DNA of 60,473 nucleotides from Fictibacillus terranigra (GTDB taxonomy: Bacteria > Bacillota > Bacilli > Bacillales > Fictibacillaceae): assembly GCF_030412265.1 (NCBI RefSeq), contig NZ_JAUHLN010000011.1:1-60473 (forward strand), written 5' to 3'. The notes under the pieces were generated by a model, which had not been told where the DNA came from, did not search any database, and saw only the letters and a program-made list of their open reading frames with translations. Positions 1-60,473 of the stretch are shown piece after piece (within the stretch, counting starts at the first letter, position 1; each line of letters opens with the position of its first letter). The translations under genes and the position numbers were made by a program.

Positions 1-51
1 CACCGCCCTTTCACGGCGGTAACACGGGTTCGAATCCCGTACGGGTCACCA
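1..51 (+). tRNA. tRNA-Glu (TTC), 5' truncated by window edge
   Basis: The 51 bases match the 3' part of the complete tRNA-Glu at 59397-59471: anticodon arm with TTC, T arm and CCA end. The 5' half lies outside the window. It is the first gene seen of a tRNA cluster running to 785. Confidence 0.93.
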
Positions 52-61
52 TTTATAATAC

Positions 62-137
62 GGAGGATTAGCTCAGCTGGGAGAGCACCTGCCTTACAAG
101 CAGGGGGTCGGCGGTTCGAACCCGTCATCCTCCACCA
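62..137 (+). tRNA. tRNA-Val (TAC)
   Basis: Cloverleaf with a 7-bp acceptor stem GGAGGAT/ATCCTCC, anticodon TAC in the loop CTTACAA, a canonical GGTTCGAAC T arm and an encoded CCA. Second gene of the left tRNA cluster. Confidence 0.97.
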
Positions 138-157
138 TTCTTTAATTCCAACGGCAG

Positions 158-233
<76 letters not shown>

Positions 234-271
234 CTATTTTCAATAGCAATACCTGAAGCTTTTTTTTATGT

Positions 272-355
272 GGAGGGGTAGCGAAGTGGCTAAACGCGGC
301 GGACTGTAAATCCGCTCCTTTGGGTTCGGCGGTTCGAATCCGTCCCCCTCCACCA
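272..355 (+). tRNA. tRNA-Tyr (GTA)
   Basis: A class II tRNA with a long variable arm, anticodon GTA in CTGTAAA, acceptor GGAGGGG/CCCCTCC-type pairing and an encoded CCA. The long variable arm excludes the other NTA-type candidates. Confidence 0.96.
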
Positions 356-496
356 TCTATCTTTAAAGATTTTACACATTAGCTCACAGTCACGAGCTTG
401 GCGTCGTGATTAAACAGCGAGTTGTCTCGACGGATACACGTCTTGCTTTAACCTTTAGAGGAAGAGACAGGGAACCGACGGTCAAAATTACAATAC
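356..496 (+). other. Long non-tRNA spacer inside tRNA cluster
   Basis: About 140 nt separate tRNA-Tyr from tRNA-Lys, whereas the other gaps in this cluster are 4 to 59 nt. No open reading frame or intact cloverleaf is visible. It contains a six-base inverted repeat, TCACGA/TCGTGA, and a small GAG/CTC hairpin. Bacillus clusters often carry a tRNA-Gln after tRNA-Tyr, so this could be the scar of a lost tRNA, or a small RNA processed with the tRNAs. Its function is unknown. Confidence 0.4.
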
Positions 497-572
497 GAGC
501 CATTAGCTCAGTCGGTAGAGCATCTGACTTTTAATCAGAGGGTCGAAGGTTCGAGTCCTTCATGGCTCACCA
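497..572 (+). tRNA. tRNA-Lys (TTT)
   Basis: Acceptor GAGCCAT/ATGGCTC, anticodon TTT in CTTTTAA, and an encoded CCA. The sequence is identical to the second tRNA-Lys at 59689-59764. Confidence 0.97.
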
Positions 573-631
573 TTTGAACTTCTGAATAAAAGAAGAGATC
601 AGTGGAAATAAAGAATAATAAGTTAAAACAT

Positions 632-705
632 GCGGGTGTAGTTTAGTGGTAAAACAAGAGCCTTCCAAGCTCTGGTCGTGAGTTCGATTCTCATCACCCG
701 CTCCA
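632..705 (+). tRNA. tRNA-Gly (TCC)
   Basis: Acceptor GCGGGTG with its complement, anticodon TCC in CTTCCAA, and an encoded CCA. Identical to the copy at 60184-60257. Confidence 0.97.
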
Positions 706-709
706 ATAT

Positions 710-785
710 GGGGCCTTAGCTCAGCTGGGAGAGCGCCTGCCTTGCACGCAGGAGGTCAGCGGTTCGATCCCGCTAGGCTCCACCA
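710..785 (+). tRNA. tRNA-Ala (TGC)
   Basis: Acceptor GGGGCCT/AGGCTCC, anticodon TGC in CTTGCAC, and an encoded CCA. It is the last gene of the left cluster and is followed at once by a terminator. Confidence 0.97.
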
Positions 786-800
786 TACATAATAAGCACT

Positions 801-836
801 GTCCTTAGACGAATGTCTAAGGGCTTTTTTTATTTT
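801..836 (+). terminator. Terminator of left tRNA cluster
   Basis: Inverted repeat CCTTAGAC/GTCTAAGG with a GAAT loop, followed by GGGC and a T-rich run. It directly follows tRNA-Ala. Confidence 0.9.
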
Positions 837-907
837 ACAAAAACCTTAAATCCCTTGGGCTCTGATGGTGACAGTACCTTTGGCCTAATAAATATCCATT
901 GCCCCTA

Positions 908-923
908 TGGAAAGCGCTTACGA
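908..923. promoter_or_regulatory. Candidate cre (CcpA) site upstream of arginase
   Basis: TGGAAAGCGCTTACGA resembles the catabolite-responsive element consensus, with the central AAAGCGCTT core. It lies about 30 bp before the -35 box of the arginase promoter, which fits carbon-source control of arginine catabolism. It is a sequence match only. Confidence 0.5.
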
Positions 924-953
924 AACGGTATATCTATGCAAAATTCTGTCCAG

Positions 954-983
954 TTGAACCAACCGGAATAGACAGGCTACAAT
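954..983 (+). promoter_or_regulatory. Sigma-A promoter of arginase gene
   Basis: TTGAAC, an 18-bp spacer, then TACAAT, ending 47 bp before the arginase start codon. Confidence 0.7.
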
Positions 984-1030
984 GAATTTATAGAATTTTG
1001 AAACGCAGCATAAGGGGAGGCTACTACAGG

Positions 1031-1933
1031 ATGAAGAAGGACATTACCATTATCGGGGTACCAATGGATCTAGGGCAAACGAGACGCGGGGTAGACATGG
1101 GGCCAAGTGCCATTCGATATGCAGGGATCGTGGAACGTTTAGAAAATATTGAGTATAGCGTTAAAGATTTTGGAGATATTCAGATTGCCCGCCCAGGAAC
1201 AATCGAAGAAACAATCGAAACGAATCTTAAGAATCTTGAAGAGGTGGCAACCGCCAGTGAGAAGCTGGCTGAGACGGTTTCCAATGTGATTTCGGAAAAT
1301 CGATTCCCGCTTGTTCTTGGAGGAGATCACAGCATCGCGATCGGATCCCTTGCAGGTATTGCCCAACATTATAATAATCTTGGTGTGATCTGGTATGATG
1401 CTCATGGAGATTTGAACACAGCTGATACTTCACCAAGCGGCAACATTCATGGTATGCCTCTTGCAGCCAGTTTAGGAATCGGGCACGAATCCTTAACGGG
1501 TATTGGGGGATATGCAGACAAAGTGAAGCCTGAAAACATCGTGATCATCGGTGCCCGTTCTTTGGACGAGGGTGAGAAAGAGTTAATTAAAGATCGCGGG
1601 ATTAAAGTATATACCATGCACGAAATCGATCGAATCGGCATGACAAAGGTCATGGAAGAGACCATTGAGTACCTTTCCAAGAAAACAGACGGGGTGCACT
1701 TAAGCCTTGACCTTGATGGGCTCGATCCGAGTGATGCCCCAGGTGTAGGCACGCCTGTTCTTGGCGGCATCAGCTACAGGGAGAGCCACTTGGCGATGGA
1801 AATGCTGGCTGAGTCTCAAATCATTACTTCTGCTGAGTTTGTTGAGGTTAACCCCATTCTGGATGAACGAAACAAGACAGCGACTGTGGCGGTCGCGCTG
1901 ATGGGGTCATTGTTTGGTGAAAAATTATTATAA
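1031..1933 (+). CDS. rocF: Arginase
   Basis: Hydrolyses L-arginine to ornithine and urea in the cytosol with a binuclear manganese centre. The ureohydrolase metal motifs are visible: GGDHS near residue 97, DAHGD near 123, and SLDLDGLDP near 224. The length of 300 aa is typical of Bacillus arginase. An upstream TTG at 998 is also in frame, but the ATG at 1031 is preferred because AAGGGGAGG sits 10 nt before it. The gene stands alone with its own promoter, a candidate cre site and a bidirectional terminator. Location next to sigW is common in Bacillaceae. This is a confident family call. A general agmatinase function is less likely, given the arginase-type length and motifs. Confidence 0.94.
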   Translation: MKKDITIIGVPMDLGQTRRGVDMGPSAIRYAGIVERLENIEYSVKDFGDIQIARPGTIEETIETNLKNLEEVATASEKLAETVSNVISENRFPLVLGGDHSIAIGSLAGIAQHYNNLGVIWYDAHGDLNTADTSPSGNIHGMPLAASLGIGHESLTGIGGYADKVKPENIVIIGARSLDEGEKELIKDRGIKVYTMHEIDRIGMTKVMEETIEYLSKKTDGVHLSLDLDGLDPSDAPGVGTPVLGGISYRESHLAMEMLAESQIITSAEFVEVNPILDERNKTATVAVALMGSLFGEKLL

Positions 1934-1944
1934 TCGATAATATA

Positions 1945-1983
1945 AAAACAGCTGCTCAATTTATTATGAGTAGCTGTTTTTTA
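1945..1983. terminator. Bidirectional terminator between arginase and Spo0E-like gene
   Basis: A-run, arms AACAGCTGCTCA and TGAGTAGCTGTT, then a T-run. The two genes converge here. Confidence 0.85.
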
Positions 1984-2131
1984 CGTTGGCTTTTTGGAAT
2001 TCATTTAATAGGGCATCTATATGTTGGCTGATTTCAACAATTTCGTCAGCGATTAATGGCATAAATTTTGACATTTCATTCATTTTTTTTCGCGAAACTT
2101 CAATTTCTCTCAGCAGAATATTGCGGTCCAT
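1964..2131 (-). CDS. Spo0E-like aspartyl-phosphate phosphatase (small)
   Basis: A 55-aa protein of the Spo0E family, which dephosphorylates Spo0A~P and so delays sporulation. The family's diagnostic SQxLD-type motif appears as SQHID within two predicted helices. A longer reading frame to 2185 exists, but the start at 2131 is chosen because AAGGAG lies 9 nt upstream of MDRNILL. Which phosphorelay component it acts on cannot be told from sequence, and Leu is replaced by Ile in the signature. Confidence 0.78.
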   Translation of the reverse strand: MDRNILLREIEVSRKKMNEMSKFMPLIADEIVEISQHIDALLNEFQKANVKNSYS

Positions 2132-2279
2132 TAGTACACGCTCCTTAAAAAGATCTTTAATCCCACTATTCCCTCTATTATCCAAAATAAAACTTGTTTT
2201 CTAAATTTTGTAGAAAACTTTTGTCTATGCGTGGCATGTTTCATGCTAAAATAAAAATTGCTTTATTTTTTATGGAATT

Positions 2280-2305
2280 TGAAACTTTTTTGAATACTAA
2301 ACGTA
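2280..2305 (+). promoter_or_regulatory. Sigma-W autoregulatory promoter
   Basis: TGAAAC, exactly 16 bp, then CGTA: a perfect match to the ECF sigma-W consensus. It sits 37 bp upstream of the sigW start codon, as expected for autoregulation of sigW-rsiW. Confidence 0.93.
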
Positions 2306-2342
2306 GAAAAATACGAACCGCAACTGGTGGTGGAAAATTGAA

Positions 2343-2918
2343 ATGGAGTCATTAATTAATAATCTGGTTTCCCAGGTGAAATCAGGAGACCAGGAGGCGT
2401 TTGAAGGCCTGGTTGAAATCTATAAAGATAAGATCTACCGGCTGTGCTACCGAATGGTCGGTGACAGCCATGAGGCGGAGGATCTTGCTCAGGAAGCATT
2501 TGTCCGTGCCTACATCAACATTGATAAATACAGCGGAAGCTATAAGTTTTCAACGTGGCTGTATCGCATCGCCACAAATTTGTGTATTGATAAACTGCGG
2601 AAGAAGAAACCGGATTACTCGATGGATGCAGAGATTCCAGGAACTGAAGGAGCGACACTGTACAATCAGGTGGCTGGAGCCGATCCTCTTCCGGAAGAGG
2701 AAGTCGAGGAAAAAGAAAAGAGGGATCATCTCCAGCAGGAAATCATGAAACTTCCTGAAAAGTACAGGACAGCCATTCTGCTTAAATATGTCGAGGATCT
2801 TTCGCTTGAAGAGATCAGCTCTGTTATGGATTTGCCCGTTCCGACCGTCAAAACACGGATCCATCGGGGTAGGGAAGCGTTGAAAAAGGTGTATAAAAAG
2901 GTTGCAGAATTGAGGTGA
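2343..2918 (+). CDS. sigW: ECF RNA polymerase sigma factor SigW
   Basis: A 191-aa extracytoplasmic-function sigma factor. In Bacillus it switches on the cell-envelope and antibiotic stress regulon. Region 2 (YRLCYRMVGDSHEAEDLAQ, about residues 30-50, then FSTWLYRIATNLCIDKLR) and region 4 (LSLEEISSVMDLPVPTVKTR) are clear. The gene is followed 6 nt later by rsiW, the usual sigma/anti-sigma pair, and is preceded by a perfect sigma-W promoter. That pairing, and the downstream cdaA, match the conserved Bacillus order. Confidence 0.96.
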   Translation: MESLINNLVSQVKSGDQEAFEGLVEIYKDKIYRLCYRMVGDSHEAEDLAQEAFVRAYINIDKYSGSYKFSTWLYRIATNLCIDKLRKKKPDYSMDAEIPGTEGATLYNQVAGADPLPEEEVEEKEKRDHLQQEIMKLPEKYRTAILLKYVEDLSLEEISSVMDLPVPTVKTRIHRGREALKKVYKKVAELR

Positions 2919-2924
2919 ACACGA

Positions 2925-3542
2925 ATGTCATGTGATACAGAACAATATATGAGCCTGATTGATAAAGCACTGGATGGTGACATAACAGAGCTGGAGCTGA
3001 AAGAGCTCAACCTTCATCTGGAGGTGTGTGAAGCCTGCAGAGCCCACTATTATGCTCTGAAAGAGATCATTTCTGATATGAAGGAGTCTGCGCCGGTGGT
3101 TGCTCCTGATCAGTTTACTGAGAACGTCATGAAGAAGCTCCCTGCTGTGAAAAAGAAAAGGATGCCGGCTCAATGGATCAGGCGATATCCGGTCCTGACA
3201 GCCGCTGCCGTGTTCTTAATTTTAATGTTCGGTTCAGTCATGGCGAATTGGAGTACGGGAAATGAGTTGTCTGTCGTTTCCGGCTCAGACGAAGTTCAGA
3301 TCAAGCCATCCACGCATACGGTCATTGTCCCTAAAGGAAAGACGGTTAAGGGGGATCTTGTCGTGGAAAATGGTGATGTGAGAGTAGAAGGTAAGGTTGA
3401 TGGCGATGTCGTCGTCATCAAAGGGAAAAAATATATGGCGTCTGCAGGACAGATCACAGGTGACAGCCAGGAAATCCACCAAGTTGTGGAATGGGTCTGG
3501 TATAATCTTAAAACGTTCTTTACAGGAGAGGAACAAAAATAA
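2925..3542 (+). CDS. rsiW: Anti-sigma-W factor RsiW
   Basis: A 205-aa single-pass membrane protein that holds SigW inactive until regulated proteolysis. The N-terminal zinc anti-sigma domain shows HxxxCxxC (HLEVCEAC, about residues 32-39). One transmembrane segment spans about residues 87-108 (VLTAAAVFLILMFGSVMANW). The extracellular part is short and has a beta-repeat, bactofilin-like stretch (VKGDLVVENGDVRVEGKVDG). It is co-transcribed with sigW and a terminator follows. Confidence 0.94.
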   Translation: MSCDTEQYMSLIDKALDGDITELELKELNLHLEVCEACRAHYYALKEIISDMKESAPVVAPDQFTENVMKKLPAVKKKRMPAQWIRRYPVLTAAAVFLILMFGSVMANWSTGNELSVVSGSDEVQIKPSTHTVIVPKGKTVKGDLVVENGDVRVEGKVDGDVVVIKGKKYMASAGQITGDSQEIHQVVEWVWYNLKTFFTGEEQK

Positions 3543-3574
3543 TATTTAGCATCGAACTAATATGAAGATCTTAT

Positions 3575-3606
3575 AAAGCCGCCTAACGAGGGACGGCTTT
3601 TTACTT
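3575..3606 (+). terminator. Terminator of sigW-rsiW
   Basis: AAAGCCG and CGGCTTT arms around a short loop, followed by T-rich sequence. Confidence 0.8.
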
Positions 3607-3679
3607 TTTCGGGACTTCATGGAACAGCTAAACCCAGCCGGCCAGCCAGCCTCCTGCTTTCAGCGGAGCGGTTGGGATA

Positions 3680-3688
3680 TGCTATAAT
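3680..3688 (+). promoter_or_regulatory. Extended -10 promoter for cdaA operon
   Basis: TGCTATAAT is an extended -10 element (TGN plus TATAAT). The -35 region is weak. It lies 78 bp before cdaA, in the gap after the rsiW terminator. Confidence 0.55.
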
Positions 3689-3766
3689 AAGGGATACCGA
3701 ATAATTATGATCATTGTTGCACTACATTAACATTATAAGAGTAGTTCCCTGAAGTGGAGTGATGTC

Positions 3767-4600
3767 ATGTTGTCTGTTGGAAGTTTTAGTTTAGGTAACT
3801 ATATCAGCCAGATTGTAGACATCTTGCTGGTTACCTATGTTTTCTATAAATTAATCATGCTGATTAGAGGAACTAAGGCGGTGCAGCTGCTTAAAGGGAT
3901 TGTAATCATTGTAGCTGTGTGGCTGGCGAGCAGTTTCTTTGAGCTGCGGACCATGAGCTGGCTGATGGATAAAGCCATTACATATGGATTATTGGCCATC
4001 ATTATTATTTTCCAGCCTGAATTGAGACGGGCGCTGGAACAGCTTGGACGGGGAAAGCTGTTTTCCCGAACGGGATTGGCTGATGAAGAGGAAATGGAAA
4101 ATTCAATCAATGCGATTGTAAAATCCACAAGCTATATGGCGAAGCGCCGCATTGGGGCGATTATGTCATTTGAGAGGGAGACGGGTCTTACCGATTATGT
4201 GGAAACGGGCATCCCTATTCATTCAAAGCTGTCTTCTGAACTGTTGACTAACATCTTTGTGCCAAACACCCCTCTGCACGATGGAGCAGTTATTTTAAGA
4301 CAGGATGAGGTCGTGGCAGCCGGCTGCTATTTACCGTTGACCGAAAGCCCGTTTGTATCGAAAGAACTTGGCACGAGGCACAGAGCTGCCATCGGTGTCA
4401 GTGAAGTGACAGATGCCATCACCGTCGTTGTTTCTGAGGAAACAGGCGGCATATCCGTTACAAAGAATGGAGAAATTCACCGTAACTTGAATGAGGAAAT
4501 GCTAAAAACTTTATTGAATGCAGAATTACTGCTGTCGAGCAGGAATTCTTCCTCATCACGTTGGAACTGGAGGGGGAAGAAAAATGGACAAACTCCTTAA
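3767..4600 (+). CDS. cdaA: Diadenylate cyclase CdaA
   Basis: Makes c-di-AMP from two ATP at the membrane. Three transmembrane helices fill about residues 10-80, followed by the DAC domain with its catalytic DGA (TPLHDGAVILR) and GTRHRAA motifs. At 277 aa it has the usual length. GGAG lies 8 nt before the ATG. It starts a conserved operon cdaA-cdaR-glmM. Known work on this family shows that CdaR and GlmM modulate CdaA activity, so the arrangement links c-di-AMP to cell-wall precursor supply. Confidence 0.97.
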   Translation: MLSVGSFSLGNYISQIVDILLVTYVFYKLIMLIRGTKAVQLLKGIVIIVAVWLASSFFELRTMSWLMDKAITYGLLAIIIIFQPELRRALEQLGRGKLFSRTGLADEEEMENSINAIVKSTSYMAKRRIGAIMSFERETGLTDYVETGIPIHSKLSSELLTNIFVPNTPLHDGAVILRQDEVVAAGCYLPLTESPFVSKELGTRHRAAIGVSEVTDAITVVVSEETGGISVTKNGEIHRNLNEEMLKTLLNAELLLSSRNSSSSRWNWRGKKNGQTP

Positions 4601-5996
4601 GAGCAACTGGTTTGTAAAAATTATTGCCTTTCTCCTTGCACTGATGCTTTACACTGTTTTATCCATGGAAACTCAGGAGCAATCGGACCGTCAATCGCTG
4701 TTTAATTCCGTGTCCAAAACAAGTGAGACGGTAAGCGGGGTTGCAATTACCCCTTATTTTGATGAAAATAAGTATGTACTGACAGATTTGCCCCGATCAG
4801 TGGATGTTAAGCTGACAGGTTCATCCAACCTGATGACGAAAGCATTAAAAGTAGATCGCCGGATGGAAGTTTATATTGATCTTACAAAAATGGGGCCTGG
4901 TACAAAAAAGGTTCCTGTAAAAATTAGAAATGTGCCGGAAAATTTAAAAGCCGTCCCATTGCCGAGGGAAGTGGAAGTAACGCTTCACCGGAAACAAACA
5001 AAACAGATTCCAATTTTGGTGGATATCAAGAACAAGAACAAGCTGCCGGAGGGTTATGAAACCGGAAAGCTCAGTTACTCGCCAAGAAGTGTGTATGTAA
5101 CCGGCCCAGAAGATTATATTGGCGATATCGCGAGCGTGCGGGCATCAGTGGATGTTTCAAACGCGAAGGATAAGCTGGAATCAAGGCTGCCTCTGCGTGC
5201 TTACGACAGTCAAGGAAATCTGCTGGACGTACTGATTGATCCAAAGTCAGTCAATGTGACGGTCCCTATTTCTAAACCAAGTAAAACGGTGCCGCTGACT
5301 CTCGATGAAAAGGGCAGTCTTCCAGACGGGCTTACCCTTGCCGGCATAACGATGAACCCGCAGGAAGTTACGTTGACAGGACCATCGTCTGCTCTGGATA
5401 AAGTCAGTGAAGTAAGCGGTGTGAACGTAGATCTGGACAAGATTAAAGAAGATTCAACGATCGACGTCGATGTGCCTCTTCCCGAAGGCACGGAATCTGT
5501 AAATCCAAAACAAGTACAAGTAAAAGTAGATGTGGAGAATGACATTAAAACAAAGACGTTTAAGGATATCCCTATCGACATGAGGGGAGACACTCCTGAA
5601 CAGCAAGCTTCCTTCATATCCCCTCCGAACGGAACAATGGATGTGACCATTACAGGAAGCAAAAAAGCAGTCGATGCACTGGCGGCTTCTGACATTTCCG
5701 CATATGTTGATGTCAGCAATCTTGAGTCTGGGGAGCATACCGTTTCTATCAAGGTTTCAAACTCCAAGAACCTGCAAATGAAAAAGGAGTTTACGACGGC
5801 CAAAATTAAGATCGAAGCCATACAATCCAGCACCGACTCGGATCAACAGACCGACCAATCCACATCCGAAAGCGGAGATAACAACGGTGATAGCGGAAAT
5901 GAAGGCAATACAACTGGCAAGCCGAACGATAACCAAGCCTTTACTCAATCGAAGGCTGAGGGGAAAACCGAATCAATTACTGAAGGAGAGAATTAA
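4584..5996 (+). CDS. cdaR: CdaA regulatory protein CdaR (YbbR domains)
   Basis: A 470-aa extracytoplasmic protein anchored by one N-terminal transmembrane helix (about residues 8-25) and carrying four YbbR repeats. In this family it binds and regulates CdaA. The start at ATG 4584 overlaps cdaA by 17 bp and is preceded by GGAGGGGGAAG. An earlier in-frame ATG at 4518 is buried in cdaA and lacks a site. The last 60 residues or so are a Ser/Asp/Gly-rich low-complexity tail, probably in the wall space. Confidence 0.94.
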   Translation: MDKLLKSNWFVKIIAFLLALMLYTVLSMETQEQSDRQSLFNSVSKTSETVSGVAITPYFDENKYVLTDLPRSVDVKLTGSSNLMTKALKVDRRMEVYIDLTKMGPGTKKVPVKIRNVPENLKAVPLPREVEVTLHRKQTKQIPILVDIKNKNKLPEGYETGKLSYSPRSVYVTGPEDYIGDIASVRASVDVSNAKDKLESRLPLRAYDSQGNLLDVLIDPKSVNVTVPISKPSKTVPLTLDEKGSLPDGLTLAGITMNPQEVTLTGPSSALDKVSEVSGVNVDLDKIKEDSTIDVDVPLPEGTESVNPKQVQVKVDVENDIKTKTFKDIPIDMRGDTPEQQASFISPPNGTMDVTITGSKKAVDALAASDISAYVDVSNLESGEHTVSIKVSNSKNLQMKKEFTTAKIKIEAIQSSTDSDQQTDQSTSESGDNNGDSGNEGNTTGKPNDNQAFTQSKAEGKTESITEGEN

Positions 5997-5999
5997 ATC

Positions 6000-7340
6000 A
6001 TGGGAAAATACTTTGGAACAGACGGGGTAAGAGGAGTTGCCAATACAGAGCTGACACCAGAATTAGCTTTTAAACTTGGCCGGTTTGGGGGATATGTATT
6101 AACCAAAGAAACCAAAAAACCCAAAGTGCTGATCGGCAGAGATACGCGAATATCTGGTCACATGCTGGAAGGAGCATTAGTGGCGGGCCTTTTATCTACG
6201 GGAGCTGAAGTATTGCGATTAGGCGTCATCTCCACACCAGGTGTAGCTTTCCTGACAAAAGCACTGGGAGCACAGGCAGGTGTCATGATCTCGGCATCCC
6301 ACAACCCTGTTGCTGACAATGGAATTAAGTTTTTCGGTGCGGATGGCTTCAAGCTTTTAGACGAGCAGGAAGCGGAAATTGAAGCATTGCTGGATCAAGA
6401 GAAAGACGAGCTTCCGCGGCCTTCAGGCGGCGATATCGGATCAGTGGGAGACTATTTTGAAGGCGGACAAAAATACCTTCAATATTTAAAACAAACAGTG
6501 CCGGGAGATTTCTCAGGCATGCACATCGCGCTGGATTGTGCCCACGGTGCCACTTCTTCACTGGCTCCGCATCTGTTTGCTGACCTGGAAGCTGATATTT
6601 CAACGATGGGTACCAGCCCTAACGGTTTAAATATTAACGATGGCGTCGGCTCTACTCACCCAGAAAAATTGGCGGAACTGGTCAAAGAAAAAGGCGCAGA
6701 CATGGGTCTGGCTTTTGACGGGGATGGAGACCGTCTGATTGCGATCGATGAAAAGGGGAACATCGTGGATGGCGACCAGATCATGTTTATTTGTGCCAGC
6801 TACCTTAAAGAACAGGGCAGGCTTAAGAATGATACGATCGTCTCCACTGTAATGAGCAACCTTGGATTCTATAAAGGGTTGGAAGAAAAAGCAGTCACAT
6901 CGGTACAGACCGCCGTCGGAGACCGATATGTGATGGAAGAAATGCGAAAGAGCGGTTATAATCTAGGCGGTGAGCAGTCGGGGCACATCATCTTCCTGGA
7001 TCATACAACAACAGGAGACGGAATGCTTTCCGCCATTCAATTAGCAAGCATCGTTCAGCAATCGAAGAAGCCTTTGTCTGAGCTTGCGGATGAAATGAAA
7101 AAGTTCCCGCAGCTTCTGATTAACGTTCGAGTGGCTGATAAAACGAAGCTCGAAGGCAATACAACGATTCAATCAGCCATCGACAAGGTTGAAGCAGAAA
7201 TGAACGGAAACGGGCGTGTCCTTGTCCGTCCATCGGGAACGGAACCGTTAGTGCGTGTGATGGTCGAGGCGCCAACGAAAGAACAATGCCAAATCTATGC
7301 AGATCAGATCGCTGATGTTGTCAAGGCGGAACTTGTCTAG
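6000..7340 (+). CDS. glmM: Phosphoglucosamine mutase GlmM
   Basis: Interconverts glucosamine-6-P and glucosamine-1-P on the way to UDP-GlcNAc. The active-site phosphoserine loop SASHNP has its serine at residue 100. The metal loop DGDGDR and the sugar loop GGEQSGH follow, with the phosphate-binding RPSGTEP at the C-terminus. The 446-aa length is normal. It begins 3 nt after the cdaR stop, so the three genes are one transcription unit, ending in a hairpin at 7380. Confidence 0.97.
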
Positions 7341-7378
7341 ACAAAGGCACCCTCATTCCTGAAGATAGGCACGAAACC

Positions 7379-7425
7379 TATGCATAAGTGAATCACCGGC
7401 TGGTTCGCTTATGCATATTTTATTA
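7379..7425 (+). terminator. Terminator of cdaA-cdaR-glmM
   Basis: ATGCATAAG and CTTATGCAT arms with further internal pairing (GAA/TTC), followed by an AT-rich tail, ATTTTATT. Confidence 0.75.
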
Positions 7426-7453
7426 AATATTTATTAAGCTGCTTAGCAACCAA

Positions 7454-7482
7454 TTGACGATGCAATTGAAACAAGATATCAT
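7454..7482 (+). promoter_or_regulatory. Sigma-A promoter of glmS
   Basis: TTGACG, 17-bp spacer, TATCAT. It lies 60 bp upstream of the ribozyme cleavage site, so the ribozyme is in the 5' leader. Confidence 0.8.
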
Positions 7483-7534
7483 TAGGTTTGAATTTACTTC
7501 GAAATGGGAAGGTGGATAGAGCGGTCAACTTAGT

Positions 7535-7697
7535 TACTTAAGCGCCTGAACTATTTTCGGACGGGAGAAAATAGTTGACGAGGAAGAGGTTCATCGATTT
7601 TTCGGCGGATACCTCTCGGAACCAGTCACTTTCGTAAGCTTTTAAATAAAACAGGCAAGGCGACTTCCTGACAAAATTAAAAGCAGTGGCTAATAAA
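7535..7697 (+). ncRNA. glmS self-cleaving ribozyme/riboswitch
   Basis: Leader RNA that cleaves itself when glucosamine-6-P binds, lowering glmS expression. The signature AGCGCC at 7541-7546 places cleavage between A7541 and G7542. The P2 arms AACTATTTT/AAAATAGTT, the core GACGAGGAAGAGGTTCATCG and TTTTCGGCGGATACCTCT match the known Bacillus ribozyme. P3 forms between AGTCACT (7624-7630) and AGTGGCT (7685-7691), and P4 between CAGG 7652 and CCTG 7667. All core elements are present in order. Confidence 0.96.
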
Positions 7698-7714
7698 ACT
7701 AAACGAAACATAGG

Positions 7715-7745
7715 TGGGGCTGTGAGCCCCGCTCACAGTCCCCCT
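7715..7745 (+). promoter_or_regulatory. Strong hairpin between glmS ribozyme and gene
   Basis: GGGGCTGTGAGC and GCTCACAGTCCCC pair almost perfectly over a CCC loop. No T-run follows, so it is not a standard terminator. It sits after the ribozyme core. It may protect the cleaved mRNA or shape the leader; the role is unknown. Confidence 0.6.
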
Positions 7746-7755
7746 GTTACAGAGG

Positions 7756-7784
7756 CAGGCTTCAGCCGTTTTAGGCTCGGCCTG
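7756..7784 (+). promoter_or_regulatory. Second leader hairpin just before glmS ribosome site
   Basis: CAGGC/GCCTG outer and AGCC/GGCT inner arms form a hairpin that ends 7 nt before the GGGAGG ribosome-binding site of glmS. Confidence 0.55.
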
Positions 7785-7805
7785 ACCCAAGGGAGGATAA
7801 ATTAA

Positions 7806-9608
7806 ATGTGCGGAATTGTAGGTTATGTAGGAAATAAGGATGCAAAAGAAATCTTGCTTCGCGGACTTGAAAAGTTGGAGTATCGCGGTTATGACTCAGC
7901 AGGTATAGCTGTTGTCGACAACGACGGCGTTCAAGTGTTTAAAGAAAAAGGAAGAATCGCCATTTTGCGCGAGATCGTTGACCCTTCCGTCGAAACATCA
8001 ATGGGGATCGGACATACCCGTTGGGCAACACACGGAGCGCCAAGCAAGGTTAACTCTCACCCTCACCAAAGCGCTGAAGAGCGTTTCACGCTTGTGCATA
8101 ATGGTGTAATCGAGAACTACGAAAACGTTAAACGAGAATACTTGCCGAATGTTGAATTCGCAAGTGATACAGATACAGAAGTTGTTGTACAGCTTATCGA
8201 AAAGTTTGTTAACGAAGGAGAGAACGTGGAAGAAGCATTCCGCCACGCACTCTCTGTCATCAAAGGTTCCTACGCGATCGCGTTAGTCGATAACCAAGAT
8301 TCAGACACCATCTATGTTGGAAAAAATAAAAGCCCGCTGTTGGTCGGTGTTGGAGACGGATTCAACGTTGTAGCAAGTGATGCTATGGCAATGATCTCTC
8401 AAACAGACCAATATGTTGAACTAATGGATGAGGAAATCGTAATCGTCACTCGTGACACTTATACCATTAAAACATTAGAAGGCAAAGAAGTAGCGCGCAG
8501 CCCATACACAGCTGAACTCGATGCAAGTGACATTGAAAAGGGAACATACCCGCACTATATGCTCAAGGAAATCGATGAGCAGCCGTTTGTTATCCGTAAC
8601 ATCATCAAACAGTACCAAAATGAAGAAGGCAATCTTAAACTGGATGATGACATTCGCGGAGCGATGAAAGATGCTGACCGCATCTATATCGTGGCTTGCG
8701 GAACGAGCTATAATGCAGGACTTGTCGGGAAACAGCTGATCGAAAACATGGCGAATATTCCTGTAGAGGTTCACATTGCCAGTGAATTCGTATATAACAT
8801 GCCGCTTCTTTCCAAGAAGCCATTGTTTATCTTTATTTCTCAATCCGGTGAAACAGCAGACAGCCGTGCCGTATTGGTAGAAGTGAAAAGGCTCGGCCAC
8901 AAAGCGTTGACGATTACCAACGTTCCTGGCTCGACCCTTTCAAGGGAAGCGGATCACACGCTCCACCTTTATGCAGGACCTGAAATTGCCGTTGCGTCAA
9001 CAAAAGCTTATACTGCCCAAATTGCTGTCCTTGCGATCCTCGCTGTGGACACTGCACGTGCTCAAGGCATTGAGTTGGATTTCAACCCGCTTCAAGAACT
9101 TGCGATCGTGGCAAACGCAATGGAAACATTGACCGACCAAAAAGAAACAATGGAACGCGTAGCACAAGAATACCTTTCCGTTACACGCAATGCTTTCTTT
9201 ATCGGCCGTGCCGTTGATTACTTTGTTTGCTTAGAAGGTTCTCTTAAGCTTAAAGAAATCTCTTATATACAGGCAGAAGGCTTTGCAGGAGGAGAATTGA
9301 AGCACGGTACGATCGCTTTGATTGAAGAAGGCACTCCTGTTATCGCCCTAGCGACTCAAGAACATGTAAACTTGAGCATCCGCGGAAACGTGAAAGAAGT
9401 AGCAGCCCGAGGCGCTGACACTTGCGTGATCAGTACAGAAGCAACGAAGGATGAAGGAGACCGCATCGTACTTCCAGAAGTACATGAGTACCTTACTCCG
9501 CTCGTATCGGTAGTACCGCTTCAATTGTTGGCCTACTATGCAGCGCTTCACCGCGATTGCGATGTTGATAAGCCGCGTAACCTTGCGAAAAGTGTAACAG
9601 TAGAATAA
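7806..9608 (+). CDS. glmS: Glutamine--fructose-6-phosphate aminotransferase GlmS
   Basis: Makes glucosamine-6-P from fructose-6-P and glutamine, the first committed step of amino-sugar synthesis. The N-terminal glutaminase has the catalytic Cys2 (MCGIVGYVG). Two SIS isomerase domains follow ([18 protein letters not shown]). The C-terminal [13 protein letters not shown] end is typical. It is 600 aa, the normal length. GGGAGG lies 8-9 nt before the ATG. It is controlled by the ribozyme immediately upstream. Confidence 0.98.
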
Positions 9609-9621
9609 TTAGAAAACCTTC

Positions 9622-9657
9622 AAAAAAGACCGCTCCCCTGGGGAGCGGTCTTTTTTT
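9622..9657. terminator. Terminator of glmS
   Basis: A-run, GACCGCTCC/GGAGCGGTC arms, then seven Ts. The A- and T-tracts make it usable from both strands, and a minus-strand gene ends nearby. Confidence 0.92.
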
Positions 9658-9676
9658 GAATGCTTAGATGAACCGG

Positions 9677-10063
9677 TTATGGGAGCGGTTTTTTTTCAAA
9701 GATGCTGGTAAAATTTTTCCTGTATATAAACAACATAAAACAATGAAGAATGACAAGTATAACCGCTAAAGCAAGTAAAGAATGATTAACAAACAAATGA
9801 AGTAAGAATATGTTCGCAATGATCGGGGATAACATCGAAAGGGCCAGAGGTACAAACCGATTGATCAATAGTAAAGCTCCGCATATAACTTCTAATGATT
9901 TCTCGAACACTAAGAGGTATTGGAATTGGAACATATCCATTGCTTCAGGACTTGTTTCGATAAAAGGGTCCAACCCCACGATAACAAAATATCCGTTCAC
10001 ACCTGCAATAAGGAAAATTAAACCAAGTAAAACTCTATTGATATGTAAAAGTGCTCTGGTCAA
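9677..10063 (-). CDS. DoxX-like small membrane protein
   Basis: About 128 aa with four predicted membrane segments, resembling the DoxX/DoxD superfamily (small quinone-associated or redox membrane proteins). The exact role is unknown. The open frame extends to an ATG at 10072, but that codon touches the AGGAG motif. The TTG at 10063 has a proper 9-nt spacing from AGGAG and is preferred. A divergent gene starts at about 10126, and the two share a short AT-rich promoter region. Confidence 0.6.
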   Translation of the reverse strand: MTRALLHINRVLLGLIFLIAGVNGYFVIVGLDPFIETSPEAMDMFQFQYLLVFEKSLEVICGALLLINRFVPLALSMLSPIIANIFLLHLFVNHSLLALAVILVILHCFMLFIYRKNFTSIFEKKPLP

Positions 10064-10125
10064 ATTACACATCTCCTATTAGAGTATACTTAGAGTAAAT
10101 ATTTTTATGGTAACATAAGGATGGA

Positions 10126-10809
10126 ATGGCTTGGAATAAAAAGGCATCTTATCTGGAGAAGGGGAATGGACACAAAGAGATGAAAAAATCACTGCGAATC
10201 TTACGGCTTCTGTCTGGTCTTTTTTTATTTGCGTTAGGCTCGGTGCTCGTTATGAAAGCCAATTTAGGCTTTGGTCCTTGGGAAGTGTTTCAAGCAGGGT
10301 TAACCAACTTTCTGCCATTGACCATCGGGCAAGCCACCGTTCTAGTCAGTGTGGTTATTGTTGGATTGATCATCCTTCTGAAAGAGAAAATTGGAATCGG
10401 CACCTTGGCCAATATGACTTTGATTGGATTATTCATGGACTTCATTTTATGGACCGATATACTGCGGACGGCATTGGGCTGGCCCAGCGGCTTGGGTATG
10501 CTGATGCTCGGGTTGTTCACCACAGCACTGGGCAGTTATTTTTACATAAGCTCCGGTTTTGGAGCGGGGCCGCGTGATTCACTCATGGTCTCGATCCGCA
10601 GGCGCACCGGTCTTCCCATTGGGGTCTGCCGATCTTCACTGGAATGTTCCATTGCATTTGTGGGTTGGCTGCTGGGAGGTCCGCTAGGGATGGGAACAGT
10701 GGTGACAGCGTTTGGGCTTGGAGTGTTCGTTCAACTGGTCTTCCGTCTTTTTTCGTTTGAAACCACGACCATGAATCATGAGAACCTGCGGGAAACATTT
10801 AAAGCTTAG
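10126..10809 (+). CDS. YczE/YyaS/YitT-family integral membrane protein
   Basis: A membrane protein of up to 227 aa with about five or six hydrophobic segments. The family shows the conserved GFGPWEVFQAGL and GFGAGPRDSLM motifs, both visible here. In Bacillus, YczE is needed for some secondary metabolite production, but the biochemical role is unknown. The start may be ATG 10126 (AAGGA 4 nt upstream) or ATG 10180, which would give a more typical N-terminus (KKSLRILRLLSG). A terminator follows. Confidence 0.8.
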   Translation: MAWNKKASYLEKGNGHKEMKKSLRILRLLSGLFLFALGSVLVMKANLGFGPWEVFQAGLTNFLPLTIGQATVLVSVVIVGLIILLKEKIGIGTLANMTLIGLFMDFILWTDILRTALGWPSGLGMLMLGLFTTALGSYFYISSGFGAGPRDSLMVSIRRRTGLPIGVCRSSLECSIAFVGWLLGGPLGMGTVVTAFGLGVFVQLVFRLFSFETTTMNHENLRETFKA

Positions 10810-10837
10810 GCTGGCGAATCAAAAGAATAAATAAAGA

Positions 10838-10872
10838 GCTGCCAGCCGAATTTAAGGAGGGCAGTTTTTTTG
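10838..10872 (+). terminator. Terminator after YczE-like gene
   Basis: CTGCC and GGCAG arms across a loop of about 20 nt, followed by seven Ts. Confidence 0.65.
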
Positions 10873-10920
10873 TTTTAGTGATGACAACAAGTTTCATGAC
10901 AAAATACCCTTTTCTTTAAA

Positions 10921-10950
10921 TTGAAGAATGGTGTGTAAACGCTTTATTAT
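10921..10950 (+). promoter_or_regulatory. Candidate mtlA promoter
   Basis: TTGAAG, 18-bp spacer, TATTAT. The spacer end and the -10 overlap a cre-like site, consistent with catabolite repression of mannitol use. Confidence 0.55.
10934..10947. promoter_or_regulatory. Candidate cre (CcpA) site of mtl operon
   Basis: TGTAAACGCTTTAT matches the cre core (TGNAANCGNTNNCA) except at the last positions. It overlaps the predicted -10 region of mtlA. Confidence 0.6.
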
Positions 10951-11010
10951 TAGAGCATAAGACCTATAGAAATATCGAACAGTACCATTTAGAAAGGGGT
11001 TACGATAGAT

Positions 11011-12816
11011 ATGGCGAATTCTGAACAATCAAAGACAGGCGTTAAAGTAAGAATACAGCGCTTTGGCAGTCATTTAAGCGGAATGATCATGCCGAACATT
11101 GGGGCATTTATCGCCTGGGGGCTGATTACTGCCCTATTCATCCCAACAGGATGGCTTCCGAATGAAGATATGGCAAAACTGGTTGGCCCGATGATCACCT
11201 ACTTGCTGCCGCTGCTGATCGGGTTTTCCGGCGGAAGAATTGTTTATGATCTGCGAGGCGGGGTCGTCGGTGCGACAGCAACGATGGGGGTTATTGTCGG
11301 GGCTGACATTCCAATGCTGTTAGGTGCCATGATCATGGGGCCACTCGGCGGATATGCCATTAAGAAGTTTGACAAATTGCTTGAAGGAAAAGTGAGATCC
11401 GGTTTCGAGATGCTCGTAAATAACTTTTCCGCAGGGATTATTGCCGCAATTCTAACCACCATAGCCTATAAAGGAATCGGGCCAGTTGTATTAACGTTAA
11501 ATAAAACATTGGCTGCAGGGGTTCAGGCGATTGTGGATGCCCACTTGCTTCCTTTAGCCAGCATCTTTATCGAACCGGCAAAAGTATTATTCTTAAACAA
11601 CGCGATCAACCATGGAATCTTAAGTCCGCTCGGAATCGAGCAAGCCTCTAAAGCAGGAAAATCCATTCTTTTCTTGCTCGAATCGAATCCGGGACCGGGT
11701 CTCGGTATCTTATTGGCTTATATACTTTTCGGGAAAGGAATGTCCAAACAAACGGCACCGGGGGCGGCTATCATCCATTTCTTAGGTGGGATTCATGAAA
11801 TCTACTTCCCGTATATCCTAATGCGTCCGCTCCTGCTTTTAGCGGTAATCGGAGGCGGTGCATCCGGGGTATTTACCTTCTTGCTGTTTGATGCAGGATT
11901 GGTAGCGGCTCCATCACCAGGCAGTATCTTTGCTCTTATTGCGATGACACCGAGAGGGAACTATCTTGGCATCATCTCTGGTGTTTTAATAGCGACAGCC
12001 GTATCCTTCTTGATTTCTTCAGTCATCTTAAAATCTTCCAAACAAACGGATGAAGACGACTTAACAAAAGCAGCGGAAAAAACATCTGCGCTTAAAGGAA
12101 AAGAAAGCCGTGCTTCATCTCTTGTTCAGCCGAAAGCACCGCAAGAAACTGAAATTCAAAAAACACCTGCTGCAGAAAAGAGCCGTGCAAACGTTGAAAA
12201 GATCATTTTTGCTTGTGACGCAGGCATGGGTTCAAGTGCGATGGGCGCATCGATCTTAAAGAATAAAGCGCGAAAAGCAGGGCTGGATGTATCGGTTTCC
12301 AATACATCGATAACGAATTTACCGGCTGATGCAGACATCGTCATCACGCACAAAGATTTAACCGACCGGGCAAAAGCAAAACTGCCGAACGCTGAACATA
12401 TTTCAGTAGAAAATTTCTTAAACAGTCCCAAATACGAAAAGCTGCTGAATGAGTTAGTAGAGAGCACAGTAACAGCAGCACCTGCCGTGGCTGAAGGTAC
12501 GCAGGATGCAAAGAACGAGTATGAAGACGTTTCAAAAATTATTTTTGCGTGTGACGCAGGTATGGGTTCAAGTGCGATGGGCGCTTCTATTTTAAAGAAT
12601 AAAGTTCAAAAAGCGGGGCTTGATGTCTCCGTTTCCAATACTTCGATTACCAATCTGCCAGCTGATGCAGACGTGGTCATCACACACAAAGACTTAACTG
12701 ATCGTGCAAAGGCTAAACTACCGGGCGCAACACATATTTCAGTGGAGAATTTTTTAAACTCACCGAAATATGAGGAACTGCTTGAGAAGTTGAAAGCAGC
12801 CAAAAGCTTGCAGTAA
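11011..12816 (+). CDS. mtlA: Mannitol PTS permease EIICB with duplicated EIIB domain
   Basis: Imports and phosphorylates mannitol using phosphate passed from EIIA (MtlF). Residues 1-350 are the membrane EIIC domain, including NNAINHGILSPLG and HFLGGIHEIYFPY. A charged linker (about 350-395) leads to an EIIB domain with phospho-Cys402 in IIFACDAGMGSS. A second, nearly identical EIIB follows with Cys514. The two copies are 112 codons apart and differ at roughly 9 of 88 residues, yet many third codon positions differ. The protein is 601 aa against about 478 aa for the usual EIICB form. AAAGGGG precedes the ATG. It heads the mtl cluster. Confidence 0.95.
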   Translation: MANSEQSKTGVKVRIQRFGSHLSGMIMPNIGAFIAWGLITALFIPTGWLPNEDMAKLVGPMITYLLPLLIGFSGGRIVYDLRGGVVGATATMGVIVGADIPMLLGAMIMGPLGGYAIKKFDKLLEGKVRSGFEMLVNNFSAGIIAAILTTIAYKGIGPVVLTLNKTLAAGVQAIVDAHLLPLASIFIEPAKVLFLNNAINHGILSPLGIEQASKAGKSILFLLESNPGPGLGILLAYILFGKGMSKQTAPGAAIIHFLGGIHEIYFPYILMRPLLLLAVIGGGASGVFTFLLFDAGLVAAPSPGSIFALIAMTPRGNYLGIISGVLIATAVSFLISSVILKSSKQTDEDDLTKAAEKTSALKGKESRASSLVQPKAPQETEIQKTPAAEKSRANVEKIIFACDAGMGSSAMGASILKNKARKAGLDVSVSNTSITNLPADADIVITHKDLTDRAKAKLPNAEHISVENFLNSPKYEKLLNELVESTVTAAPAVAEGTQDAKNEYEDVSKIIFACDAGMGSSAMGASILKNKVQKAGLDVSVSNTSITNLPADADVVITHKDLTDRAKAKLPGATHISVENFLNSPKYEELLEKLKAAKSLQ

Positions 12817-12819
12817 ACG

Positions 12820-12852
12820 AAAAGTCCGGTTCCCAGGAATCGGACTTTTCTA
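12820..12852 (+). terminator. Terminator between mtlA and mtlR
   Basis: AAAAGTCCG and CGGACTTTT arms, with a T-rich tail. It may lower readthrough from mtlA into mtlR. Confidence 0.8.
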
Positions 12853-12987
12853 TTCTTTTTAAATCATGGCAACAATGATCATGACGAAATCAGCTTTTTA
12901 TTTCGTTGTAATGTGGGCCAGCCGGGATTTATGATTGCATTAAGGGTATACAAATTAAATATTGTCATTAACGTGGAGTGAAAGAAC

Positions 12988-15108
12988 ATGTATATATCTG
13001 CAAGAGAGAGGCTAATAGTTGAAATCTTATTATCTAAAAAAGAAGAAATCACGGTCAAGGATCTTGCGGATGAAATTGATGTGAGCACCCGGACGATCCA
13101 CCGTGATCTGAAGGAACTTGAACATACACTGAAAAAGTTTGATTTGGAGCTTATCAAAAAATCAGGAGTAGGCATACAGATCGCCGGTGAAGAGGGACGG
13201 ATGGAAGACCTGAAGCTTTCGTTGTTTCATTTGTCTTATAACGAGTACACACCTGAAGAACGGCAGACTATGATTTTCTGCTCCCTTCTGGAGGCAAAGG
13301 AGCCGGTTAAGCTTGTCTCGTTGGCACATGATTTAAACGTGACGATCGCTACGATCAGCAATGATTTAACCAAGCTGGAAAGCAGGTTGTCCGAGTTTGA
13401 TCTGAACCTTGTCAGGAAAAGGGGATATGGGGTAGAGATCACTGGAGATGAAAAAGCAAAACGAAGAGCAATGAGCCAGATCATCGCCCAGAATCTTAAC
13501 GAAACCGAATTTTTGTCACTCGTGAAAGAAAACATTCAGAAAAAATCACTTCATACGACGGATTCCATATCGGAACGTTTATTGGGATTGGTGGAAAAGA
13601 ACAGGCTCTTAATGGTAGAGAAAGCAATTGAAGAAGTGAATGAGGAGCTCCCCTATCCGATCGCTGACAGTGCATATATCGGCTTGGTCGTCCATCTCAC
13701 ACTGGCGATCGAACGGATTTTGCAGGGGGAGAACATCAATATGGATGAGGCTTTTCTTGAGACATTAAAGCTGACACCAGAATTTAAGGCTGCAGAGAAA
13801 ATCATCGAAAAGCTGAAGAACGTTTTTCATGCGGACATACCTGAAGCAGAGGTCGGCTATATCACCATGCATCTGCAAGGGGCGAAGCTGCGGCGGGACA
13901 AAGAATATTTGCTTGAAGAATCCAGTTTTCAAACCGCTCTAAAAGCGAAAAGCCTGATCATGTATGTGAGCGAGCAAACCGGTACGGATCTTTTAGAAAA
14001 CGCTTCCCTGTTTCAGGGGCTTGTCACTCATTTAAAACCGGCGCTGTACCGGATCAAGCAAAACATGGGGATCTCCAATCCGCTCATGCCCAAGATTAAA
14101 AAGGATTATGAAGAGCTGTTTCATATCGTACGGGACGGCACCGCCGCTATATTTCATGATCTGCATGTTCCTGATGAGGAAGTAGCCTACCTTGTTATGC
14201 ACTTTGGTGCCGCTTTGATGACAGGCCGCCATGAGGCAGGGCTAAAAGCATTGATCATCTGTTCTACAGGAATCGGCACGTCTAAGATGCTTGCGACCAG
14301 ACTTAAACGGGAAGTACCTGAATTAAAGGAACTGAAAAATGTATCTGTTTTTGAACTGAACAAGATGAACCCGGACGAGTTTGACCTTGTCATTTCTACC
14401 ATTCATCTGCCGGATTACCACCGGCCCTATATTGTTCTCAGCCCCATTCCTTCTCAGGAAGAGATTCAGAAGGTGAAGCGATACATTGCAGAAGGTGCCG
14501 GAGCACAGCCGGAAGGGAAACGCCCGGTCCTGCAGGAAACCAATAAGAGGGAACAGGACCCCAAACAGCTTCTGGAAGGGCTGGAAGGGATCAAGAAGTA
14601 TACGGATGCCATTGTGGATGTGCTGAAAGGATTCAAACTGGCACGAGTCAATGGTCCGGCTAAGGTTCAAAGCATCCTTGAGGAAGCATGCGAAGACTTA
14701 GCAGCCGAAGGTGTCCTGCAAAGCGGCGAGCAGGTGGCAGCTGCACTGTTTGAACGAGAGAAGCTGGGAGGCCTTGGGGTACCGAATACCGCGCTTGTCC
14801 TTTACCATGCACGGAGTGAACAGATTGTTAAACCTTCCTTCACCATCTATAGCCTGGAGGAGGCTGTTACGGTACCCGCCATGGATCAGACCGTCATTGA
14901 AGCTGACAGTATGCTCCTTCTGCTCGCTCCAAGCGATTATTCAAGTCAGGGGCTGGAGGTGCTGAGCTTTATAAGCTCCATCATTATTGAGAATGAACAG
15001 AGCATTGCCCTGTTCGAATCGAAGGATGAAAAGAAAATATCATCCTATCTGGCAGATAAGCTTGATCAGTTTTATAAAGAAAAACTAACAGAATTAAGGA
15101 GAGGATAA
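12988..15108 (+). CDS. mtlR: Mannitol operon transcriptional activator MtlR
   Basis: A 706-aa PRD-type activator controlled by PTS phosphorylation. Order of domains: DeoR-type HTH (residues 1-60), a second HTH (about 85-140), PRD1 and PRD2 (about 185-400), a GatB-like EIIB domain with Cys425 (IICSTGIGTSK), and an EIIA-Mtl domain with His607 (LVLYHARSEQ). In the Bacillus family, the EIIB cysteine and EIIA histidine relay the inducer signal. Placement between mtlA and mtlF matches the Geobacillus arrangement rather than B. subtilis. It is followed after 1 nt by mtlF. Confidence 0.95.
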   Translation: MYISARERLIVEILLSKKEEITVKDLADEIDVSTRTIHRDLKELEHTLKKFDLELIKKSGVGIQIAGEEGRMEDLKLSLFHLSYNEYTPEERQTMIFCSLLEAKEPVKLVSLAHDLNVTIATISNDLTKLESRLSEFDLNLVRKRGYGVEITGDEKAKRRAMSQIIAQNLNETEFLSLVKENIQKKSLHTTDSISERLLGLVEKNRLLMVEKAIEEVNEELPYPIADSAYIGLVVHLTLAIERILQGENINMDEAFLETLKLTPEFKAAEKIIEKLKNVFHADIPEAEVGYITMHLQGAKLRRDKEYLLEESSFQTALKAKSLIMYVSEQTGTDLLENASLFQGLVTHLKPALYRIKQNMGISNPLMPKIKKDYEELFHIVRDGTAAIFHDLHVPDEEVAYLVMHFGAALMTGRHEAGLKALIICSTGIGTSKMLATRLKREVPELKELKNVSVFELNKMNPDEFDLVISTIHLPDYHRPYIVLSPIPSQEEIQKVKRYIAEGAGAQPEGKRPVLQETNKREQDPKQLLEGLEGIKKYTDAIVDVLKGFKLARVNGPAKVQSILEEACEDLAAEGVLQSGEQVAAALFEREKLGGLGVPNTALVLYHARSEQIVKPSFTIYSLEEAVTVPAMDQTVIEADSMLLLLAPSDYSSQGLEVLSFISSIIIENEQSIALFESKDEKKISSYLADKLDQFYKEKLTELRRG

Positions 15109-15109
15109 T

Positions 15110-15544
15110 ATGACATCAGTGCTAACGAAAGATAACATCCTATTAAATGCGGAAGTGGACAGCAAGGACAATGCGATCCGTTTAACCGGAGGCCTGTTAG
15201 TGGAAAATGGATATGTGGAACCGCAATATATTGAAAAAATGCTGGAAAGAGAGCAGCTGACCTCAACGTATATGGGGAATTTTGTGGCCATTCCGCATGG
15301 AACAGAGGATGCGAAGCAATCGGTCAAAGAATCAGGGATCGCTATTATCCAAGTGCCGGGCGGAGTGGAATTTGGGCCAGGGAATGAAGTGAAACTGCTC
15401 ATCGGTATTGCAGGAAAAGGAGACGAGCATTTGGAGATCCTTTCGAAAATTGCTATTGTTTGTTCTGAAGAAGATAACGTCCTGGGAATCGTAAATGCCT
15501 CTTCCAAAGAAGAGATCCTGGCTTACTTTGAAGGTGAAATCTAA
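15110..15544 (+). CDS. mtlF: Mannitol PTS EIIA component
   Basis: A 144-aa soluble phosphocarrier that moves phosphate from HPr to the MtlA EIIB cysteine(s). The active-site His63 sits in FVAIPHGTED. AGGAGAGGA precedes the ATG. It starts 1 nt after mtlR, and its stop overlaps the mtlD start by one base, so translation is probably coupled. Confidence 0.96.
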   Translation: MTSVLTKDNILLNAEVDSKDNAIRLTGGLLVENGYVEPQYIEKMLEREQLTSTYMGNFVAIPHGTEDAKQSVKESGIAIIQVPGGVEFGPGNEVKLLIGIAGKGDEHLEILSKIAIVCSEEDNVLGIVNASSKEEILAYFEGEI

Positions 15545-16710
15545 TGCTGGCTGTACATTTTGGAGCGGGTAACATCGGCAGGGGATTTATTGGCAATCTA
15601 TTGTTTCAGTCAGGCTATGAAACGGTATTTGTAGACGTGAACCAGGAGCTCGTAGATTTATTGAATGAAAAGAATCAGTATGCTGTTGTGCATGCAGATG
15701 AAAGCCAGGAAGAGCTCATCATCAGGAATGTTTCGGCGGTGAACAGCGGAAACGATCCAGAACAGGTGGTTGAGCTTATCGCAAAGGCTGACCTCGTAAC
15801 GGCTGCAGTAGGGCCGAACATTCTTCCGTTTATCGCTGGCTCCATTGCGGAAGGACTGCGAAAAAGGATAGAAAAAAGTGATGCGCCTTTAAATATTATC
15901 GCCTGTGAAAATATGATCGGCGGAAGTACGCTGTTAAAAGAAAAAGTGTTTGAGAAATTGGAAGAGAACGAGAAGCCGCTGTTTGAATCCCGCTTTGGAT
16001 TTCCGGATGCAGCGGTCGACCGCATCGTCCCCAATCAGTCCAATGAAGATAAACTGATGGTTAAAGTTGAACCCTTCTATGAGTGGGCTGTCGATGAGAC
16101 GAAAATCATCGGCAAAAGGCCAGAGGTGGAAGGCATCACATATGTACAGGATTTGAAACCATATATTGAACGAAAGCTGTTCACGGTGAACACCGGCCAT
16201 GCAGCTGCTGCCTATATCGGGTATCAAGCCGGCATGAGAACCATCGATGAAGCGATGAACAACGGAGAAATCAAAGCGCTGATCCAGCAAACCCTGCAGG
16301 AAACAGGACGCATGCTCGTCAGTAAATATGCCTTTGCCCCAGATGAACATCAACAGTATATCGAAAAAATTGTGCATCGTTTTGTGAATCCCTATATCAC
16401 GGACGAGGTAACGAGAGTTGGACGTTCTCCAATCCGTAAGCTCGGACCTGCAGACCGGCTCGTCAGCCCTGCCATTCAATTTCTTGAGCTTACAGGCGAT
16501 ATTCCAGTTACGTTAACAAGAGTAATTGCTTCAGCTCTTCTCTATGATTATAAGGAAGATCCAGAAGCAGTAAAGATACAGGAAACAATTCATGAAAAAG
16601 GAATGGAACAGGCGATTGAAGAGTTTACCGGAATTGAAGCCGGTTCCGCCCTGTCTGAAGCGGTAATGGAGCAGTACGAACAATTAAAATCTGCCTCCAT
16701 GAGGAAGTAA
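15544..16710 (+). CDS. mtlD: Mannitol-1-phosphate 5-dehydrogenase
   Basis: Oxidises mannitol-1-P to fructose-6-P with NAD+. The N-terminal Rossmann motif HFGAGNIGRGFIG (about residues 5-17) and the catalytic-helix lysine region (ERKLFTVNTGHAAAAYIG) are present. It is 388 aa, the normal size. The ATG overlaps the mtlF stop (TAATG), and a terminator closes the operon. Confidence 0.97.
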   Translation: MLAVHFGAGNIGRGFIGNLLFQSGYETVFVDVNQELVDLLNEKNQYAVVHADESQEELIIRNVSAVNSGNDPEQVVELIAKADLVTAAVGPNILPFIAGSIAEGLRKRIEKSDAPLNIIACENMIGGSTLLKEKVFEKLEENEKPLFESRFGFPDAAVDRIVPNQSNEDKLMVKVEPFYEWAVDETKIIGKRPEVEGITYVQDLKPYIERKLFTVNTGHAAAAYIGYQAGMRTIDEAMNNGEIKALIQQTLQETGRMLVSKYAFAPDEHQQYIEKIVHRFVNPYITDEVTRVGRSPIRKLGPADRLVSPAIQFLELTGDIPVTLTRVIASALLYDYKEDPEAVKIQETIHEKGMEQAIEEFTGIEAGSALSEAVMEQYEQLKSASMRK

Positions 16711-16752
16711 AAAAAGAGAGAGATCCCTTGCAGGGGACCTCTCTCTTTTTAT
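16709..16752. terminator. Bidirectional terminator between mtlD and FUSC gene
   Basis: AAAAAGAGAGAG and CTCTCTCTTTTT arms flanking ATCCCTTGCAGGGGAC, which pairs further. It serves both converging genes. Confidence 0.88.
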
Positions 16753-17849
16753 TTAAACACCCTTCCGGTACTCACGATTGTTTGCCCGCCAGTCTCTTCT
16801 AGGATCCGGTTTAAATCGGTAAGAATCGCCCCGACATCCCTAAGGATCGTCAGTGACTCGTAACGCTTCAGGATTACGAGGCAATGAGACTGAATTTCCT
16901 GTGCTTCCTTTATACTGGAGATGAGTTTTAACAGATTTTCAGCAGATGGATCAATGACCGTCTTTCCGTAATGAGCCACACAGAGTGACGTATGCTCAAT
17001 GGCTAAATTCAACTGCGTCATTTCTTCAGAGGCGACATGGTCATCAAGACTCATGACCAGATCACGTATCCCGCGGGCGATGCCGCGGATCTGCAGTGTA
17101 ATATGATTGAGATGCTTTATTCCGGTTTCCAGGTGTTCCAGCCGGATGCGCCGTTTCGTAAAGAAAGGGGTAAATCGGAGATTCTGTCTGGCAAGAACGA
17201 CAGCTTCAATCCCCTTTTCGTTCTGTTCTGTCAGTTCTTTTACCTCCTGCTGGATCTCCCGGCGTTGAGAAAGCGACCGGTCCCATAGAAGAACAAGATC
17301 TTTTAATGTGATGGATGCCTTTTTAGATAACTTTAAGAGCAGCTCTTCGGCGGCGGGTATGGTGTTTGGCGGTACAAGCAGAGCATTGGTCAGCACAGCG
17401 ATCGCAGAGCCGATGATCGTTTCAATAATACGGCTGAGAGCATAACCCTGACCAAAGGCTAGAACAAGGATTGAACTTACAGAAACCTGGGAGGTGACCT
17501 GAGCCGGCATTTTGAAGGCGGTCGTCACCGCCATCCCGATCAATACGACAAGAAGAATGGAACCAGCGTTCAATTTTAAAAAGTATCCGATCAGCATACT
17601 GATGATTACGCCGCCGATCACACCGCTGACCCTGTAGATGGCTTTTTCCATCGATCCGGCAATCGTGACCTGCATCGTCAGGACAGCTGCCATCGGAGCA
17701 AAAAATGGATAGTCATTTTGTGATAAATGGGAGGAAACCATCCAGCTGATTGCTGCGGCGATTGCTGTTTTCATTACTTGTAACGTCAGTCCAAGACGTA
17801 AGAAGACTTCCAATCCTTTTCTCACTGGCGTTTTCCTTTCTAACATCAT
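16749..17849 (-). CDS. FUSC/aromatic acid exporter family membrane protein
   Basis: A 366-aa protein. The N-terminal half (about residues 20-165) has six hydrophobic segments typical of FUSC/ArAE proteins (YPFFAPMAAVLTMQVT, RVSGVIGGVIISMLIGYF). The C-terminal half is a charged helical cytosolic region. Bacillus relatives (YgaE/YqjA type) have no firm substrate. The start could also be the GTG at 17825, which has AGAAAGGA about 8 nt upstream, better placed than the site for ATG 17849. Confidence 0.8.
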   Translation of the reverse strand: MMLERKTPVRKGLEVFLRLGLTLQVMKTAIAAAISWMVSSHLSQNDYPFFAPMAAVLTMQVTIAGSMEKAIYRVSGVIGGVIISMLIGYFLKLNAGSILLVVLIGMAVTTAFKMPAQVTSQVSVSSILVLAFGQGYALSRIIETIIGSAIAVLTNALLVPPNTIPAAEELLLKLSKKASITLKDLVLLWDRSLSQRREIQQEVKELTEQNEKGIEAVVLARQNLRFTPFFTKRRIRLEHLETGIKHLNHITLQIRGIARGIRDLVMSLDDHVASEEMTQLNLAIEHTSLCVAHYGKTVIDPSAENLLKLISSIKEAQEIQSHCLVILKRYESLTILRDVGAILTDLNRILEETGGQTIVSTGRVFK

Positions 17850-17966
17850 CTTATTATTCTTTTTCCAAAACGGCTGAAGCTGAAACCTTTCAGCAGCCTT
17901 ATTTGTATACAGTATAACCTTCCTGCTCGATGTTTGATGCAGTCCATCATTGTTCTGCAGCGGCGC

Positions 17967-17995
17967 TTGACTTTTTCCAGAAAAATGAATATATT
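17967..17995 (+). promoter_or_regulatory. Sigma-A promoter of proS
   Basis: TTGACT, 17-bp spacer, TATATT, placing the transcript start near 18002, just ahead of the T-box leader. Confidence 0.88.
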
Positions 17996-18004
17996 ATTTC
18001 TTAA

Positions 18005-18213
18005 TCTTAGATCGAAAAAACGTTGAAAAGGATGAGTAGAATGGGGGTTTTTCCCATAGAAAAAAACATCAATTTTCTCCAGGAAAGCAACCATTTCTTT
18101 AAGGAAAAAACAACGAATTTCTGAGGAAAAGGGAATGGAATGTTATTTTTCTTTCAGAAAAAAACAGGGTGGTACCACCAATACCCGATCCCTTTTGTTG
18201 GATCGGTTTTTTT
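18005..18213 (+). promoter_or_regulatory. T-box leader (proline-type) with terminator
   Basis: A tRNA-sensing antitermination leader. Stem I is closed by CGTTG (18021) and CAACG (18111) and contains the usual GATGAGTAG element. The T-box AGGGTGGTACCACC is at 18166-18179; its TGGT would pair with a tRNA acceptor ending ACCA, as in the tRNA-Pro at 60100. A terminator, CGATCC/GGATCG plus a T-run, spans 18186-18213. A CCA triplet at 18079 is a candidate proline specifier, not proven. An open reading frame runs through the end of this leader but is not a gene. Confidence 0.9.
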
Positions 18214-18256
18214 GCGCTCTTTTTACAGGTTTTACAATAGAAAGGAAGATAAAGTG

Positions 18257-19693
18257 ATGGCTAAAGAAAAAAAGCTGGTAGAAGAAATTACAGCCATGGA
18301 AGATGATTTCGCACAATGGTACACGGACGTCGTCCGAAAAGCGGATCTCGTCGATTATTCAAGTGTCAGAGGATCGATGATCATCCGTCCATACGGATAT
18401 GCGATCTGGGAACACATCCAAAAGGAACTCGACCGTCAAATTAAGGAAACCGGTCATGAGAATGTCTATCTTCCGTTGTTCATTCCAGAGAGCCTGCTTC
18501 AAAAAGAAAAAGATCATATTGAAGGTTTCGCACCCGAGGTAGCCTGGGTCACACATGGCGGAGAGGAGAAGCTTGCTGAACGCCTCTGCGTTCGTCCGAC
18601 TTCAGAGGTACTCTTCTGTGAGCATTATGCCAACATCATCCATTCGTACCGCGACCTTCCAAAACTGTATAACCAGTGGGGAAATGTTGTGCGATGGGAA
18701 AAAACGACACGCCCATTCCTGCGATCACTTGAATTTCTTTGGCAGGAAGGGCACACGTGCCATGCGACAGATGAAGAGGCGGGAGAGGAAACCCGCAGGA
18801 TGCTTGAAGTGTATGCCGACGTATGTGAAGAGCACTTAGCAGTTCCTGTTCTCCGCGGCAGGAAAACAGACAAGGAAAAGTTTGCCGGAGCGAAATTCAC
18901 GCTGACAATCGAAAGCCTGATGCATGATGGTAAAGCACTGCAGACTGGAACCTCCCATCACCTGGGGAGCGGATTTGCGGAGGCGTTTGGCATTCAATAT
19001 ACCGATAAGCAAGGAAAACTTCAGCATGTACACCAAACCTCCTGGGGAATCACAACTCGTCTGATCGGAGCATTGATCATGGTCCACGGAGACAACAGAG
19101 GGCTTGTTCTCCCTCCAAAGATTGCACCGGTCCAAGTGATGGTCATCCCGATCGCTCAGCATAAAGAAGGGGTGCTCGACAAGGCCCATGAGCTTAAAGA
19201 CCGGCTGAACAGAAAAGCAAGAGCAGGAATTGACGAGAGCGATAAGTCGCCGGGCTGGAAATTCAGCGAGCATGAAATGAAGGGCGTACCGCTTCGAATT
19301 GAGATCGGTCCAAAGGATATCGAAAAAAAGCAGGCGGTTGCGGTCCGCAGGGATTCAGGAGAGAAGATCGTTCTTTCCCTTGAGGAGCTGGAGACACACA
19401 TTCCGTTTCTGCTGGAAGACATTCAAAAGAGCCTGCTGCAAAAAGCGAAGGCACATTGCCAGGAAAAAACGAACATTGCCCGCACAATGGATGAGTTCAA
19501 ACAGGTGCTGGAGTCGAATCCTGGTTTTATTAAAGCGATGTGGTGCGGCGAACGGCAGTGTGAGGATCAAATAAAAGAAGAAACTGGCGCCACTTCCCGG
19601 TGCATGCCTTTTGAGCAGGAGGAAATTTCCAAAACATGCGTATGCTGCGGAAAGGAAGCGGAGCAGCTAGTCTATTGGGCAAAAGCGTACTGA
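18257..19693 (+). CDS. proS: Prolyl-tRNA synthetase, type 3 (archaeal/eukaryal-like)
   Basis: Charges tRNA-Pro with proline. The class II motifs are visible: motif 2 region [20 protein letters not shown], and [19 protein letters not shown] near the active site. The C-terminal zinc-binding domain ends in WAKAY with cysteines CGERQC and CVCCG. Its 478-aa length lacks the editing insertion of the usual bacterial type (about 565 aa), so it is the shorter form. AAAGGAAG precedes ATG 18257. In relatives this T-box-controlled enzyme is a second, starvation-induced copy; whether another proS exists here is not visible. Confidence 0.94.
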
Positions 19694-19821
19694 TGCCTTC
19701 CTTTGGTTTTATCTAAAATTAAAAGGGTATGTAATGAAGGACAGTTGAAACAAATTGCTTCTAGAAGTCAGGGCAGCTCAATAAACTACAGATATCCATC
19801 AAAAATACTTCACGAAATATT

Positions 19822-19850
19822 TTGACTGTTTAGGCGACAGGCGTTATAAT
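19822..19850 (+). promoter_or_regulatory. Consensus sigma-A promoter of 48-aa membrane peptide gene
   Basis: TTGACT, 17-bp spacer, TATAAT. The -10 is perfect and the gene start is 23 bp further on. Confidence 0.85.
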
Positions 19851-19872
19851 CATTGAAAAGGAAGTGAGAACA

Positions 19873-20019
19873 ATGAATACTTTTAAAAAGATAGTTGTTC
19901 GCGTAATAGGATCTAATCTTCTCGTGCTCTTCGCCATTTTACTTCTTCCGGTGTTCCTGTTGACTGACAATGTAAGTGGGTTTCAAGAACTTGTCGACTA
20001 TATTTTCAAGCCAGATTAA
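19873..20019 (+). CDS. Small single-pass membrane protein (48 aa), unknown function
   Basis: A short gene with all the marks of expression: a near-consensus promoter, AAGGAAG 8 nt before the ATG, and its own terminator at 20024. The protein starts MNTFKKIVVRVIG, has one hydrophobic segment at about residues 14-31 (SNLLVLFAILLLPVFLLT), and a short acidic tail ending in FKPD. I do not recognise the family. It could be a stress or regulatory membrane peptide. Confidence 0.72.
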   Translation: MNTFKKIVVRVIGSNLLVLFAILLLPVFLLTDNVSGFQELVDYIFKPD

Positions 20020-20023
20020 TAAT

Positions 20024-20053
20024 GAAACACCACCTCATGTGTGGTGTTTTTTG
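20024..20053 (+). terminator. Terminator of 48-aa peptide gene
   Basis: AAACACCAC and GTGTGGTGTTT arms, then a T-run. Confidence 0.9.
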
Positions 20054-20122
20054 TTGGAAAGAAAAGCTGACAGTAATGTACATATGCGATATTAATTAAA
20101 ATACATGCTAGGGGAGAATGCT

Positions 20123-20566
20123 ATGGCTAATGTGATCGTTCTCCTGCTTGCTTTGTTTTCCGGTATGGGGCAAAGCATGCAGGCTGCTGTCAACGGAACG
20201 CTTGGAAAGAAGATAGGGTCGATCGAAGGTGCTTTCGTTTCCTTTTTTACGGGAACCGTAATGCTCCTTATTTTTATGATGATCTGGGGACACGGAAGCC
20301 TCAGTACGGTAGGGAACGTGCCGAAGTGGAATCTGATCGGAGGCATCCTTGGGGCGATCTATGTTTTTATTGTTATTTTGGCTGTACCGAAGATTGGAGT
20401 CACGAGTGCCATTACGGCTGTCATCATTGGCCAGCTGATCATGAGTGTGATCATTGACCATTTTGGTTGGTTTGGCAACGCACCTTTCCATTTTACGTAT
20501 AAAAGGATGATCGGACTCGTGCTGATGTTTGCTGGCCTCTATTTTGTCTTCTCGGACAAGCATTAA
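20123..20566 (+). CDS. YdcZ-type (DUF606) DMT-like membrane protein
   Basis: A 147-aa protein with about five membrane segments, ending in LVLMFAGLYFVFSDKH. The N-terminal VIVLLLALFSGMGQSMQAAVNGTLGKKIGS is characteristic of the DUF606 family, half-size relatives of drug/metabolite transporters that may work as dimers. The ATG at 20123 is chosen over 20105 because GGGGAG lies 6 nt upstream. Substrate unknown. Confidence 0.85.
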   Translation: MANVIVLLLALFSGMGQSMQAAVNGTLGKKIGSIEGAFVSFFTGTVMLLIFMMIWGHGSLSTVGNVPKWNLIGGILGAIYVFIVILAVPKIGVTSAITAVIIGQLIMSVIIDHFGWFGNAPFHFTYKRMIGLVLMFAGLYFVFSDKH

Positions 20567-20694
20567 ACACAAATGGTGACTAAATAAAAGCATTGTTTAA
20601 ACATTATTGCTGTGATAAATTTTTAAGTAGAGTTATTTTTCAGTCACGAATATATCAAGCCTAAAGCTGAAAAATATCGAAACTTGCTTGCGAC

Positions 20695-20708
20695 TGTAAG
20701 CGTTAACA
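20695..20708. promoter_or_regulatory. Strong cre (CcpA) site upstream of putP
   Basis: TGTAAGCGTTAACA fits the cre consensus at every defined position. It lies 38 bp before the putP start codon, downstream of where a promoter would be, which suggests roadblock repression by CcpA. Confidence 0.72.
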
Positions 20709-20745
20709 GAGAGAAGTGGGAAAAGGGGATAAAGGGGGAGAAACA

Positions 20746-22212
20746 ATGGAATATGGGGTAATCGTGTCCATCGGCATTTATATGGCCGGGATGCTGCTGA
20801 TCGGCTGGTTTGCTTACCGCAGAACAGCGAACTTATCCGATTATATGCTGGGAGGCAGGGATCTGGGGCCTGCGGTCACGGCACTGAGTGCGGGGGCATC
20901 TGATATGAGCGGCTGGCTGCTCATGGGCCTTCCGGGAGCAATGTATGTGTCCGGCTTAAGTGCAGGGTGGATCGTCGTTGGTTTAACAGCGGGTGCCTAT
21001 TTAAACTGGCTGTTTGTTGCACCGCGTCTGCGAACGTACACGGAAATCGCGAATAATTCCATCACTATACCGGATTATTTTGAGAACCGGTTCAAAGATA
21101 CATCCCGAATTTTAAGAATTACATCAGCAATGGTCATATTAATTTTCTTTACGTTTTATACTTCATCTGGAATGGTTTCAGGAGGAGAGCTTTTTAAGAC
21201 GGCATTCAATCTCGATTACACGTGGGGAATTTGGCTGACAGGCAGTGTGGTCGTTGTGTATACACTGTTTGGCGGTTTTCTGGCCGTCAGCTGGACGGAT
21301 TTTGTTCAAGGAACGATCATGTTTGTTGCGTTAATCCTCGTTCCGGTTGTAACCATCTTTGAAATTGGCGGAGCAGGGCCGACTTTTTCAGAAATTCAAT
21401 CGATCGATCCGAAATTGCTTGACGCCTTTAAAGGGACAAGCCTGATCGGAATCATTTCTCTTCTAGCCTGGGGTCTTGGGTATTTTGGACAGCCTCATAT
21501 TATCGTCCGGTTTATGGCGATTTCATCTGTTAAACAGATGAAAAGCGCCCGAAGGATCGGTATGGGGTGGATGATTTTCTCCATAGGTGGAGCGATGTTC
21601 ACAGGTCTGGTTGGTATTGCCTATTTCAATCTGAACGGTGGATCGCTTGGTGAAAAAAAAGCAGAAACCGTATTTATCGTCTTATCCGATGTGCTTTTTC
21701 ATCCGCTCATTACCGGATTCCTGCTGGCTGCTATTTTAGCAGCGGTCATGAGTACGATCTCCTCACAGCTGCTTGTCACATCAAGTGCTGTCACAGAAGA
21801 CTTTTACAAAGCGTTCTTTAAGCGGTCAGCTTCAGACAAAGAACTAGTGTTGGTTGGACGCCTTTCTGTATTGGCGATCTCAGTGATCGCTTTGGTCCTT
21901 GCACTCAATCCGAATAAAACCATTCTTAATCTCGTTGGATATGCGTGGGCCGGATTTGGGGCAGCATTCGGGCCAGTTGTGCTATTAAGCCTGTACTGGA
22001 AGCGGATGACGAAATGGGGAGCCTTTTATGGCATGCTTTCTGGAACTCTGACCGTTATTATCTGGGAGCAGATCAAGGCATTTGAAGCAGTTTATGAGAT
22101 TATTCCAGGCTTCATCGTTTGCTCCGCCGTTATCGTCGCAGTCAGCTTGATGACAGCTAAACCGTCGGCTGAGATCGAATCTGAATTTACGGAAGCACAA
22201 AATATTGCATAA
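20746..22212 (+). CDS. putP: Sodium/proline symporter
   Basis: Solute:sodium symporter family. It has 13 predicted membrane helices over 488 aa, with family motifs LSDYMLGGRDLGP and ALSAGASDMSGWLLMGLPGA near the N-terminus. The preferred ATG at 20746 follows GGGGGAG; the frame is open back to 20716. It imports proline for catabolism or osmoprotection (PutP or OpuE). The cre site upstream favours a catabolic role, but no put dehydrogenase gene is adjacent. A terminator follows. Confidence 0.92.
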   Translation: MEYGVIVSIGIYMAGMLLIGWFAYRRTANLSDYMLGGRDLGPAVTALSAGASDMSGWLLMGLPGAMYVSGLSAGWIVVGLTAGAYLNWLFVAPRLRTYTEIANNSITIPDYFENRFKDTSRILRITSAMVILIFFTFYTSSGMVSGGELFKTAFNLDYTWGIWLTGSVVVVYTLFGGFLAVSWTDFVQGTIMFVALILVPVVTIFEIGGAGPTFSEIQSIDPKLLDAFKGTSLIGIISLLAWGLGYFGQPHIIVRFMAISSVKQMKSARRIGMGWMIFSIGGAMFTGLVGIAYFNLNGGSLGEKKAETVFIVLSDVLFHPLITGFLLAAILAAVMSTISSQLLVTSSAVTEDFYKAFFKRSASDKELVLVGRLSVLAISVIALVLALNPNKTILNLVGYAWAGFGAAFGPVVLLSLYWKRMTKWGAFYGMLSGTLTVIIWEQIKAFEAVYEIIPGFIVCSAVIVAVSLMTAKPSAEIESEFTEAQNIA

Positions 22213-22223
22213 ACATTTTTATG

Positions 22224-22254
22224 GACCGTCCTGTCTGCAGGGCGGTTTTTTTTA
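22224..22254 (+). terminator. Terminator of putP
   Basis: ACCGTCCTG/CAGGGCGGT hairpin followed by eight Ts. Confidence 0.88.
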
Positions 22255-22305
22255 TTGAGCGTTGAAGTATTGTCCTGCTCAATCGAACTTCAGTTTTCAG
22301 CATAC

Positions 22306-22334
22306 TTGACCAGAGCTCTATTCTGTCATATAGT
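22306..22334 (+). promoter_or_regulatory. Sigma-A promoter of marR-mmpL
   Basis: TTGACC, 17-bp spacer, TATAGT, predicting a start near 22341 just before an inverted repeat. Confidence 0.72.
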
Positions 22335-22347
22335 TATCATCGTGAAC

Positions 22348-22364
22348 AGTTCAACTCTTGAACT
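22348..22364. promoter_or_regulatory. Candidate MarR operator
   Basis: A perfect 7-bp inverted repeat AGTTCAA-CTC-TTGAACT at about +8 to +24 relative to the predicted start. The size and position fit a MarR-family dimer site for autorepression. Confidence 0.6.
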
Positions 22365-22399
22365 AGTTATTAGTCTAAGACGGAAAACGGGTGAATAGA

Positions 22400-22855
22400 A
22401 TGGATGTTGGAAAATGGCAAACCATATTTGGCAGATATGAAGCGGCTTCATTTACCGTGAACAAAAGGTTTGGTTCTCTCGTAAAAGAAAAGCTACAGGA
22501 TGTCCTAACGATCGATCAGCAGATGACACTGAGCTATATTAAGCGATTTGGATCCTGCACGACGACAGAACTGGCGGAAGCCTTCTGCGTCAATAAGAGT
22601 GCGATCACAGCCATCGTAACGAGGCTTAATGAAAAGGGGTACATTCATCGCGACCGAGATGAAAAGGATCGAAGGATTGTTTATTTAAGGCTGACAGAAG
22701 AAGGGGAAAAGGTTTTTCAATGGGCCGATGAAAAGGTGTTTGAGGTGGTCTCTCCTTACCTGAAAATATTCTCCGAAGAAGAGATCGAAACATTCCTGAA
22801 GCTGTATGAAAAACTGGCGTCTGTCTCGAACGAGGGAGCAGGAGAGGAGAAATAG
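22400..22855 (+). CDS. MarR-family transcriptional regulator
   Basis: A 151-aa winged-helix regulator. The core TTTELAEAFCVNKSAITAIVTRL is the recognition helix region, and the wing is DRDEKDRRIVYLRLTEEG. ATG 22400 is preferred to the GTG at 22391 because GGGTGA is correctly placed. It is followed with 1 nt between stop and next start by an MmpL pump gene, like YdgG-YdgH in B. subtilis, so it likely represses this operon. Confidence 0.9.
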   Translation: MDVGKWQTIFGRYEAASFTVNKRFGSLVKEKLQDVLTIDQQMTLSYIKRFGSCTTTELAEAFCVNKSAITAIVTRLNEKGYIHRDRDEKDRRIVYLRLTEEGEKVFQWADEKVFEVVSPYLKIFSEEEIETFLKLYEKLASVSNEGAGEEK

Positions 22856-22856
22856 A

Positions 22857-25800
22857 ATGAAGGCCGTATTAAAAGGAAGATGGGGAATCGCGGCAATGTG
22901 GCTGGTCCTGGTTGTCGTAATGGCTATACTGGCGCCAAACATGGCTGATCTTGTACGGGAAAAGGGGCAGATCAATGTTCCGGATGGATATTCATCAAGC
23001 TATGCTCAAAAACTGCTGAAAGATCTGGACAAAAAAGAGAAGTCGGCGGACGAATCACAGGTAGCCCTTGTTTTCCACAGCGGAAAAAAGCTGACGGAAG
23101 ATGAAAGGACCGAGGTCAGGAGCGCAATAGCGAAACTGGAGCAGGATAAGAACGGCCTCGGAATCAGCGAGGTGTTAACGCATTTTGAAAATAAAGAACT
23201 GAAAGACCAGCTCGCTTCAAAGGATGGGAGGACGATCCTTGCCTTAGTTACAGTCAATACTGATGGCAAAGAGCCGGCTGAAATCTCTAAATCACTGTAC
23301 AGTGAGTTGAATGGCGTAAAAGTTGATCACTATTATACGAGCAGCTGGATGATTGACGAGGATGTGGTGGCGAGTTCGCAGGAAGGGCTCAAGAAAACCG
23401 AATACATTACGGTTGTCTTCATTCTAGCCGTCCTGTTTGTTGTTTTCCGCTCGTTAATTGCACCGCTTGTCCCGCTCGTCACCGTGGGGATCAGCTATGT
23501 TGCGGCACAATCGATCGTTGCTTTTTTAGTGGATAAATGGAACTTTCCGCTTTCAACGTTTACACAGATCTTTCTCGTCGCGGTTCTTTTCGGTATCGGA
23601 ACGGACTATTGCATTCTGCTGCTAAGCCGCTTTAAGGAAGAGATGGGCCGAAATGAGAGTTTGAAAGGTGCGATTGTCACTACTTATAAAACCGCGGGAA
23701 GAACCGTACTTTTCAGCGGACTCGCCGTGATGATCGGCTTTGCGGCCATCGGCTTTTCAACCTTTAAACTCTATCAGTCTGCTGCCGCTGTCGCGATTGG
23801 AGTAGCGGTGCTGCTGCTGGCGTTATTGACGCTCGTTCCATTTTTTATGGCGGTGCTTGGCACCAAGCTGTTCTGGCCGGCTAAAGGTGCGATGGAGCAT
23901 AAACAAAGCAGGATTTGGGGAGCGGCAGGTTCGTTCTCCTTCAAACGCCCGCTCGCCACGCTTCTTATCGTAGCCGCCATCGTCACACCTTTTCTTGCAA
24001 CCTATGACGGAGATCTTTCATTTAACTCCTTGGATGAGATCGGTGATAAATATAACTCCGTAAAAGCCTTCAATGTCATCTCTGAAAGCTTTGGTCCAGG
24101 AGAATCGCTTCCTGCTAAAATAGTCGTCAAAAATGATGAACCGATGAACCGCTCCGGATACTTGGCAACCATTGAGAAGATCAGCCGTGAAGTGGAGCAG
24201 ATTCATGGTGTGGACCGGGTGCGCAGTGCCACACGTCCAGTAGGCGAGGAGCTGAAGGACCTCCAGGTCGCGCATCAGGCAGACTCTCTCGATAACGGGT
24301 TGGAAAAAGGGAACACTGGATTGAAAAAAATAAGTGGAGGCCTGGCTGAAGCAAGCACGCAGCTGAGCAGTTCCCAGCCCAAGATGAAGCAGACCACTGA
24401 TGGAATCGGTGAATTGGTGACAGGCACCAACAAGTTAAAATCAGGCATCGGTGACTTGTCAGGCGCGCTTTCCCAAGTTGAAAAGGGGGTGCGTGACGGT
24501 TCCAAAGGAGCAGGAGACCTGAAAAAAGGGGTACAGCAGGCGAAGTCGAGCGCAGAACTGCTGTATCAAAGCAATCAGAAACTTCTTTCCGGCTTCAAAG
24601 AAATGGAGAACGGCCTTGGGCAGCTGCAGGGCGGGTATGTCCAAACAGCAAAACAGCTGAGCACCACGTCCAAAAGCCTTGCCCAACTAAAGGGAAGCTT
24701 CACTCGTTTAGAAGCAAAATATGCGAGTTCAGATAAAAACAAAGACATTAAAAACGATTCTGATTACCAGGCCATCAAGGGAACATTTAATGAGATGGAA
24801 GGCGGTTTGAATCAGATGGCGGCAGTTCTCAATCAGTTGAATGGGAAGCTGAATATAGTAAAAAACAATATGGGGAAAGCCAATGATGGTCTAAGCAAGG
24901 CAGTCAGCGGCCAAAAACAGCTGGCGGACGGTCTCAGCTCTATTTCAGCAGGGCTTGGACAACTGGAAACAGGAATGGATAAAGCTGCCGATGGGCAGCG
25001 GCAGGTCATCGGGAAACTTCCTGAGGTACAGGGCGGATTAGCCAAAATTGCAGGAGGACAGGTGCAGCTGAAGAGCGGTTTTTCACAGATGAACTCCCAG
25101 CTGTCACAGCTTTCTGACGGGCTGGACCAAAGTGCAGCAGGCATCAAAAAGGTATCAGGGGGAATTGATTCAGCCAGCGATTACCTTCACTCCCTGTCCT
25201 CCTCGCCTGATCCCGAGATGGCGGGCTGGTTTTTGCCTGAAGAGGTACTGAACAACAAGGATTTTCAACAGGTGTTCAATACGTATATGCCGGGTGACCA
25301 TAAGCTGACGACATTAGATGTTATTTTTAAAGAAAACCCTTACTCTAAGGAAGCACTAGGCCAGGTGGATGAGATCGGGCAGGCGCTCAAACGGGCTACA
25401 GCCGGAACGAATCTGGAGAATGCCCAGTTTGGAATCAGCGGTGTAACGAGCATCTATTCGGATCTGAATGATATTTCTGCTGCTGACTACTCCAGAACGG
25501 TTGTACTCATGCTGATAGGCATTGCCATCATTCTCGTTATCATGCTGCGGTCCTTTGTCATGCCGCTCTATATTATTGCGTCATTGATATTAACGTACTT
25601 TACAGCGATGGCCTTTACAGAAAGCATTTTCGTTAATCTGCTCGGTTATTCCGGAATCAACTGGGCCGTACCGTTCTTTGCCTTTGTCATCCTGGTGGCG
25701 CTCGGCGTAGATTACAGCATCTTCCTTATGGACCGGTTTAACGAATACAAGGAGCTGTCCGTCAAAGAAGCGATGATTTCCTCCATGAGGAATATGGGGA

Positions 25801-26009
25801 CTGTCATTATCTCAGCGGTTGTCATCCTCGGTGGCACATTCGCGGCGATGTACCCTTCAGGGGTCTTGTCGCTGCTGCAGATCGCGACGATTATTTTAAG
25901 CGGTCTCCTGCTCTATGCGTTTGTCATCCTGCCGCTGTTTGTCCCGGTTATGGTGAGAACCTTTGGAAAAGCAAACTGGTGGCCATTTATGGGTTCAAAA
26001 AAAGAATAA
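22857..26009 (+). CDS. MmpL-type RND transporter
   Basis: A 1050-aa membrane protein with two RND halves, each having an extracytoplasmic loop and six-helix bundle (first bundle about residues 180-355 with GIGTDYCILLLSRFKEE; second about 860-1040 with GVDYSIFLMDRFNEY). Between them, about residues 470-790, is a long repetitive helical region built from Gly-Leu-x-x-Leu units, as in YhgE/Pip-type phage-infection domains. Related to B. subtilis YdgH. It probably exports lipids or amphipathic drugs. ATG 22857 follows GGAGAGGA. Confidence 0.93.
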   Translation: MKAVLKGRWGIAAMWLVLVVVMAILAPNMADLVREKGQINVPDGYSSSYAQKLLKDLDKKEKSADESQVALVFHSGKKLTEDERTEVRSAIAKLEQDKNGLGISEVLTHFENKELKDQLASKDGRTILALVTVNTDGKEPAEISKSLYSELNGVKVDHYYTSSWMIDEDVVASSQEGLKKTEYITVVFILAVLFVVFRSLIAPLVPLVTVGISYVAAQSIVAFLVDKWNFPLSTFTQIFLVAVLFGIGTDYCILLLSRFKEEMGRNESLKGAIVTTYKTAGRTVLFSGLAVMIGFAAIGFSTFKLYQSAAAVAIGVAVLLLALLTLVPFFMAVLGTKLFWPAKGAMEHKQSRIWGAAGSFSFKRPLATLLIVAAIVTPFLATYDGDLSFNSLDEIGDKYNSVKAFNVISESFGPGESLPAKIVVKNDEPMNRSGYLATIEKISREVEQIHGVDRVRSATRPVGEELKDLQVAHQADSLDNGLEKGNTGLKKISGGLAEASTQLSSSQPKMKQTTDGIGELVTGTNKLKSGIGDLSGALSQVEKGVRDGSKGAGDLKKGVQQAKSSAELLYQSNQKLLSGFKEMENGLGQLQGGYVQTAKQLSTTSKSLAQLKGSFTRLEAKYASSDKNKDIKNDSDYQAIKGTFNEMEGGLNQMAAVLNQLNGKLNIVKNNMGKANDGLSKAVSGQKQLADGLSSISAGLGQLETGMDKAADGQRQVIGKLPEVQGGLAKIAGGQVQLKSGFSQMNSQLSQLSDGLDQSAAGIKKVSGGIDSASDYLHSLSSSPDPEMAGWFLPEEVLNNKDFQQVFNTYMPGDHKLTTLDVIFKENPYSKEALGQVDEIGQALKRATAGTNLENAQFGISGVTSIYSDLNDISAADYSRTVVLMLIGIAIILVIMLRSFVMPLYIIASLILTYFTAMAFTESIFVNLLGYSGINWAVPFFAFVILVALGVDYSIFLMDRFNEYKELSVKEAMISSMRNMGTVIISAVVILGGTFAAMYPSGVLSLLQIATIILSGLLLYAFVILPLFVPVMVRTFGKANWWPFMGSKKE

Positions 26010-26015
26010 GATAAC

Positions 26016-26050
26016 AAGCAGCGTACACAAGGTGTAGGCTGTTTTTTTTA
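26016..26050 (+). terminator. Terminator of marR-mmpL
   Basis: GCAGCGTACAC and GTGTAGGCTG arms, then eight Ts. Confidence 0.75.
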
Positions 26051-26057
26051 CAAAAAA

Positions 26058-26090
26058 AAGAGACAAGATCCAGGTCTTGTCTCCAAGGGC
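26058..26090 (-). terminator. Terminator of YjcZ-like gene
   Basis: GAGACAAGA/TCTTGTCTC arms; on the minus strand the hairpin is followed by a T-run (A-run on plus). Confidence 0.88.
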
Positions 26091-26092
26091 TG

Positions 26093-26374
26093 TTAGCAGC
26101 CGCCTTTACCGCATCCGCTGATGAAGTCATCATGATGACCGCCGCCAAAGCCCCATGAGCAGCCGATGATGATCAAGAGGATGAACAGGACAACAACGAT
26201 GGCAAATCCGCCTCCGCAGCCATATCCGCAGCCGCCGAATCCAGGATAGCCGTAGCCATAGCCGAATCCGCCGCCTCCGCCGCCAAATCCGCCTCCGAAT
26301 CCACCAACTGCACCTGGGTAACCGCCGCCATACCCATAACCAAATCCTTGACGCCTATTTCTAATTCCAGACAA
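26093..26374 (-). CDS. YjcZ-family glycine-rich small membrane/spore protein
   Basis: A 93-aa protein: Gly/Tyr/Phe-rich repeats (about residues 10-55), then a hydrophobic segment GFAIVVVLFILLIIIGCSW characteristic of YjcZ-type sporulation proteins, and a Cys/Gly/His tail ending GKGGC. The start is a TTG at 26374, because AAAGGAG lies 9 nt upstream. The longer frame to 26467 has no such site. It is likely a spore-associated protein by family; location in the spore is not shown here. Confidence 0.8.
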   Translation of the reverse strand: MSGIRNRRQGFGYGYGGGYPGAVGGFGGGFGGGGGGFGYGYGYPGFGGCGYGCGGGFAIVVVLFILLIIIGCSWGFGGGHHDDFISGCGKGGC

Positions 26375-26531
26375 TGTGTAGATCTCCTTTCTTCCAACAT
26401 TTAAAAAGTTACTTGCCCTATAGAGTATGTGGGAACGGAAGAAGGGTTTGGACAATTGGCGGGACAATGGTGGAATTTGTTATATAATAAGGGGCTGTAA
26501 GTTTTTTGAAAATTTAAATAAGGGTGAAACC

Positions 26532-26606
26532 ATGCTTGAAAAGCTCAATCAAACTCTGCGGCATAATGGCCTTGCTGCGCTAAAAAATCAGATAAACGAG
26601 GAGTAA
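26532..26606 (+). CDS. Possible 24-aa upstream peptide
   Basis: A 24-codon frame (MLEKLNQTLRHNGLAALKNQ plus INEE) whose stop codon overlaps the GAGGAGTAA ribosome site of the DinB gene. AAGGGTGA sits 5-6 nt before its ATG. It could be a leader peptide coupling translation to the downstream gene, or chance. Confidence 0.35.
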   Translation: MLEKLNQTLRHNGLAALKNQINEE

Positions 26607-26607
26607 T

Positions 26608-27132
26608 ATGAACCCTTTGAGGTCATTTGCTGAGCACGTTGAATGGCTGGAGGAACTCAGGACGGTGGAAGAGGAATGGTGGCTTAACCCAATTGCAAAC
26701 GGAAAATGGTCATTGGGTGAAATAGTGTCTCATTTTCTATCGTGGGACTTATTTGTGATCCATCATCGGGTTCCTTATTTTTTGGAACACCAAGCCTTTA
26801 CGGAGGACGTGGCGGAAGCAGAAAAAATGAACCAGGATGCTTCTCGTTACGCCAAATCTGGTGTTTCCAAATCTCAATTGCTTGAGGAAGCGATACGAAC
26901 AAGGAACAGGCTGATCCAGCAGGTGGAAATCATCCCAGAAGATTGGTGGATTCATCCTTTTAAATACAAAACAAAGACAATGATGTTCGCTGCCTATATT
27001 GAAGGCCTGGTCCAGCATGACAAGCATCATCAGGATTTGATCATCCTCTTCCTGAAAAGTCAGCCAATCATGCCTAATCGTTGCTCTTTAAGCAGAATGG
27101 TAGCGCAGAAGAACGAATTTCCCCGGAAATGA
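26608..27132 (+). CDS. DinB-superfamily protein
   Basis: A 174-aa four-helix-bundle protein of the DinB/YfiT group. Potential metal ligands are the conserved histidines in SLGEIVSHFLSWD (about residue 41) and in HDKHHQDL (about 138-142). These proteins are often bacillithiol- or thiol-dependent transferases; the substrate is unknown. GAGGAG is 2-5 nt upstream. Its 3' end overlaps, on the opposite strand, the tail of a broken DUF962 gene. Confidence 0.82.
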   Translation: MNPLRSFAEHVEWLEELRTVEEEWWLNPIANGKWSLGEIVSHFLSWDLFVIHHRVPYFLEHQAFTEDVAEAEKMNQDASRYAKSGVSKSQLLEEAIRTRNRLIQQVEIIPEDWWIHPFKYKTKTMMFAAYIEGLVQHDKHHQDLIILFLKSQPIMPNRCSLSRMVAQKNEFPRK

Positions 27133-27473
27133 TCGAACATAAGCGGGAATTTTTAATACAGCTTTTTAATTCCTGTTCCAGCCTTCCTGTTAAAGTAAAG
27201 AAGAACATCTTGAAATCTGCTCGCGAAGACCATAGGGGATGTCCGAATGCTGCCGGCTTGTTGCCTTCGATAAAGAAATGGATGTACTACGCAAGACCAT
27301 AAGCGGTAAAGGGCTGCCAGCAAAAACCAGACACTGACTGAGGCCCAAGAGCCGATAAAGACAAGAGAGGTGCCTAGAAAATGCCATGCTCTTGTGCTTT
27401 TCTTGGAATGCTGTGTTAAATAGAACACCCAAAATTCATCAAAAGTCTTCAGTTCGTCTTTGTGGTATACGTG
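27074..27473 (-). pseudogene. DUF962 (Mpo1-like) membrane protein, frameshifted
   Basis: Reading the minus strand, one frame (from 27473) gives LKTFDEFWVFYLTQHSKKST and then RAWHFLGTSLVFIG with hydrophobic segments. The next frame (from about 27280) gives HFFIEGNKPAAFGHPLWSSR and ADFKMFFFTLTGRLEQELKS. Together they make the full DUF962 pattern. A CATCCAT stretch near 27278 looks like a 4-nt insertion that breaks the frame. No ATG, GTG or TTG precedes the conserved N-terminus in frame, so the start is lost too. The end overlaps the DinB gene. Confidence 0.72.
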
Positions 27474-27545
27474 GCTGCATCAAGCTCTGCTTCCTCATCC
27501 ATTTCTTTAGTGCATTCGACACAGACAGCTATTTTTCTTTACCAA

Positions 27546-27576
27546 GCTCCGCCACTCGAGGCGGGGTTATTTTTTA
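27546..27576 (+). terminator. Hairpin with T-tail
   Basis: CCGCC/GGCGG arms with loop ACTCGA, followed by GTTATTTTTT. It would end transcription coming from the DinB side. Confidence 0.6.
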
Positions 27577-27648
27577 AAAAGATTAGTATTTTGTCAGACG
27601 GGTAAGTTATATAAGACATACGCCAGAGAATAAAAGGAAGGTGCAAAA

Positions 27649-27942
27649 ATGTTAAAAACGCAAACAGCTGAACGGGTAGATATGCTGTATTCATTATTAG
27701 GCCAGCAGCTTGAAGAAAGGAAATATAACAAAGAACGTGTACAAAAGATAACCGAACTTTGCCAGCTATTAAAAGAAGATGTCGAAGTGGGCGAACAAAC
27801 TACAGAAGTATTTGATGATATTGTGGCAGTAGGACAGGATGCTCTGGAAACCCAAGGGAATAAAGAGAGCTTTCTGCAATCGAAGGAAAAAGAGTTAATC
27901 GAGTATTATGAGCACCTCAAAAAACTGCTGGAGGAGCAGTAA
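27649..27942 (+). CDS. Hypothetical helical protein (97 aa)
   Basis: An acidic, largely helical protein without membrane segments (RVDMLYSLLGQQLEERKYNK at the start, IEYYEHLKKLLEEQ at the end). AAGGAAGG precedes the ATG. I do not recognise the family. It ends just before the sigma-B-type promoter of the YflT-like gene and could belong to the same stress response. A weak GGGTAA at 27600 hints at its own sigma-B promoter. Confidence 0.65.
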   Translation: MLKTQTAERVDMLYSLLGQQLEERKYNKERVQKITELCQLLKEDVEVGEQTTEVFDDIVAVGQDALETQGNKESFLQSKEKELIEYYEHLKKLLEEQ

Positions 27943-27943
27943 C

Positions 27944-27969
27944 GTTTTAGATGCATTGAACAAGGGTAC
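27944..27969 (+). promoter_or_regulatory. Sigma-B promoter of YflT-like stress gene
   Basis: GTTTTA, 14-bp spacer, GGGTAC, a close match to the sigma-B consensus (GTTTWW / GGGWAW). It lies 41 bp before the start codon. sigB itself is at 54412 in this window. Confidence 0.8.
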
Positions 27970-28009
27970 ATTTGAAAAAGAACGATATTAATCATTTGGA
28001 GGGATTACG

Positions 28010-28549
28010 ATGGATCAGAAAAAGGTCATTGGTGTTTTTTCCACAGAAGAAGAAGCCGTATCAGCGATTAATTCTTTACGTGAAAGAGGCTATGATGAAG
28101 AAGACATCTCAGTAATCGCCCAGGATAAGGAAGAACGGCGCCACATTGAAGACGAAACAGGAACAAAAGCCGGTGAAGGAGCAGCAGCCGGTGCTGCGAC
28201 TGGCGGTGTGCTTGGCGGTGTAGGAGGTTTGCTCGCAGGCGTAGGTGCACTTGCTATTCCGGGAATTGGTCCGATTGTTGCTGCGGGTCCGATCGCAGCG
28301 ACCCTTGGCGGAGCAGCGATCGGCGCAGGAGCAGGGGGACTTGTCGGTGCATTGGTCGGTATGGGCGTTCCTGAAGAGGAAGCAGAAGAATACCAGAACT
28401 ACGTAGAAAGCGGGAAAATCTTAGTTTTGGTGGATGCTGATGCTGAGCGCCGGGAGCATGTGTACGACACATTCCAAAGCAACAATACGTTGAACTCCCG
28501 CTATTATGATAGAGGTTTGCCTGGAGAAGACAGCGGCAAAATCTATTAA
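28010..28549 (+). CDS. General stress protein, YflT/GSP17M-like
   Basis: A 179-aa protein. The N-terminal domain (residues 1-45, VIGVFSTEEEAVSAINSLRE then GYDEEDISVIAQ) is the heat-induced stress protein YflT domain. A central Gly/Ala-rich stretch, about residues 55-120, looks like two membrane-inserting helices. The C-terminal ILVLVDADAERREHVYDTF is a second ferredoxin-like unit. In B. subtilis, relatives belong to the sigma-B regulon, consistent with the promoter seen here. Molecular role unknown. Confidence 0.85.
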   Translation: MDQKKVIGVFSTEEEAVSAINSLRERGYDEEDISVIAQDKEERRHIEDETGTKAGEGAAAGAATGGVLGGVGGLLAGVGALAIPGIGPIVAAGPIAATLGGAAIGAGAGGLVGALVGMGVPEEEAEEYQNYVESGKILVLVDADAERREHVYDTFQSNNTLNSRYYDRGLPGEDSGKIY

Positions 28550-28590
28550 CAAATACGCGCGAGAGCGGAACAACCGCATAATTTGGATTG

Positions 28591-28624
28591 GAGCTAAAGC
28601 TGAATGCTTTAGCTTCTTTTTGTT
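28591..28624 (+). terminator. Terminator of YflT-like gene
   Basis: AGCTAAAGC/GCTTTAGCT arms, loop TGAAT, then TCTTTTTG. Confidence 0.88.
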
Positions 28625-28725
28625 TGTTCACCGGTGTATTTGTCGAAGGATTATAGTTGAAGAAGGTGGAAGGTTATGTAAAAATAAAATAAACCAACTA
28701 GTCATTTTTATTGGAGGGATAAAAT

Positions 28726-29643
28726 TTGGTTTCCATTAAAAGGTTTGACACACTCAGTTTTCAAGAGGCAGTTGATTTATTTAATGAAGGATTCAAGCAT
28801 TATTTTACGGACATTACATTGACTGTTGATTCGCTGATTAAAAAGCTCGCTAATGAAGACCTGTCTCCTGAAAAGTCAGTGGTCGCCTTTGATCAGGAGA
28901 AACCTGTGGGCTTTGTCATGAACGGCTTCAGAACCGTAGAGGGCCAAAAGGCATCCTGGAATGGCGGGACCGGCATCATCCCTGAATATCGCGGAAAAGG
29001 TGTAGGAAAAGAGATGATTTCTGCGTGTATGGGTATTTATGAAGAGGAGGGCGTTGATCTTCTTCTGCTTGAAGCGATCTCTGAAAATACGAGAGCGATC
29101 AAATTATATGAGAGCATGGGATACAGCGTGTTTGATAAACTGGCCTTTTTCGTCAATCATGAGTCTCTCTCTGAAAGAGCCTTTTATCATGAAGGAGATT
29201 ATGATTACATTCACGGCATTCCCCAGGATGTGAAAGATATTGAATTTTATCAGCATATGACACCATGGCAAACACAATATCAAAGTATTAAAGATGGTGA
29301 ATCGATGACTGTAAAAAGTGGTAGAGAAACGGTTGGGTATGCTGTATTTAAACGTACGATCAATGCATCAGGAAAACGGGAGGGCATTGCACTGTATCAG
29401 TGTGAAGCAAAACCGGGTCATGATAAAGCGGCTGATGTGATCCAATTTATGCTTCGTGAGATTTATCGCCCGGCTGAAGGTGCCTGCCGCCGCATGACGG
29501 TAAACTTTTCAAAGAGCAATACGCTTGTTTGTGAGTCACTTTCTAAAGAGGGATTCACTGTAATGATCGAACAGGTGCATATGTCAAAAACGGTGCGTAA
29601 ACCGTCTGGCAGCGAAACAGGGATAAAAGCCGTACAATCATAA
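28726..29643 (+). CDS. GNAT-family N-acetyltransferase
   Basis: A 305-aa protein. The acetyl-CoA-binding motif A is GIIPEYRGKGVGKEMISACM (about residues 84-103), followed by motif B LLLEAISENTRAIKLYESMG. The C-terminal 150 residues form a second, degenerate domain. The start is a TTG at 28726 with GGAGGG 7 nt upstream. The substrate is unknown. A TetR regulator follows. Confidence 0.88.
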   Translation: MVSIKRFDTLSFQEAVDLFNEGFKHYFTDITLTVDSLIKKLANEDLSPEKSVVAFDQEKPVGFVMNGFRTVEGQKASWNGGTGIIPEYRGKGVGKEMISACMGIYEEEGVDLLLLEAISENTRAIKLYESMGYSVFDKLAFFVNHESLSERAFYHEGDYDYIHGIPQDVKDIEFYQHMTPWQTQYQSIKDGESMTVKSGRETVGYAVFKRTINASGKREGIALYQCEAKPGHDKAADVIQFMLREIYRPAEGACRRMTVNFSKSNTLVCESLSKEGFTVMIEQVHMSKTVRKPSGSETGIKAVQS

Positions 29644-29727
29644 ATCAAAAGAAATAAAGGGTTTCGTTCATTCGTGCAGAAAAAGGTGTGCATACAACCA
29701 CGAGATCAAAACATTGGGGGAAAGAGC

Positions 29728-30351
29728 ATGCCAAAAGTTTCAGAAGAATATAAAGAGGAAAAGAAAAACAGGATTCTTGAGAGTGCCATCCGCTGTTTTG
29801 GAGAAAAAGGGTATGAAGCGACCATCATTGATGATATTGTGAGAGAATCCAATTTGAGCAAGGGCGCCATCTACAATTACTTTAACAGCAAGGAAGAAAT
29901 TTACCTTCAGCTCCTTCAGGGGAAAACGAAGGATTTTTTCTCAGAGGTAGAGAGTGAATATCATAAGCGCTCGAGTGCGACAGATAAACTGCGTTTTTTA
30001 TTTGAACGGTTCCAGGACCAGCCGCTGAGTGACGAGCGCAGAAAATCCATGAGGTTATATACTGAATTTTGGCTTTATAGCGCCCGTCAGGAAGATTTAA
30101 AGAAACTGATGGAAGAACGGTACAACCGATTTACAGGTTTCATAAATGACATCATTAAAGAAGGACAAGCGACAGGAGAGTTCAGAGAACAGATCGACCC
30201 TGAATTTATTTCACAAATCTTTTGGGCGTTAAGGGATGGCAATGTTCTTCATTATTCTCTGCTTGGGGAAGAAGAGCAATATAAAAAAACGTGGGTGATG
30301 CTTGAGGAGCTATTTATCAGCTGTTTAACCACGCCAAAAAATCGGGAGTAG
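29728..30351 (+). CDS. TetR/AcrR-family transcriptional regulator
   Basis: A 207-aa repressor. The HTH is at about residues 15-55 (ILESAIRCFGEKGYEATIID, DIVRESNLSKGAIYNYF), with a ligand domain after it. ATG 29728 follows GGGGGAAAG; the frame is open upstream. The target is unknown; the adjacent acetyltransferase is one candidate. A terminator overlaps the stop codon. Confidence 0.92.
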   Translation: MPKVSEEYKEEKKNRILESAIRCFGEKGYEATIIDDIVRESNLSKGAIYNYFNSKEEIYLQLLQGKTKDFFSEVESEYHKRSSATDKLRFLFERFQDQPLSDERRKSMRLYTEFWLYSARQEDLKKLMEERYNRFTGFINDIIKEGQATGEFREQIDPEFISQIFWALRDGNVLHYSLLGEEEQYKKTWVMLEELFISCLTTPKNRE

Positions 30352-30367
30352 AATCCCGATTTTTTTA
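30336..30367 (+). terminator. Terminator of TetR gene
   Basis: AAAATCGGGA/TCCCGATTTT arms with loop GTAGAA and T-run, overlapping the stop codon. Confidence 0.9.
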
Positions 30368-30583
30368 TGTGCAAAAAAAGAGAATAATTTCCCGGGTTAT
30401 AAACGATTTTGTCGAACCATCCAATTCGAAACAACGGTAATGCTATAGAGAGTGGAAGCAGGAATGATGGAACGTTAATCAACAGTAGGAACGTGTCGTA
30501 ATACCCCGATATTTCTATATTAATAGCGACTGGTTATCCATTGTAATTTACAAAAATTGGAGTACACTTAAGTTTGGGATTTT

Positions 30584-30610
30584 TGAAACCTTTTACTTCA
30601 AAACATCGAC
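30584..30610 (+). promoter_or_regulatory. Sigma-X autoregulatory promoter
   Basis: TGAAAC, 17-bp spacer, CGAC: the ECF pattern typical of sigma-X (CGAC at -10). It ends 32 bp before sigX. Confidence 0.82.
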
Positions 30611-30641
30611 TAAAACAATAGATAGATAGGGGGGCAACGCA

Positions 30642-31187
30642 GTGAAAGACTCGTTTGACCGGTTATATGAGGAATACCATCATTCCTTGTTTCAGTTTAT
30701 TTACTACATGGTCAGGAACAGGGAGGCGGCAGAAGATATTGTACAGGAAGTGTATATAAAAGTGCTCAAAGCCTATGAAGCATTTGAAGGGAAAAGCTCT
30801 GAAAAGACATGGCTTTATTCCATTGCAAGGCATGTCACCATCGACTGGATCCGGAAGCAGAACCGCCGTAAAAAGAAACTTCTGTTTTTTACTTTATCGG
30901 AGAACGAGAACGAGCTTGTGGATCAGCAGTCCCTGCCGGAAGAACTGGTCAGCCAGAAGGAATCGGTCAAAGAGTTATATCATGCGTTAAAAAAATGTAC
31001 GATACAACAGCAGCAAGTGCTTATCCTGCGTTACATCCAATCGCTCTCCATCGCGGAAACCGCTGCAGTGCTCGGTTGGACAGAAAGTAAAGTGAAAACG
31101 ACACAACACCGGGCGATCAAGGGACTAAAAGGTCTTCTTGATCAGACGTCAGGCCTGGAGGAGGAATGGAAAGATGGAATCGTCTAA
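30642..31187 (+). CDS. sigX: ECF RNA polymerase sigma factor SigX
   Basis: A 181-aa ECF sigma factor. Region 2 is LFQFIYYMVRNREAAEDIVQ then YSIARHVTIDWIRKQ; region 4 is LSIAETAAVLGWTESKVKT. Close in motif detail to B. subtilis SigX, which adjusts surface charge and resistance to cationic peptides. The GTG start at 30642 follows AGGGGGG. It overlaps rsiX by 14 bp. Confidence 0.94.
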   Translation: MKDSFDRLYEEYHHSLFQFIYYMVRNREAAEDIVQEVYIKVLKAYEAFEGKSSEKTWLYSIARHVTIDWIRKQNRRKKKLLFFTLSENENELVDQQSLPEELVSQKESVKELYHALKKCTIQQQQVLILRYIQSLSIAETAAVLGWTESKVKTTQHRAIKGLKGLLDQTSGLEEEWKDGIV

Positions 31188-32505
31188 ATGGACAGAAGAA
31201 GAAATACAAAAGCAGCTGGAAAAGATGCCCTCTGTCAAAGACAAGCGCTCCCGTGAATTAATATTTCATGAGATAGAAGGAAGACTCGAAGAATCAAAGC
31301 TTAGCAAAAAGACGACAAGAACCTGGATCATGCCGGGACTGGCGACTGCCTGCCTGCTGGCCATCATCTTGCTCCTGGTGCCAGGCACCTTCATTAAAAA
31401 CGATGTGTCTGCCCCTTCCTTGCATGAGAAGCCTAAGAACAACACCCTCGTCAGGAAAGAGAAAGACGAGGTCAAAGAACCGAGTCCGGCTCCCGAGCCC
31501 AAACAGTCAAAGAAAACTGTACGTGTAGAAGAGCAGAAGAAGCCTGCAGCTCCCGAGAGAAGTGTGAAGCCTTCAGGGCCGGCAAAGCCGGAGCCAACGG
31601 CAGATCCCCCTGTCCAGAGATATAAAGTAAAGGTTCCAGAACCATCAACCGCTTCCATTATGGCTGCTGTAGAAAGCGGGAAATATCATCCTCCGATGAC
31701 CAAGACAGATCTTGCGGAGCAGATGTCTGCGGGAAAATCGGTTGTAACGGTAGCGTACAGTGACGAACAGGCCCAATTCGTCGTACCGGTCTCATTTCTT
31801 GTGAACGGGAAGGGAACCTACGCCGATAAGGTTCAGAATGTGCTTGGCAGCTTTAAACCAGAGCGAGTGGGACTACAGCCGACCATGCTGAACAAGGCAA
31901 AGCTGAAGGAAAAAGAAGGAGCCGTTGTTGTTGACCTGCCGCCTGGATCGGTGTCTTCCGCAGAAGAAGCATTGCTTCCCAAGATCTTGGGTTATACATT
32001 TGCTTATAACCATGAATACTCGAACGTAAAATTCATGACAGGAGATCAGCCTGGCTATAAATTTTCGAACCTGGGCCCGAAAGAGGAAATGGATATAACC
32101 AAAAACAGTGGAGGAGCAAATTTTTTGTATACCTCTCCATCAGGGGATGAGTTCCTCGTCGACAGCAACGCGACAAGTTTTGCAGGCTCAGCGGGAAGCA
32201 TGCAGGCAGCGTTGGATGAGCTGAGCAAAGGATACAAAGATCAAAAATTAATGCCGGCTGTTCCCGAGGATATAAAGCTTACAGCTTCCAGTTCGGGAGC
32301 ACTCACAACGATCCGTGTAGAAGGAAATGGCTTAAAAAATGACGAGAAAACCAGAAAAATGATGGATGCCCTGTTAATGACCGCTAAGAACTATGGAAGC
32401 CAGTCAGTTTCGGTTACCAATACCAATCTTGAAGCGATCGGCCCTTATGATCTAGAACAGCCGATAGATAATCTGGTGGGTGTTAATTTTATGGTTGTAA
32501 AATAA
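31174..32505 (+). CDS. rsiX: Anti-sigma-X factor RsiX
   Basis: A 443-aa membrane anti-sigma factor. The N-terminal cytosolic part binds SigX, one transmembrane segment spans about residues 50-70 (MPGLATACLLAIILLLVPGT), and a Lys/Glu/Pro-rich linker (about 75-155) leads to a large extracellular domain. ATG 31174 follows GGAGGAATGG and overlaps sigX. A 13-bp palindrome GGTGCCAGGCACC that also occurs upstream of tag is built into the membrane-segment codons (VPGT). Confidence 0.92.
   Translation: MESSKWTEEEIQKQLEKMPSVKDKRSRELIFHEIEGRLEESKLSKKTTRTWIMPGLATACLLAIILLLVPGTFIKNDVSAPSLHEKPKNNTLVRKEKDEVKEPSPAPEPKQSKKTVRVEEQKKPAAPERSVKPSGPAKPEPTADPPVQRYKVKVPEPSTASIMAAVESGKYHPPMTKTDLAEQMSAGKSVVTVAYSDEQAQFVVPVSFLVNGKGTYADKVQNVLGSFKPERVGLQPTMLNKAKLKEKEGAVVVDLPPGSVSSAEEALLPKILGYTFAYNHEYSNVKFMTGDQPGYKFSNLGPKEEMDITKNSGGANFLYTSPSGDEFLVDSNATSFAGSAGSMQAALDELSKGYKDQKLMPAVPEDIKLTASSSGALTTIRVEGNGLKNDEKTRKMMDALLMTAKNYGSQSVSVTNTNLEAIGPYDLEQPIDNLVGVNFMVVK
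31377..31389. repeat. GGTGCCAGGCACC palindrome, copy 1 (inside rsiX)
   Basis: An odd-length perfect palindrome, identical to the copy at 38810-38822. Here it encodes part of VPGT at the end of the RsiX membrane helix. Confidence 0.75.
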
Positions 32506-32608
32506 TTTTCCAATATATGTAACTTTTTTATCAGCAAGGCGTCTAATGCATTGGAACGAGAAGAGAACTGGACCATCCTTCATCTTCCAAACCATTTTCA
32601 GGAGGTAA

Positions 32609-33073
32609 ATGATGATGAAACGACTTGTAATGGCGCTTGTTTCATTGGGAACAGCTGTAGGAATCTTATTGGGAGGCACTCATGTTGCCAACGCTTCGCC
32701 GTCTTATGACCAGGAGGTAGCTGCAACAGCCCGGAACTTGATTGGATCGCCTTTCAAATGGGGAGGGACGACACCAAAGGGTTTTGACGCTTCAGGATAC
32801 ACACAGTATGTATATAAACATTCTGCAGTGAAGATGAGCTTGCCGAGGACTTCTGCTGATCAATATAAAACGGGCACAGCCATAAAAAAAGAGAATTTGA
32901 AACAGGGAGATCTTGTTTTCTTTAAAACGGATGGGAAGAAAGTCTCCTTTTCCGGCATCTATCTCGGGAAAAATCAATTTGTCGGTGCGACTTCCAAAGG
33001 AGTAAGAATTCAGTCCCTCACTACAAAGTACTGGAAAGATGCTTATGCAGGCGCTAAACGTGTATTAAAATAA
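32609..33073 (+). CDS. Secreted NlpC/P60-fold protein lacking catalytic residues
   Basis: A 154-aa protein (counting from ATG 32609; AGGAGG spacing favours the ATGs at 32612 or 32615). The signal peptide ends near ANA (residues 27-29). The NlpC/P60 fold is clear: IGSPFKWGGTTPKGFD, LPRTSADQY, GDLVFF, GIYLGKNQF. The catalytic Cys (normally DCSG) is Ala61, the catalytic His (SHVGIY) is Phe114, and the third polar residue (FIHA) is Gly126. It therefore cannot act as a normal peptidoglycan endopeptidase and may instead bind cell wall or regulate other hydrolases. Confidence 0.88.
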   Translation: MMMKRLVMALVSLGTAVGILLGGTHVANASPSYDQEVAATARNLIGSPFKWGGTTPKGFDASGYTQYVYKHSAVKMSLPRTSADQYKTGTAIKKENLKQGDLVFFKTDGKKVSFSGIYLGKNQFVGATSKGVRIQSLTTKYWKDAYAGAKRVLK

Positions 33074-33082
33074 GCGGCAAAG

Positions 33083-33120
33083 TAATCAGGCTTCAAAGCG
33101 GAGCCTGATTATTTTTTATT
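33083..33120 (+). terminator. Terminator of NlpC/P60-like gene
   Basis: AATCAGGCT/AGCCTGATT arms and a T-rich tail. Confidence 0.9.
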
Positions 33121-33142
33121 TAGTACCTTGTAATAAACAGTA

Positions 33143-33466
33143 GTGAATGATCAAACCGGCCGTATCTCCAGTAATGCGAAGGTGATGATCAAGACCTCGA
33201 CAGGAGATGTTCAAGACTTTACGATGGAAAGTGCCAGCAAAGATGTTCACGTTGAATCGGATACAGGAAACGTGGAACTTCGAATGAAGCAGCCCCCATC
33301 TGCGTTTGAACTGCATGCATCTTCTGACACTGGTGATGTTGGCGTTTCCAGGAGGTGGAAAGTGGATTATGAAGAAAGGAGCGAGCATTGAGGGAAGGGG
33401 AAAGCAGGTAATCGAGGGCCAAGCATCGAGGTTAAAACAGATACGGGAGATAATTACTTAAAATAA
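33143..33466 (+). pseudogene. DUF4097-type (putative adhesin) C-terminal remnant
   Basis: One frame gives repeated beta-strand units typical of DUF4097: KTSTGDVQDF, ESDTGNVELR, SSDTGDVGVS, KTDTGDNYLK. An in-frame TGA at 33389-33391 splits off the last 24 codons. Stop codons (TAG, TGA) immediately precede and no ribosome site or start is present, so the N-terminal part is missing. It is about 107 codons of decayed sequence. Confidence 0.7.
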
Positions 33467-33480
33467 CTGAAATAACATGG

Positions 33481-33513
33481 AAAGCTCCAGATCAGTTCTG
33501 GAGCTTTTTGTAC
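33481..33513. terminator. Bidirectional terminator before DMT gene
   Basis: AAAGCTCCAG/CTGGAGCTTT arms, loop ATCAGTT, T-run. It lies at the 3' end of the minus-strand EamA gene. Confidence 0.9.
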
Positions 33514-34439
33514 TATATCGCTTTATTGATGTTCACTTTCTTGGAAAGGGCACCCTTTTTTCTAGACAGACCCAGGCAGATGCCTGCCACGATCAGAAGA
33601 AGGGCGATGGCGTGGTACCAATGGATCTTTTCATTCAAAAAGAGTGAAGCGAAAAACAGGGAGCTGATGGGCATTACGTTTAAAAACAGAGTGGTTTTAC
33701 TAGGACCAATTTCTGAGATGGCCATGTTCCACCATGACGTACATAGAGCCGTCGCTATACAGCCTGAGAACGCCATGACACCATATGAGAACCAGTGAGC
33801 CTGATAAACAGGAGGATGGACAGGATGGACGGCCCACATGATCATCAATAGCAAGGCACCGAACAAATGGCTGAATGCCGTCACTTGAAAGACGCTGGCT
33901 TGCTTGACCGCCTGTTTGATGAACAAGCCTCCGGCCACATAGGCGAGCATGGAAAGGAATACGAAAAGGTTTCCTTTTATCGCATCTGTCCCTGTCGCAC
34001 CAGGATGGCCGACGACAAGGATAACGCCGACAAACCCCATACCGATCCCGATGAACCGTTTGAGTTCAAACCTATCACCGAGAAACAGCATAGCCAATAG
34101 AGCTGTTGTCAGAGGATTGAGCCCCAGAATGAGGGACCCGGCAGAGCCTGTCGTATAGCGCAAGCCTTGGGAGATCAGGAGCTGATGCAAAAAGATCGAC
34201 GTAAACCCGACAAGGAAAATGAGGACCCAGGAAGAGACAGTCAGCTGTTTGATTCCCAGCTTCCACTTGCCGTATGTAAAGAGCAAAAGGCCGGCAGCCG
34301 CCATTGAGATCCTCCAGGCTGAAAGCTGTACCACAGGGAAAATTCCCGACAGATATTTGATCATAATAACATTTAAACCCCAAATAACGGTAACCACACT
34401 TAATAAAACGAGCAATAAATAATAGCGTTTTTTCTCCAT
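33513..34439 (-). CDS. EamA/DMT-family transporter
   Basis: A 308-aa protein with ten predicted membrane helices and two EamA repeats (LSVVTVIWGLNVIMIKYL at the N-terminus; GNLFVFLSMLAYVAGGLFIK in the second half). The start at 34439 (MEKKRYY) is chosen because AAAGGGA is 7 nt upstream; the frame is open to 34490. It may export metabolites such as amino acids, but the substrate is unknown. It is divergent from uvsE. Confidence 0.9.
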   Translation of the reverse strand: MEKKRYYLLLVLLSVVTVIWGLNVIMIKYLSGIFPVVQLSAWRISMAAAGLLLFTYGKWKLGIKQLTVSSWVLIFLVGFTSIFLHQLLISQGLRYTTGSAGSLILGLNPLTTALLAMLFLGDRFELKRFIGIGMGFVGVILVVGHPGATGTDAIKGNLFVFLSMLAYVAGGLFIKQAVKQASVFQVTAFSHLFGALLLMIMWAVHPVHPPVYQAHWFSYGVMAFSGCIATALCTSWWNMAISEIGPSKTTLFLNVMPISSLFFASLFLNEKIHWYHAIALLLIVAGICLGLSRKKGALSKKVNINKAI

Positions 34440-34571
34440 AGTCATATCCCTTTGTGTTGGTAGTATGCTGCTAACCGAATATAAACCCATTTCAAATATT
34501 TGTCCATAACCTGGAAGCTGATCGAAGAAAAATTTTTGGGGAATACTGTTAGAAGAATGGAGGTGAACGGT

Positions 34572-35537
34572 ATGACCCTAGTGCGTCTCGGATATGTAGC
34601 GATGAGCATGGAGCTTCAAAACGCCTCCCCGTCGCAAACAATGACATATGCCCGTTTTTCTCAGATCGAGGACCGGGAAGCAGCATTAAGAAAGCTGGAG
34701 CGGATCGCGAACTCCAACCTGAAAAATACGCTGCGTCTCCTTAAGCACAATGCAGCCAACGATATTCAGTTTTACAGGATGACATCAAGGCTCATCCCAT
34801 TGGCCAATCATAAAGAACTGCTGGATTGGAAGTATATGCTTCCGCTAAAAGAATCGCTGAATGAAATCGGTGCTTTTGCTAAAAAACATGAAATGAGGCT
34901 GGACTTCCATCCGGATCATTTTGTCCTGATCAATTCGCCAAAAGATGAAATCCTGAAGAATTCCATACAGACTTTAAATCTCCATTATAAGATTCTCAAA
35001 GGGATGCATATCGATCCCGTCCACCGGTGTGTCATGCATGTTGGCGGCAACTACAAAGAAACGGATGTTGCTCTTGAACGCTTCATACATAACTGGATGT
35101 ATGTTCCCCATCCTATTCAAGAGATGATGATGCTCGAGAACGATGATTCATCCTTTACAATGGACGATACCCTTTATCTGTGTGAGAAGCTGGGTATACC
35201 GCTCGTTTTTGACTACCATCACCACTTGGCGCATCATCAGGACATCCATTGGGAAGAGAACTGGGAACGTGTCGTCGGGTCCTGGTCGCATTCCCCACTA
35301 CCGCTGAAGATCCATATCTCGAGTCCTAAGAGCGATAAAGAATACCGCCATCACGCAGATTTTGTGGACCCTGATATGTTTTTCCGTTTCCTTCAAGGCA
35401 TAAAAGGAAGCGTTGGGCAGGTTGATTGCATGATCGAGGCGAAACAGAAGGATGCAGCGCTGTTTCAGCTGATGGAGGACATTAAGAAAAGGAACGATAC
35501 AGAGATAGTTAATGGGGCTTCTTTTTATTTAAAATAA
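34572..35537 (+). CDS. uvsE: UV DNA damage endonuclease
   Basis: A 321-aa TIM-barrel endonuclease that nicks DNA 5' to UV photoproducts. Family motifs: LVRLGYVAMS at the N-terminus, LDFHPDHFVLINSP, ENDDSSFTMDD, and FDYHHHLAHH, supplying metal ligands. ATG 34572 follows GGAGGTGA; the earlier frame to 34500 lacks a site. A terminator follows. Confidence 0.95.
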   Translation: MTLVRLGYVAMSMELQNASPSQTMTYARFSQIEDREAALRKLERIANSNLKNTLRLLKHNAANDIQFYRMTSRLIPLANHKELLDWKYMLPLKESLNEIGAFAKKHEMRLDFHPDHFVLINSPKDEILKNSIQTLNLHYKILKGMHIDPVHRCVMHVGGNYKETDVALERFIHNWMYVPHPIQEMMMLENDDSSFTMDDTLYLCEKLGIPLVFDYHHHLAHHQDIHWEENWERVVGSWSHSPLPLKIHISSPKSDKEYRHHADFVDPDMFFRFLQGIKGSVGQVDCMIEAKQKDAALFQLMEDIKKRNDTEIVNGASFYLK

Positions 35538-35544
35538 ATAACAC

Positions 35545-35580
35545 GGAAAAAACCTCTTGGCTTCAAGGGGTTTTTTCATT
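35545..35580 (+). terminator. Terminator of uvsE
   Basis: AAAAAACCTCTTG/CAAGGGGTTTTTT arms around GCTT. Confidence 0.9.
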
Positions 35581-35693
35581 TGTCGAAAAATAGCGGGCGA
35601 AAGATATTGACGTTTGAAATTTCACGCAATTATAATAAAGATACTTAATAAACAAAAATGTATAAAAAGTATAAAATCCAAGGAGGAACAATC

Positions 35694-36419
35694 ATGAAGA
35701 AGGTAGTGATGATTACTGGAGCATCTCGAGGATTAGGAAAGGCGCTTGCTCTTTACTTTGCAAAGAAGGGGTTTAACTTAGCGATCTGTGCCCGAACAGA
35801 AGAGAAGCTGCTTAAAGTGAAAGAGGAGGCGGGAGCATACGGTGCCGACGTTCTGGCTGTAACGGCCGATGCCTCCCATGCGAGGGATGTTGAACGGTTC
35901 GTAGCGCTGACAGAAGACTATTTTGGACATATTGATGTTCTCATTAACAATGCCTCCATGCTCGGACCTAGCCCGATGCCATATTTACTCGATTACCCTG
36001 AAGAGGACTTTGCAGAAGTCATCCGGGTCAATTCCATTGGTCCGTTCCTGGTCACACGCAGAGTCCTGCCTGCCATGCTGCAGCGGAACAAAGGAAGCAT
36101 CATCAATGTGACGTCCGAGGCCGGAAACGTAGGTTACGCTGGCTGGGGAGCCTATGGAATATCGAAGTTTGCCCTTGAAGGGCTGACAGAAACATGGGCA
36201 GACGAAGTATCCGAAACTGGAGTGCGGGTTAACATGGTAGATCCAGGGGAAATGGATACCGAAATGCACGCCCTTGCTGTACCGGACTGTGATTATGAGC
36301 TGGCTGATCCGAATGATCTGGTTCATGTCTTCGGCTACCTTGCTTCCGAGGCTTCATCTAAAGTGAATGGAGCACGGTTCAGTGCTCAGGAATTCACGAT
36401 GGAAGGGAGAGAAAGCTGA
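35694..36419 (+). CDS. Short-chain dehydrogenase/reductase (SDR)
   Basis: A 241-aa classical SDR: the NAD(P)-binding TGASRGLG (residues 8-15), NNAS, the catalytic Ser in NVTSEAG, and YGISK for Tyr/Lys. AAGGAGG precedes ATG 35694. Its stop overlaps the start of a QueA-like gene by one base, so the two are translationally coupled, and a VOC gene follows. Substrate unknown. The three-gene set suggests a small-molecule pathway. Confidence 0.9.
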   Translation: MKKVVMITGASRGLGKALALYFAKKGFNLAICARTEEKLLKVKEEAGAYGADVLAVTADASHARDVERFVALTEDYFGHIDVLINNASMLGPSPMPYLLDYPEEDFAEVIRVNSIGPFLVTRRVLPAMLQRNKGSIINVTSEAGNVGYAGWGAYGISKFALEGLTETWADEVSETGVRVNMVDPGEMDTEMHALAVPDCDYELADPNDLVHVFGYLASEASSKVNGARFSAQEFTMEGRES

Positions 36420-37444
36420 TGAGTGCGGAAGCCCTTTCCTTTTTCCTCCCAGAGGAGTTAAATGCCAGCATGCCTCCAGAACGAAGGGGGCTGCGCAGGG
36501 ATTATGTAAAAATGATGGTCATTGACAGAACTACCGGAGAGACCTCCCATACACAGTTCTATCAGCTGGATCATTTTTTGAAAGCGGGAGATGTTCTTGT
36601 ATTGAATGCAAGCCGAACAATTCCTGCTGTATTGCAGGGGGAGCTCGATGGCGGGACGGAGGTGGAAGTAAGGCTCGCACACAGGAAAAGTGAGAGGATA
36701 TGGGAAGCCTTGATCCTCTCAAATCAAGTGAAGGCAGGGGATAGAATCAGTTTCTCATCGCTTTTATCCGCAGCTGTCTTAACTACAGAAAATGACAATC
36801 CATTTGCTGTCCTTGAATTTAATCTGTGCTGCTCGGCTCTGTATGATCAAATCTATCAGATCGGCCAGCCGGTACGTTACGAATATATAAAAACACCGTG
36901 GGAACTGGATTACTATCAGACGGTGTTTGCGACCTCACCCGGATCTGTTGAAATGCCGTCTGCAGGCAGAGCGTTTAGCTGGGAGCTGCTTTTCCGGCTT
37001 CAGAAAAAGGGAGTGAAAATTGCCTATATCCAGCTGCATACGGGGTTAAGTTATTTAATGGATGATAAATGGCATGTAGATCCGCGCGAGAACTTGGAAG
37101 AATACGTGATACCCGAAGAAACGGCACAGGCGGTTCAAAAGGCAAAGGAGAATGGCAATAAAGTAATTGCTGTTGGAACGACGGTGGTCCGTGCACTGGA
37201 GTCGGGTGCCGACCAAGAAGGTCGCATCACGGCGATAAACGGATGGACGAATTTATATATTACTTCTGAAACCAAACTTCAAGTCGCAGACGGATTGATC
37301 ACAGGCCTGCACGAGCCTGAGGCGAGCCATCTTGATCTGCTGTCCGCTTTTGTTTCTCCAGAGCGATTGAGGGTTTCATATGAAGAGGCGATCATCCACA
37401 AATACTTTTGGCATGAGTTTGGTGACATGAATCTGATCTTATAA
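36419..37444 (+). CDS. QueA-like protein (SAM ribosyltransferase-isomerase family), divergent
   Basis: A 341-aa homologue of QueA, which moves the ribosyl part of SAM onto 7-aminomethyl-deazaguanine in tRNA. Recognisable stretches: LKAGDVLVLNASRTIPA, YQTVFATSPGSVEMPSAGRA, AVGTTVVRALES, ITGLHEPEASHLDLLSAF. Several residues usually constant in QueA are changed: LVLNDTR is LVLNASR, AAPTAGLHF is EMPSAGRAF, and the HxMHxE segment is replaced. It lies in an SDR/QueA-like/VOC operon rather than beside tgt or ruvB. It may have taken on another substrate; the canonical queA would be elsewhere. Confidence 0.85.
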   Translation: MSAEALSFFLPEELNASMPPERRGLRRDYVKMMVIDRTTGETSHTQFYQLDHFLKAGDVLVLNASRTIPAVLQGELDGGTEVEVRLAHRKSERIWEALILSNQVKAGDRISFSSLLSAAVLTTENDNPFAVLEFNLCCSALYDQIYQIGQPVRYEYIKTPWELDYYQTVFATSPGSVEMPSAGRAFSWELLFRLQKKGVKIAYIQLHTGLSYLMDDKWHVDPRENLEEYVIPEETAQAVQKAKENGNKVIAVGTTVVRALESGADQEGRITAINGWTNLYITSETKLQVADGLITGLHEPEASHLDLLSAFVSPERLRVSYEEAIIHKYFWHEFGDMNLIL

Positions 37445-37456
37445 GGCGGTAAAAAC

Positions 37457-37801
37457 ATGAAGGTCCATCATTACGGGATTTCAGTAAGAGATATGGATGC
37501 CGCATTGGAGTTCTATAAAAAAGCCTTGGGGATGAAGGAGCGGTTTCGATTCCATTGGATGGGTGAGCATCTATTATTCTTAGACAACGGGAGCATAAAA
37601 ATTGAACTGGTGGAACGAATCGATGGAACGGATGAAGCTTCTCATATTGCTTACGTGACACACCATTTAGAAGGATTGGCGGACAGTCTCCGGGAGAGGG
37701 GAGTCTTGCCGTTAGAAGGCCCGTACCAATTGGAGAACGGATGGCGTACCGTTTTTTATGAAGGGCGGTCTGGTGAAGTGATTGAGTTCGTGGAGGAATG
37801 A
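37457..37801 (+). CDS. VOC/glyoxalase-family protein
   Basis: A 114-aa vicinal-oxygen-chelate fold protein. It starts with the metal-ligand histidine in KVHHYGISVRDMDAALEFYK and ends with the glutamate in GRSGEVIEFVEE, the usual two-repeat pattern. It starts 12 nt after the QueA-like gene and AAGGCGG precedes it. It is third in an operon of unknown pathway. Confidence 0.88.
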   Translation: MKVHHYGISVRDMDAALEFYKKALGMKERFRFHWMGEHLLFLDNGSIKIELVERIDGTDEASHIAYVTHHLEGLADSLRERGVLPLEGPYQLENGWRTVFYEGRSGEVIEFVEE

Positions 37802-37814
37802 AAGATAAGGCAAA

Positions 37815-37847
37815 AGCCCGGAGGTGAAAGGTTCCTTCGGTTTTTTT
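37815..37847 (+). terminator. Terminator of SDR/QueA-like/VOC operon
   Basis: CCGGAGG and CCTTCGG arms (with G-T pairs), followed by seven Ts. Confidence 0.65.
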
Positions 37848-38216
37848 AATAAGAGTATTCCCAGGTATTATAAACTGTTATAAAGTAATCTCTCAAATAA
37901 CTTTGTAAATTTTTTCAAAAGTGTTTCGGCATTCGCTGTTTTTGCTACAATAAAAGACAGCGGGCTAAAATCGCTAACAAGCCTTCACGATATGAGCGGA
38001 ATGAGCACGGCTACGCTTAATACGCGCCAATCTTCCCGAAATACGCGCTGCTTTGGCTGATTTACGCGCCGATTCACGCTAAATACGCGCCAAACCATAT
38101 TTAACTGGCATCCCGGGAACATGAACGCCCATAATTTTCGTGACCGCAGAGATCTACTCACGGTACAATAATAGAAAAAAGCTTGGAATCATCTTACTAA
38201 GGAAGGTGTGAACATT
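37848..38216. other. Gene-free region holding a 21-bp tandem repeat
   Basis: About 370 bp between the VOC gene and sipS has no supported gene. It is AT-rich at first, then contains four TACGCGCY boxes at strict 21-bp spacing (38021-38104). The sipS promoter is probably near TACAAT at 38164, with a weak -35. Confidence 0.6.
38021..38104. repeat. Four 21-bp units with TACGCGCY boxes
   Basis: TACGCGCC/T begins at 38021, 38042, 38063 and 38084, exactly 21 bp apart (two helical turns). A degenerate fifth unit may precede at 38000. Each of the first three units ends in a short C/G-then-AA or -TT motif. In one frame the units read as heptapeptides (YAPIFPK, YALLWLI, YAPIHAK), but no start or ribosome site supports coding. 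Confidence 0.75.
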
Positions 38217-38765
38217 ATGGAGCAAAAAGCTAAAAAAGGGAATGAACTCTTCAGCTGGATCAAGTCTATCGTATTTGCTCTTGTCCTTGTCTATATCATT
38301 AAAACCTTTTTCTTCGCACCATACATGGTAGAAGGAGCATCCATGTCTCCGACGCTGCATAACCATGATAAATTATATGTGAATAAAATTATCTATTCGG
38401 TATCCGAACCGAAAATAGGAGATATCGTGATCATCAAAGGCACCGACAAGCGTTATGTAAAACGTGTAATCGGAGTGGAAGGCGACACGATTCAAGTCCA
38501 CAGTGATAAGCTTTTGGTAAACGGCAAACAGGTGAAAGAACCATACCTTTCTAAAAACAAAAAGGATGCACGAAGCCTTGGCGTGTATTTAACGGAAGAC
38601 TTCGGCCCGATTAAAATTCCTAAAGGAAAAATCTTTGTAATGGGTGACAACCGCCTGAACAGCATGGATTCTAGAAATGGCCTGGGCCTCATTAACATCA
38701 GCTCAGTTGAAGGCCGCTCTGAAGTGGTCATTTATCCGTTCAAAGACATGCGACAAACAAAGTAA
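38217..38765 (+). CDS. Type I signal peptidase
   Basis: A 182-aa membrane serine protease that removes Sec/Tat signal peptides. An N-terminal membrane anchor (residues 14-34) is followed by box B with catalytic Ser42 (GASMSPTL) and the Lys82 region (RYVKRVIG), then GDNRLNSMDSR. ATG 38217 follows AAGGTGTGA. It is a SipS/SipT-type enzyme; Bacillus genomes usually have several. Confidence 0.95.
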   Translation: MEQKAKKGNELFSWIKSIVFALVLVYIIKTFFFAPYMVEGASMSPTLHNHDKLYVNKIIYSVSEPKIGDIVIIKGTDKRYVKRVIGVEGDTIQVHSDKLLVNGKQVKEPYLSKNKKDARSLGVYLTEDFGPIKIPKGKIFVMGDNRLNSMDSRNGLGLINISSVEGRSEVVIYPFKDMRQTK

Positions 38766-38767
38766 GC

Positions 38768-38802
38768 TCAAAAACCTGACCACAACGGCCAGGTTTTTTC
38801 CA
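38768..38802 (+). terminator. Terminator of sip gene
   Basis: AAAAACCTG and CAGGTTTTTT arms around ACCACAACGGC. Confidence 0.9.
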
Positions 38803-38809
38803 TTTTAAA

Positions 38810-38822
38810 GGTGCCAGGCACC
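38810..38822. repeat. GGTGCCAGGCACC palindrome, copy 2 (upstream of tag)
   Basis: Identical 13-bp palindrome to the one inside rsiX (31377-31389). Here it lies between the sip terminator and the tag ribosome site. Confidence 0.75.
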
Positions 38823-38841
38823 CAGGAAAGGGAGTATAAAA

Positions 38842-39369
38842 GTGGAAGAGACAATAAGATGCAAATGGAGCCGGGACAGTGAACTGCTGACGGCCTATCA
38901 TGATGAAGAGTGGGGACAGCCGGCCAAAGAAGACACTAAATTATTCGAGTGCCTAACGCTCGAGATGTTCCAAGCCGGCCTCAGCTGGAGAACCATTCTG
39001 CACAAGCGGGAGAATTTCAGAAAAGCATTCTGCCAGTTCCATATCGAGGAGGTCATGGCCTTCACAGAGGAGGATATTGAACGGCTGTTACAAAATGAAG
39101 GTATTGTCAGACACCGAAGAAAAATTGAAGCCACCATTGATAATGCGCAAAGGTGTAATGCCCTGATTAAGGAGCACGGGAGCCTTTTGGCCTTTTTTGA
39201 GCAGCTGCCGGTGGATTCAATCGAGAAGCGAAAGGCGATCAAACAAACCTTCAAACATATCGGATTGACAACGGCGGAAAGCTTTTTGATGGCAACTGGA
39301 ATGATGCCTCCCCAGCATGAAGAAACATGTCACCTCTACAAGAAGCAAGTAAAGGAAACGGCCAGATAA
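38842..39369 (+). CDS. tag: DNA-3-methyladenine glycosylase I
   Basis: A 175-aa base-excision repair enzyme removing 3-methyladenine. Tag family features: the zinc-binding N-terminus CKWS with Cys7, YHDEEWG with His20, and C-terminal HEETCHLY; plus LTLEMFQAGLSWRTILHKRE. GTG start at 38842 with GGAAAGGGAG upstream. Confidence 0.94.
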   Translation: MEETIRCKWSRDSELLTAYHDEEWGQPAKEDTKLFECLTLEMFQAGLSWRTILHKRENFRKAFCQFHIEEVMAFTEEDIERLLQNEGIVRHRRKIEATIDNAQRCNALIKEHGSLLAFFEQLPVDSIEKRKAIKQTFKHIGLTTAESFLMATGMMPPQHEETCHLYKKQVKETAR

Positions 39370-39373
39370 ACAG

Positions 39374-39412
39374 AACCACCTCCACTGACATAATGTAACA
39401 GTGGAGGTGGTT
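39374..39412 (+). promoter_or_regulatory. 14-bp perfect hairpin covering the ldt ribosome site
   Basis: Arms 39374-39387 and 39399-39412 (AACCACCTCCACTG / CAGTGGAGGTGGTT) are fully complementary. The 3' arm contains GGAGGTGG, the ribosome-binding site of the next gene. Only three Ts follow, so it is a poor terminator for tag. It may hide the ribosome site from long transcripts. Confidence 0.8.
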
Positions 39413-39416
39413 TGAA

Positions 39417-39752
39417 GTGGCTTATCAAATATTTATTTCAGTTGGCCGCAAGCGGCTTGCGTTAACACAAAACGGGAAAACCATTAAACGATATCCGATA
39501 GCAGTGGGGAGGATGTTAAGCCCCACTCCGGTGGGAACGTACCAAATAATCAATAAACAGCGCAATCCGGGCGGTCCTTTTGGTGCCATGTGGATGGGCC
39601 TCTCTGCGCCCCACTATGGCATCCATGGGACCAACAACCCGTCTTCCATCGGGAAAAATGTATCAAAAGGATGCATCAGAATGTTTAACAAAGATGTGCT
39701 CGAATTGTCCAGAATTGTCCCAGTTGGTACGAAAGTATATATTGGGAGATGA
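39417..39752 (+). CDS. L,D-transpeptidase (YkuD domain only)
   Basis: A 111-aa minimal YkuD catalytic domain. The motif [20 protein letters not shown] holds His70 and catalytic Cys86. No signal peptide or LysM domain is present, so localisation is unclear. The GTG start follows GGAGGTGG at 6 nt, but this site lies in a strong stem. Such enzymes form 3-3 peptidoglycan cross-links or attach proteins, often in spores. Confidence 0.9.
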
Positions 39753-39786
39753 AAAAAAGAGCCCTTTTAGAGCTCTTTTTAAAAAC
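39752..39786. terminator. Bidirectional terminator between ldt and signalling peptide gene
   Basis: AAAAAAAGAGC/GAGCTCTTTTT arms; A- and T-runs on both sides. The ldt gene and the minus-strand peptide gene converge here. Confidence 0.88.
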
Positions 39787-39789
39787 TTT

Positions 39790-39969
39790 TTAGGCCATAC
39801 CGTTAGATGCTGGATTTTGGTCATGAGCGTAGTATTGAACATTAGATGCAGGGTTTTGATCATGTGCAGATTTTTGGAAATTTCCAGGAGGGTTTTGATC
39901 ATGGAAAAGAGACGCACCTCCTGCTACTATTACTCCTGTTAAAAGTAAAGATAATCCAAGCTTTTTCAT
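39790..39969 (-). CDS. Secreted signalling propeptide with three HDQNP repeats (59 aa)
   Basis: A 59-codon gene. The N-terminus MKKLGLSLLLTGVIVAGGAS is a Sec signal peptide. The rest is three 13-residue repeats starting at residues 22, 35 and 48: FHDQNPPGNFQKS, AHDQNPASNVQYY, AHDQNPASNGMA. GGAGG lies 7 nt before the ATG, and the start is 18 nt after the regulator's stop, on the same strand. This arrangement and layout (signal peptide plus repeated short motif) match Phr/NprX/PapR-type pro-pheromones of RRNPP quorum sensing. The mature peptide probably includes HDQNP(A), an inference. A terminator follows. Confidence 0.85.
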   Translation of the reverse strand: MKKLGLSLLLTGVIVAGGASLFHDQNPPGNFQKSAHDQNPASNVQYYAHDQNPASNGMA

Positions 39970-39987
39970 ATTTATTCCTCCGTGTTT

Positions 39988-41247
39988 TTAATAAATGTTC
40001 TTTCTAGAATTATTAGCAATTCTGTAATACTGACTTGCTTTCTTATATTGTGACTGTTCAAAGTACCAATCAGCAAGTAGTTCCGAATAAGAAGACACAT
40101 ATTCCCAGATATTCTTTCTCTCGAAGAAGGGAATAGCCTCTTTACTCATGAATGTTTCGAATTCTGGTGCCTTCATTCCCTCAAGCTTATATGATGTAAT
40201 CCTTAAATGATAGTACAGGTCCTCATCTTTATTTCGATTTATTACTTCAAATCCTTTATCTATCCAATGTTTTGTTTCTTTATAATTATTTAATTTATAA
40301 TATTCTTGTGCTAAAAGGAAAAATGTACTGGCTTTCCTTTCTGGCAAATCATTGTTTTTATGAAGTAAACTTTTTTTGAAAAAATCAATAGCTTTTAAAT
40401 GTTCTTTGGTACAAGAAGCGACATAACCTAAATTGTGATAGATTACTCCTGATGCGAAACTATCATTAAAAGGCAGCGAATATTTTAATGCTTGATTGAG
40501 GTGATACTCTGCTTCAGCATAATTATTTGCTCTCCTAAAGCTTATTGCAATTAATATTTGACAATCAGCACTCCTTGAAAAATTGTACTCTTTATCAAAG
40601 ATGGTAAGAGCTTTATATGCATAAGTATTAACAGCACTAATCCGCATTAAATAACTGTAATTTAGAGCAATTAGATAATATAAAACAGCTATTTCAATTT
40701 CTTTAATACTAGTGTCAAGTTTGTTTAAATTTTCGGCTTTATGCAGATTTTGAACTGCAGTTTTGTAATTGCCGACAAGATTATAATACATCCCAGTAAA
40801 CAAGTAATAATAAAATTTAAGTTCACTGCTTAATTGTTCATGAAGACTTTTTATTTTCTTTAAGTATTTAATAGCTAATTCTAAATTAGGTGGTTGGCTA
40901 ATAAGGTAATATCTTATAAGAAATAATTCATACCTCAATATTATTTGGGGATCATGAACTATTTTTACCTTTTCTGTATTTTCCTGATAAAGCTTTTCCG
41001 CTTCTTCAAATCTACGGTTAACAATCATTAAATTCCACTCATTGAGCATTTCAAGGATCTCGTTGCTGTCGACTTCCTCAGCCGAAATACCTAAACGTTC
41101 ACAAAGGAGATTAATGACTTCTTCACTGGATTTCGCATCCCCCTTCTCAATCTTGCTCAAATAGGATACAGAACAGATTCCCTGAGCCAGTTCTTCCTGG
41201 GTTAGGCCTTTGGTTTTCCTATAATATCTTATTCTTTGACCGACCAT
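39988..41247 (-). CDS. RRNPP-type regulator: HTH plus TPR repeats (NprR/PlcR-like)
   Basis: A 419-aa protein. An XRE-type HTH is at residues 1-60 (VGQRIRYYRKTKGLTQEELA; SVSYLSKIEKGDAKS), followed by TPR helices to the end (e.g. YYNLVGNYKTAVQNLHKAEN, YHNLGYVASCTKEHLKAIDF, YYKLNNYKETKHWIDKGFEV). Length and order are those of NprR. RRNPP regulators bind re-imported short peptides in the TPR domain, changing DNA binding. The gene for a repeated secreted peptide directly follows. AAAGGGGG precedes the ATG. The 3' two-thirds are visibly AT-rich against neighbours, suggesting transfer. Confidence 0.92.
   Translation of the reverse strand: MVGQRIRYYRKTKGLTQEELAQGICSVSYLSKIEKGDAKSSEEVINLLCERLGISAEEVDSNEILEMLNEWNLMIVNRRFEEAEKLYQENTEKVKIVHDPQIILRYELFLIRYYLISQPPNLELAIKYLKKIKSLHEQLSSELKFYYYLFTGMYYNLVGNYKTAVQNLHKAENLNKLDTSIKEIEIAVLYYLIALNYSYLMRISAVNTYAYKALTIFDKEYNFSRSADCQILIAISFRRANNYAEAEYHLNQALKYSLPFNDSFASGVIYHNLGYVASCTKEHLKAIDFFKKSLLHKNNDLPERKASTFFLLAQEYYKLNNYKETKHWIDKGFEVINRNKDEDLYYHLRITSYKLEGMKAPEFETFMSKEAIPFFERKNIWEYVSSYSELLADWYFEQSQYKKASQYYRIANNSRKNIY
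40006..40023. repeat. Inverted repeat near 3' end of regulator gene
   Basis: AGAATT-N6-AATTCT, overlapping and just downstream of the candidate sigma-H -10 element for the peptide gene. It could be a regulatory site or only coding sequence. Confidence 0.4.
40017..40046 (-). promoter_or_regulatory. Candidate sigma-H promoter for the peptide gene
   Basis: On the minus strand ATAAGAAAG, 12 bp, ACAGAATTG, matching 7 of 9 and 8 of 9 positions of the sigma-H consensus (RNAGGAWWW, RNNGAATWW). It lies inside the 3' end of the regulator gene, 48 bp before the peptide ATG. Several phr genes of B. subtilis have sigma-H promoters in the same place. Confidence 0.45.
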
Positions 41248-41266
41248 AAAATCCCCCTTTCCGAAC

Positions 41267-41327
41267 TTGGGAAAATTGTCATGCTAACCCCCTACTCATC
41301 CAGTACCATTACTACTACTTTTCCCAA
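41267..41327. promoter_or_regulatory. Paired inverted sites upstream of RRNPP regulator
   Basis: TTGGGAAAA (41267-41275) and its exact reverse complement TTTTCCCAA (41319-41327) are 52 bp centre to centre, about five helical turns. They flank the region where the regulator promoter should lie. They are candidate operator half-sites for autoregulation with looping. Confidence 0.45.
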
Positions 41328-41415
41328 TACATACCTACAGAATTGTCTGTTAAGATAAATATAACAGAAAATAATAAGTTTTTGCTAGAATTACACAATT
41401 TTAAAATTAAATGAC

Positions 41416-41442
41416 TTGACCGGATGGTAAGAAAGTTATAAC
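41416..41442 (+). promoter_or_regulatory. Candidate promoter of 295-aa hypothetical gene
   Basis: TTGACC, 15-bp spacer, TATAAC. The spacer is short. It is divergent from the RRNPP regulator. Confidence 0.45.
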
Positions 41443-41471
41443 CGGCCAAAAAAGAAATGGAGGAGAACATA

Positions 41472-42359
41472 ATGGCGAAAATGTATACATTATCAGCAAA
41501 AGAATCAGACATCCAGAAGCTGCTTTATGTCTCGAATGATCCAGGTTTAGCCGGAAAGCCTTCCACCAACCACCTTGAGGATTCTACTCCATATACTGAT
41601 GTGTTCATGGATAATCATAAAAATTACTGGTTTGCCAAAGCTGATGACACAAAACAGAAACGGCACACCATTTATATCTTTGACCATGAAAATGGCAGGC
41701 TCATCTCACATAAAGTCAACGGCCGACCGAATTTTTATGAGTTTGATGACAGTGTGGTCATCGCTTGTGAAGGTGATGGGTCAAAAGGCTCGCTCCTTAT
41801 TTTCTCCAAGGAACAGCCTAAACTGATCAAAGAGTGGAAAGTGAACGGTTATCTGTGGGAAGTGGAGAAGAACCAGGGAGCCATCTATGTTTCCTGTTAC
41901 ATCGTCGAGGAAGATCAGGCCGTCCTGTACGTCATTAAAAACAATAAGAAAAAAAGAGTAAACTTGGGAAAGAATATAGCTCCTACCGATATCCTCTGCA
42001 TTAAGGATGAGGTGTACATTTCAGCGGCTCCCATCCTAAATGGAGATCCGAAGAAAATTATTGTCTTGAACAGTAAAGAGAAAGTGGTAAGAGAATATCC
42101 GCTTAGCATATCACCGAGGACACTCTACCATGTAGAGGATGAGATTATGGTGTATGAATTGGACCTCGCCACAGGGAAAACAGAAAAAATCGTGTACGTT
42201 AACTTGCATACGGGGGAGCAGTTCACCCATGCCATTCCGAATTCACAAGTGGTGGAATGTACGAGCCGTTCCCTTTCTCTTTTGCAGCAAGACAGCAAGA
42301 CTTTGTTTACGTGGGACCATACGAACCGCAAAATTGTGGAAAGCCGAAAGATTTCTTAA
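41472..42359 (+). CDS. Hypothetical protein, possible beta-propeller (295 aa)
   Basis: I do not recognise the family. The protein has no signal peptide or membrane segment and is built from alternating beta-strand units (KHTIYIFDHENGRLISHKVN-like, ILCIKDEVYISAAPIL, DEIMVYELDLATGKTEKIVY), which suggests a cytosolic beta-propeller. ATG 41472 follows GGAGGAG. It is divergent from the RRNPP regulator, so it is a possible target of it, though nothing proves this. Confidence 0.75.
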   Translation: MAKMYTLSAKESDIQKLLYVSNDPGLAGKPSTNHLEDSTPYTDVFMDNHKNYWFAKADDTKQKRHTIYIFDHENGRLISHKVNGRPNFYEFDDSVVIACEGDGSKGSLLIFSKEQPKLIKEWKVNGYLWEVEKNQGAIYVSCYIVEEDQAVLYVIKNNKKKRVNLGKNIAPTDILCIKDEVYISAAPILNGDPKKIIVLNSKEKVVREYPLSISPRTLYHVEDEIMVYELDLATGKTEKIVYVNLHTGEQFTHAIPNSQVVECTSRSLSLLQQDSKTLFTWDHTNRKIVESRKIS

Positions 42360-42377
42360 ATCGAATACACATAATGT

Positions 42378-42413
42378 TCAATCCTGTGGTAGAGATACTG
42401 CAGGATTTTTTTG
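42378..42413 (+). terminator. Terminator of 295-aa hypothetical gene
   Basis: AATCCTG and CAGGATT arms with extra internal pairing, then seven Ts. Confidence 0.85.
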
Positions 42414-42417
42414 TACC

Positions 42418-42501
42418 CGGAAGAAGTGGTTAATGAAAGAAAGAATGGATCCGGACGGATATATTCTGGAGGTCGCTCATACGCCTCACATGAAACTATA
42501 A
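42418..42501 (+). pseudogene. C-terminal fragment of a VOC/glyoxalase gene
   Basis: The frame ending at 42501 reads MDPDGYILEVAHTPHMKL. DPDGYxxEV is the signature end of VOC proteins, supplying the metal-binding glutamate. The rest of the gene is absent upstream, where a terminator of another gene begins. The fragment sits directly ahead of a frameshifted NUDIX gene. Confidence 0.6.
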
Positions 42502-42516
42502 AAAGGGAGAAATGAT

Positions 42517-42950
42517 ATGGACAAGGTGCGGTACGGTGCAGCTGGTGTTTGCCGAAATGATAAAAATCAATTCGTCATGGTGCTGCTGGGGCAGAAGACA
42601 GAAGAAAAGAGATGGAGCGTTCCATCCGGACAAATTGAACCCGGGGAAACGTTTCAAGAGAGCTGTGCCCGGGAATTTTGGGAGGAAACAGGATATTGGG
42701 CGAAGGACGCCACCTCTCTATTAAAAAAGGGACCAGCTGCGGTGTTGAGGCTGAGGTCCATTGCTTTGAGGTGTCCATTCTATCAGGTATTCCGTCCATA
42801 CAGGATCCTGATCAGCTAATCTATGCGATCGATTGGAAAACGGCTGAAGAAATCAGCCCTTTTCCAGAGGATCGACACGTTTTGATGGAGATGGCTGAAC
42901 GGTCTTCTGTTTCTGATGTTAATGAGCTTTCTGCCTTGAAATACGCGTGA
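42517..42950 (+). pseudogene. NUDIX hydrolase gene with -1 frame break at A6 run
   Basis: Frame 1 (from 42517) carries the full NUDIX box, GQIEPGETFQESCAREFWEE plus TGY, residues 38-60. At TTA-AAA-AAG (42721-42729) the homologous sequence moves to the -1 frame: KKGTSCGVEAEVHCFEVSIL on to ELSALKYA ending at 42950. Joined, the product would be about 144 aa, the normal NUDIX size. A AAA AAG is in the right phase to be a slippery heptamer, so either a lost base or programmed slippage is possible. AAAGGGAG precedes the ATG. Confidence 0.75.
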
Positions 42951-42963
42951 TGGGAGGAGAAAA

Positions 42964-43305
42964 ATGAGCAGGACAATTCGAATGGGTACGATGGCTGATT
43001 TTCAAAATATTAAAGAATTAGTGGGGAATCCTGATAATTTAATGGACGAATGGTCAAAAGAACAATGGGTCTCCGCGCTGGAACGGGATGATGTAGGAGT
43101 GTTTGCTGCCGAAGAAGAGGGAGTGTTCCATGGTTATGCGGTGGTCAGGCTTAATAAAAAGGATCCGGTATCTTTAACAGAAAAGCCAAGAGCCCTCATT
43201 ACCCATCTGTGCACGATGTCTGGGGAAGGCCAGCTGCGCCAGATGCTTGTTCAGCATTGTTTGGCCTGGGCGAGAAAAAAAGGCGCCAGGGATTTTGAAA
43301 TGTAA
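42964..43305 (+). CDS. Truncated GNAT-family acetyltransferase
   Basis: A 113-aa N-terminal part of a GNAT protein: RMGTMADFQNIKELVG start, FHGYAVVRLNKKDP, ITHLCTMSGEGQLRQMLVQH (acetyl-CoA loop region), and ARKKGARDFEM before a stop. The C-terminal strand and NxxAxxFYE helix usual in this family are missing, so it is likely non-functional. GGGAGGAG precedes it, 13 nt after the NUDIX frame. Confidence 0.65.
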   Translation: MSRTIRMGTMADFQNIKELVGNPDNLMDEWSKEQWVSALERDDVGVFAAEEEGVFHGYAVVRLNKKDPVSLTEKPRALITHLCTMSGEGQLRQMLVQHCLAWARKKGARDFEM

Positions 43306-43331
43306 CAGGAGGACAGGAAGGGAGTGATCTC

Positions 43332-44276
43332 GTGAACCACCATTTTATAGAGAATTGGAACTGGTATGAAATTGAGACGATCGAAAAAAAAGAGGAAGCG
43401 GTCATGAAGATGGTTCACATACTGCCGGATTGTGCTCGATGGATGAACGATATTAGTGAGGATACGACCAATTATTTACGTATTGAGAACCATGGCGATT
43501 CCGTCCTGAACGGCTGCCTGCTCTACGAGAGAGAAGACCTGGGAGAAGTTGAATACGACAACGATTTTTTTTACTTCTATGTAACGAAGAACTATTTTGT
43601 TACAGTGGGGCTGGACATTCAGAAGCTGAAGCGTATGGATAAGAAAGGCATGCTGGGACAGATGCATCAATGCGGGACGGCTGCAGAGGGCTTTTTTATT
43701 CTTCTGGGTGAGATATTGAACAATTATCTCGATGGAATTGATGAGTTTGAGCATAGGCTCAAAACGCTTCAGCGTGACTTGAAGAAAAATAACAACAAAT
43801 ATCTGTTGGATCGTATTTATGATCTGCGCGAGGAGCTATTGATATGGACAGACCTGACCATTCCAGTCGAGGAAATCAAACTTGCAGCGGAAGAGGCGTT
43901 TTTAGATGGCATTACAGAAACAAAAGAATTTAGGAGAACAAGTGTAAGGATCGACCGAACACTGAATTTGATCCGCCACTACAAACAGGATATTGATACA
44001 ATGATTAACCTTGAGGAGGTACTTTCATCGCATCGGGGAAACGAGATCATGAAGACGCTGACGGTGATGACCGTCATCTTCACGCCAGGTATGATGCTTG
44101 GATCGATCTGGGGCATGAATTTCAAGAACATGCCGGAGCTTGATTGGAAAACAGGCTATTTCTGGGCGCTCGGTCTTATCGGTTTATCCATCCTCAGTAT
44201 ATACCTGTGGCTGAGGATGAAGGGATGGACAGGAGACCTTCTCGAGAGCCGCAGCAAAAAGCACCGTTTTAAATAA
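43332..44276 (+). CDS. CorA-family magnesium/divalent metal transporter
   Basis: A 314-aa protein with a long cytosolic N-terminal domain and two C-terminal membrane helices. The CorA signature GMN appears in GSIWGMNFKNMPE near residue 259. The start is GTG 43332, with GGAAGGGAG upstream. Substrate (Mg or other divalent ions) is inferred from family. Confidence 0.9.
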   Translation: MNHHFIENWNWYEIETIEKKEEAVMKMVHILPDCARWMNDISEDTTNYLRIENHGDSVLNGCLLYEREDLGEVEYDNDFFYFYVTKNYFVTVGLDIQKLKRMDKKGMLGQMHQCGTAAEGFFILLGEILNNYLDGIDEFEHRLKTLQRDLKKNNNKYLLDRIYDLREELLIWTDLTIPVEEIKLAAEEAFLDGITETKEFRRTSVRIDRTLNLIRHYKQDIDTMINLEEVLSSHRGNEIMKTLTVMTVIFTPGMMLGSIWGMNFKNMPELDWKTGYFWALGLIGLSILSIYLWLRMKGWTGDLLESRSKKHRFK

Positions 44277-44472
44277 ATACACCCCTTCGGAAAAATTAAG
44301 ATAAACATTCGCCGCAATCCTCCGATAGAAAAAAAGAATTTGTCTGCTTTTGTCGACGGTTAAACCTATCGAAAAAAAATTTCAATTAAAAACCAACAAA
44401 CTTACCATTAATAGTAGGATATTTCGTTCGAACAGTTATAGGGAGTATGTAGACGGGAGTTGTCAGCGGCGA

Positions 44473-45693
44473 ATGAAGAAAATTTTTCAAACCCTTTTGT
44501 CCTTATGTTTAGTTTCAGGAATTCTGGCACCAGCTTTGCCTGCGAACGCCAGCATGCAGGAAGCACCGCAAGTGAAAAGCAAGACCGCCATCCTGATTGA
44601 TCAGAAAACAGGCAACGTTCTTTATAATAAAAAGGACAGCAAGAAGATGTATCCTGCGAGCATTACCAAGATTGTAACTGCCATCCTTGCCATCGAGTCC
44701 GGTAAGATGGATGAAATGGTAACAGTGAGCAGGGACGCTACCCTTACAGACGGCACAAGGGTTTATTTATCCGAGGGGGAACAGCTTCCGTTAAGAAAGC
44801 TTGTCGAAGGGATGATGGTAAACTCCGGGAATGACGCAGCGGTTGCCATCGCAGAGTATCTTACAGGAGACATACCTTCATTTGCCGATCAGATGAACGA
44901 ATTTGCGAAAAAGGCGGGAGCAGTCCATACCCATTTTGTAACGCCTAATGGATTATATGATCCTGAACACTATACGACGGCAGAGGACATGGCCAAGATT
45001 ACGCAGGCCGCCATGAAAAATAAAGAATTTCAAAGAATTGTAAGTATAAAAAATCTCCCCTGGCATGTAAAAGGGTGGGATACGACGCTCGTCAATCACC
45101 ATCGTCTTCTTTGGGATTACCCGGGAGTAACAGGTGTCAAAAACGGGTATGTCAGTCAAGCGAAGCATACGCTGGTGACTTCCGTTTCGAGAAATGGAAT
45201 GGATTTCATTGCGGTGGTCTTAAAGGCACCATCTTCCAAGGCTGCCTACAGAGATACAATTTCGCTTTTTGAGTATGGATTCACACATTTTCAGAGGCAA
45301 AAGCTTTCCAAAGGAACGAAGATTGAGGACAGCACTGGAAAAGAACATGCATTGAAAAAAGATCTTGAATTCACCCTGCCCATGGGAGAGCATTATACAA
45401 AAAAGGTTTTTTCAAATGGGGATTTAAGGGTGCAGGACGGTAATGGCAAAGAATTGGCCACAGTAAAGCTGTTCCATCCAAGTCCCAAGAAGGCCACCAG
45501 CAGAATGGCTTCAAGCACGGCTCAAAAAGTAAAAGAAATAACGCCGCTGCAATTAACTACAAGAACAGCAGTCTTCTTTTACAGTCTTTTTCTGCTTCTT
45601 GTTTCGTGTATGGTCATCGTTCGCATGAGGAAGAAAAAGAGAAAAGCACAGCGGATGAAGAGGCTGTCCAAGAATTATACGTATGTTAAATGA
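44473..45693 (+). CDS. D-alanyl-D-alanine carboxypeptidase-like protein (S11, PBP5 family)
   Basis: A 406-aa membrane-anchored penicillin-binding protein. The signal peptide ends near ANA (residues 25-27). Motif 1 is Ser63-x-x-Lys66 (PASITK), motif 2 is Ser118-Gly-Asn120. Motif 3, normally KTG, reads Lys223-Asn-Gly (GVKNGYV). A C-terminal transmembrane helix and basic tail anchor it. It trims pentapeptides in peptidoglycan, if active. ATG 44473 is chosen over the frame start at 44350, which would put the signal peptide internal. Confidence 0.9.
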   Translation: MKKIFQTLLSLCLVSGILAPALPANASMQEAPQVKSKTAILIDQKTGNVLYNKKDSKKMYPASITKIVTAILAIESGKMDEMVTVSRDATLTDGTRVYLSEGEQLPLRKLVEGMMVNSGNDAAVAIAEYLTGDIPSFADQMNEFAKKAGAVHTHFVTPNGLYDPEHYTTAEDMAKITQAAMKNKEFQRIVSIKNLPWHVKGWDTTLVNHHRLLWDYPGVTGVKNGYVSQAKHTLVTSVSRNGMDFIAVVLKAPSSKAAYRDTISLFEYGFTHFQRQKLSKGTKIEDSTGKEHALKKDLEFTLPMGEHYTKKVFSNGDLRVQDGNGKELATVKLFHPSPKKATSRMASSTAQKVKEITPLQLTTRTAVFFYSLFLLLVSCMVIVRMRKKKRKAQRMKRLSKNYTYVK

Positions 45694-45701
45694 CACCTTC
45701 T

Positions 45702-45730
45702 TTGGACAGGTAAGCCGAAAGAGATATAAT
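45702..45730 (+). promoter_or_regulatory. Sigma-A promoter of 31-aa membrane peptide gene
   Basis: TTGGAC, 17-bp spacer, TATAAT. Confidence 0.82.
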
Positions 45731-45756
45731 AGAAGAAAAAATAAGGGTGCTGATAG

Positions 45757-45852
45757 GTGGGTTTTATGGATATCAATACGAAAATCAGGATACTCGTTGT
45801 AACGGTGTTTCTTTTGCTGATGATGACAGCCATTCTGTCGCTCGGCAATTGA
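45757..45852 (+). CDS. Small membrane peptide (28-31 aa), unknown function
   Basis: A GTG at 45757 or an ATG at 45766 opens a peptide with a single hydrophobic stretch (IRILVVTVFLLLMMTAILSL) ending GN. AAGGG lies 9 nt before the GTG. It has a near-consensus promoter 27 bp upstream and its own terminator at 45880, so it is likely expressed. Family not recognised. Confidence 0.6.
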   Translation: MGFMDINTKIRILVVTVFLLLMMTAILSLGN

Positions 45853-45879
45853 AAAAATATAGCGTGAGTCGATCAAAAG

Positions 45880-45904
45880 AGAGGATAACCTCTCTTTTTT
45901 TACG
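45880..45904 (+). terminator. Terminator of small membrane peptide gene
   Basis: AGAGAGG/CCTCTCT arms, loop ATAA, then seven Ts. Confidence 0.9.
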
Positions 45905-45920
45905 ATGAAAGTGTGACTGG

Positions 45921-46204
45921 TTGAACATTGTAGTAGCTAATGATGACACTTTGTATATTGTCCATTCCACTTTTGCAGTGCCGGAAGAAAAGGCAGAAGA
46001 AGTGATCAGTATATATAAGAACAGATCTCGGCGTGTAGATGAGGCGACAAAAGCCCTGGTGAAATTACCGTCCAATTAACGTTTGATACGAAAGAGCATT
46101 ATTTAAGGGTGGGTAAGAAGCCAGGAGTTTAAAGAGATTCATGAATGGAGAAAAAATACCCCGACCAGGAACTGGAAGGCATTGTTCCTGCGGTCCGGCA
46201 ATAA
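45921..46204 (+). pseudogene. Antibiotic-biosynthesis-monooxygenase-type (ABM) relic
   Basis: The first frame (TTG 45921 to TAA 46079) reads NIVVANDDTLYIVHSTFAVP then EEKAEEVISIYKNRSRRVDE, the start of a dimeric ABM/IsdG-like fold. Further on, other frames give QEFKEIHEWRK and, after one lost A in an A-run, YPDQELEGIVPAVRQ before a TAA at 46202. These are consecutive parts of one gene broken by several frameshifts. Confidence 0.6.
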
Positions 46205-46244
46205 CACCATGTCCTCAAGCACTCCATTGTTCTGATCCTTTTTT

Positions 46245-46376
46245 ATGCAGACCACATGTCCATTTGTCATTGTCGGAGTGAAGCCGGAACATGCGAGACA
46301 AATGCAACGAACTCATGCAGATGCGGATTTCTCTTTCTTGTCGACACTGCAGGAGGCGATGAAAAAGTATCTATAA
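46245..46376 (+). pseudogene. STAS-like C-terminal fragment
   Basis: A 43-codon frame reads FVIVGVKPEHARQMQRTHAD then SFLSTLQEAMKKYL. It resembles the end of STAS domains such as RsbR (ILVGIRPEIAQTIVSLGIDL...STLQKGMERAL at 51640-51750). No start with a ribosome site and no upstream part are visible; it follows the ABM relic. Confidence 0.4.
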
Positions 46377-46432
46377 AAAAGACACCAGTAAGGAAAAAAA
46401 CCCTTCTTGGTGTCTTTTCGTTTTTTTTACCG
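46376..46432. terminator. Bidirectional terminator before rhomboid gene
   Basis: AAAAGACACCA and TGGTGTCTTTT arms, T-rich on both strands. Confidence 0.8.
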
Positions 46433-47029
46433 GTATTTATGCTTTCGTACGAACGCCATTAAAATGGGAGCGAGTGCAGCACCGGCGATGAGGCCGAATA
46501 GATGGCCGTATATGTTGATTCCTTCCGTAGTAAATGTGGTGATCAAGCTGAAGATGAGGACGACAAGCAAAATCTGACGATTGCCGGCGCCCAAGTATTC
46601 TTTGCGTGCATACATCAAATAAAGATAGATGCCGAACAGGCCGAAAATGGCGCCTGATGCTCCGATATGCGCAAAGTTAAGGGGAAGGATAAGATAGGTT
46701 GCCAGATCTGCCAGGATCCCGGCCCCCATATAACCGATCAAAAATTTCCCTTTGCCGAGAATCCTCTCGAGGGCAGGACCGAAAATGACAAGGGAAAATG
46801 TATTAAACAGCATGTGGGTAAGACTTACGTGTGTAATAATCGGTGTAGCAAGGCGCCAATATTCTCCCTGTGAGATGTAATAGTTAGAGCCCGCGAAATA
46901 ATAATAGAGAAAGTCTGCCTGCGGCCCAATATTAAGCAGGAGAAAAATGATCAAATGAAGAGCTGTTATGATGGAAACAACAGGATAAAGCCTGATGAAC
47001 GTCTTAAAATTTTCCTCCCTGACAAACAA
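46427..47029 (-). CDS. Rhomboid-family intramembrane serine protease
   Basis: A 200-aa protein with six predicted membrane helices. The catalytic Ser125 is in HIGASGAIFG and the partner His176 in IYGHLFG. It cleaves membrane proteins within the bilayer. It is divergent from acpS, as ydcA is in B. subtilis. Confidence 0.93.
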   Translation of the reverse strand: MFVREENFKTFIRLYPVVSIITALHLIIFLLLNIGPQADFLYYYFAGSNYYISQGEYWRLATPIITHVSLTHMLFNTFSLVIFGPALERILGKGKFLIGYMGAGILADLATYLILPLNFAHIGASGAIFGLFGIYLYLMYARKEYLGAGNRQILLVVLIFSLITTFTTEGINIYGHLFGLIAGAALAPILMAFVRKHKYR

Positions 47030-47119
47030 CCAGCATCACCACCTGTATGTAGTATATTTATCTTAGCACAACGGCAATACAAATAAGAACTATGAAAAGC
47101 GGCAAGAAAGGATGCACTG

Positions 47120-47479
47120 ATGATTATTGGCACGGGAATTGACATTGTGGAGATAGAACGGATCGGAAAGGCCTGCCAAAAGCAAGCCCGCTTTCCACGC
47201 AGGATCCTCACGGAGAATGAGCTGAAAACATTTGGCCTTTTAAAAGGAAGGAGGCAGACGGAATTTCTTGCTGGGCGTTTTGCGGCCAAAGAGGCCTATG
47301 CAAAGGCAATGGGTACAGGAATCGGAAAGCATCTGTCATGGCAGGATATCGAAATAACTAAAAATGATAACGGAAAGCCCGTTATATTGGGCACATCAGA
47401 TCAAATCATCCATCTTTCCATCTCGCATTCCAGGGAGTTTGCGGTGGCCCAGGTCGTGGTGGAGGCTCCTCCGGAGTAA
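47120..47479 (+). CDS. acpS: Holo-[acyl-carrier-protein] synthase
   Basis: A 119-aa enzyme that transfers phosphopantetheine from CoA to ACP. Motifs: [13 protein letters not shown] with the Mg-binding Asp8, and [27 protein letters not shown]. Next to a lipoprotein gene of the YdcC type and alr, as in B. subtilis. Confidence 0.96.
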
Positions 47480-47637
47480 GAAGTGATTTTTCAAGGCTCG
47501 TCATGCTAGTCTGCATATTGTCCCATCTGCCCACATATATTGTAATGCGGTCAGGAAGGACATCCTGTTTGCTTGTTTGAGCGGTTAAATGCAGGATGCC
47601 CTTTCTTTGTAAAATAAAGGGCAAAGGGGATAAGAAC

Positions 47638-48672
47638 ATGAAGAAGACACTGTCAATCACCTTGATGGCGTTTCTATTCATATTCGGATTGGCGGGCTGC
47701 GGAGCGAAAAGCCAGGAAGATGTAGTAACGTCGCTGGATAAGAAGATGGAGGAAATGACGGGATACAAAGCCGATGCCGTCATGACGCTGAATACGGGCG
47801 AGAAGCCGATTCGATATCAGCTGGAAGTGTGGCATAAGAAACCGAACTTCTATCGTGTAAATCTAAAAAACGCGAAGAAGGATCAAAGCCAGATGATTTT
47901 AAGGAACAAAGAAGGTGTCTTCGTATTAACGCCTGCCCTGAATAAAAGTTTCAGGTTCCAAAGCGACTGGCCGGAAAACAACAGCCAGGTGTATTTGTTC
48001 GAATCGCTGGCAGCAGATATCCTGAATGACACAGACAGAGGGTTCAAAGCCAAGGAAAATTCGTATGTCTTCCATACAAAAACAAACTATCAAAACAAAA
48101 ACCTGTATCAGCAGGAAATTACGCTCAATAAGGACTTGGCGCCACAAAAGGTAAGGGTCATGGATAAGGATGCCAAGGAACTGGTAAAGCTCCAATTCTC
48201 CAACGTAAAGTTTAATGCGAAGTTTGATAAAGGCGCTTTTGATATGGAAACCAACATGACAGGCGCTCAGCTGGAGCTGCCGGCAATGAGCCAGTCGAGC
48301 AGCACAAAAGCAATGGAAGTCCTGTATCCGAAATACAGCGGCCCAGGGAATATTGAATTAACGAACGAAAAAGAAGTCACCTTGGCCGATGGAAAAAAGG
48401 TGATTCTAAGTTTTACTGATGAAAACAATAAAAAATCCTTTACACTGATCGAAAGTAAACATGAAGCGGTACAGACAGCCGCAGGGAAACCGGAAAGGCT
48501 GACGATGCCTGGAGGAGAACCGGTCGATCTTGGCTACACGGTGGGCGCCATGAATGATAAATCCATTTCATGGACGTATAAGGGAGTGAACTTTTTCCTC
48601 GCATCCAACTCACTTGGCCAGGAAGAACTGATGGCGATCGCCCGCTCTGTGTCTGCACAAGGATCCAAATAA
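47638..48672 (+). CDS. Outer-membrane-lipoprotein-sorting-like lipoprotein (YdcC type)
   Basis: A 344-aa lipoprotein with lipobox LAGC at residues 18-21 and a LolA/LolB-like beta-sheet fold (YKADAVMTLNTGEKPIRYQL; VWHKKPNFYRVNLKNAKKDQ). In B. subtilis the homologue YdcC is made in sporulation. ATG 47638 follows AAAGGGG. Two alternative hairpins (47561-47598 and 47598-47622) lie in its leader. Confidence 0.9.
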   Translation: MKKTLSITLMAFLFIFGLAGCGAKSQEDVVTSLDKKMEEMTGYKADAVMTLNTGEKPIRYQLEVWHKKPNFYRVNLKNAKKDQSQMILRNKEGVFVLTPALNKSFRFQSDWPENNSQVYLFESLAADILNDTDRGFKAKENSYVFHTKTNYQNKNLYQQEITLNKDLAPQKVRVMDKDAKELVKLQFSNVKFNAKFDKGAFDMETNMTGAQLELPAMSQSSSTKAMEVLYPKYSGPGNIELTNEKEVTLADGKKVILSFTDENNKKSFTLIESKHEAVQTAAGKPERLTMPGGEPVDLGYTVGAMNDKSISWTYKGVNFFLASNSLGQEELMAIARSVSAQGSK

Positions 48673-48687
48673 TAGCAAATAAAGAGC

Positions 48688-48727
48688 ATGGCTGATTTCG
48701 CACTTTGTGAATCAGCCTTTTTTATTC
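48688..48727 (+). terminator. Terminator before alr
   Basis: GGCTGATT and AATCAGCC arms, followed by TTTTTTATT. Confidence 0.88.
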
Positions 48728-48738
48728 TGTATTAGCCC

Positions 48739-48767
48739 TTACGAAAATGGAGGGTTTGCTGTAGAAT
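48739..48767 (+). promoter_or_regulatory. Candidate promoter of alr
   Basis: TTACGA, 17-bp spacer, TAGAAT. The -35 is weak. Confidence 0.5.
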
Positions 48768-48831
48768 AACGAATAGATGATTTTCTAATGGAAGAACATA
48801 GAGATAGTACAGATAGATGGGACGGATTTGT

Positions 48832-49962
48832 TTGGATACTCGGGAGTTTTACAGAGACACTTGGGCAGAGGTTGATCTGTCCTGCATAAGGGATAATATT
48901 CGATCATTCAGCGGCCTTCTGGCAGATGGAACTGAAATTATGGCTGTCGTTAAAGCGGACGGCTATGGACATGGGGCATTGCCTGTCGCCCTTGCCTCAC
49001 TTGATGCCGGAGCCTCCTATCTGGCGGTAGCATTGCTGGATGAAGCTCTGTCTCTTCGACAACAAGGCATCGAGGCGCCGATCCTCGTACTCGGCCGGAC
49101 AAGACCGGAAGATGCACCGCTCGCCGCAGAATATCATATTTCCCTAACCGTTTTTCAGGAAGACTGGGTGGAGGTGGCTTCTGCCCGGCTTCAAGGACAG
49201 GAGAAGGTCAATCTTCACCTTAAAATTGATACAGGAATGGGGCGGATCGGAACGAGGGAAGAGGAGGAAACGAAACGTCTCGCTTTAAGAATAGAGAACG
49301 ATCCTCAGTTCTGTCTTGAAGGCGTGTTTACGCATTTTGCAACGGCAGATGAACTGGAATCCGATCTGGTAGACAAACAATTTCAAAGGTTTGACAAAAG
49401 TCTGGAATGGGTTCGCCAAACAGGTGCATCGCCGTCCCTCGTCCATTGCGGAAACAGCGCGGCTTCACTAAGGTTTCCTGAGAGACTATTTAATATAGTA
49501 AGAATCGGAATCTCGATGTACGGACTTGCACCTTCACCAGAACTAAAGAGCGTGCTGCCTATTCCATTGAAGGAAGCCTTCTCACTTCACACACGGCTTG
49601 TTCATGTGAAAAAAGTTCAGCCGGGAGATACGATAAGTTATGGAGCAGCGTATACCGCCAAAGAAGAAGAGTGGATCGGCACCCTTCCGATCGGTTATGC
49701 TGACGGCTGGATGAGGCGTTATGCCGAGAACGGGCACGCATTGGTCCGGGGAGAGAGGGTTCCGTTTGCAGGAAGGATCTGTATGGATCAATGCATGATC
49801 CGGCTTCCTTATGAAATGGAGGCAGGCGAGCTGGTGACGCTGATCGGCCGCCAAGGGGACGAGAAGATTGCTATAGATGATCTTGCGGCGCAAATCGGTA
49901 CGATAAACTACGAAATTCCCTGTTTAATTACAGGCCGTGTACCCCGTATTTATAAAAAGTAA
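48832..49962 (+). CDS. alr: Alanine racemase
   Basis: A PLP enzyme that makes D-alanine for peptidoglycan. Lys41 in AVVKADGYGHG binds PLP (numbering from 48832). The catalytic Tyr is in GDTISYGAAYT. The TTG at 48832 aligns with the usual N-terminus (xDTREFYRDTWAEVDLS) and has GATGGGACGG upstream, so it is preferred over ATG 48817. Length about 376 aa is close to the family norm. Confidence 0.96.
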   Translation: MDTREFYRDTWAEVDLSCIRDNIRSFSGLLADGTEIMAVVKADGYGHGALPVALASLDAGASYLAVALLDEALSLRQQGIEAPILVLGRTRPEDAPLAAEYHISLTVFQEDWVEVASARLQGQEKVNLHLKIDTGMGRIGTREEEETKRLALRIENDPQFCLEGVFTHFATADELESDLVDKQFQRFDKSLEWVRQTGASPSLVHCGNSAASLRFPERLFNIVRIGISMYGLAPSPELKSVLPIPLKEAFSLHTRLVHVKKVQPGDTISYGAAYTAKEEEWIGTLPIGYADGWMRRYAENGHALVRGERVPFAGRICMDQCMIRLPYEMEAGELVTLIGRQGDEKIAIDDLAAQIGTINYEIPCLITGRVPRIYKK

Positions 49963-50059
49963 GGTCGAATTTTATAAAAAATGAATGTAATTTTAAATTT
50001 TTAGCAGAATATTAGCAGGACTATTAAAAAACTTGAAGAATATTTACTCTGAAATCGTT

Positions 50060-50088
50060 TTGCAAACCCTTATCTGAAGTGATAAGAT
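50060..50088 (+). promoter_or_regulatory. Sigma-A promoter of ndoAI-ndoA
   Basis: TTGCAA, 17-bp spacer, TAAGAT, 62 bp before ndoAI. Confidence 0.68.
50069..50086. promoter_or_regulatory. Inverted repeat across ndoAI promoter
   Basis: CTTATC-N6-GATAAG lies between the -35 and -10 and overlaps the -10. It is a candidate operator for the ribbon-helix-helix antitoxin. Confidence 0.5.
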
Positions 50089-50149
50089 TATATTTGGTTA
50101 AGAATGATCGTAGCAAATTGCTGAAATGCTTTGCTCTGGAGGTGTAGGT

Positions 50150-50431
50150 GTGTCCGAATTGGCTAACACAAAGAGGATTGTAATTAGTCTTCCTCAACAG
50201 ATTATCAATGAGGTAGACCGAATGATTAAGAATGAGAATTTGGACCGCAGCGAATTCATACATCAAGCAACAAAGATGTATATCCGCGAGAAGAAGAAAC
50301 GTCACATTCGTGAATCTATGAGACAGGGTTATATGGAAATGGCAAAAATCAATTTGAACATTGCATCAGAAGCCTTTCTTTTAGAGGAGGAAGCTGAAAT
50401 TACCTTAGACCGCTTAGTTAGCGGGGTGTAG
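50150..50431 (+). CDS. ndoAI: Antitoxin EndoAI (ribbon-helix-helix)
   Basis: A 93-aa antitoxin for the RNase encoded next door. The RHH DNA-binding part is [18 protein letters not shown], and the toxin-binding tail contains [17 protein letters not shown], strongly conserved in Bacillus. GTG 50150 follows TGGAGGTG; the in-frame upstream extension to 50126 is unlikely. ndoA starts 4 nt after its stop. Confidence 0.95.
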
Positions 50432-50435
50432 CCAG

Positions 50436-50786
50436 TTGATCGTTAAACGCGGAGACGTTTACTTTGCAGATCTTTCCCCGGTTGTCGGATCGGAACAAGG
50501 GGGAATCAGGCCGGTCTTGATCATTCAAAATGATATCGGTAACCGATTTAGTCCTACTGTTATTGTCGCAGCCATAACCGCTCAAATCCAAAAGGCAAAA
50601 CTGCCGACGCATGTGGAGATCAATGCGAAGAAGTACGGATTCGAACGGGATTCTGTCATCTTGCTGGAGCAAATTCGTACGATAGATAAACAAAGGCTGA
50701 CCGACAAAATTACGCATCTTGATGATGAGATGATGCGTCGCGTTGATGAAGCGTTACAAATTAGTCTTGGTCTTATTGACTTTTAA
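50436..50786 (+). CDS. ndoA: Endoribonuclease toxin EndoA (MazF family)
   Basis: A 116-aa toxin that cuts mRNA at UACAU in B. subtilis. Conserved residues [28 protein letters not shown] and [10 protein letters not shown] match Bacillus EndoA closely. The start is TTG 50436. It lies upstream of the sigB operon, as in B. subtilis. A terminator separates the two units. Confidence 0.97.
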
Positions 50787-50826
50787 AAAAACTGCCGTTT
50801 CTCCTTGGGAATTGGCAGTTTTTTTC
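50784..50826 (+). terminator. Terminator of ndoAI-ndoA
   Basis: AAAACTGCC/GGCAGTTTT arms with a T-run. Confidence 0.9.
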
Positions 50827-50963
50827 ATTGGGAAACATTTACTTCCGAAAAATGCACAGCTTTTGGGTATTGCGGGCGAACTATATAGCAAAAGATTGCA
50901 AGAATGAGTGAGAAATGGAATAATAAACATAGTGTACCGATGCCGATCGTAAGGGGGTATAGG

Positions 50964-51782
50964 ATGAACGCGGCCATCATCAATATTATTAAAAATAACC
51001 GCAATGAAATAGATAAGCTTTGGTCCAGAGAGCTTGATGCTTTCAAAAGTCAGACAAGCATAATGACACCCCATATGTATAGTCAGCTGAACAACGAATT
51101 TTTATCTTTGCTCATCCATCATATCAGCCATGGGGATATTTCAGCAGATGGAACATTGGAACGTTTTTTCGATAAAGTACTGCGGTCAAACATGCCTCTT
51201 GAATATTTGACACAGGGTCTTCAGTCTTTCCGCAGGATCATTCTGGAGATGATCTTTCAGGAAGAAAACCTTGAAAAGGATACTGCAGTAGATATATATA
51301 GGGAACTCGACCGCTGGATGGATCCTATTTTACATTCAATGGTTCAAAATTCTTCTCAGATATGGGAGCGGACCGTTTCCATTCAAAAATCAGCGTTGCT
51401 CGAATTATCAGCACCGCTTATTCCGGTATTCCAGAACATCAGTGTCATGCCGCTGATCGGAACCATTGATACCGAACGTGCAAAACGGATTATGGAGAAT
51501 TTGCTTGAAGGCGTTATTCAATACCGTTCTGAAGTAGTTCTTATTGATATTACAGGCGTCCCCGTTGTCGATACAATGGTGGCTCACCATATCATCCAGG
51601 CAGCCGATGCAGTCAGGCTTCTTGGCTCCACTTGTATTCTGGTAGGGATCAGGCCGGAAATTGCACAGACGATTGTAAGTCTCGGCATTGATTTAAGCTT
51701 ATTCCCTACTAAAAGCACATTGCAAAAAGGGATGGAAAGAGCTCTGGAAATCACAAACCAACAAATCGTTAAAGATAAATAG
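50964..51782 (+). CDS. rsbR: RsbR-type stressosome co-antagonist
   Basis: A 272-aa protein: an N-terminal non-heme globin-like sensor domain (residues 1-150) and a C-terminal STAS domain (about 155-265) with phosphorylatable threonines in GTIDTERAKR and DITGVPVVDTM. It builds the stressosome with RsbS and RsbT. The start ATG 50964 follows AAGGGGGTA. First gene of the sigB operon. Confidence 0.95.
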   Translation: MNAAIINIIKNNRNEIDKLWSRELDAFKSQTSIMTPHMYSQLNNEFLSLLIHHISHGDISADGTLERFFDKVLRSNMPLEYLTQGLQSFRRIILEMIFQEENLEKDTAVDIYRELDRWMDPILHSMVQNSSQIWERTVSIQKSALLELSAPLIPVFQNISVMPLIGTIDTERAKRIMENLLEGVIQYRSEVVLIDITGVPVVDTMVAHHIIQAADAVRLLGSTCILVGIRPEIAQTIVSLGIDLSLFPTKSTLQKGMERALEITNQQIVKDK

Positions 51783-51794
51783 GGAGTGGGGAAA

Positions 51795-52151
51795 ATGAGA
51801 ATTCCTATTTTGAAACTGCATGAGTATCTTCTTATTACGATTCAAGTAGAGCTCGACGATCAGACAGCTCTACAGTTTCAGGAAGATCTTCTGAATAAAA
51901 TTCATGACACCGGCGCAAAAGGTGTAGTCATTGACCTGACTTCCGTAGATATGATCGATTCCTTTATCGCAAAAGTACTGGGAGATGTCGTCCGCATGTC
52001 AAAACTGATGGGAGCACAAGTCGTTCTGACTGGTATTCAGCCCGCGGTAGCCATTACTTTGATTGATCTGGGGATTTCGATGAGAGAGGTTCCAACAGCA
52101 CTTGATCTTGAACAAGGGCTTGATAAATTGCGACTGGAACTGGAGGGATGA
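51795..52151 (+). CDS. rsbS: RsbS antagonist (STAS), stressosome scaffold
   Basis: A 118-aa single STAS protein that traps RsbT. Ser56 in DMIDSFIA is the RsbT phosphorylation site. ATG 51795 rather than the GTG at 51786 matches the family N-terminus (MxxPxIPILKL). Its stop overlaps rsbT. Confidence 0.97.
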
Positions 52152-52153
52152 GC

Positions 52154-52555
52154 ATGGACATCCAATCCTGTGTAGAAGTTTGCAATGAATGGGATATCGT
52201 CAGTGCCCGGCAGTTAGGCAGAAACATGGCAAAAGAACTGGGGTTTGGCAATGTGGACCAGGCTCGTATTACGACCGCCATTTCTGAGTTAGCCCGTAAT
52301 ATTTATTTGTACGCCGGCAACGGAAAGATTTGCCTCGAGCCTGTAGAACAGATGGGAAGAAAAGGGCTCCGCATCATCGCCGTGGATAACGGCCCTGGAA
52401 TCCGGGACATCCGCAAGGTTATGGAGGATGGATATACGACTTCTGGCGGACTGGGTGCTGGACTCCCTGGAGTGAAGCGTTTAATGGACGAGTTCTCCAT
52501 TGATTCTACGCTTGACAGCGGGACGGAAATCCTTGCGACGAAGTGGCTTCGTTAG
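52154..52555 (+). CDS. rsbT: RsbT serine/threonine kinase
   Basis: A 133-aa GHKL kinase that phosphorylates RsbS/RsbR under stress and then activates RsbU. ATP site motifs: SELARNIYLYAG (N box) and DNGPGI plus GGLGAGLPG. ATG 52154 has GGAGGG 6 nt upstream and the MxxQSC start of homologues; ATG 52148 abuts the site. Confidence 0.97.
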   Translation: MDIQSCVEVCNEWDIVSARQLGRNMAKELGFGNVDQARITTAISELARNIYLYAGNGKICLEPVEQMGRKGLRIIAVDNGPGIRDIRKVMEDGYTTSGGLGAGLPGVKRLMDEFSIDSTLDSGTEILATKWLR

Positions 52556-52565
52556 GAGGGGTTAA

Positions 52566-53573
52566 ATGAACGACAGAGAAATGATCATCGATCGATATAA
52601 AGACTTGCTGACTACCTATCTTAAAGGGAAAAGCGAGACTGCATTATATAAAGGCCAGCAATTTAGCAGGAAACTGATTGAGCAGCAGATCTCACCCGAT
52701 GACGTGATCAGCCATCACGTGAATGTGCTGAGTGAACTTTTCCCCGACATGTCAGAAGGAATGAGGGATTCCTTTGATTTTCTTCTGGAAGTCATGATCG
52801 GATACGGGTTCGCATATCGGGAGCATCAGAGTTTAAGGACCCGTCAGCGCCAGCTTGAATCGGAAATAGAAGTGGCGGCGAGCATGCAGCAAACCCTTCT
52901 GCTCAGCGATGTGCCTGACGTGGACTCTCTGGATATCGGGGTGATCAGCGTCCCGGCCAAGAAGATGAACGGTGATTACTTTAATTTTGTGAAAGACGAT
53001 AAATCAATCAGCGTTGCAGTGGCAGATATTATAGGCAAGGGGATTCCGGCTGCGCTCTGCATGTCCATGATCAAATATGCCATGGACAGTCTGCCTGAGC
53101 AGCGGATGCAGCCTAACCTGCTGCTTGAAAATTTAAATAGAGTTGTGGAACAAAACGTGCATCCTAACATGTTTATCACTATGTTGTATGGGCTTTATGA
53201 CACAGATGTCCATAAGTTTTATTTTGCCGGTGCGGGACACGAACCTGGCTTTTTTTATAAAGCGGCGAATGATAAGTTTGAGGACATGTTTGCCAAAGGG
53301 CTCGTTTTGGGTGTTTCCCGTACAACGAAATACAAGGAATTTGAAAAGCGGGTCGACCCGGGTGATATGATCATTCTGCTTTCTGACGGTGTGACAGAGT
53401 GCCGCACCAGCAAAGGATTTATTGAAAGAGATGAAATCGTCGGCTTGATTCGTGAGAATATGCATAAGCCTGCACAGGAAATCGTGGACTGTGTGTTTGC
53501 AGAGCTTGAGAGACTTCAGGAATTTGAACTACGAGATGACTTTACACTTATTATTTTAAAAAGAAGGGTTTGA
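52566..53573 (+). CDS. rsbU: RsbU PP2C-type phosphatase
   Basis: A 335-aa phosphatase that dephosphorylates RsbV to free SigB. The N-terminal RsbT-binding helices (residues 1-85) are followed by a PPM domain with VAVADIIGKGIPAALCM and ILLSDGVTE metal motifs. GGAGGGG precedes the start. The sigma-B promoter for rsbV overlaps its 3' end. Confidence 0.97.
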   Translation: MNDREMIIDRYKDLLTTYLKGKSETALYKGQQFSRKLIEQQISPDDVISHHVNVLSELFPDMSEGMRDSFDFLLEVMIGYGFAYREHQSLRTRQRQLESEIEVAASMQQTLLLSDVPDVDSLDIGVISVPAKKMNGDYFNFVKDDKSISVAVADIIGKGIPAALCMSMIKYAMDSLPEQRMQPNLLLENLNRVVEQNVHPNMFITMLYGLYDTDVHKFYFAGAGHEPGFFYKAANDKFEDMFAKGLVLGVSRTTKYKEFEKRVDPGDMIILLSDGVTECRTSKGFIERDEIVGLIRENMHKPAQEIVDCVFAELERLQEFELRDDFTLIILKRRV

Positions 53574-53593
53574 CCGTTTTTCGAAAAGGGTAA
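53568..53593 (+). promoter_or_regulatory. Sigma-B promoter of rsbV-rsbW-sigB-rsbX
   Basis: GTTTGA, 14-bp spacer, GGGTAA, overlapping the rsbU stop codon and 41 bp before rsbV. It is the expected autoregulatory promoter. Confidence 0.85.
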
Positions 53594-53634
53594 ATAATTT
53601 TATGGGTTTATGATAATATCCTGGGGGGAAAAAG

Positions 53635-53967
53635 ATGAATCTGCAAATCAAACATGAAGAGAACAATGGAATTCATTATTTATTACTAGCCGGAGAAGTA
53701 GACGCGTACACTGCACCAAAGCTAAAAGAAGTGCTGGTTCCTCTGACTGAGGTGGAAAATGTGCAAATCATCATCGATCTTCAGCACATTGAGTATATGG
53801 ATAGCACTGGGCTTGGGATTTTCGTCGGAGCTTTAAAGTCGACCAAAAAGAACGAAAGCACGTTAAAGCTGCGCGGAATGACGGACCGAGTGAGACGCTT
53901 GTTTGAAATTACCGGCCTGACTGAGGTTATGGATATAGACAATGAGGTAAAGGGGGAGGCCAGATGA
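53635..53967 (+). CDS. rsbV: Anti-anti-sigma factor RsbV
   Basis: A 110-aa STAS protein; Ser57 in EYMDSTGLG is phosphorylated by RsbW. When dephosphorylated by RsbU it binds RsbW and frees SigB. GGGGGG precedes the ATG; its stop overlaps rsbW by 4 bp. Confidence 0.97.
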   Translation: MNLQIKHEENNGIHYLLLAGEVDAYTAPKLKEVLVPLTEVENVQIIIDLQHIEYMDSTGLGIFVGALKSTKKNESTLKLRGMTDRVRRLFEITGLTEVMDIDNEVKGEAR

Positions 53968-54446
53968 ATAAAGCCTCTGATTTTATCGAAATGACCGTAC
54001 CCGCCAAACCCGACTATGTCGGAGTGGTGCGTCTGACGATATCTGGTATTGCCAACCGGATGGGTTTTGCTTTTGATGAAATAGAAGATATTAAAATCGC
54101 TGTTTCAGAAGCCTGTACGAATGCAGTGAATCATGCGTACACGGAGTCAGAAAAAGGACAAATCCGAATTGGCTGTGGCGTATACGATGACCGGCTCGAA
54201 ATTATGGTGGTGGACCATGGGAAGAGTTTCGATTATGATGATCTGAACGAATCACTCGGACCTGTTGAAGGAAAATCCGTAGAACAATTGAACGAAGGAG
54301 GTCTGGGCCTCTTCCTAATTGAATCATTGATGGATAAAGTGGAAATCAGCGGTGAAGCGGGTGTAATCGTAATGATGACGAAGTATCTTCACAGAGATGA
54401 GGTGGAGGAAAATGTCGACAGGACCTCACCAGCACCTACACAATAA
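53964..54446 (+). CDS. rsbW: Serine-protein kinase/anti-sigma-B factor RsbW
   Basis: A 160-aa GHKL kinase that binds SigB and phosphorylates RsbV. N box SEACTNAVNHAY and the G-box region NEGGLGLFLIESLMD are clear. It overlaps rsbV by 4 bp and sigB by 35 bp. Confidence 0.97.
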   Translation: MNKASDFIEMTVPAKPDYVGVVRLTISGIANRMGFAFDEIEDIKIAVSEACTNAVNHAYTESEKGQIRIGCGVYDDRLEIMVVDHGKSFDYDDLNESLGPVEGKSVEQLNEGGLGLFLIESLMDKVEISGEAGVIVMMTKYLHRDEVEENVDRTSPAPTQ

Positions 54447-55203
54447 AGAGGAAGTTTATCAGTGGATAGATGAGCTTCAGAACGACCCGCAAAACGAGAT
54501 TCTGCAAACGAAACTCGTGCATCAGTACCAAGATCTTGTCCATTCTCTTGCACGGAAGTTTTCAAAGGGAAAAAGCATTCATGATGATTTAGTTCAGGTC
54601 GGCATGATCGGACTGCTTGCTGCACTCCGCAGATATGATCCCGACTTTGGCCGTTCGTTTGAATCTTTTGCCGTTCCAACCATCATTGGTGAAATCAAAC
54701 GGTTTATCCGGGATAAAACCTGGAGTGTACACGTACCGAGACGAATTAAAGAGCTTGGGCCGCGTATTAAAAAAGCAGTAGAAGAATTGACGAACCAGCT
54801 TCAGCGATCACCGAAAATCCAGGAAATTGCCGATTACCTGGAGGTTACGGAGGAGGAAGTGCTGGAGACGATGGAGATGGGCAAAAGCTACCAGGCTCTT
54901 TCGGTCGACAGTTCCATTGAAGCCGATCAGGAAGGAAGCACGGTAACTTTGCTTGACCTCGTCGGGTCACAGGATGCGGGCTTTGATCAGATAGATAAAA
55001 GGATGCTCTTACAGAAGGCTTTTGCCGTTCTTTCTGAACGAGAACAAGAGATATTGAAATGTACGTACTTTGAAAATTTAAGCCAGAAAGAAACAGGAGA
55101 AAGGCTTGATATTTCACAAATGCATGTTTCTCGCTTGCAACGGAGAGCACTTGAAAAACTTCGGGAAGCAATTCGCGTTGAACCATCGGAGGCTTTAAAA
55201 TGA
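54412..55203 (+). CDS. sigB: RNA polymerase sigma factor SigB
   Basis: A 263-aa general stress sigma factor. Conserved regions: DDLVQVGMIGLLAALRRYDP (2.2), VPTIIGEIKRFIRDKTWSVH, VPRRIKELGPRI (region 3) and LSQKETGERLDISQMHVSRL (4.2). ATG 54412 follows GGTGGAGGA within rsbW. The N-terminus is less conserved than the core. It controls YflT-like genes such as the one at 28010. Confidence 0.97.
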   Translation: MSTGPHQHLHNKEEVYQWIDELQNDPQNEILQTKLVHQYQDLVHSLARKFSKGKSIHDDLVQVGMIGLLAALRRYDPDFGRSFESFAVPTIIGEIKRFIRDKTWSVHVPRRIKELGPRIKKAVEELTNQLQRSPKIQEIADYLEVTEEEVLETMEMGKSYQALSVDSSIEADQEGSTVTLLDLVGSQDAGFDQIDKRMLLQKAFAVLSEREQEILKCTYFENLSQKETGERLDISQMHVSRLQRRALEKLREAIRVEPSEALK

Positions 55204-55808
55204 TCCAGGACTATTCCTATGACAAAATAGCTGTCTCTTCTTTTCAAAAGCCTAAGAATGGGAATGATTTATGCGGAGATAGTTTTTATGTCACGGAAAC
55301 CCGTGATTATTTTATTTGTGCGGTCGCGGATGGACTGGGGAGCGGAAGTATGGCGAAAATGGCTTCTCAGGCCGCTGTTACTGCAGTTGAGCAGAATCAT
55401 CAATTAGATGTTGAGTCGCTCATGCAGGTGTGTAACGAGGAACTGAGGGGAACGCGCGGAGCGGTTCTTTCCATCTTTAAGATCGATTTCCAGCAGCGAA
55501 CGGTCTATTATGCCGGCATCGGAAATATTCGGTTTATGATGGCGGGGAAAGACCGCAAGCTGATTTATCCCCTTCCAACTGTAGGTTTTCTTTCCGGGAA
55601 ACCGCAGAAGTTCCGAATCCAGCAATTTCCTTTCGATGATCAGACCGCTTTTATTATTTATTCTGATGGAATGGAAATTCACACACAAAGCCGTATCATC
55701 TTGACGAACATGGTTTCGCCCAAAGAGTCTGCGGCTTATCTTGGAAACTTATCTCAAAAATTAATTGATGATGCTACCTGTCTCGTGGGAAAAGTATCAC
55801 ATGCATGA
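55200..55808 (+). CDS. rsbX: RsbX phosphatase
   Basis: A 202-aa PP2C that dephosphorylates RsbS and RsbR, resetting the stressosome. Metal-binding motifs: NDLCGDSFYV, VADGLGSG and IIYSDGMEIH. The start overlaps the sigB stop (ATGA). Confidence 0.95.
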   Translation: MIQDYSYDKIAVSSFQKPKNGNDLCGDSFYVTETRDYFICAVADGLGSGSMAKMASQAAVTAVEQNHQLDVESLMQVCNEELRGTRGAVLSIFKIDFQQRTVYYAGIGNIRFMMAGKDRKLIYPLPTVGFLSGKPQKFRIQQFPFDDQTAFIIYSDGMEIHTQSRIILTNMVSPKESAAYLGNLSQKLIDDATCLVGKVSHA

Positions 55809-55809
55809 A

Positions 55810-55842
55810 GAAGCCGAGCATTGTGTCTCGGCTTTTTTTTGT
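55810..55842 (+). terminator. Terminator of sigB operon
   Basis: AGCCGAG/CTCGGCT arms, loop CATTGTGT, then a T-run. Confidence 0.92.
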
Positions 55843-55888
55843 GGTATTTAGGATGGATCTTCATATACTAATTGAAAAGGGGTGATGT

Positions 55889-56068
55889 GTGTTGAATCCT
55901 GGTTTTTGGATTTGGATTGCCCTTGGTCTGATTGCTTTTTACTACGTTGTACGTTACGTCAGCGTGGCCAAAAGAACAGAAATTGTTTTGGAAAGCCCGT
56001 CTGTCAGCCGCCAATATCGTTCCACTCATGCATCCCGCGTCATAGAGGAAGAGGAGTGGCAGTATTGA
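55889..56068 (+). CDS. Small single-pass membrane protein (59 aa)
   Basis: A short gene missed by simple length limits. The product starts with GFWIWIALGLIAFYYVVRYV, one membrane helix, followed by a polar tail (RQYRSTHASRVIEEEEWQY). GTG 55889 (or TTG 55892) follows AAGGGGTGA. A good terminator follows at once. The family is not recognised; it lies between rsbX and tex. Confidence 0.68.
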   Translation: MLNPGFWIWIALGLIAFYYVVRYVSVAKRTEIVLESPSVSRQYRSTHASRVIEEEEWQY

Positions 56069-56098
56069 GCACCTGTAAACACAGGTGCTTTTTTTATT
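56066..56098 (+). terminator. Terminator of 59-aa membrane protein gene
   Basis: AGCACCTGT/ACAGGTGCT arms, loop AAAC, seven Ts. Confidence 0.93.
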
Positions 56099-56186
56099 GC
56101 CTCGCTCACGTTTTCTTAAAACGATGGGAAAGTGTTAAACTAGAAGAGTACACGATATTTTCACAGTAATGAAAGGGGTACTTCTA

Positions 56187-58367
56187 TTGGAAGGAACAAT
56201 CGAAAAAGCGGATATTGGCTATTCGGAAATTGCAAAAGAAATCGGGATCAAACAAAAACAAGTCGTAAACGTGATCGATTTATTAAAAGACGGAAATACG
56301 GTCCCCTTTATCGCCAGGTACCGAAAAGAGCTGACAGGCGGACTGGATGAAGTTCAAATCAAAGAAATCATGGATAGATGGCATTATTCTGAAAACCTGA
56401 AGGAACGCAAAGAGGAAGTACTTCGTCTGATCGGTGAACAGGGAAAACTGACGGATGATCTGGCTGCATCCATTACAAATGCAAAAAAACTTCAGGAAAT
56501 CGAAGACCTTTATCGCCCCTACAAGCAAAAGCGAAGAACCCGTGCGACTGTGGCAAAAGAAAAAGGGCTTGAGCCTTTGGCTGATTGGCTGATGAGCCAG
56601 CCTTGGCAAGGAAATGTGCTGGAGAAGGCCGGAGAGTTTTTGTCTGAAGAAAAAGAAGTGCATACACCGGAAGAAGCCATAGCGGGTGCACAGGATATCA
56701 TTGCAGAACAGCTGTCAGATGATGCTTCCATCCGAACCTGGATCAGAGAACTGACGTTTAAGGAAGGAAAACTTCAGACATCGCTGAAGAAAAATGGCGA
56801 GGATGAGAAAAAAGTATATGAAATGTATTATGAATACAGCGAGCCCGTTCAAAAGATCGTTCCGCACCGTATTCTTGCCGTAAATCGCGGGGAAAAGGAA
56901 GACGTTTTAAAGGTGGATATCGAATCTCCTTCAGAGAAGATCATTGAAAGGCTTTACCGAAGTGTGATCAAAAAATCATCCTCTCCGGCTGTTCCATACT
57001 TAAAAGAGGCCATTGAAGACAGCTATCGAAGACTGATTGCTTCTTCCATTGAACGCGATATACGCAATGAACTTACAGATAAGGGCGAGGAACAGGCGAT
57101 CCATATTTTTTCCGAGAACTTGAGGAACCTTCTTCTTCAATCCCCTTTAAAGGGAAGAATGGTGCTAGGGGTTGACCCTGCTTACCGGACAGGCTGCAAG
57201 CTCGGTGTGGTGGACGAGACGGGCAAAATGATTCATATACAGACGATCTATCCTACTCCGCCAAGATCAGAAGTGCAAAAATCCGAGGCAGTGGTCAAGG
57301 AGCTGATCAAAAAATACGGCATCCATGTCATCGCGATCGGAAACGGAACCGCATCCAGAGAAACAGAGCAATTTATTGCTCATACGATTAAAAGCACTGA
57401 GGAGCCTGTTTCCTACATCATAGTAAACGAAGCGGGTGCCAGTGTTTATTCAGCCTCTGCGATCGCAAGGGAGGAGTTTCCGGAATTGCAAGTCGAGGAA
57501 CGAAGTGCGATCTCCATCGCCCGGCGTCTGCAGGACCCGCTGGCCGAACTCGTGAAGATCGATCCTAAGTCTGTTGGGGTAGGGCAGTATCAGCATGATG
57601 TTTCACAAAAACGCCTCAACGAATCGTTAACCTTTGTCGTCGAAACAGCGGTTAACCAAGTGGGTGTGAATGTGAATACCGCTTCCTCATCCCTTCTTCA
57701 ATATGTAGCAGGCTTGTCCAAAACGGTGGCGCAGAACATAGTAAAGGCGAGAGAGGAAAAGGGGAAATTCGAAAAGCGGGAAGAACTCAAGAAAATACCG
57801 AGACTCGGAGCGAAAACCTATGAGCAGTGTATCGGATTTTTACGCATTCCCGACGGAAAGAATCCACTTGACCAAACGGCGATTCACCCTGAGAGCTATA
57901 AAGAGACACTGCAGCTGCTGAAAGAAATGGATAGCGATGTGAAGGATATCGGTTCGGATGGTTTAAAGTCCAAGCTGAAAACCATCGATATAAAATCAAT
58001 GGCAGCCAAATTAAACATTGGGGAACCGACACTTCAAGATATCATTGATGGATTATTGCGGCCTAACCGGGATGTTCGTGAGGAATTATCGAAGCCGCTC
58101 CTGAAAACCGACGTATTAAAGCTGGAAGATCTGCAAAAAGGAATGGAGCTTGAAGGAACGGTCCGTAACGTCGTGGACTTTGGGGCTTTTGTAGATATTG
58201 GCGTGAAGCAGGATGGACTGGTGCATATTTCTAAACTGGCCAAACGCTTTGTGAAGCATCCTATGGATGTCGTCAGTGTCGGCCAGGTCGTAACCGTATG
58301 GGTCGACAGCGTCGATCTTGCAAAAGGCAGAGTGGCGCTTACTATGCTGCCGCCGGAAGCCCAGTAA
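56187..58367 (+). CDS. tex: Tex-family RNA-binding transcriptional accessory protein
   Basis: A protein of about 726 aa. Order: N-terminal helical Tex domain, a YqgF-like RNase H fold (VLGVDPAYRTGCKLGVVDETG), helix-hairpin-helix motifs (LSKTVAQNIVKAREEKG, IPRLGAKTYEQCIGFLRIPD), and a C-terminal S1 domain (EGTVRNVVDFGAFVDIGVKQ, about residues 645-715). The frame starts at ATG 56169, but TTG 56187 has AAAGGGG 8-9 nt upstream and is preferred. Role: transcription/RNA-associated, not well defined. Confidence 0.93.
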   Translation: MEGTIEKADIGYSEIAKEIGIKQKQVVNVIDLLKDGNTVPFIARYRKELTGGLDEVQIKEIMDRWHYSENLKERKEEVLRLIGEQGKLTDDLAASITNAKKLQEIEDLYRPYKQKRRTRATVAKEKGLEPLADWLMSQPWQGNVLEKAGEFLSEEKEVHTPEEAIAGAQDIIAEQLSDDASIRTWIRELTFKEGKLQTSLKKNGEDEKKVYEMYYEYSEPVQKIVPHRILAVNRGEKEDVLKVDIESPSEKIIERLYRSVIKKSSSPAVPYLKEAIEDSYRRLIASSIERDIRNELTDKGEEQAIHIFSENLRNLLLQSPLKGRMVLGVDPAYRTGCKLGVVDETGKMIHIQTIYPTPPRSEVQKSEAVVKELIKKYGIHVIAIGNGTASRETEQFIAHTIKSTEEPVSYIIVNEAGASVYSASAIAREEFPELQVEERSAISIARRLQDPLAELVKIDPKSVGVGQYQHDVSQKRLNESLTFVVETAVNQVGVNVNTASSSLLQYVAGLSKTVAQNIVKAREEKGKFEKREELKKIPRLGAKTYEQCIGFLRIPDGKNPLDQTAIHPESYKETLQLLKEMDSDVKDIGSDGLKSKLKTIDIKSMAAKLNIGEPTLQDIIDGLLRPNRDVREELSKPLLKTDVLKLEDLQKGMELEGTVRNVVDFGAFVDIGVKQDGLVHISKLAKRFVKHPMDVVSVGQVVTVWVDSVDLAKGRVALTMLPPEAQ

Positions 58368-58381
58368 GACTGCTGAGCGGA

Positions 58382-58516
58382 TCAGGGCAGACTTTTGCTT
58401 TCAGTCGTACAGTTTTTTTGGTTATAAAAAAACCAGCATTGATTCAAAAGACGGATCTGATAACGGTCCTTTTGATAGTAGGCTTTTCTAAGTTGCTTCT
58501 TAAACCATGTAGGCAT
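58382..58516 (-). CDS. cmpA: Cortex morphogenetic protein CmpA
   Basis: A 44-aa protein on the minus strand in the tex-sprT gap: MPTWFKKQLRKAYYQKDRYQ then IRLLNQCWFFYNQKN. This matches B. subtilis CmpA, a mother-cell quality-control adaptor that, with ClpXP, checks spore envelope assembly through SpoIVA. GGAGG lies 8 nt before the ATG. The last residues (CTTESKSLP) are longer than in B. subtilis. Confidence 0.9.
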   Translation of the reverse strand: MPTWFKKQLRKAYYQKDRYQIRLLNQCWFFYNQKNCTTESKSLP

Positions 58517-58613
58517 AGACAAAACCTCCACTTATTCAAGCGTGATTTAGTCTATGTCTCATGGCTTGTTGATGTGACCAACTTTTTGCGTTCAGGAGGA
58601 ATAAGAAAAAGAA

Positions 58614-59063
58614 ATGGAACAATCGGAACTTCAGCTTCTTGTTGAACAAATATCACAGGATTCCTTTCATAAGCCCTTTCGGCATACCGCCCGCTTTAAC
58701 GGCCGGCTAAGAACCACGGGCGGACGCTATCTGCTGAGATCGCATGATATCGAGATCAACCCCAAGCAGCTGAGTGAATTCGGCATTGACGCGCTGACCG
58801 GCATCATTAAACATGAGCTGTGCCATTACCACTTGCATATAGAAGGAAGGGGATATAAACACCGGGACCCTGAATTCAAACAGCTTCTTCACAAGGTAGG
58901 AGGGCTTCGGTATTGCGAAACCCTGCCAGGAACCAGAAACGTACAGGCGTATAAGTATCTCTATTTATGTTCAGACTGCCATCAGCAATACAGGCGCAAG
59001 CGCAAGGTCAATACCGCTAAATATGTATGCGGCAAATGCAGAGGAAAATTGATTCTAACCTAA
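58614..59063 (+). CDS. SprT-like zinc metalloprotease-fold protein
   Basis: A 149-aa protein. The zinc motif is HELCHYH (HExxH, about residues 67-73). A C-terminal zinc ribbon has CSDC and CGKC pairs. AGGAGGAA is about 12 nt before the ATG. Homologous to B. subtilis YdcK. Substrate unknown. The tRNA cluster follows. Confidence 0.92.
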   Translation: MEQSELQLLVEQISQDSFHKPFRHTARFNGRLRTTGGRYLLRSHDIEINPKQLSEFGIDALTGIIKHELCHYHLHIEGRGYKHRDPEFKQLLHKVGGLRYCETLPGTRNVQAYKYLYLCSDCHQQYRRKRKVNTAKYVCGKCRGKLILT

Positions 59064-59077
59064 AGTCAAAAAAAGTA

Positions 59078-59106
59078 TTGACCGGCAAGTCCGATCTGTG
59101 TTAGAT
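59078..59106 (+). promoter_or_regulatory. Promoter P1 of right tRNA cluster
   Basis: TTGACC, 17-bp spacer, TTAGAT. Confidence 0.65.
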
Positions 59107-59168
59107 TAATAAAGTCGCTGAAAGACATCTTGTCCTTACATAGACAAAATAAAATTTTAAAAAAGCTA

Positions 59169-59197
59169 TTGACTTTTGAGGCTAAACAAAGTATGAT
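59169..59197 (+). promoter_or_regulatory. Promoter P2 of right tRNA cluster
   Basis: TTGACT, 17-bp spacer, TATGAT, 23 bp before tRNA-Asn. Confidence 0.8.
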
Positions 59198-59219
59198 ATT
59201 AAATGTCTCAAAAACACAT

Positions 59220-59294
59220 TCCACAGTAGCTCAGTGGTAGAGCTATCGGCTGTTAACCGATCGGTCGTAGGTTCGAGTCCTACCTGTGGAGCCA
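59220..59294 (+). tRNA. tRNA-Asn (GTT)
   Basis: Acceptor TCCACAG/CTGTGGA, anticodon GTT in CTGTTAA, encoded CCA. First gene of the right cluster. Confidence 0.97.
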
Positions 59295-59300
59295 TATTTT

Positions 59301-59391
59301 AGAGAAGTACCCAAGTGGCTCAAGGGGCTCCCCTGCTAAGGGAGTAGGTCGCTAACGCGGCGCGAGGGTTCGAATCCCTTCTTCTCTGCCA
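59301..59391 (+). tRNA. tRNA-Ser (GCT)
   Basis: Class II tRNA with long variable arm; acceptor AGAGAAG/CTTCTCT, anticodon GCT in CTGCTAA, encoded CCA. Confidence 0.97.
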
Positions 59392-59396
59392 TGTGT

Positions 59397-59471
59397 GGCC
59401 CGTTGGTCAAGCGGTTAAGACACCGCCCTTTCACGGCGGTAACACGGGTTCGAATCCCGTACGGGTCACCA
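59397..59471 (+). tRNA. tRNA-Glu (TTC)
   Basis: Acceptor GGCCCGT/ACGGGTC, anticodon TTC in CTTTCAC, encoded CCA. Its 3' 50 bases are identical to the truncated gene at 1-51. Confidence 0.97.
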
Positions 59472-59499
59472 AACGATTTTCTTACAAAACTAACATAAC

Positions 59500-59575
59500 G
59501 GACTCGTGGTGTAGCGGTTAACATGCCTGCCTGTCACGCAGGAGATCGCCGGTTCGATCCCGGTCGGGTCCGCCA
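59500..59575 (+). tRNA. tRNA-Asp (GTC)
   Basis: Acceptor GGACTCG/CGGGTCC, anticodon GTC in CTGTCAC, encoded CCA. Confidence 0.97.
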
Positions 59576-59606
59576 TTTTTCTTAACTATATAAACATCAT
59601 GATTAT

Positions 59607-59681
59607 TGGGCTATAGCCAAGTGGTAAGGCAACGGACTTTGACTCCGTCACTCGTAGGTTCGAATCCTGCTAGCCCAGCCA
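59607..59681 (+). tRNA. tRNA-Gln (TTG)
   Basis: Acceptor TGGGCTA/TAGCCCA, anticodon TTG in CTTTGAC, encoded CCA. Confidence 0.97.
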
Positions 59682-59688
59682 TCTTCAT

Positions 59689-59764
59689 GAGCCATTAGCT
59701 CAGTCGGTAGAGCATCTGACTTTTAATCAGAGGGTCGAAGGTTCGAGTCCTTCATGGCTCACCA
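59689..59764 (+). tRNA. tRNA-Lys (TTT), second copy
   Basis: Identical to 497-572; anticodon TTT, encoded CCA. Confidence 0.97.
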
Positions 59765-59782
59765 TTTTCAACAATTTTATAT

Positions 59783-59867
59783 GCGGGTGTGGCGGAATTG
59801 GCAGACGCGCTAGACTTAGGATCTAGTGTCTTATGACGTGGGGGTTCGAGTCCCTTCACCCGCACCA
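59783..59867 (+). tRNA. tRNA-Leu (TAG)
   Basis: Class II tRNA with long variable arm, acceptor GCGGGTG/CACCCGC, anticodon TAG in CTTAGGA, encoded CCA. Confidence 0.97.
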
Positions 59868-59892
59868 TTTATTTAAAACTTTAATTGCTTTT

Positions 59893-59978
<86 letters not shown>

Positions 59979-60019
59979 AAAGCTTCTTATATAACATTTA
60001 AATACAGAAACAAATAAAT

Positions 60020-60096
60020 GCGCCCTTAGCTCAGCTGGATAGAGTGTTTGACTACGAATCAAAAGGTCGGGAGTTCGAATCTCTCAGGGCGCGCCA
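60020..60096 (+). tRNA. tRNA-Arg (ACG)
   Basis: Acceptor GCGCCCT/AGGGCGC, anticodon ACG in CTACGAA, encoded CCA. The wobble A is expected to be edited to inosine by TadA. Confidence 0.97.
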
Positions 60097-60099
60097 TAT

Positions 60100-60176
60100 C
60101 GGGAAGTGGCTCAGCTTGGTAGAGCACCTGGTTTGGGACCAGGGGGTCGCAGGTTCAAATCCTGTCTTCCCGACCA
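60100..60176 (+). tRNA. tRNA-Pro (TGG)
   Basis: Acceptor CGGGAAG/CTTCCCG, anticodon TGG in TTTGGGA, 3' end ACCA. It is the expected effector of the proS T-box at 18166. Confidence 0.97.
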
Positions 60177-60183
60177 TCTTTGC

Positions 60184-60257
60184 GCGGGTGTAGTTTAGTG
60201 GTAAAACAAGAGCCTTCCAAGCTCTGGTCGTGAGTTCGATTCTCATCACCCGCTCCA
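60184..60257 (+). tRNA. tRNA-Gly (TCC), second copy
   Basis: Identical to 632-705; anticodon TCC, encoded CCA. Confidence 0.97.
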
Positions 60258-60269
60258 TTTTATTTTTTT

Positions 60270-60346
<77 letters not shown>

Positions 60347-60365
60347 TTTTTTAAGGGCTATGTAC

Positions 60366-60394
60366 TTGACATCCGCTCTTGCAATGGATATAAT
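60366..60394 (+). promoter_or_regulatory. Consensus rRNA operon promoter
   Basis: TTGACA, 17-bp spacer, TATAAT: perfect sigma-A boxes, as in Bacillus rrn promoters. Confidence 0.93.
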
Positions 60395-60473
60395 GATAAA
60401 GTTGCGCTAACAACGCGCAAATGTTCTTTGAAAACCAAACAAAAGCCAGGTAAGTCAGGGATTTTACAATCCC
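60395..60473 (+). other. 16S rRNA leader start (rrn operon cut by window end)
   Basis: The stretch TGTTCTTTGAAAACCAAAC at 60422 is the boxA-type leader that precedes 16S rRNA in Bacillus. The 16S gene itself lies beyond the window. Confidence 0.8.

Follow-up and report, generated by a model that had tools for sequence, protein, structure and literature searches.

We conclude, with a probability of roughly 0.8, that the window (the whole 60,473-nucleotide stretch of Fictibacillus terranigra DNA that was analysed) encodes a quorum-sensing system of the NprR type, fitting a peptide-activated model and composed of an HTH-TPR regulator and a short pheromone precursor. A sequence-only reading had taken the two genes for a complete pair of the RRNPP type, with repeats in the precursor, and comparison with relatives supports this. 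Both open reading frames (ORFs) lie on the minus strand at the positions given in Table 1, with HDQNP occurring three times at a 13-residue spacing. DNA identity and trees show that the TPR half of the regulator and the pheromone gene were swapped in place between relatives, while the HTH, the promoter and the neighbouring genes are native.

Table 1. Positions of the quorum-sensing pair, its proposed operator and flanking features in the window.
Feature	Position	Strand	Basis
NprR-like regulator with HTH and TPR domains, 419 aa; proposed to bind the pheromone and control transcription	39988..41247	-	ORF, Pfam, orthologues
HTH DNA-binding domain (Pfam HTH_3, residues 6-58)	41074..41232	-	Pfam
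Pheromone precursor, 59 aa, signal-peptide-like start and three 13-residue HDQNP repeats	39790..39969	-	ORF
First HDQNP copy (FHDQNPPGN)	39890..39903	-	DNA pattern search
Second HDQNP copy (AHDQNPASN)	39851..39864	-	DNA pattern search
Third HDQNP copy (AHDQNPASN)	39812..39825	-	DNA pattern search
Specificity cassette that was exchanged (TPR part with pheromone gene)	39775..41016	.	DNA identity to G004 drops to 0.53-0.74
Proposed operator, inverted repeat TTGGGAAAA-N43-TTTTCCCAA	41267..41327; arms 41267-41275, 41319-41327	.	alignment and searches
Divergent gene UNK300, encoding 300 aa without a Pfam match at E 0.001; conserved next to the pair	41457..42359	+	
YkuD L,D-transpeptidase, conserved flank outside the system	39417..39752	+	

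The precursor ORF starts 18 bases after the stop codon of the regulator on the same strand and has a GGAGG ribosome site and, as judged by eye, an MKK start followed by a hydrophobic stretch; its match to the Phr signal-region model was weak and below cut-off (E 0.018). We used a degenerate DNA pattern for HDQNP to search the 4.97-Mb genome, finding three sites, all in the precursor gene (control 0), and no second, orphan HDQNP precursor elsewhere. Three copies of one 4-mer, as the precursor contains, were not reached in any of 500 peptide shuffles (best 2), and among the 353 window ORFs of 40-160 aa, precursor included, there are 350 in which no 4-mer occurs more than twice and three in which one does. 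The first repeat does deviate (FHDQNPPGN), as had been noticed from the sequence. Imperfect copies also occur in the precursors of relatives, so the deviation is no clear sign of decay.

The regulator matches Pfam HTH_3 (E 2e-12) and TPR_12 (E 7e-15), with a weak RapH_N match below cut-off, in agreement with the build of NprR, which combines an N-terminal HTH, a 3-helix bundle and a TPR superhelix in about 420 aa. Its nearest solved structure is NprR 4gpk (E 1.3e-34), to which it is 28% identical across 339 aligned residues of the TPR part, and the best structure other than NprR is RapI (E 6.6e-22). The gene was found in 7/7 same-genus genomes (56-100% identity), and an orthologue is present in 34/34 family genomes (the copy in G016 is cut by the contig end), and its reading frame is uninterrupted in every family genome for which a full-length copy was listed. 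Across the order, homologues at E 1e-72 or better occur in 73 of 299 genomes, 11 of these 73 belonging to this family. The sequence of 4gpk itself found nothing above 37% in the 299 order genomes, which therefore do not include the B. cereus group. Conservation is concentrated in the HTH: over 21 orthologues, residues 1-60 have a mean pairwise identity of 0.91, the highest of any segment, against 0.34-0.68 for the TPR segments past residue 85.

Several other affiliations were considered and rejected. Rap-Phr membership, which implies a protein without a DNA-binding domain, is ruled out by the presence of HTH_3. PlcR is a DNA-binding regulator of about 285 aa, its peptide gene papR follows it, and its site is a 16-bp palindrome (box TATGNAN4TNCATA). 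The present system resembles PlcR-PapR in having a peptide gene behind the regulator, but PlcR is shorter, which rules out membership by size, and the conserved upstream site here is TTGGGAAAA-N43-TTTTCCCAA. AimR was absent among the 15 Pfam families that matched the regulator at E up to 1. Phage records matched in 20 cases (22-23% identity among the 15 matches listed, which are named Rap or hypothetical or are unannotated) and plasmid records in 172 cases, all below 60% (24-33% among the 15 matches listed); neither a phage nor a plasmid origin was retained. In NprR-NprX, the precursor gene sits directly behind the regulator gene.

Homologues of the regulator with no downstream secreted peptide were what the sequence-only reading had named as evidence against a pair. 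Within the family, 33/33 readable loci carry, behind the regulator and on the same strand, a small ORF whose start resembles a signal peptide by eye. Outside the family, where we read 34 of 62 homologues (19 + 15), a candidate precursor is present at 28 loci and missing at six, and these six weigh against the claim for distant kin. Among the 33 family precursors, 30 repeat a unit of the form x-[DE]-x-x-P in 3-9 copies. The unit differs between species, and includes AHDDNPR, AHDDLP, AFDELP, ARDELP, AHDDSPK, AVDNNPGIK, SDNNPGIK, ATENNPGIR, IEDNPQPNS, VDNGPNPT, FDHTPGPKA, FDDSPTIR, YDENPPM, AHDDTPDL, IDDRPEP, AIDQTPEP and AIDELPPM. Some species have one unit in common. Two precursors hold a single copy (SFHDVPGRP in L012 and TDSTPGIK in L057, from genomes G003 and G007), and one secreted-type ORF lacks the unit core (L058, from G025). 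At least three copies of one 4-mer were present in 30 of 31 precursors examined, a number that for 29 of the 31 was never matched in 500 shuffles. Repeats also occur outside the family, with up to eight VDKHPDPT-type units in L110; among the 28 non-family candidates, 21 have [DE]xxP in the last 40 residues, six have only [DE]HP there and one has neither.

Aligning the copies of 30 precursors on the [DE] of the unit (offset 0) gives an outline of the putative mature signal. Agreement between copies of the same precursor is 0.92-1.00 from offset -1 to +3; at 0 and +3 the definition of the unit itself imposes this, at -1 it does not. It remains 0.79 at +4 and 0.80 at +5, likewise outside the definition, then falls to 0.64 at +6 and 0.58 at -2, and beyond these positions, on either side, it is 0.23-0.42. 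Of 28 distinct precursors (L012 left out), 24 have Ala at -2, immediately before the unit. In four precursors the unit forms the very C-terminus (DNGPNPT in L054-L056 and IDDRPEL in L087), and many of the spacers between units end in KLVA or LRLA. Because the copies agree over the unit and Ala precedes it, we predict a signal of 7-8 residues released after Ala, here HDQNPAS(N). A secreted peptide with a job of its own, such as metal binding or antimicrobial action, beside a regulator that senses something else, is in our view very improbable. The acidic [DE]xxP repeats could bind cations, but the place of the gene, its signal-peptide-like start, its size and the species-varying unit fit a ligand, as do conserved cores of 7-8 residues between variable spacers and the exchange of precursor and sensor half as one cassette (below). 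Tandem Phr precursors have, moreover, been shown to yield active pheromones (PMC11343458).

We mapped residues of known function in NprR onto the regulator by sequence alignment with 21 orthologues; all 17 functional residues taken from the available text of PMC4970707 match the letters of 4gpk at an offset of 59. W71, a residue of the fold and the equivalent of NprR W79, is found in 21/21 orthologues. Tetramer residues are kept, with Y221 in 21/21 and F or Y at 223 in 21/21; of the NprR interface set Y223, F225, N407 and Y410, three of four are kept (Y408 here, in 20/21), and N407 is replaced by Ser in 21/21. The pocket and lock positions of NprR (R126, N306, D309, R343) vary among orthologues and read Q118, R304, S307 and D341 here, while W167 and H201 are mostly aromatic (Y in 17/21, and Y or F in 17/21, respectively). 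Of the residues by which NprR binds Spo0F (D107, Y118, E188, Y223), D99 (D or E in 19/21) and Y221 are kept and L110 is not; E183 is present in the regulator of the window, but is variable in orthologues (E 7, D 6, Q 5, other 3). Two of the four Spo0F-contact positions (L110, E183) are thus not kept across orthologues, an observation that counts against an NprR-like model.

These residues also bear on another possibility, that the main output is Rap-like: the apo regulator would bind a response regulator, for instance Spo0F, until the peptide releases it, and the DNA-bound form would have a minor role. B. thuringiensis NprR is bifunctional (PMC4970707), and the weak RapH_N match, the invariance of W71 and Y221 and the acidic residue at D99 in 19/21 are all in keeping with such an output. 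Set against this are the same two unkept Spo0F contacts, the fact that the HTH is the most conserved part of the protein, and an operator at a fixed place before 33/33 orthologues. We therefore regard a mainly Rap-like output as unlikely and retain the reading of the regulator as a peptide-activated transcription factor.

Another way to view the locus is through the discordance between its parts. The same neighbours are found in 7/7 genus genomes, with signal peptidase, Tag and YkuD on one side and UNK300 and CorA on the other. The closest flanks to those of the window are those of G004 and G005. DNA identity to G004 is 0.80-0.96 up to about 39775, only 0.53-0.74 from there to about 41016, and 0.92-0.96 over the HTH and promoter. 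G002, compared with G004, is closer to the window inside this segment (0.58-0.82) and further from it outside. Trees of 16 loci repeat the pattern: the flank-protein tree rejects a grouping of the window with G002 (L064; AU p 0.00035) and the TPR tree rejects one with G004 (L065; p 5e-43). These rejections are firm, while the positive pairings are moderate in the flank tree (89/83) and weak for window-L064 in the TPR tree (78/68). DNA identity, the trees and the difference in conservation between HTH and TPR thus show the exchanged unit to be the sensor half together with the signal gene.

Covariation of the repeats with the TPR peptide pocket had been put forward as support for the pair. Pheromone distance does correlate with TPR distance (Mantel 0.42, reached by 2 of 5000 permutations), but equally with flank distance (0.43, 1 of 5000), and partial Mantel values are as close (TPR 0.28, 55 of 5000; flank 0.30, 25 of 5000), so that this test did not separate TPR from flank covariation. 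By parsimony, seven changes of pheromone class are needed on the TPR tree against nine on the flank tree, for classes that were named after the trees had been seen.

The low GC content of the region had been read as a hint of transfer. The region is indeed AT-rich (regulator GC 0.32), but the six same-genus orthologues are equally so (0.32-0.35), and the base composition therefore does not indicate recent transfer. Thus, although the AT-richness, the imperfect first repeat and the discordance of cassette and flanks could be said to favour a recently acquired, decaying foreign locus, we find this scarcely credible: all seven same-genus genomes share the place, the neighbours and the low GC, the regulator frame is open as described above and the operator is intact. 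Lateral exchange is shown instead by the DNA identities and trees of the cassette.

Upstream of the regulator we propose a DNA site, an inverted repeat with its nearer arm some 20 bp from the start of the regulator gene. The arms are unchanged in 21 aligned loci bar one base in one locus, and the spacer mostly varies. An exact search allowing spacers of 30-60 bp returned 22 sites in seven genomes (control 0), of which 21 have a spacer of 43 and one a spacer of 42; with up to two mismatches, the genus holds 39 sites against five in the control. Extending the search to the family at up to one mismatch gave 182 sites (summed counts) over 34/34 genomes, with none in the reversed control. The site precedes 33/33 full-length family orthologues (32 exact, one with a single mismatch) and is absent before 17/17 HTH-TPR paralogues, where the best candidates carry 4-7 mismatches. 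It is also present before 6/6 rap genes of one kind, with one mismatch each, and not before the other Rap (5 mismatches). An RNA leader was rejected: the upstream inverted repeat folds no better than shuffles (z -0.04) and Rfam gave no match at E 1. These two results, together with the recurrence of the arms at a constant distance in front of unrelated genes, favour a DNA site. A scan for sigma-70 promoters gave four sites compared with 6.8 in shuffles.

At the level of the order, the exact core TTGGGAAA-N44/45-TTTCCCAA occurs in 61 of 299 genomes (reversed control 1), comprising 54 of the 73 with a homologue of the regulator and 7 of the 226 without (Fisher p 3e-35, kinship ignored). A site at up to two mismatches lies within 170 bp of 17 of the 19 distant homologues (two with a spacer of 41); of the remaining two, one has a site only at -1012 and one has none. 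At 15 further homologue loci the exact core lies upstream in seven, just behind the regulator in three and nowhere in the stretch read in five. These figures are relevant to the alternative that the TTGGGAAAA-N43-TTTTCCCAA sites belong to some other regulator of the locus and of the secreted enzymes, with the NprR-like protein binding elsewhere. Seven genomes have the exact core with no homologue above cut-off, and 19 of the 73 with a homologue lack it, as such an alternative would allow. We nevertheless assign it a low probability, given the single fixed position before 33/33 orthologues, the absence at 17/17 paralogues, the association across genomes and the sites of the 17 distant homologues. 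We thus favour the site as the regulator's own operator. Its location close to the start is a repressor-like one, and the sequence arrangement suggests that the regulator may repress there or that the site may serve the divergent 300-aa gene, which may share the operator with the regulator.

We used the operator to predict a regulon. Of the 39 genus sites, 21 were read in context, 11 were assigned by coordinates (seven regulator and four rap, both borne out), and seven make up the remainder (two in G004, three in G005, one in G001 and one in G006); outside the genus, 22 of 151 family sites were read in context, all in g2. Pfam was run on one representative each (M4, GH43 and DJ-1 in the genus; S8 and PhoX in g2), and other copies were assigned by BLAST (g2 DJ-1, Rap) or from their N-termini by eye. 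The 21 genus contexts comprise six M4-type proteases (Pfam on one of the six), one remnant of such a protease, six DJ-1/PfpI genes, three rap-phr pairs, two secreted GH43 enzymes and three unclear cases. The 22 g2 sites precede DJ-1 (5), S8 subtilisin (5), PhoX (3), Rap (3), AimR-like (2), M10-like (1), a metallo-beta-lactamase fold (1), DUF4379 (1) and, in one case, none of these.

In the genome of the window itself, sites lie before the regulator, DJ-1/PfpI and rap-phr, and a degenerate one precedes the 49 codons that remain of the M4 protease; the loss of this target there counts against the model. Two other M4-type genes elsewhere in that genome, at 44-50% identity, have no operator match listed nearby. 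The operator lies 70-73 bp before the M4-type ORF (24 bp from an upstream start in L132) in the five other genus genomes read (not G005). A site stands before rap in 7/7 genus genomes, with a spacer of 42 in G003. Behind this rap, six same-genus genomes encode an almost constant Phr (EHGVIRD), but the Phr of G003 differs, as do those seen in two g2 genomes. Seven SBP_bac_5 (Opp-type binding) proteins are encoded in the genome of the window. By analogy with NprR, the predicted output would be a scavenging response at high density, of the same kind as that of NprR.

How the parts might work together can be set out as a sequence of steps; those that go beyond the sequence evidence we infer from NprR and Phr. 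The 59-aa precursor would be exported by Sec, and extracellular proteases would free octamer-like peptides from it, mostly after Ala, giving A|HDQNPASN twice and the variant FHDQNPPGN. The peptides would be re-imported by the Opp permease and bind the TPR superhelix. The peptide-bound regulator, probably a tetramer as in NprR, would then sit on two 9-bp half-operators with centres 52 bp apart and activate scavenging enzymes and rap-phr, the direction of the effect being that of Bacillus thuringiensis NprR. NprR-NprX is reported as a tetramer with two DNA-binding sites (PMC4970707), and because of these two sites, half-operators 52 bp apart would suit an NprR-type tetramer. Lineages would differ in their signal word, some sharing one, yet keep a common output coupled to sporulation via Rap-Phr. 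At slightly better than even odds, we favour a design of 'private word, common meaning', in which the pheromone and sensor half are traded as a cassette at a fixed locus (in the family, and more loosely across the order), while the HTH, the 61-bp operator and a regulon of public-good enzymes are held constant. The same operator would drive a second, Rap-Phr pair, whose Phr is the nearly constant one of 6/7 same-genus genomes. The resulting two-tier circuit would have a hypervariable, kin-private channel gating a more widely shared sporulation channel.

Comparison with described systems places the pair nearest to NprR-NprX of the B. cereus group, with which it shares an HTH and TPR regulator of similar size, a precursor gene directly behind it, tetramer-interface residues and, in relatives, an M4 neutral protease among the predicted targets (PMC3325205, PMC4970707); B. 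thuringiensis NprR activates the nprA metalloprotease and other degradative enzymes (PMC3325205). The differences are the tandem [DE]xxP pheromone here, as opposed to SSKPDIVG of NprX, a hypervariable sensor half that is exchanged between relatives here, and the long-spaced predicted operator, for which the accessible portions of PMC3325205 and PMC4970707 give no counterpart in NprR. Repeats are reported in 17/17 atypically large NprR propeptides, in up to six copies (Felipe-Ruiz 2022, PMC9765709), so that the repeat trait is shared with these NprR-subfamily propeptides and reaches nine copies here. The words Fictibacillus, operator and promoter are absent from the main text of PMC9765709, and exchange with a fixed output was not found in the text available from it.

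Tandem Rap-Phr systems offer a second likeness. Phr3T and Phr105 are tandem, cut and active, LKLA stands between the Phr105 copies, which are both matured, and up to eight copies are mentioned for tandem Phr propeptides (PMC11343458); the LKLA spacer resembles some of the spacers here. Unlike the present regulator, however, Rap has no HTH, and Phr3T and Phr105 are phage systems (PMC11343458). The AimR arbitrium regulator is, similarly, an RRNPP protein acting on two inverted boxes with a long spacer, but with 2 x 6 bp and 25 bp (PMC6458997) rather than the predicted 2 x 9 bp and 42-43 bp found here, and the present regulator has no Pfam AimR match. We found no description of such a Fictibacillus system in the titles and abstract starts of the open-licence literature, nor any NprR operator paper among the open-licence titles listed, and Fictibacillus is not named in the accessible text of the RRNPP_detector paper (PMC10075063). 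Repeated precursors of the NprR type are thus already in print, and what goes beyond them is the in-place swap, the inverted repeat and its targets.

The family provides about 30 naturally matched receptor-pheromone variants with a predicted common output, making the divergence and spread of peptide-receptor specificity directly testable. The predicted operator lets NprR-type regulons be read from genome sequence in many genera of the order; no box of this kind is named in the available text of the B. thuringiensis NprR papers (PMC3325205, PMC4970707). Finally, a link from an NprR-like sensor to Rap-Phr would place two peptide signals in a predicted hierarchy.

At its 5' end (41140-41247 of the window) the NprR-like regulator gene is nearly identical in DNA across species over its initial codons, third positions included. 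A divergent gene encoding a 300-aa protein adjoins the system in six loci of the genus and in 20 named loci compared; its product, as encoded in the window, matched no Pfam family. At one site the window's strain has lost an M4 protease gene, a predicted operator target in relatives, and what is left there behind a degenerate operator is a C-terminal remnant of 49 codons (92% identity).

Coordinates of the features discussed
Feature	Position	Strand	Genome
AimR-like regulator	L204 9180-10478		G016
AimR-like regulator	L205 9926-11209		G016
Four HTH-TPR genes in tandem	L206 2180-7463		G024
Phr behind operator-preceded Rap	L128 1847-2316	-	G003 (F. macauensis)
Divergent gene, 300 aa	window 41457-42359	+	G000 (window's genome)
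Degenerate operator, then M4 protease remnant	G000:C9:1328356-1328599		G000

The four tandem HTH-TPR proteins of G024 are 423-426 aa long and almost identical to one another in the HTH, and at loci L013 and L014 a paralogue with 36% identity is followed by an ORF of 38-48 aa that has a signal-peptide-like start and ends in LFDEEFPDI. In F. macauensis, the Phr encoded behind a Rap gene with a predicted operator contains HGEVF ten times in tandem (units of NQHGEVFSKGATT), whereas the precursor of the NprR-like system in the same genome is single-copy.

A predicted operator of the host's NprR type lies before both AimR-like regulators of G016, whose contigs are AT-rich and whose neighbours, judged by eye, are plasmid-like. 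Through this operator, it is possible that mobile elements eavesdrop on the host system.
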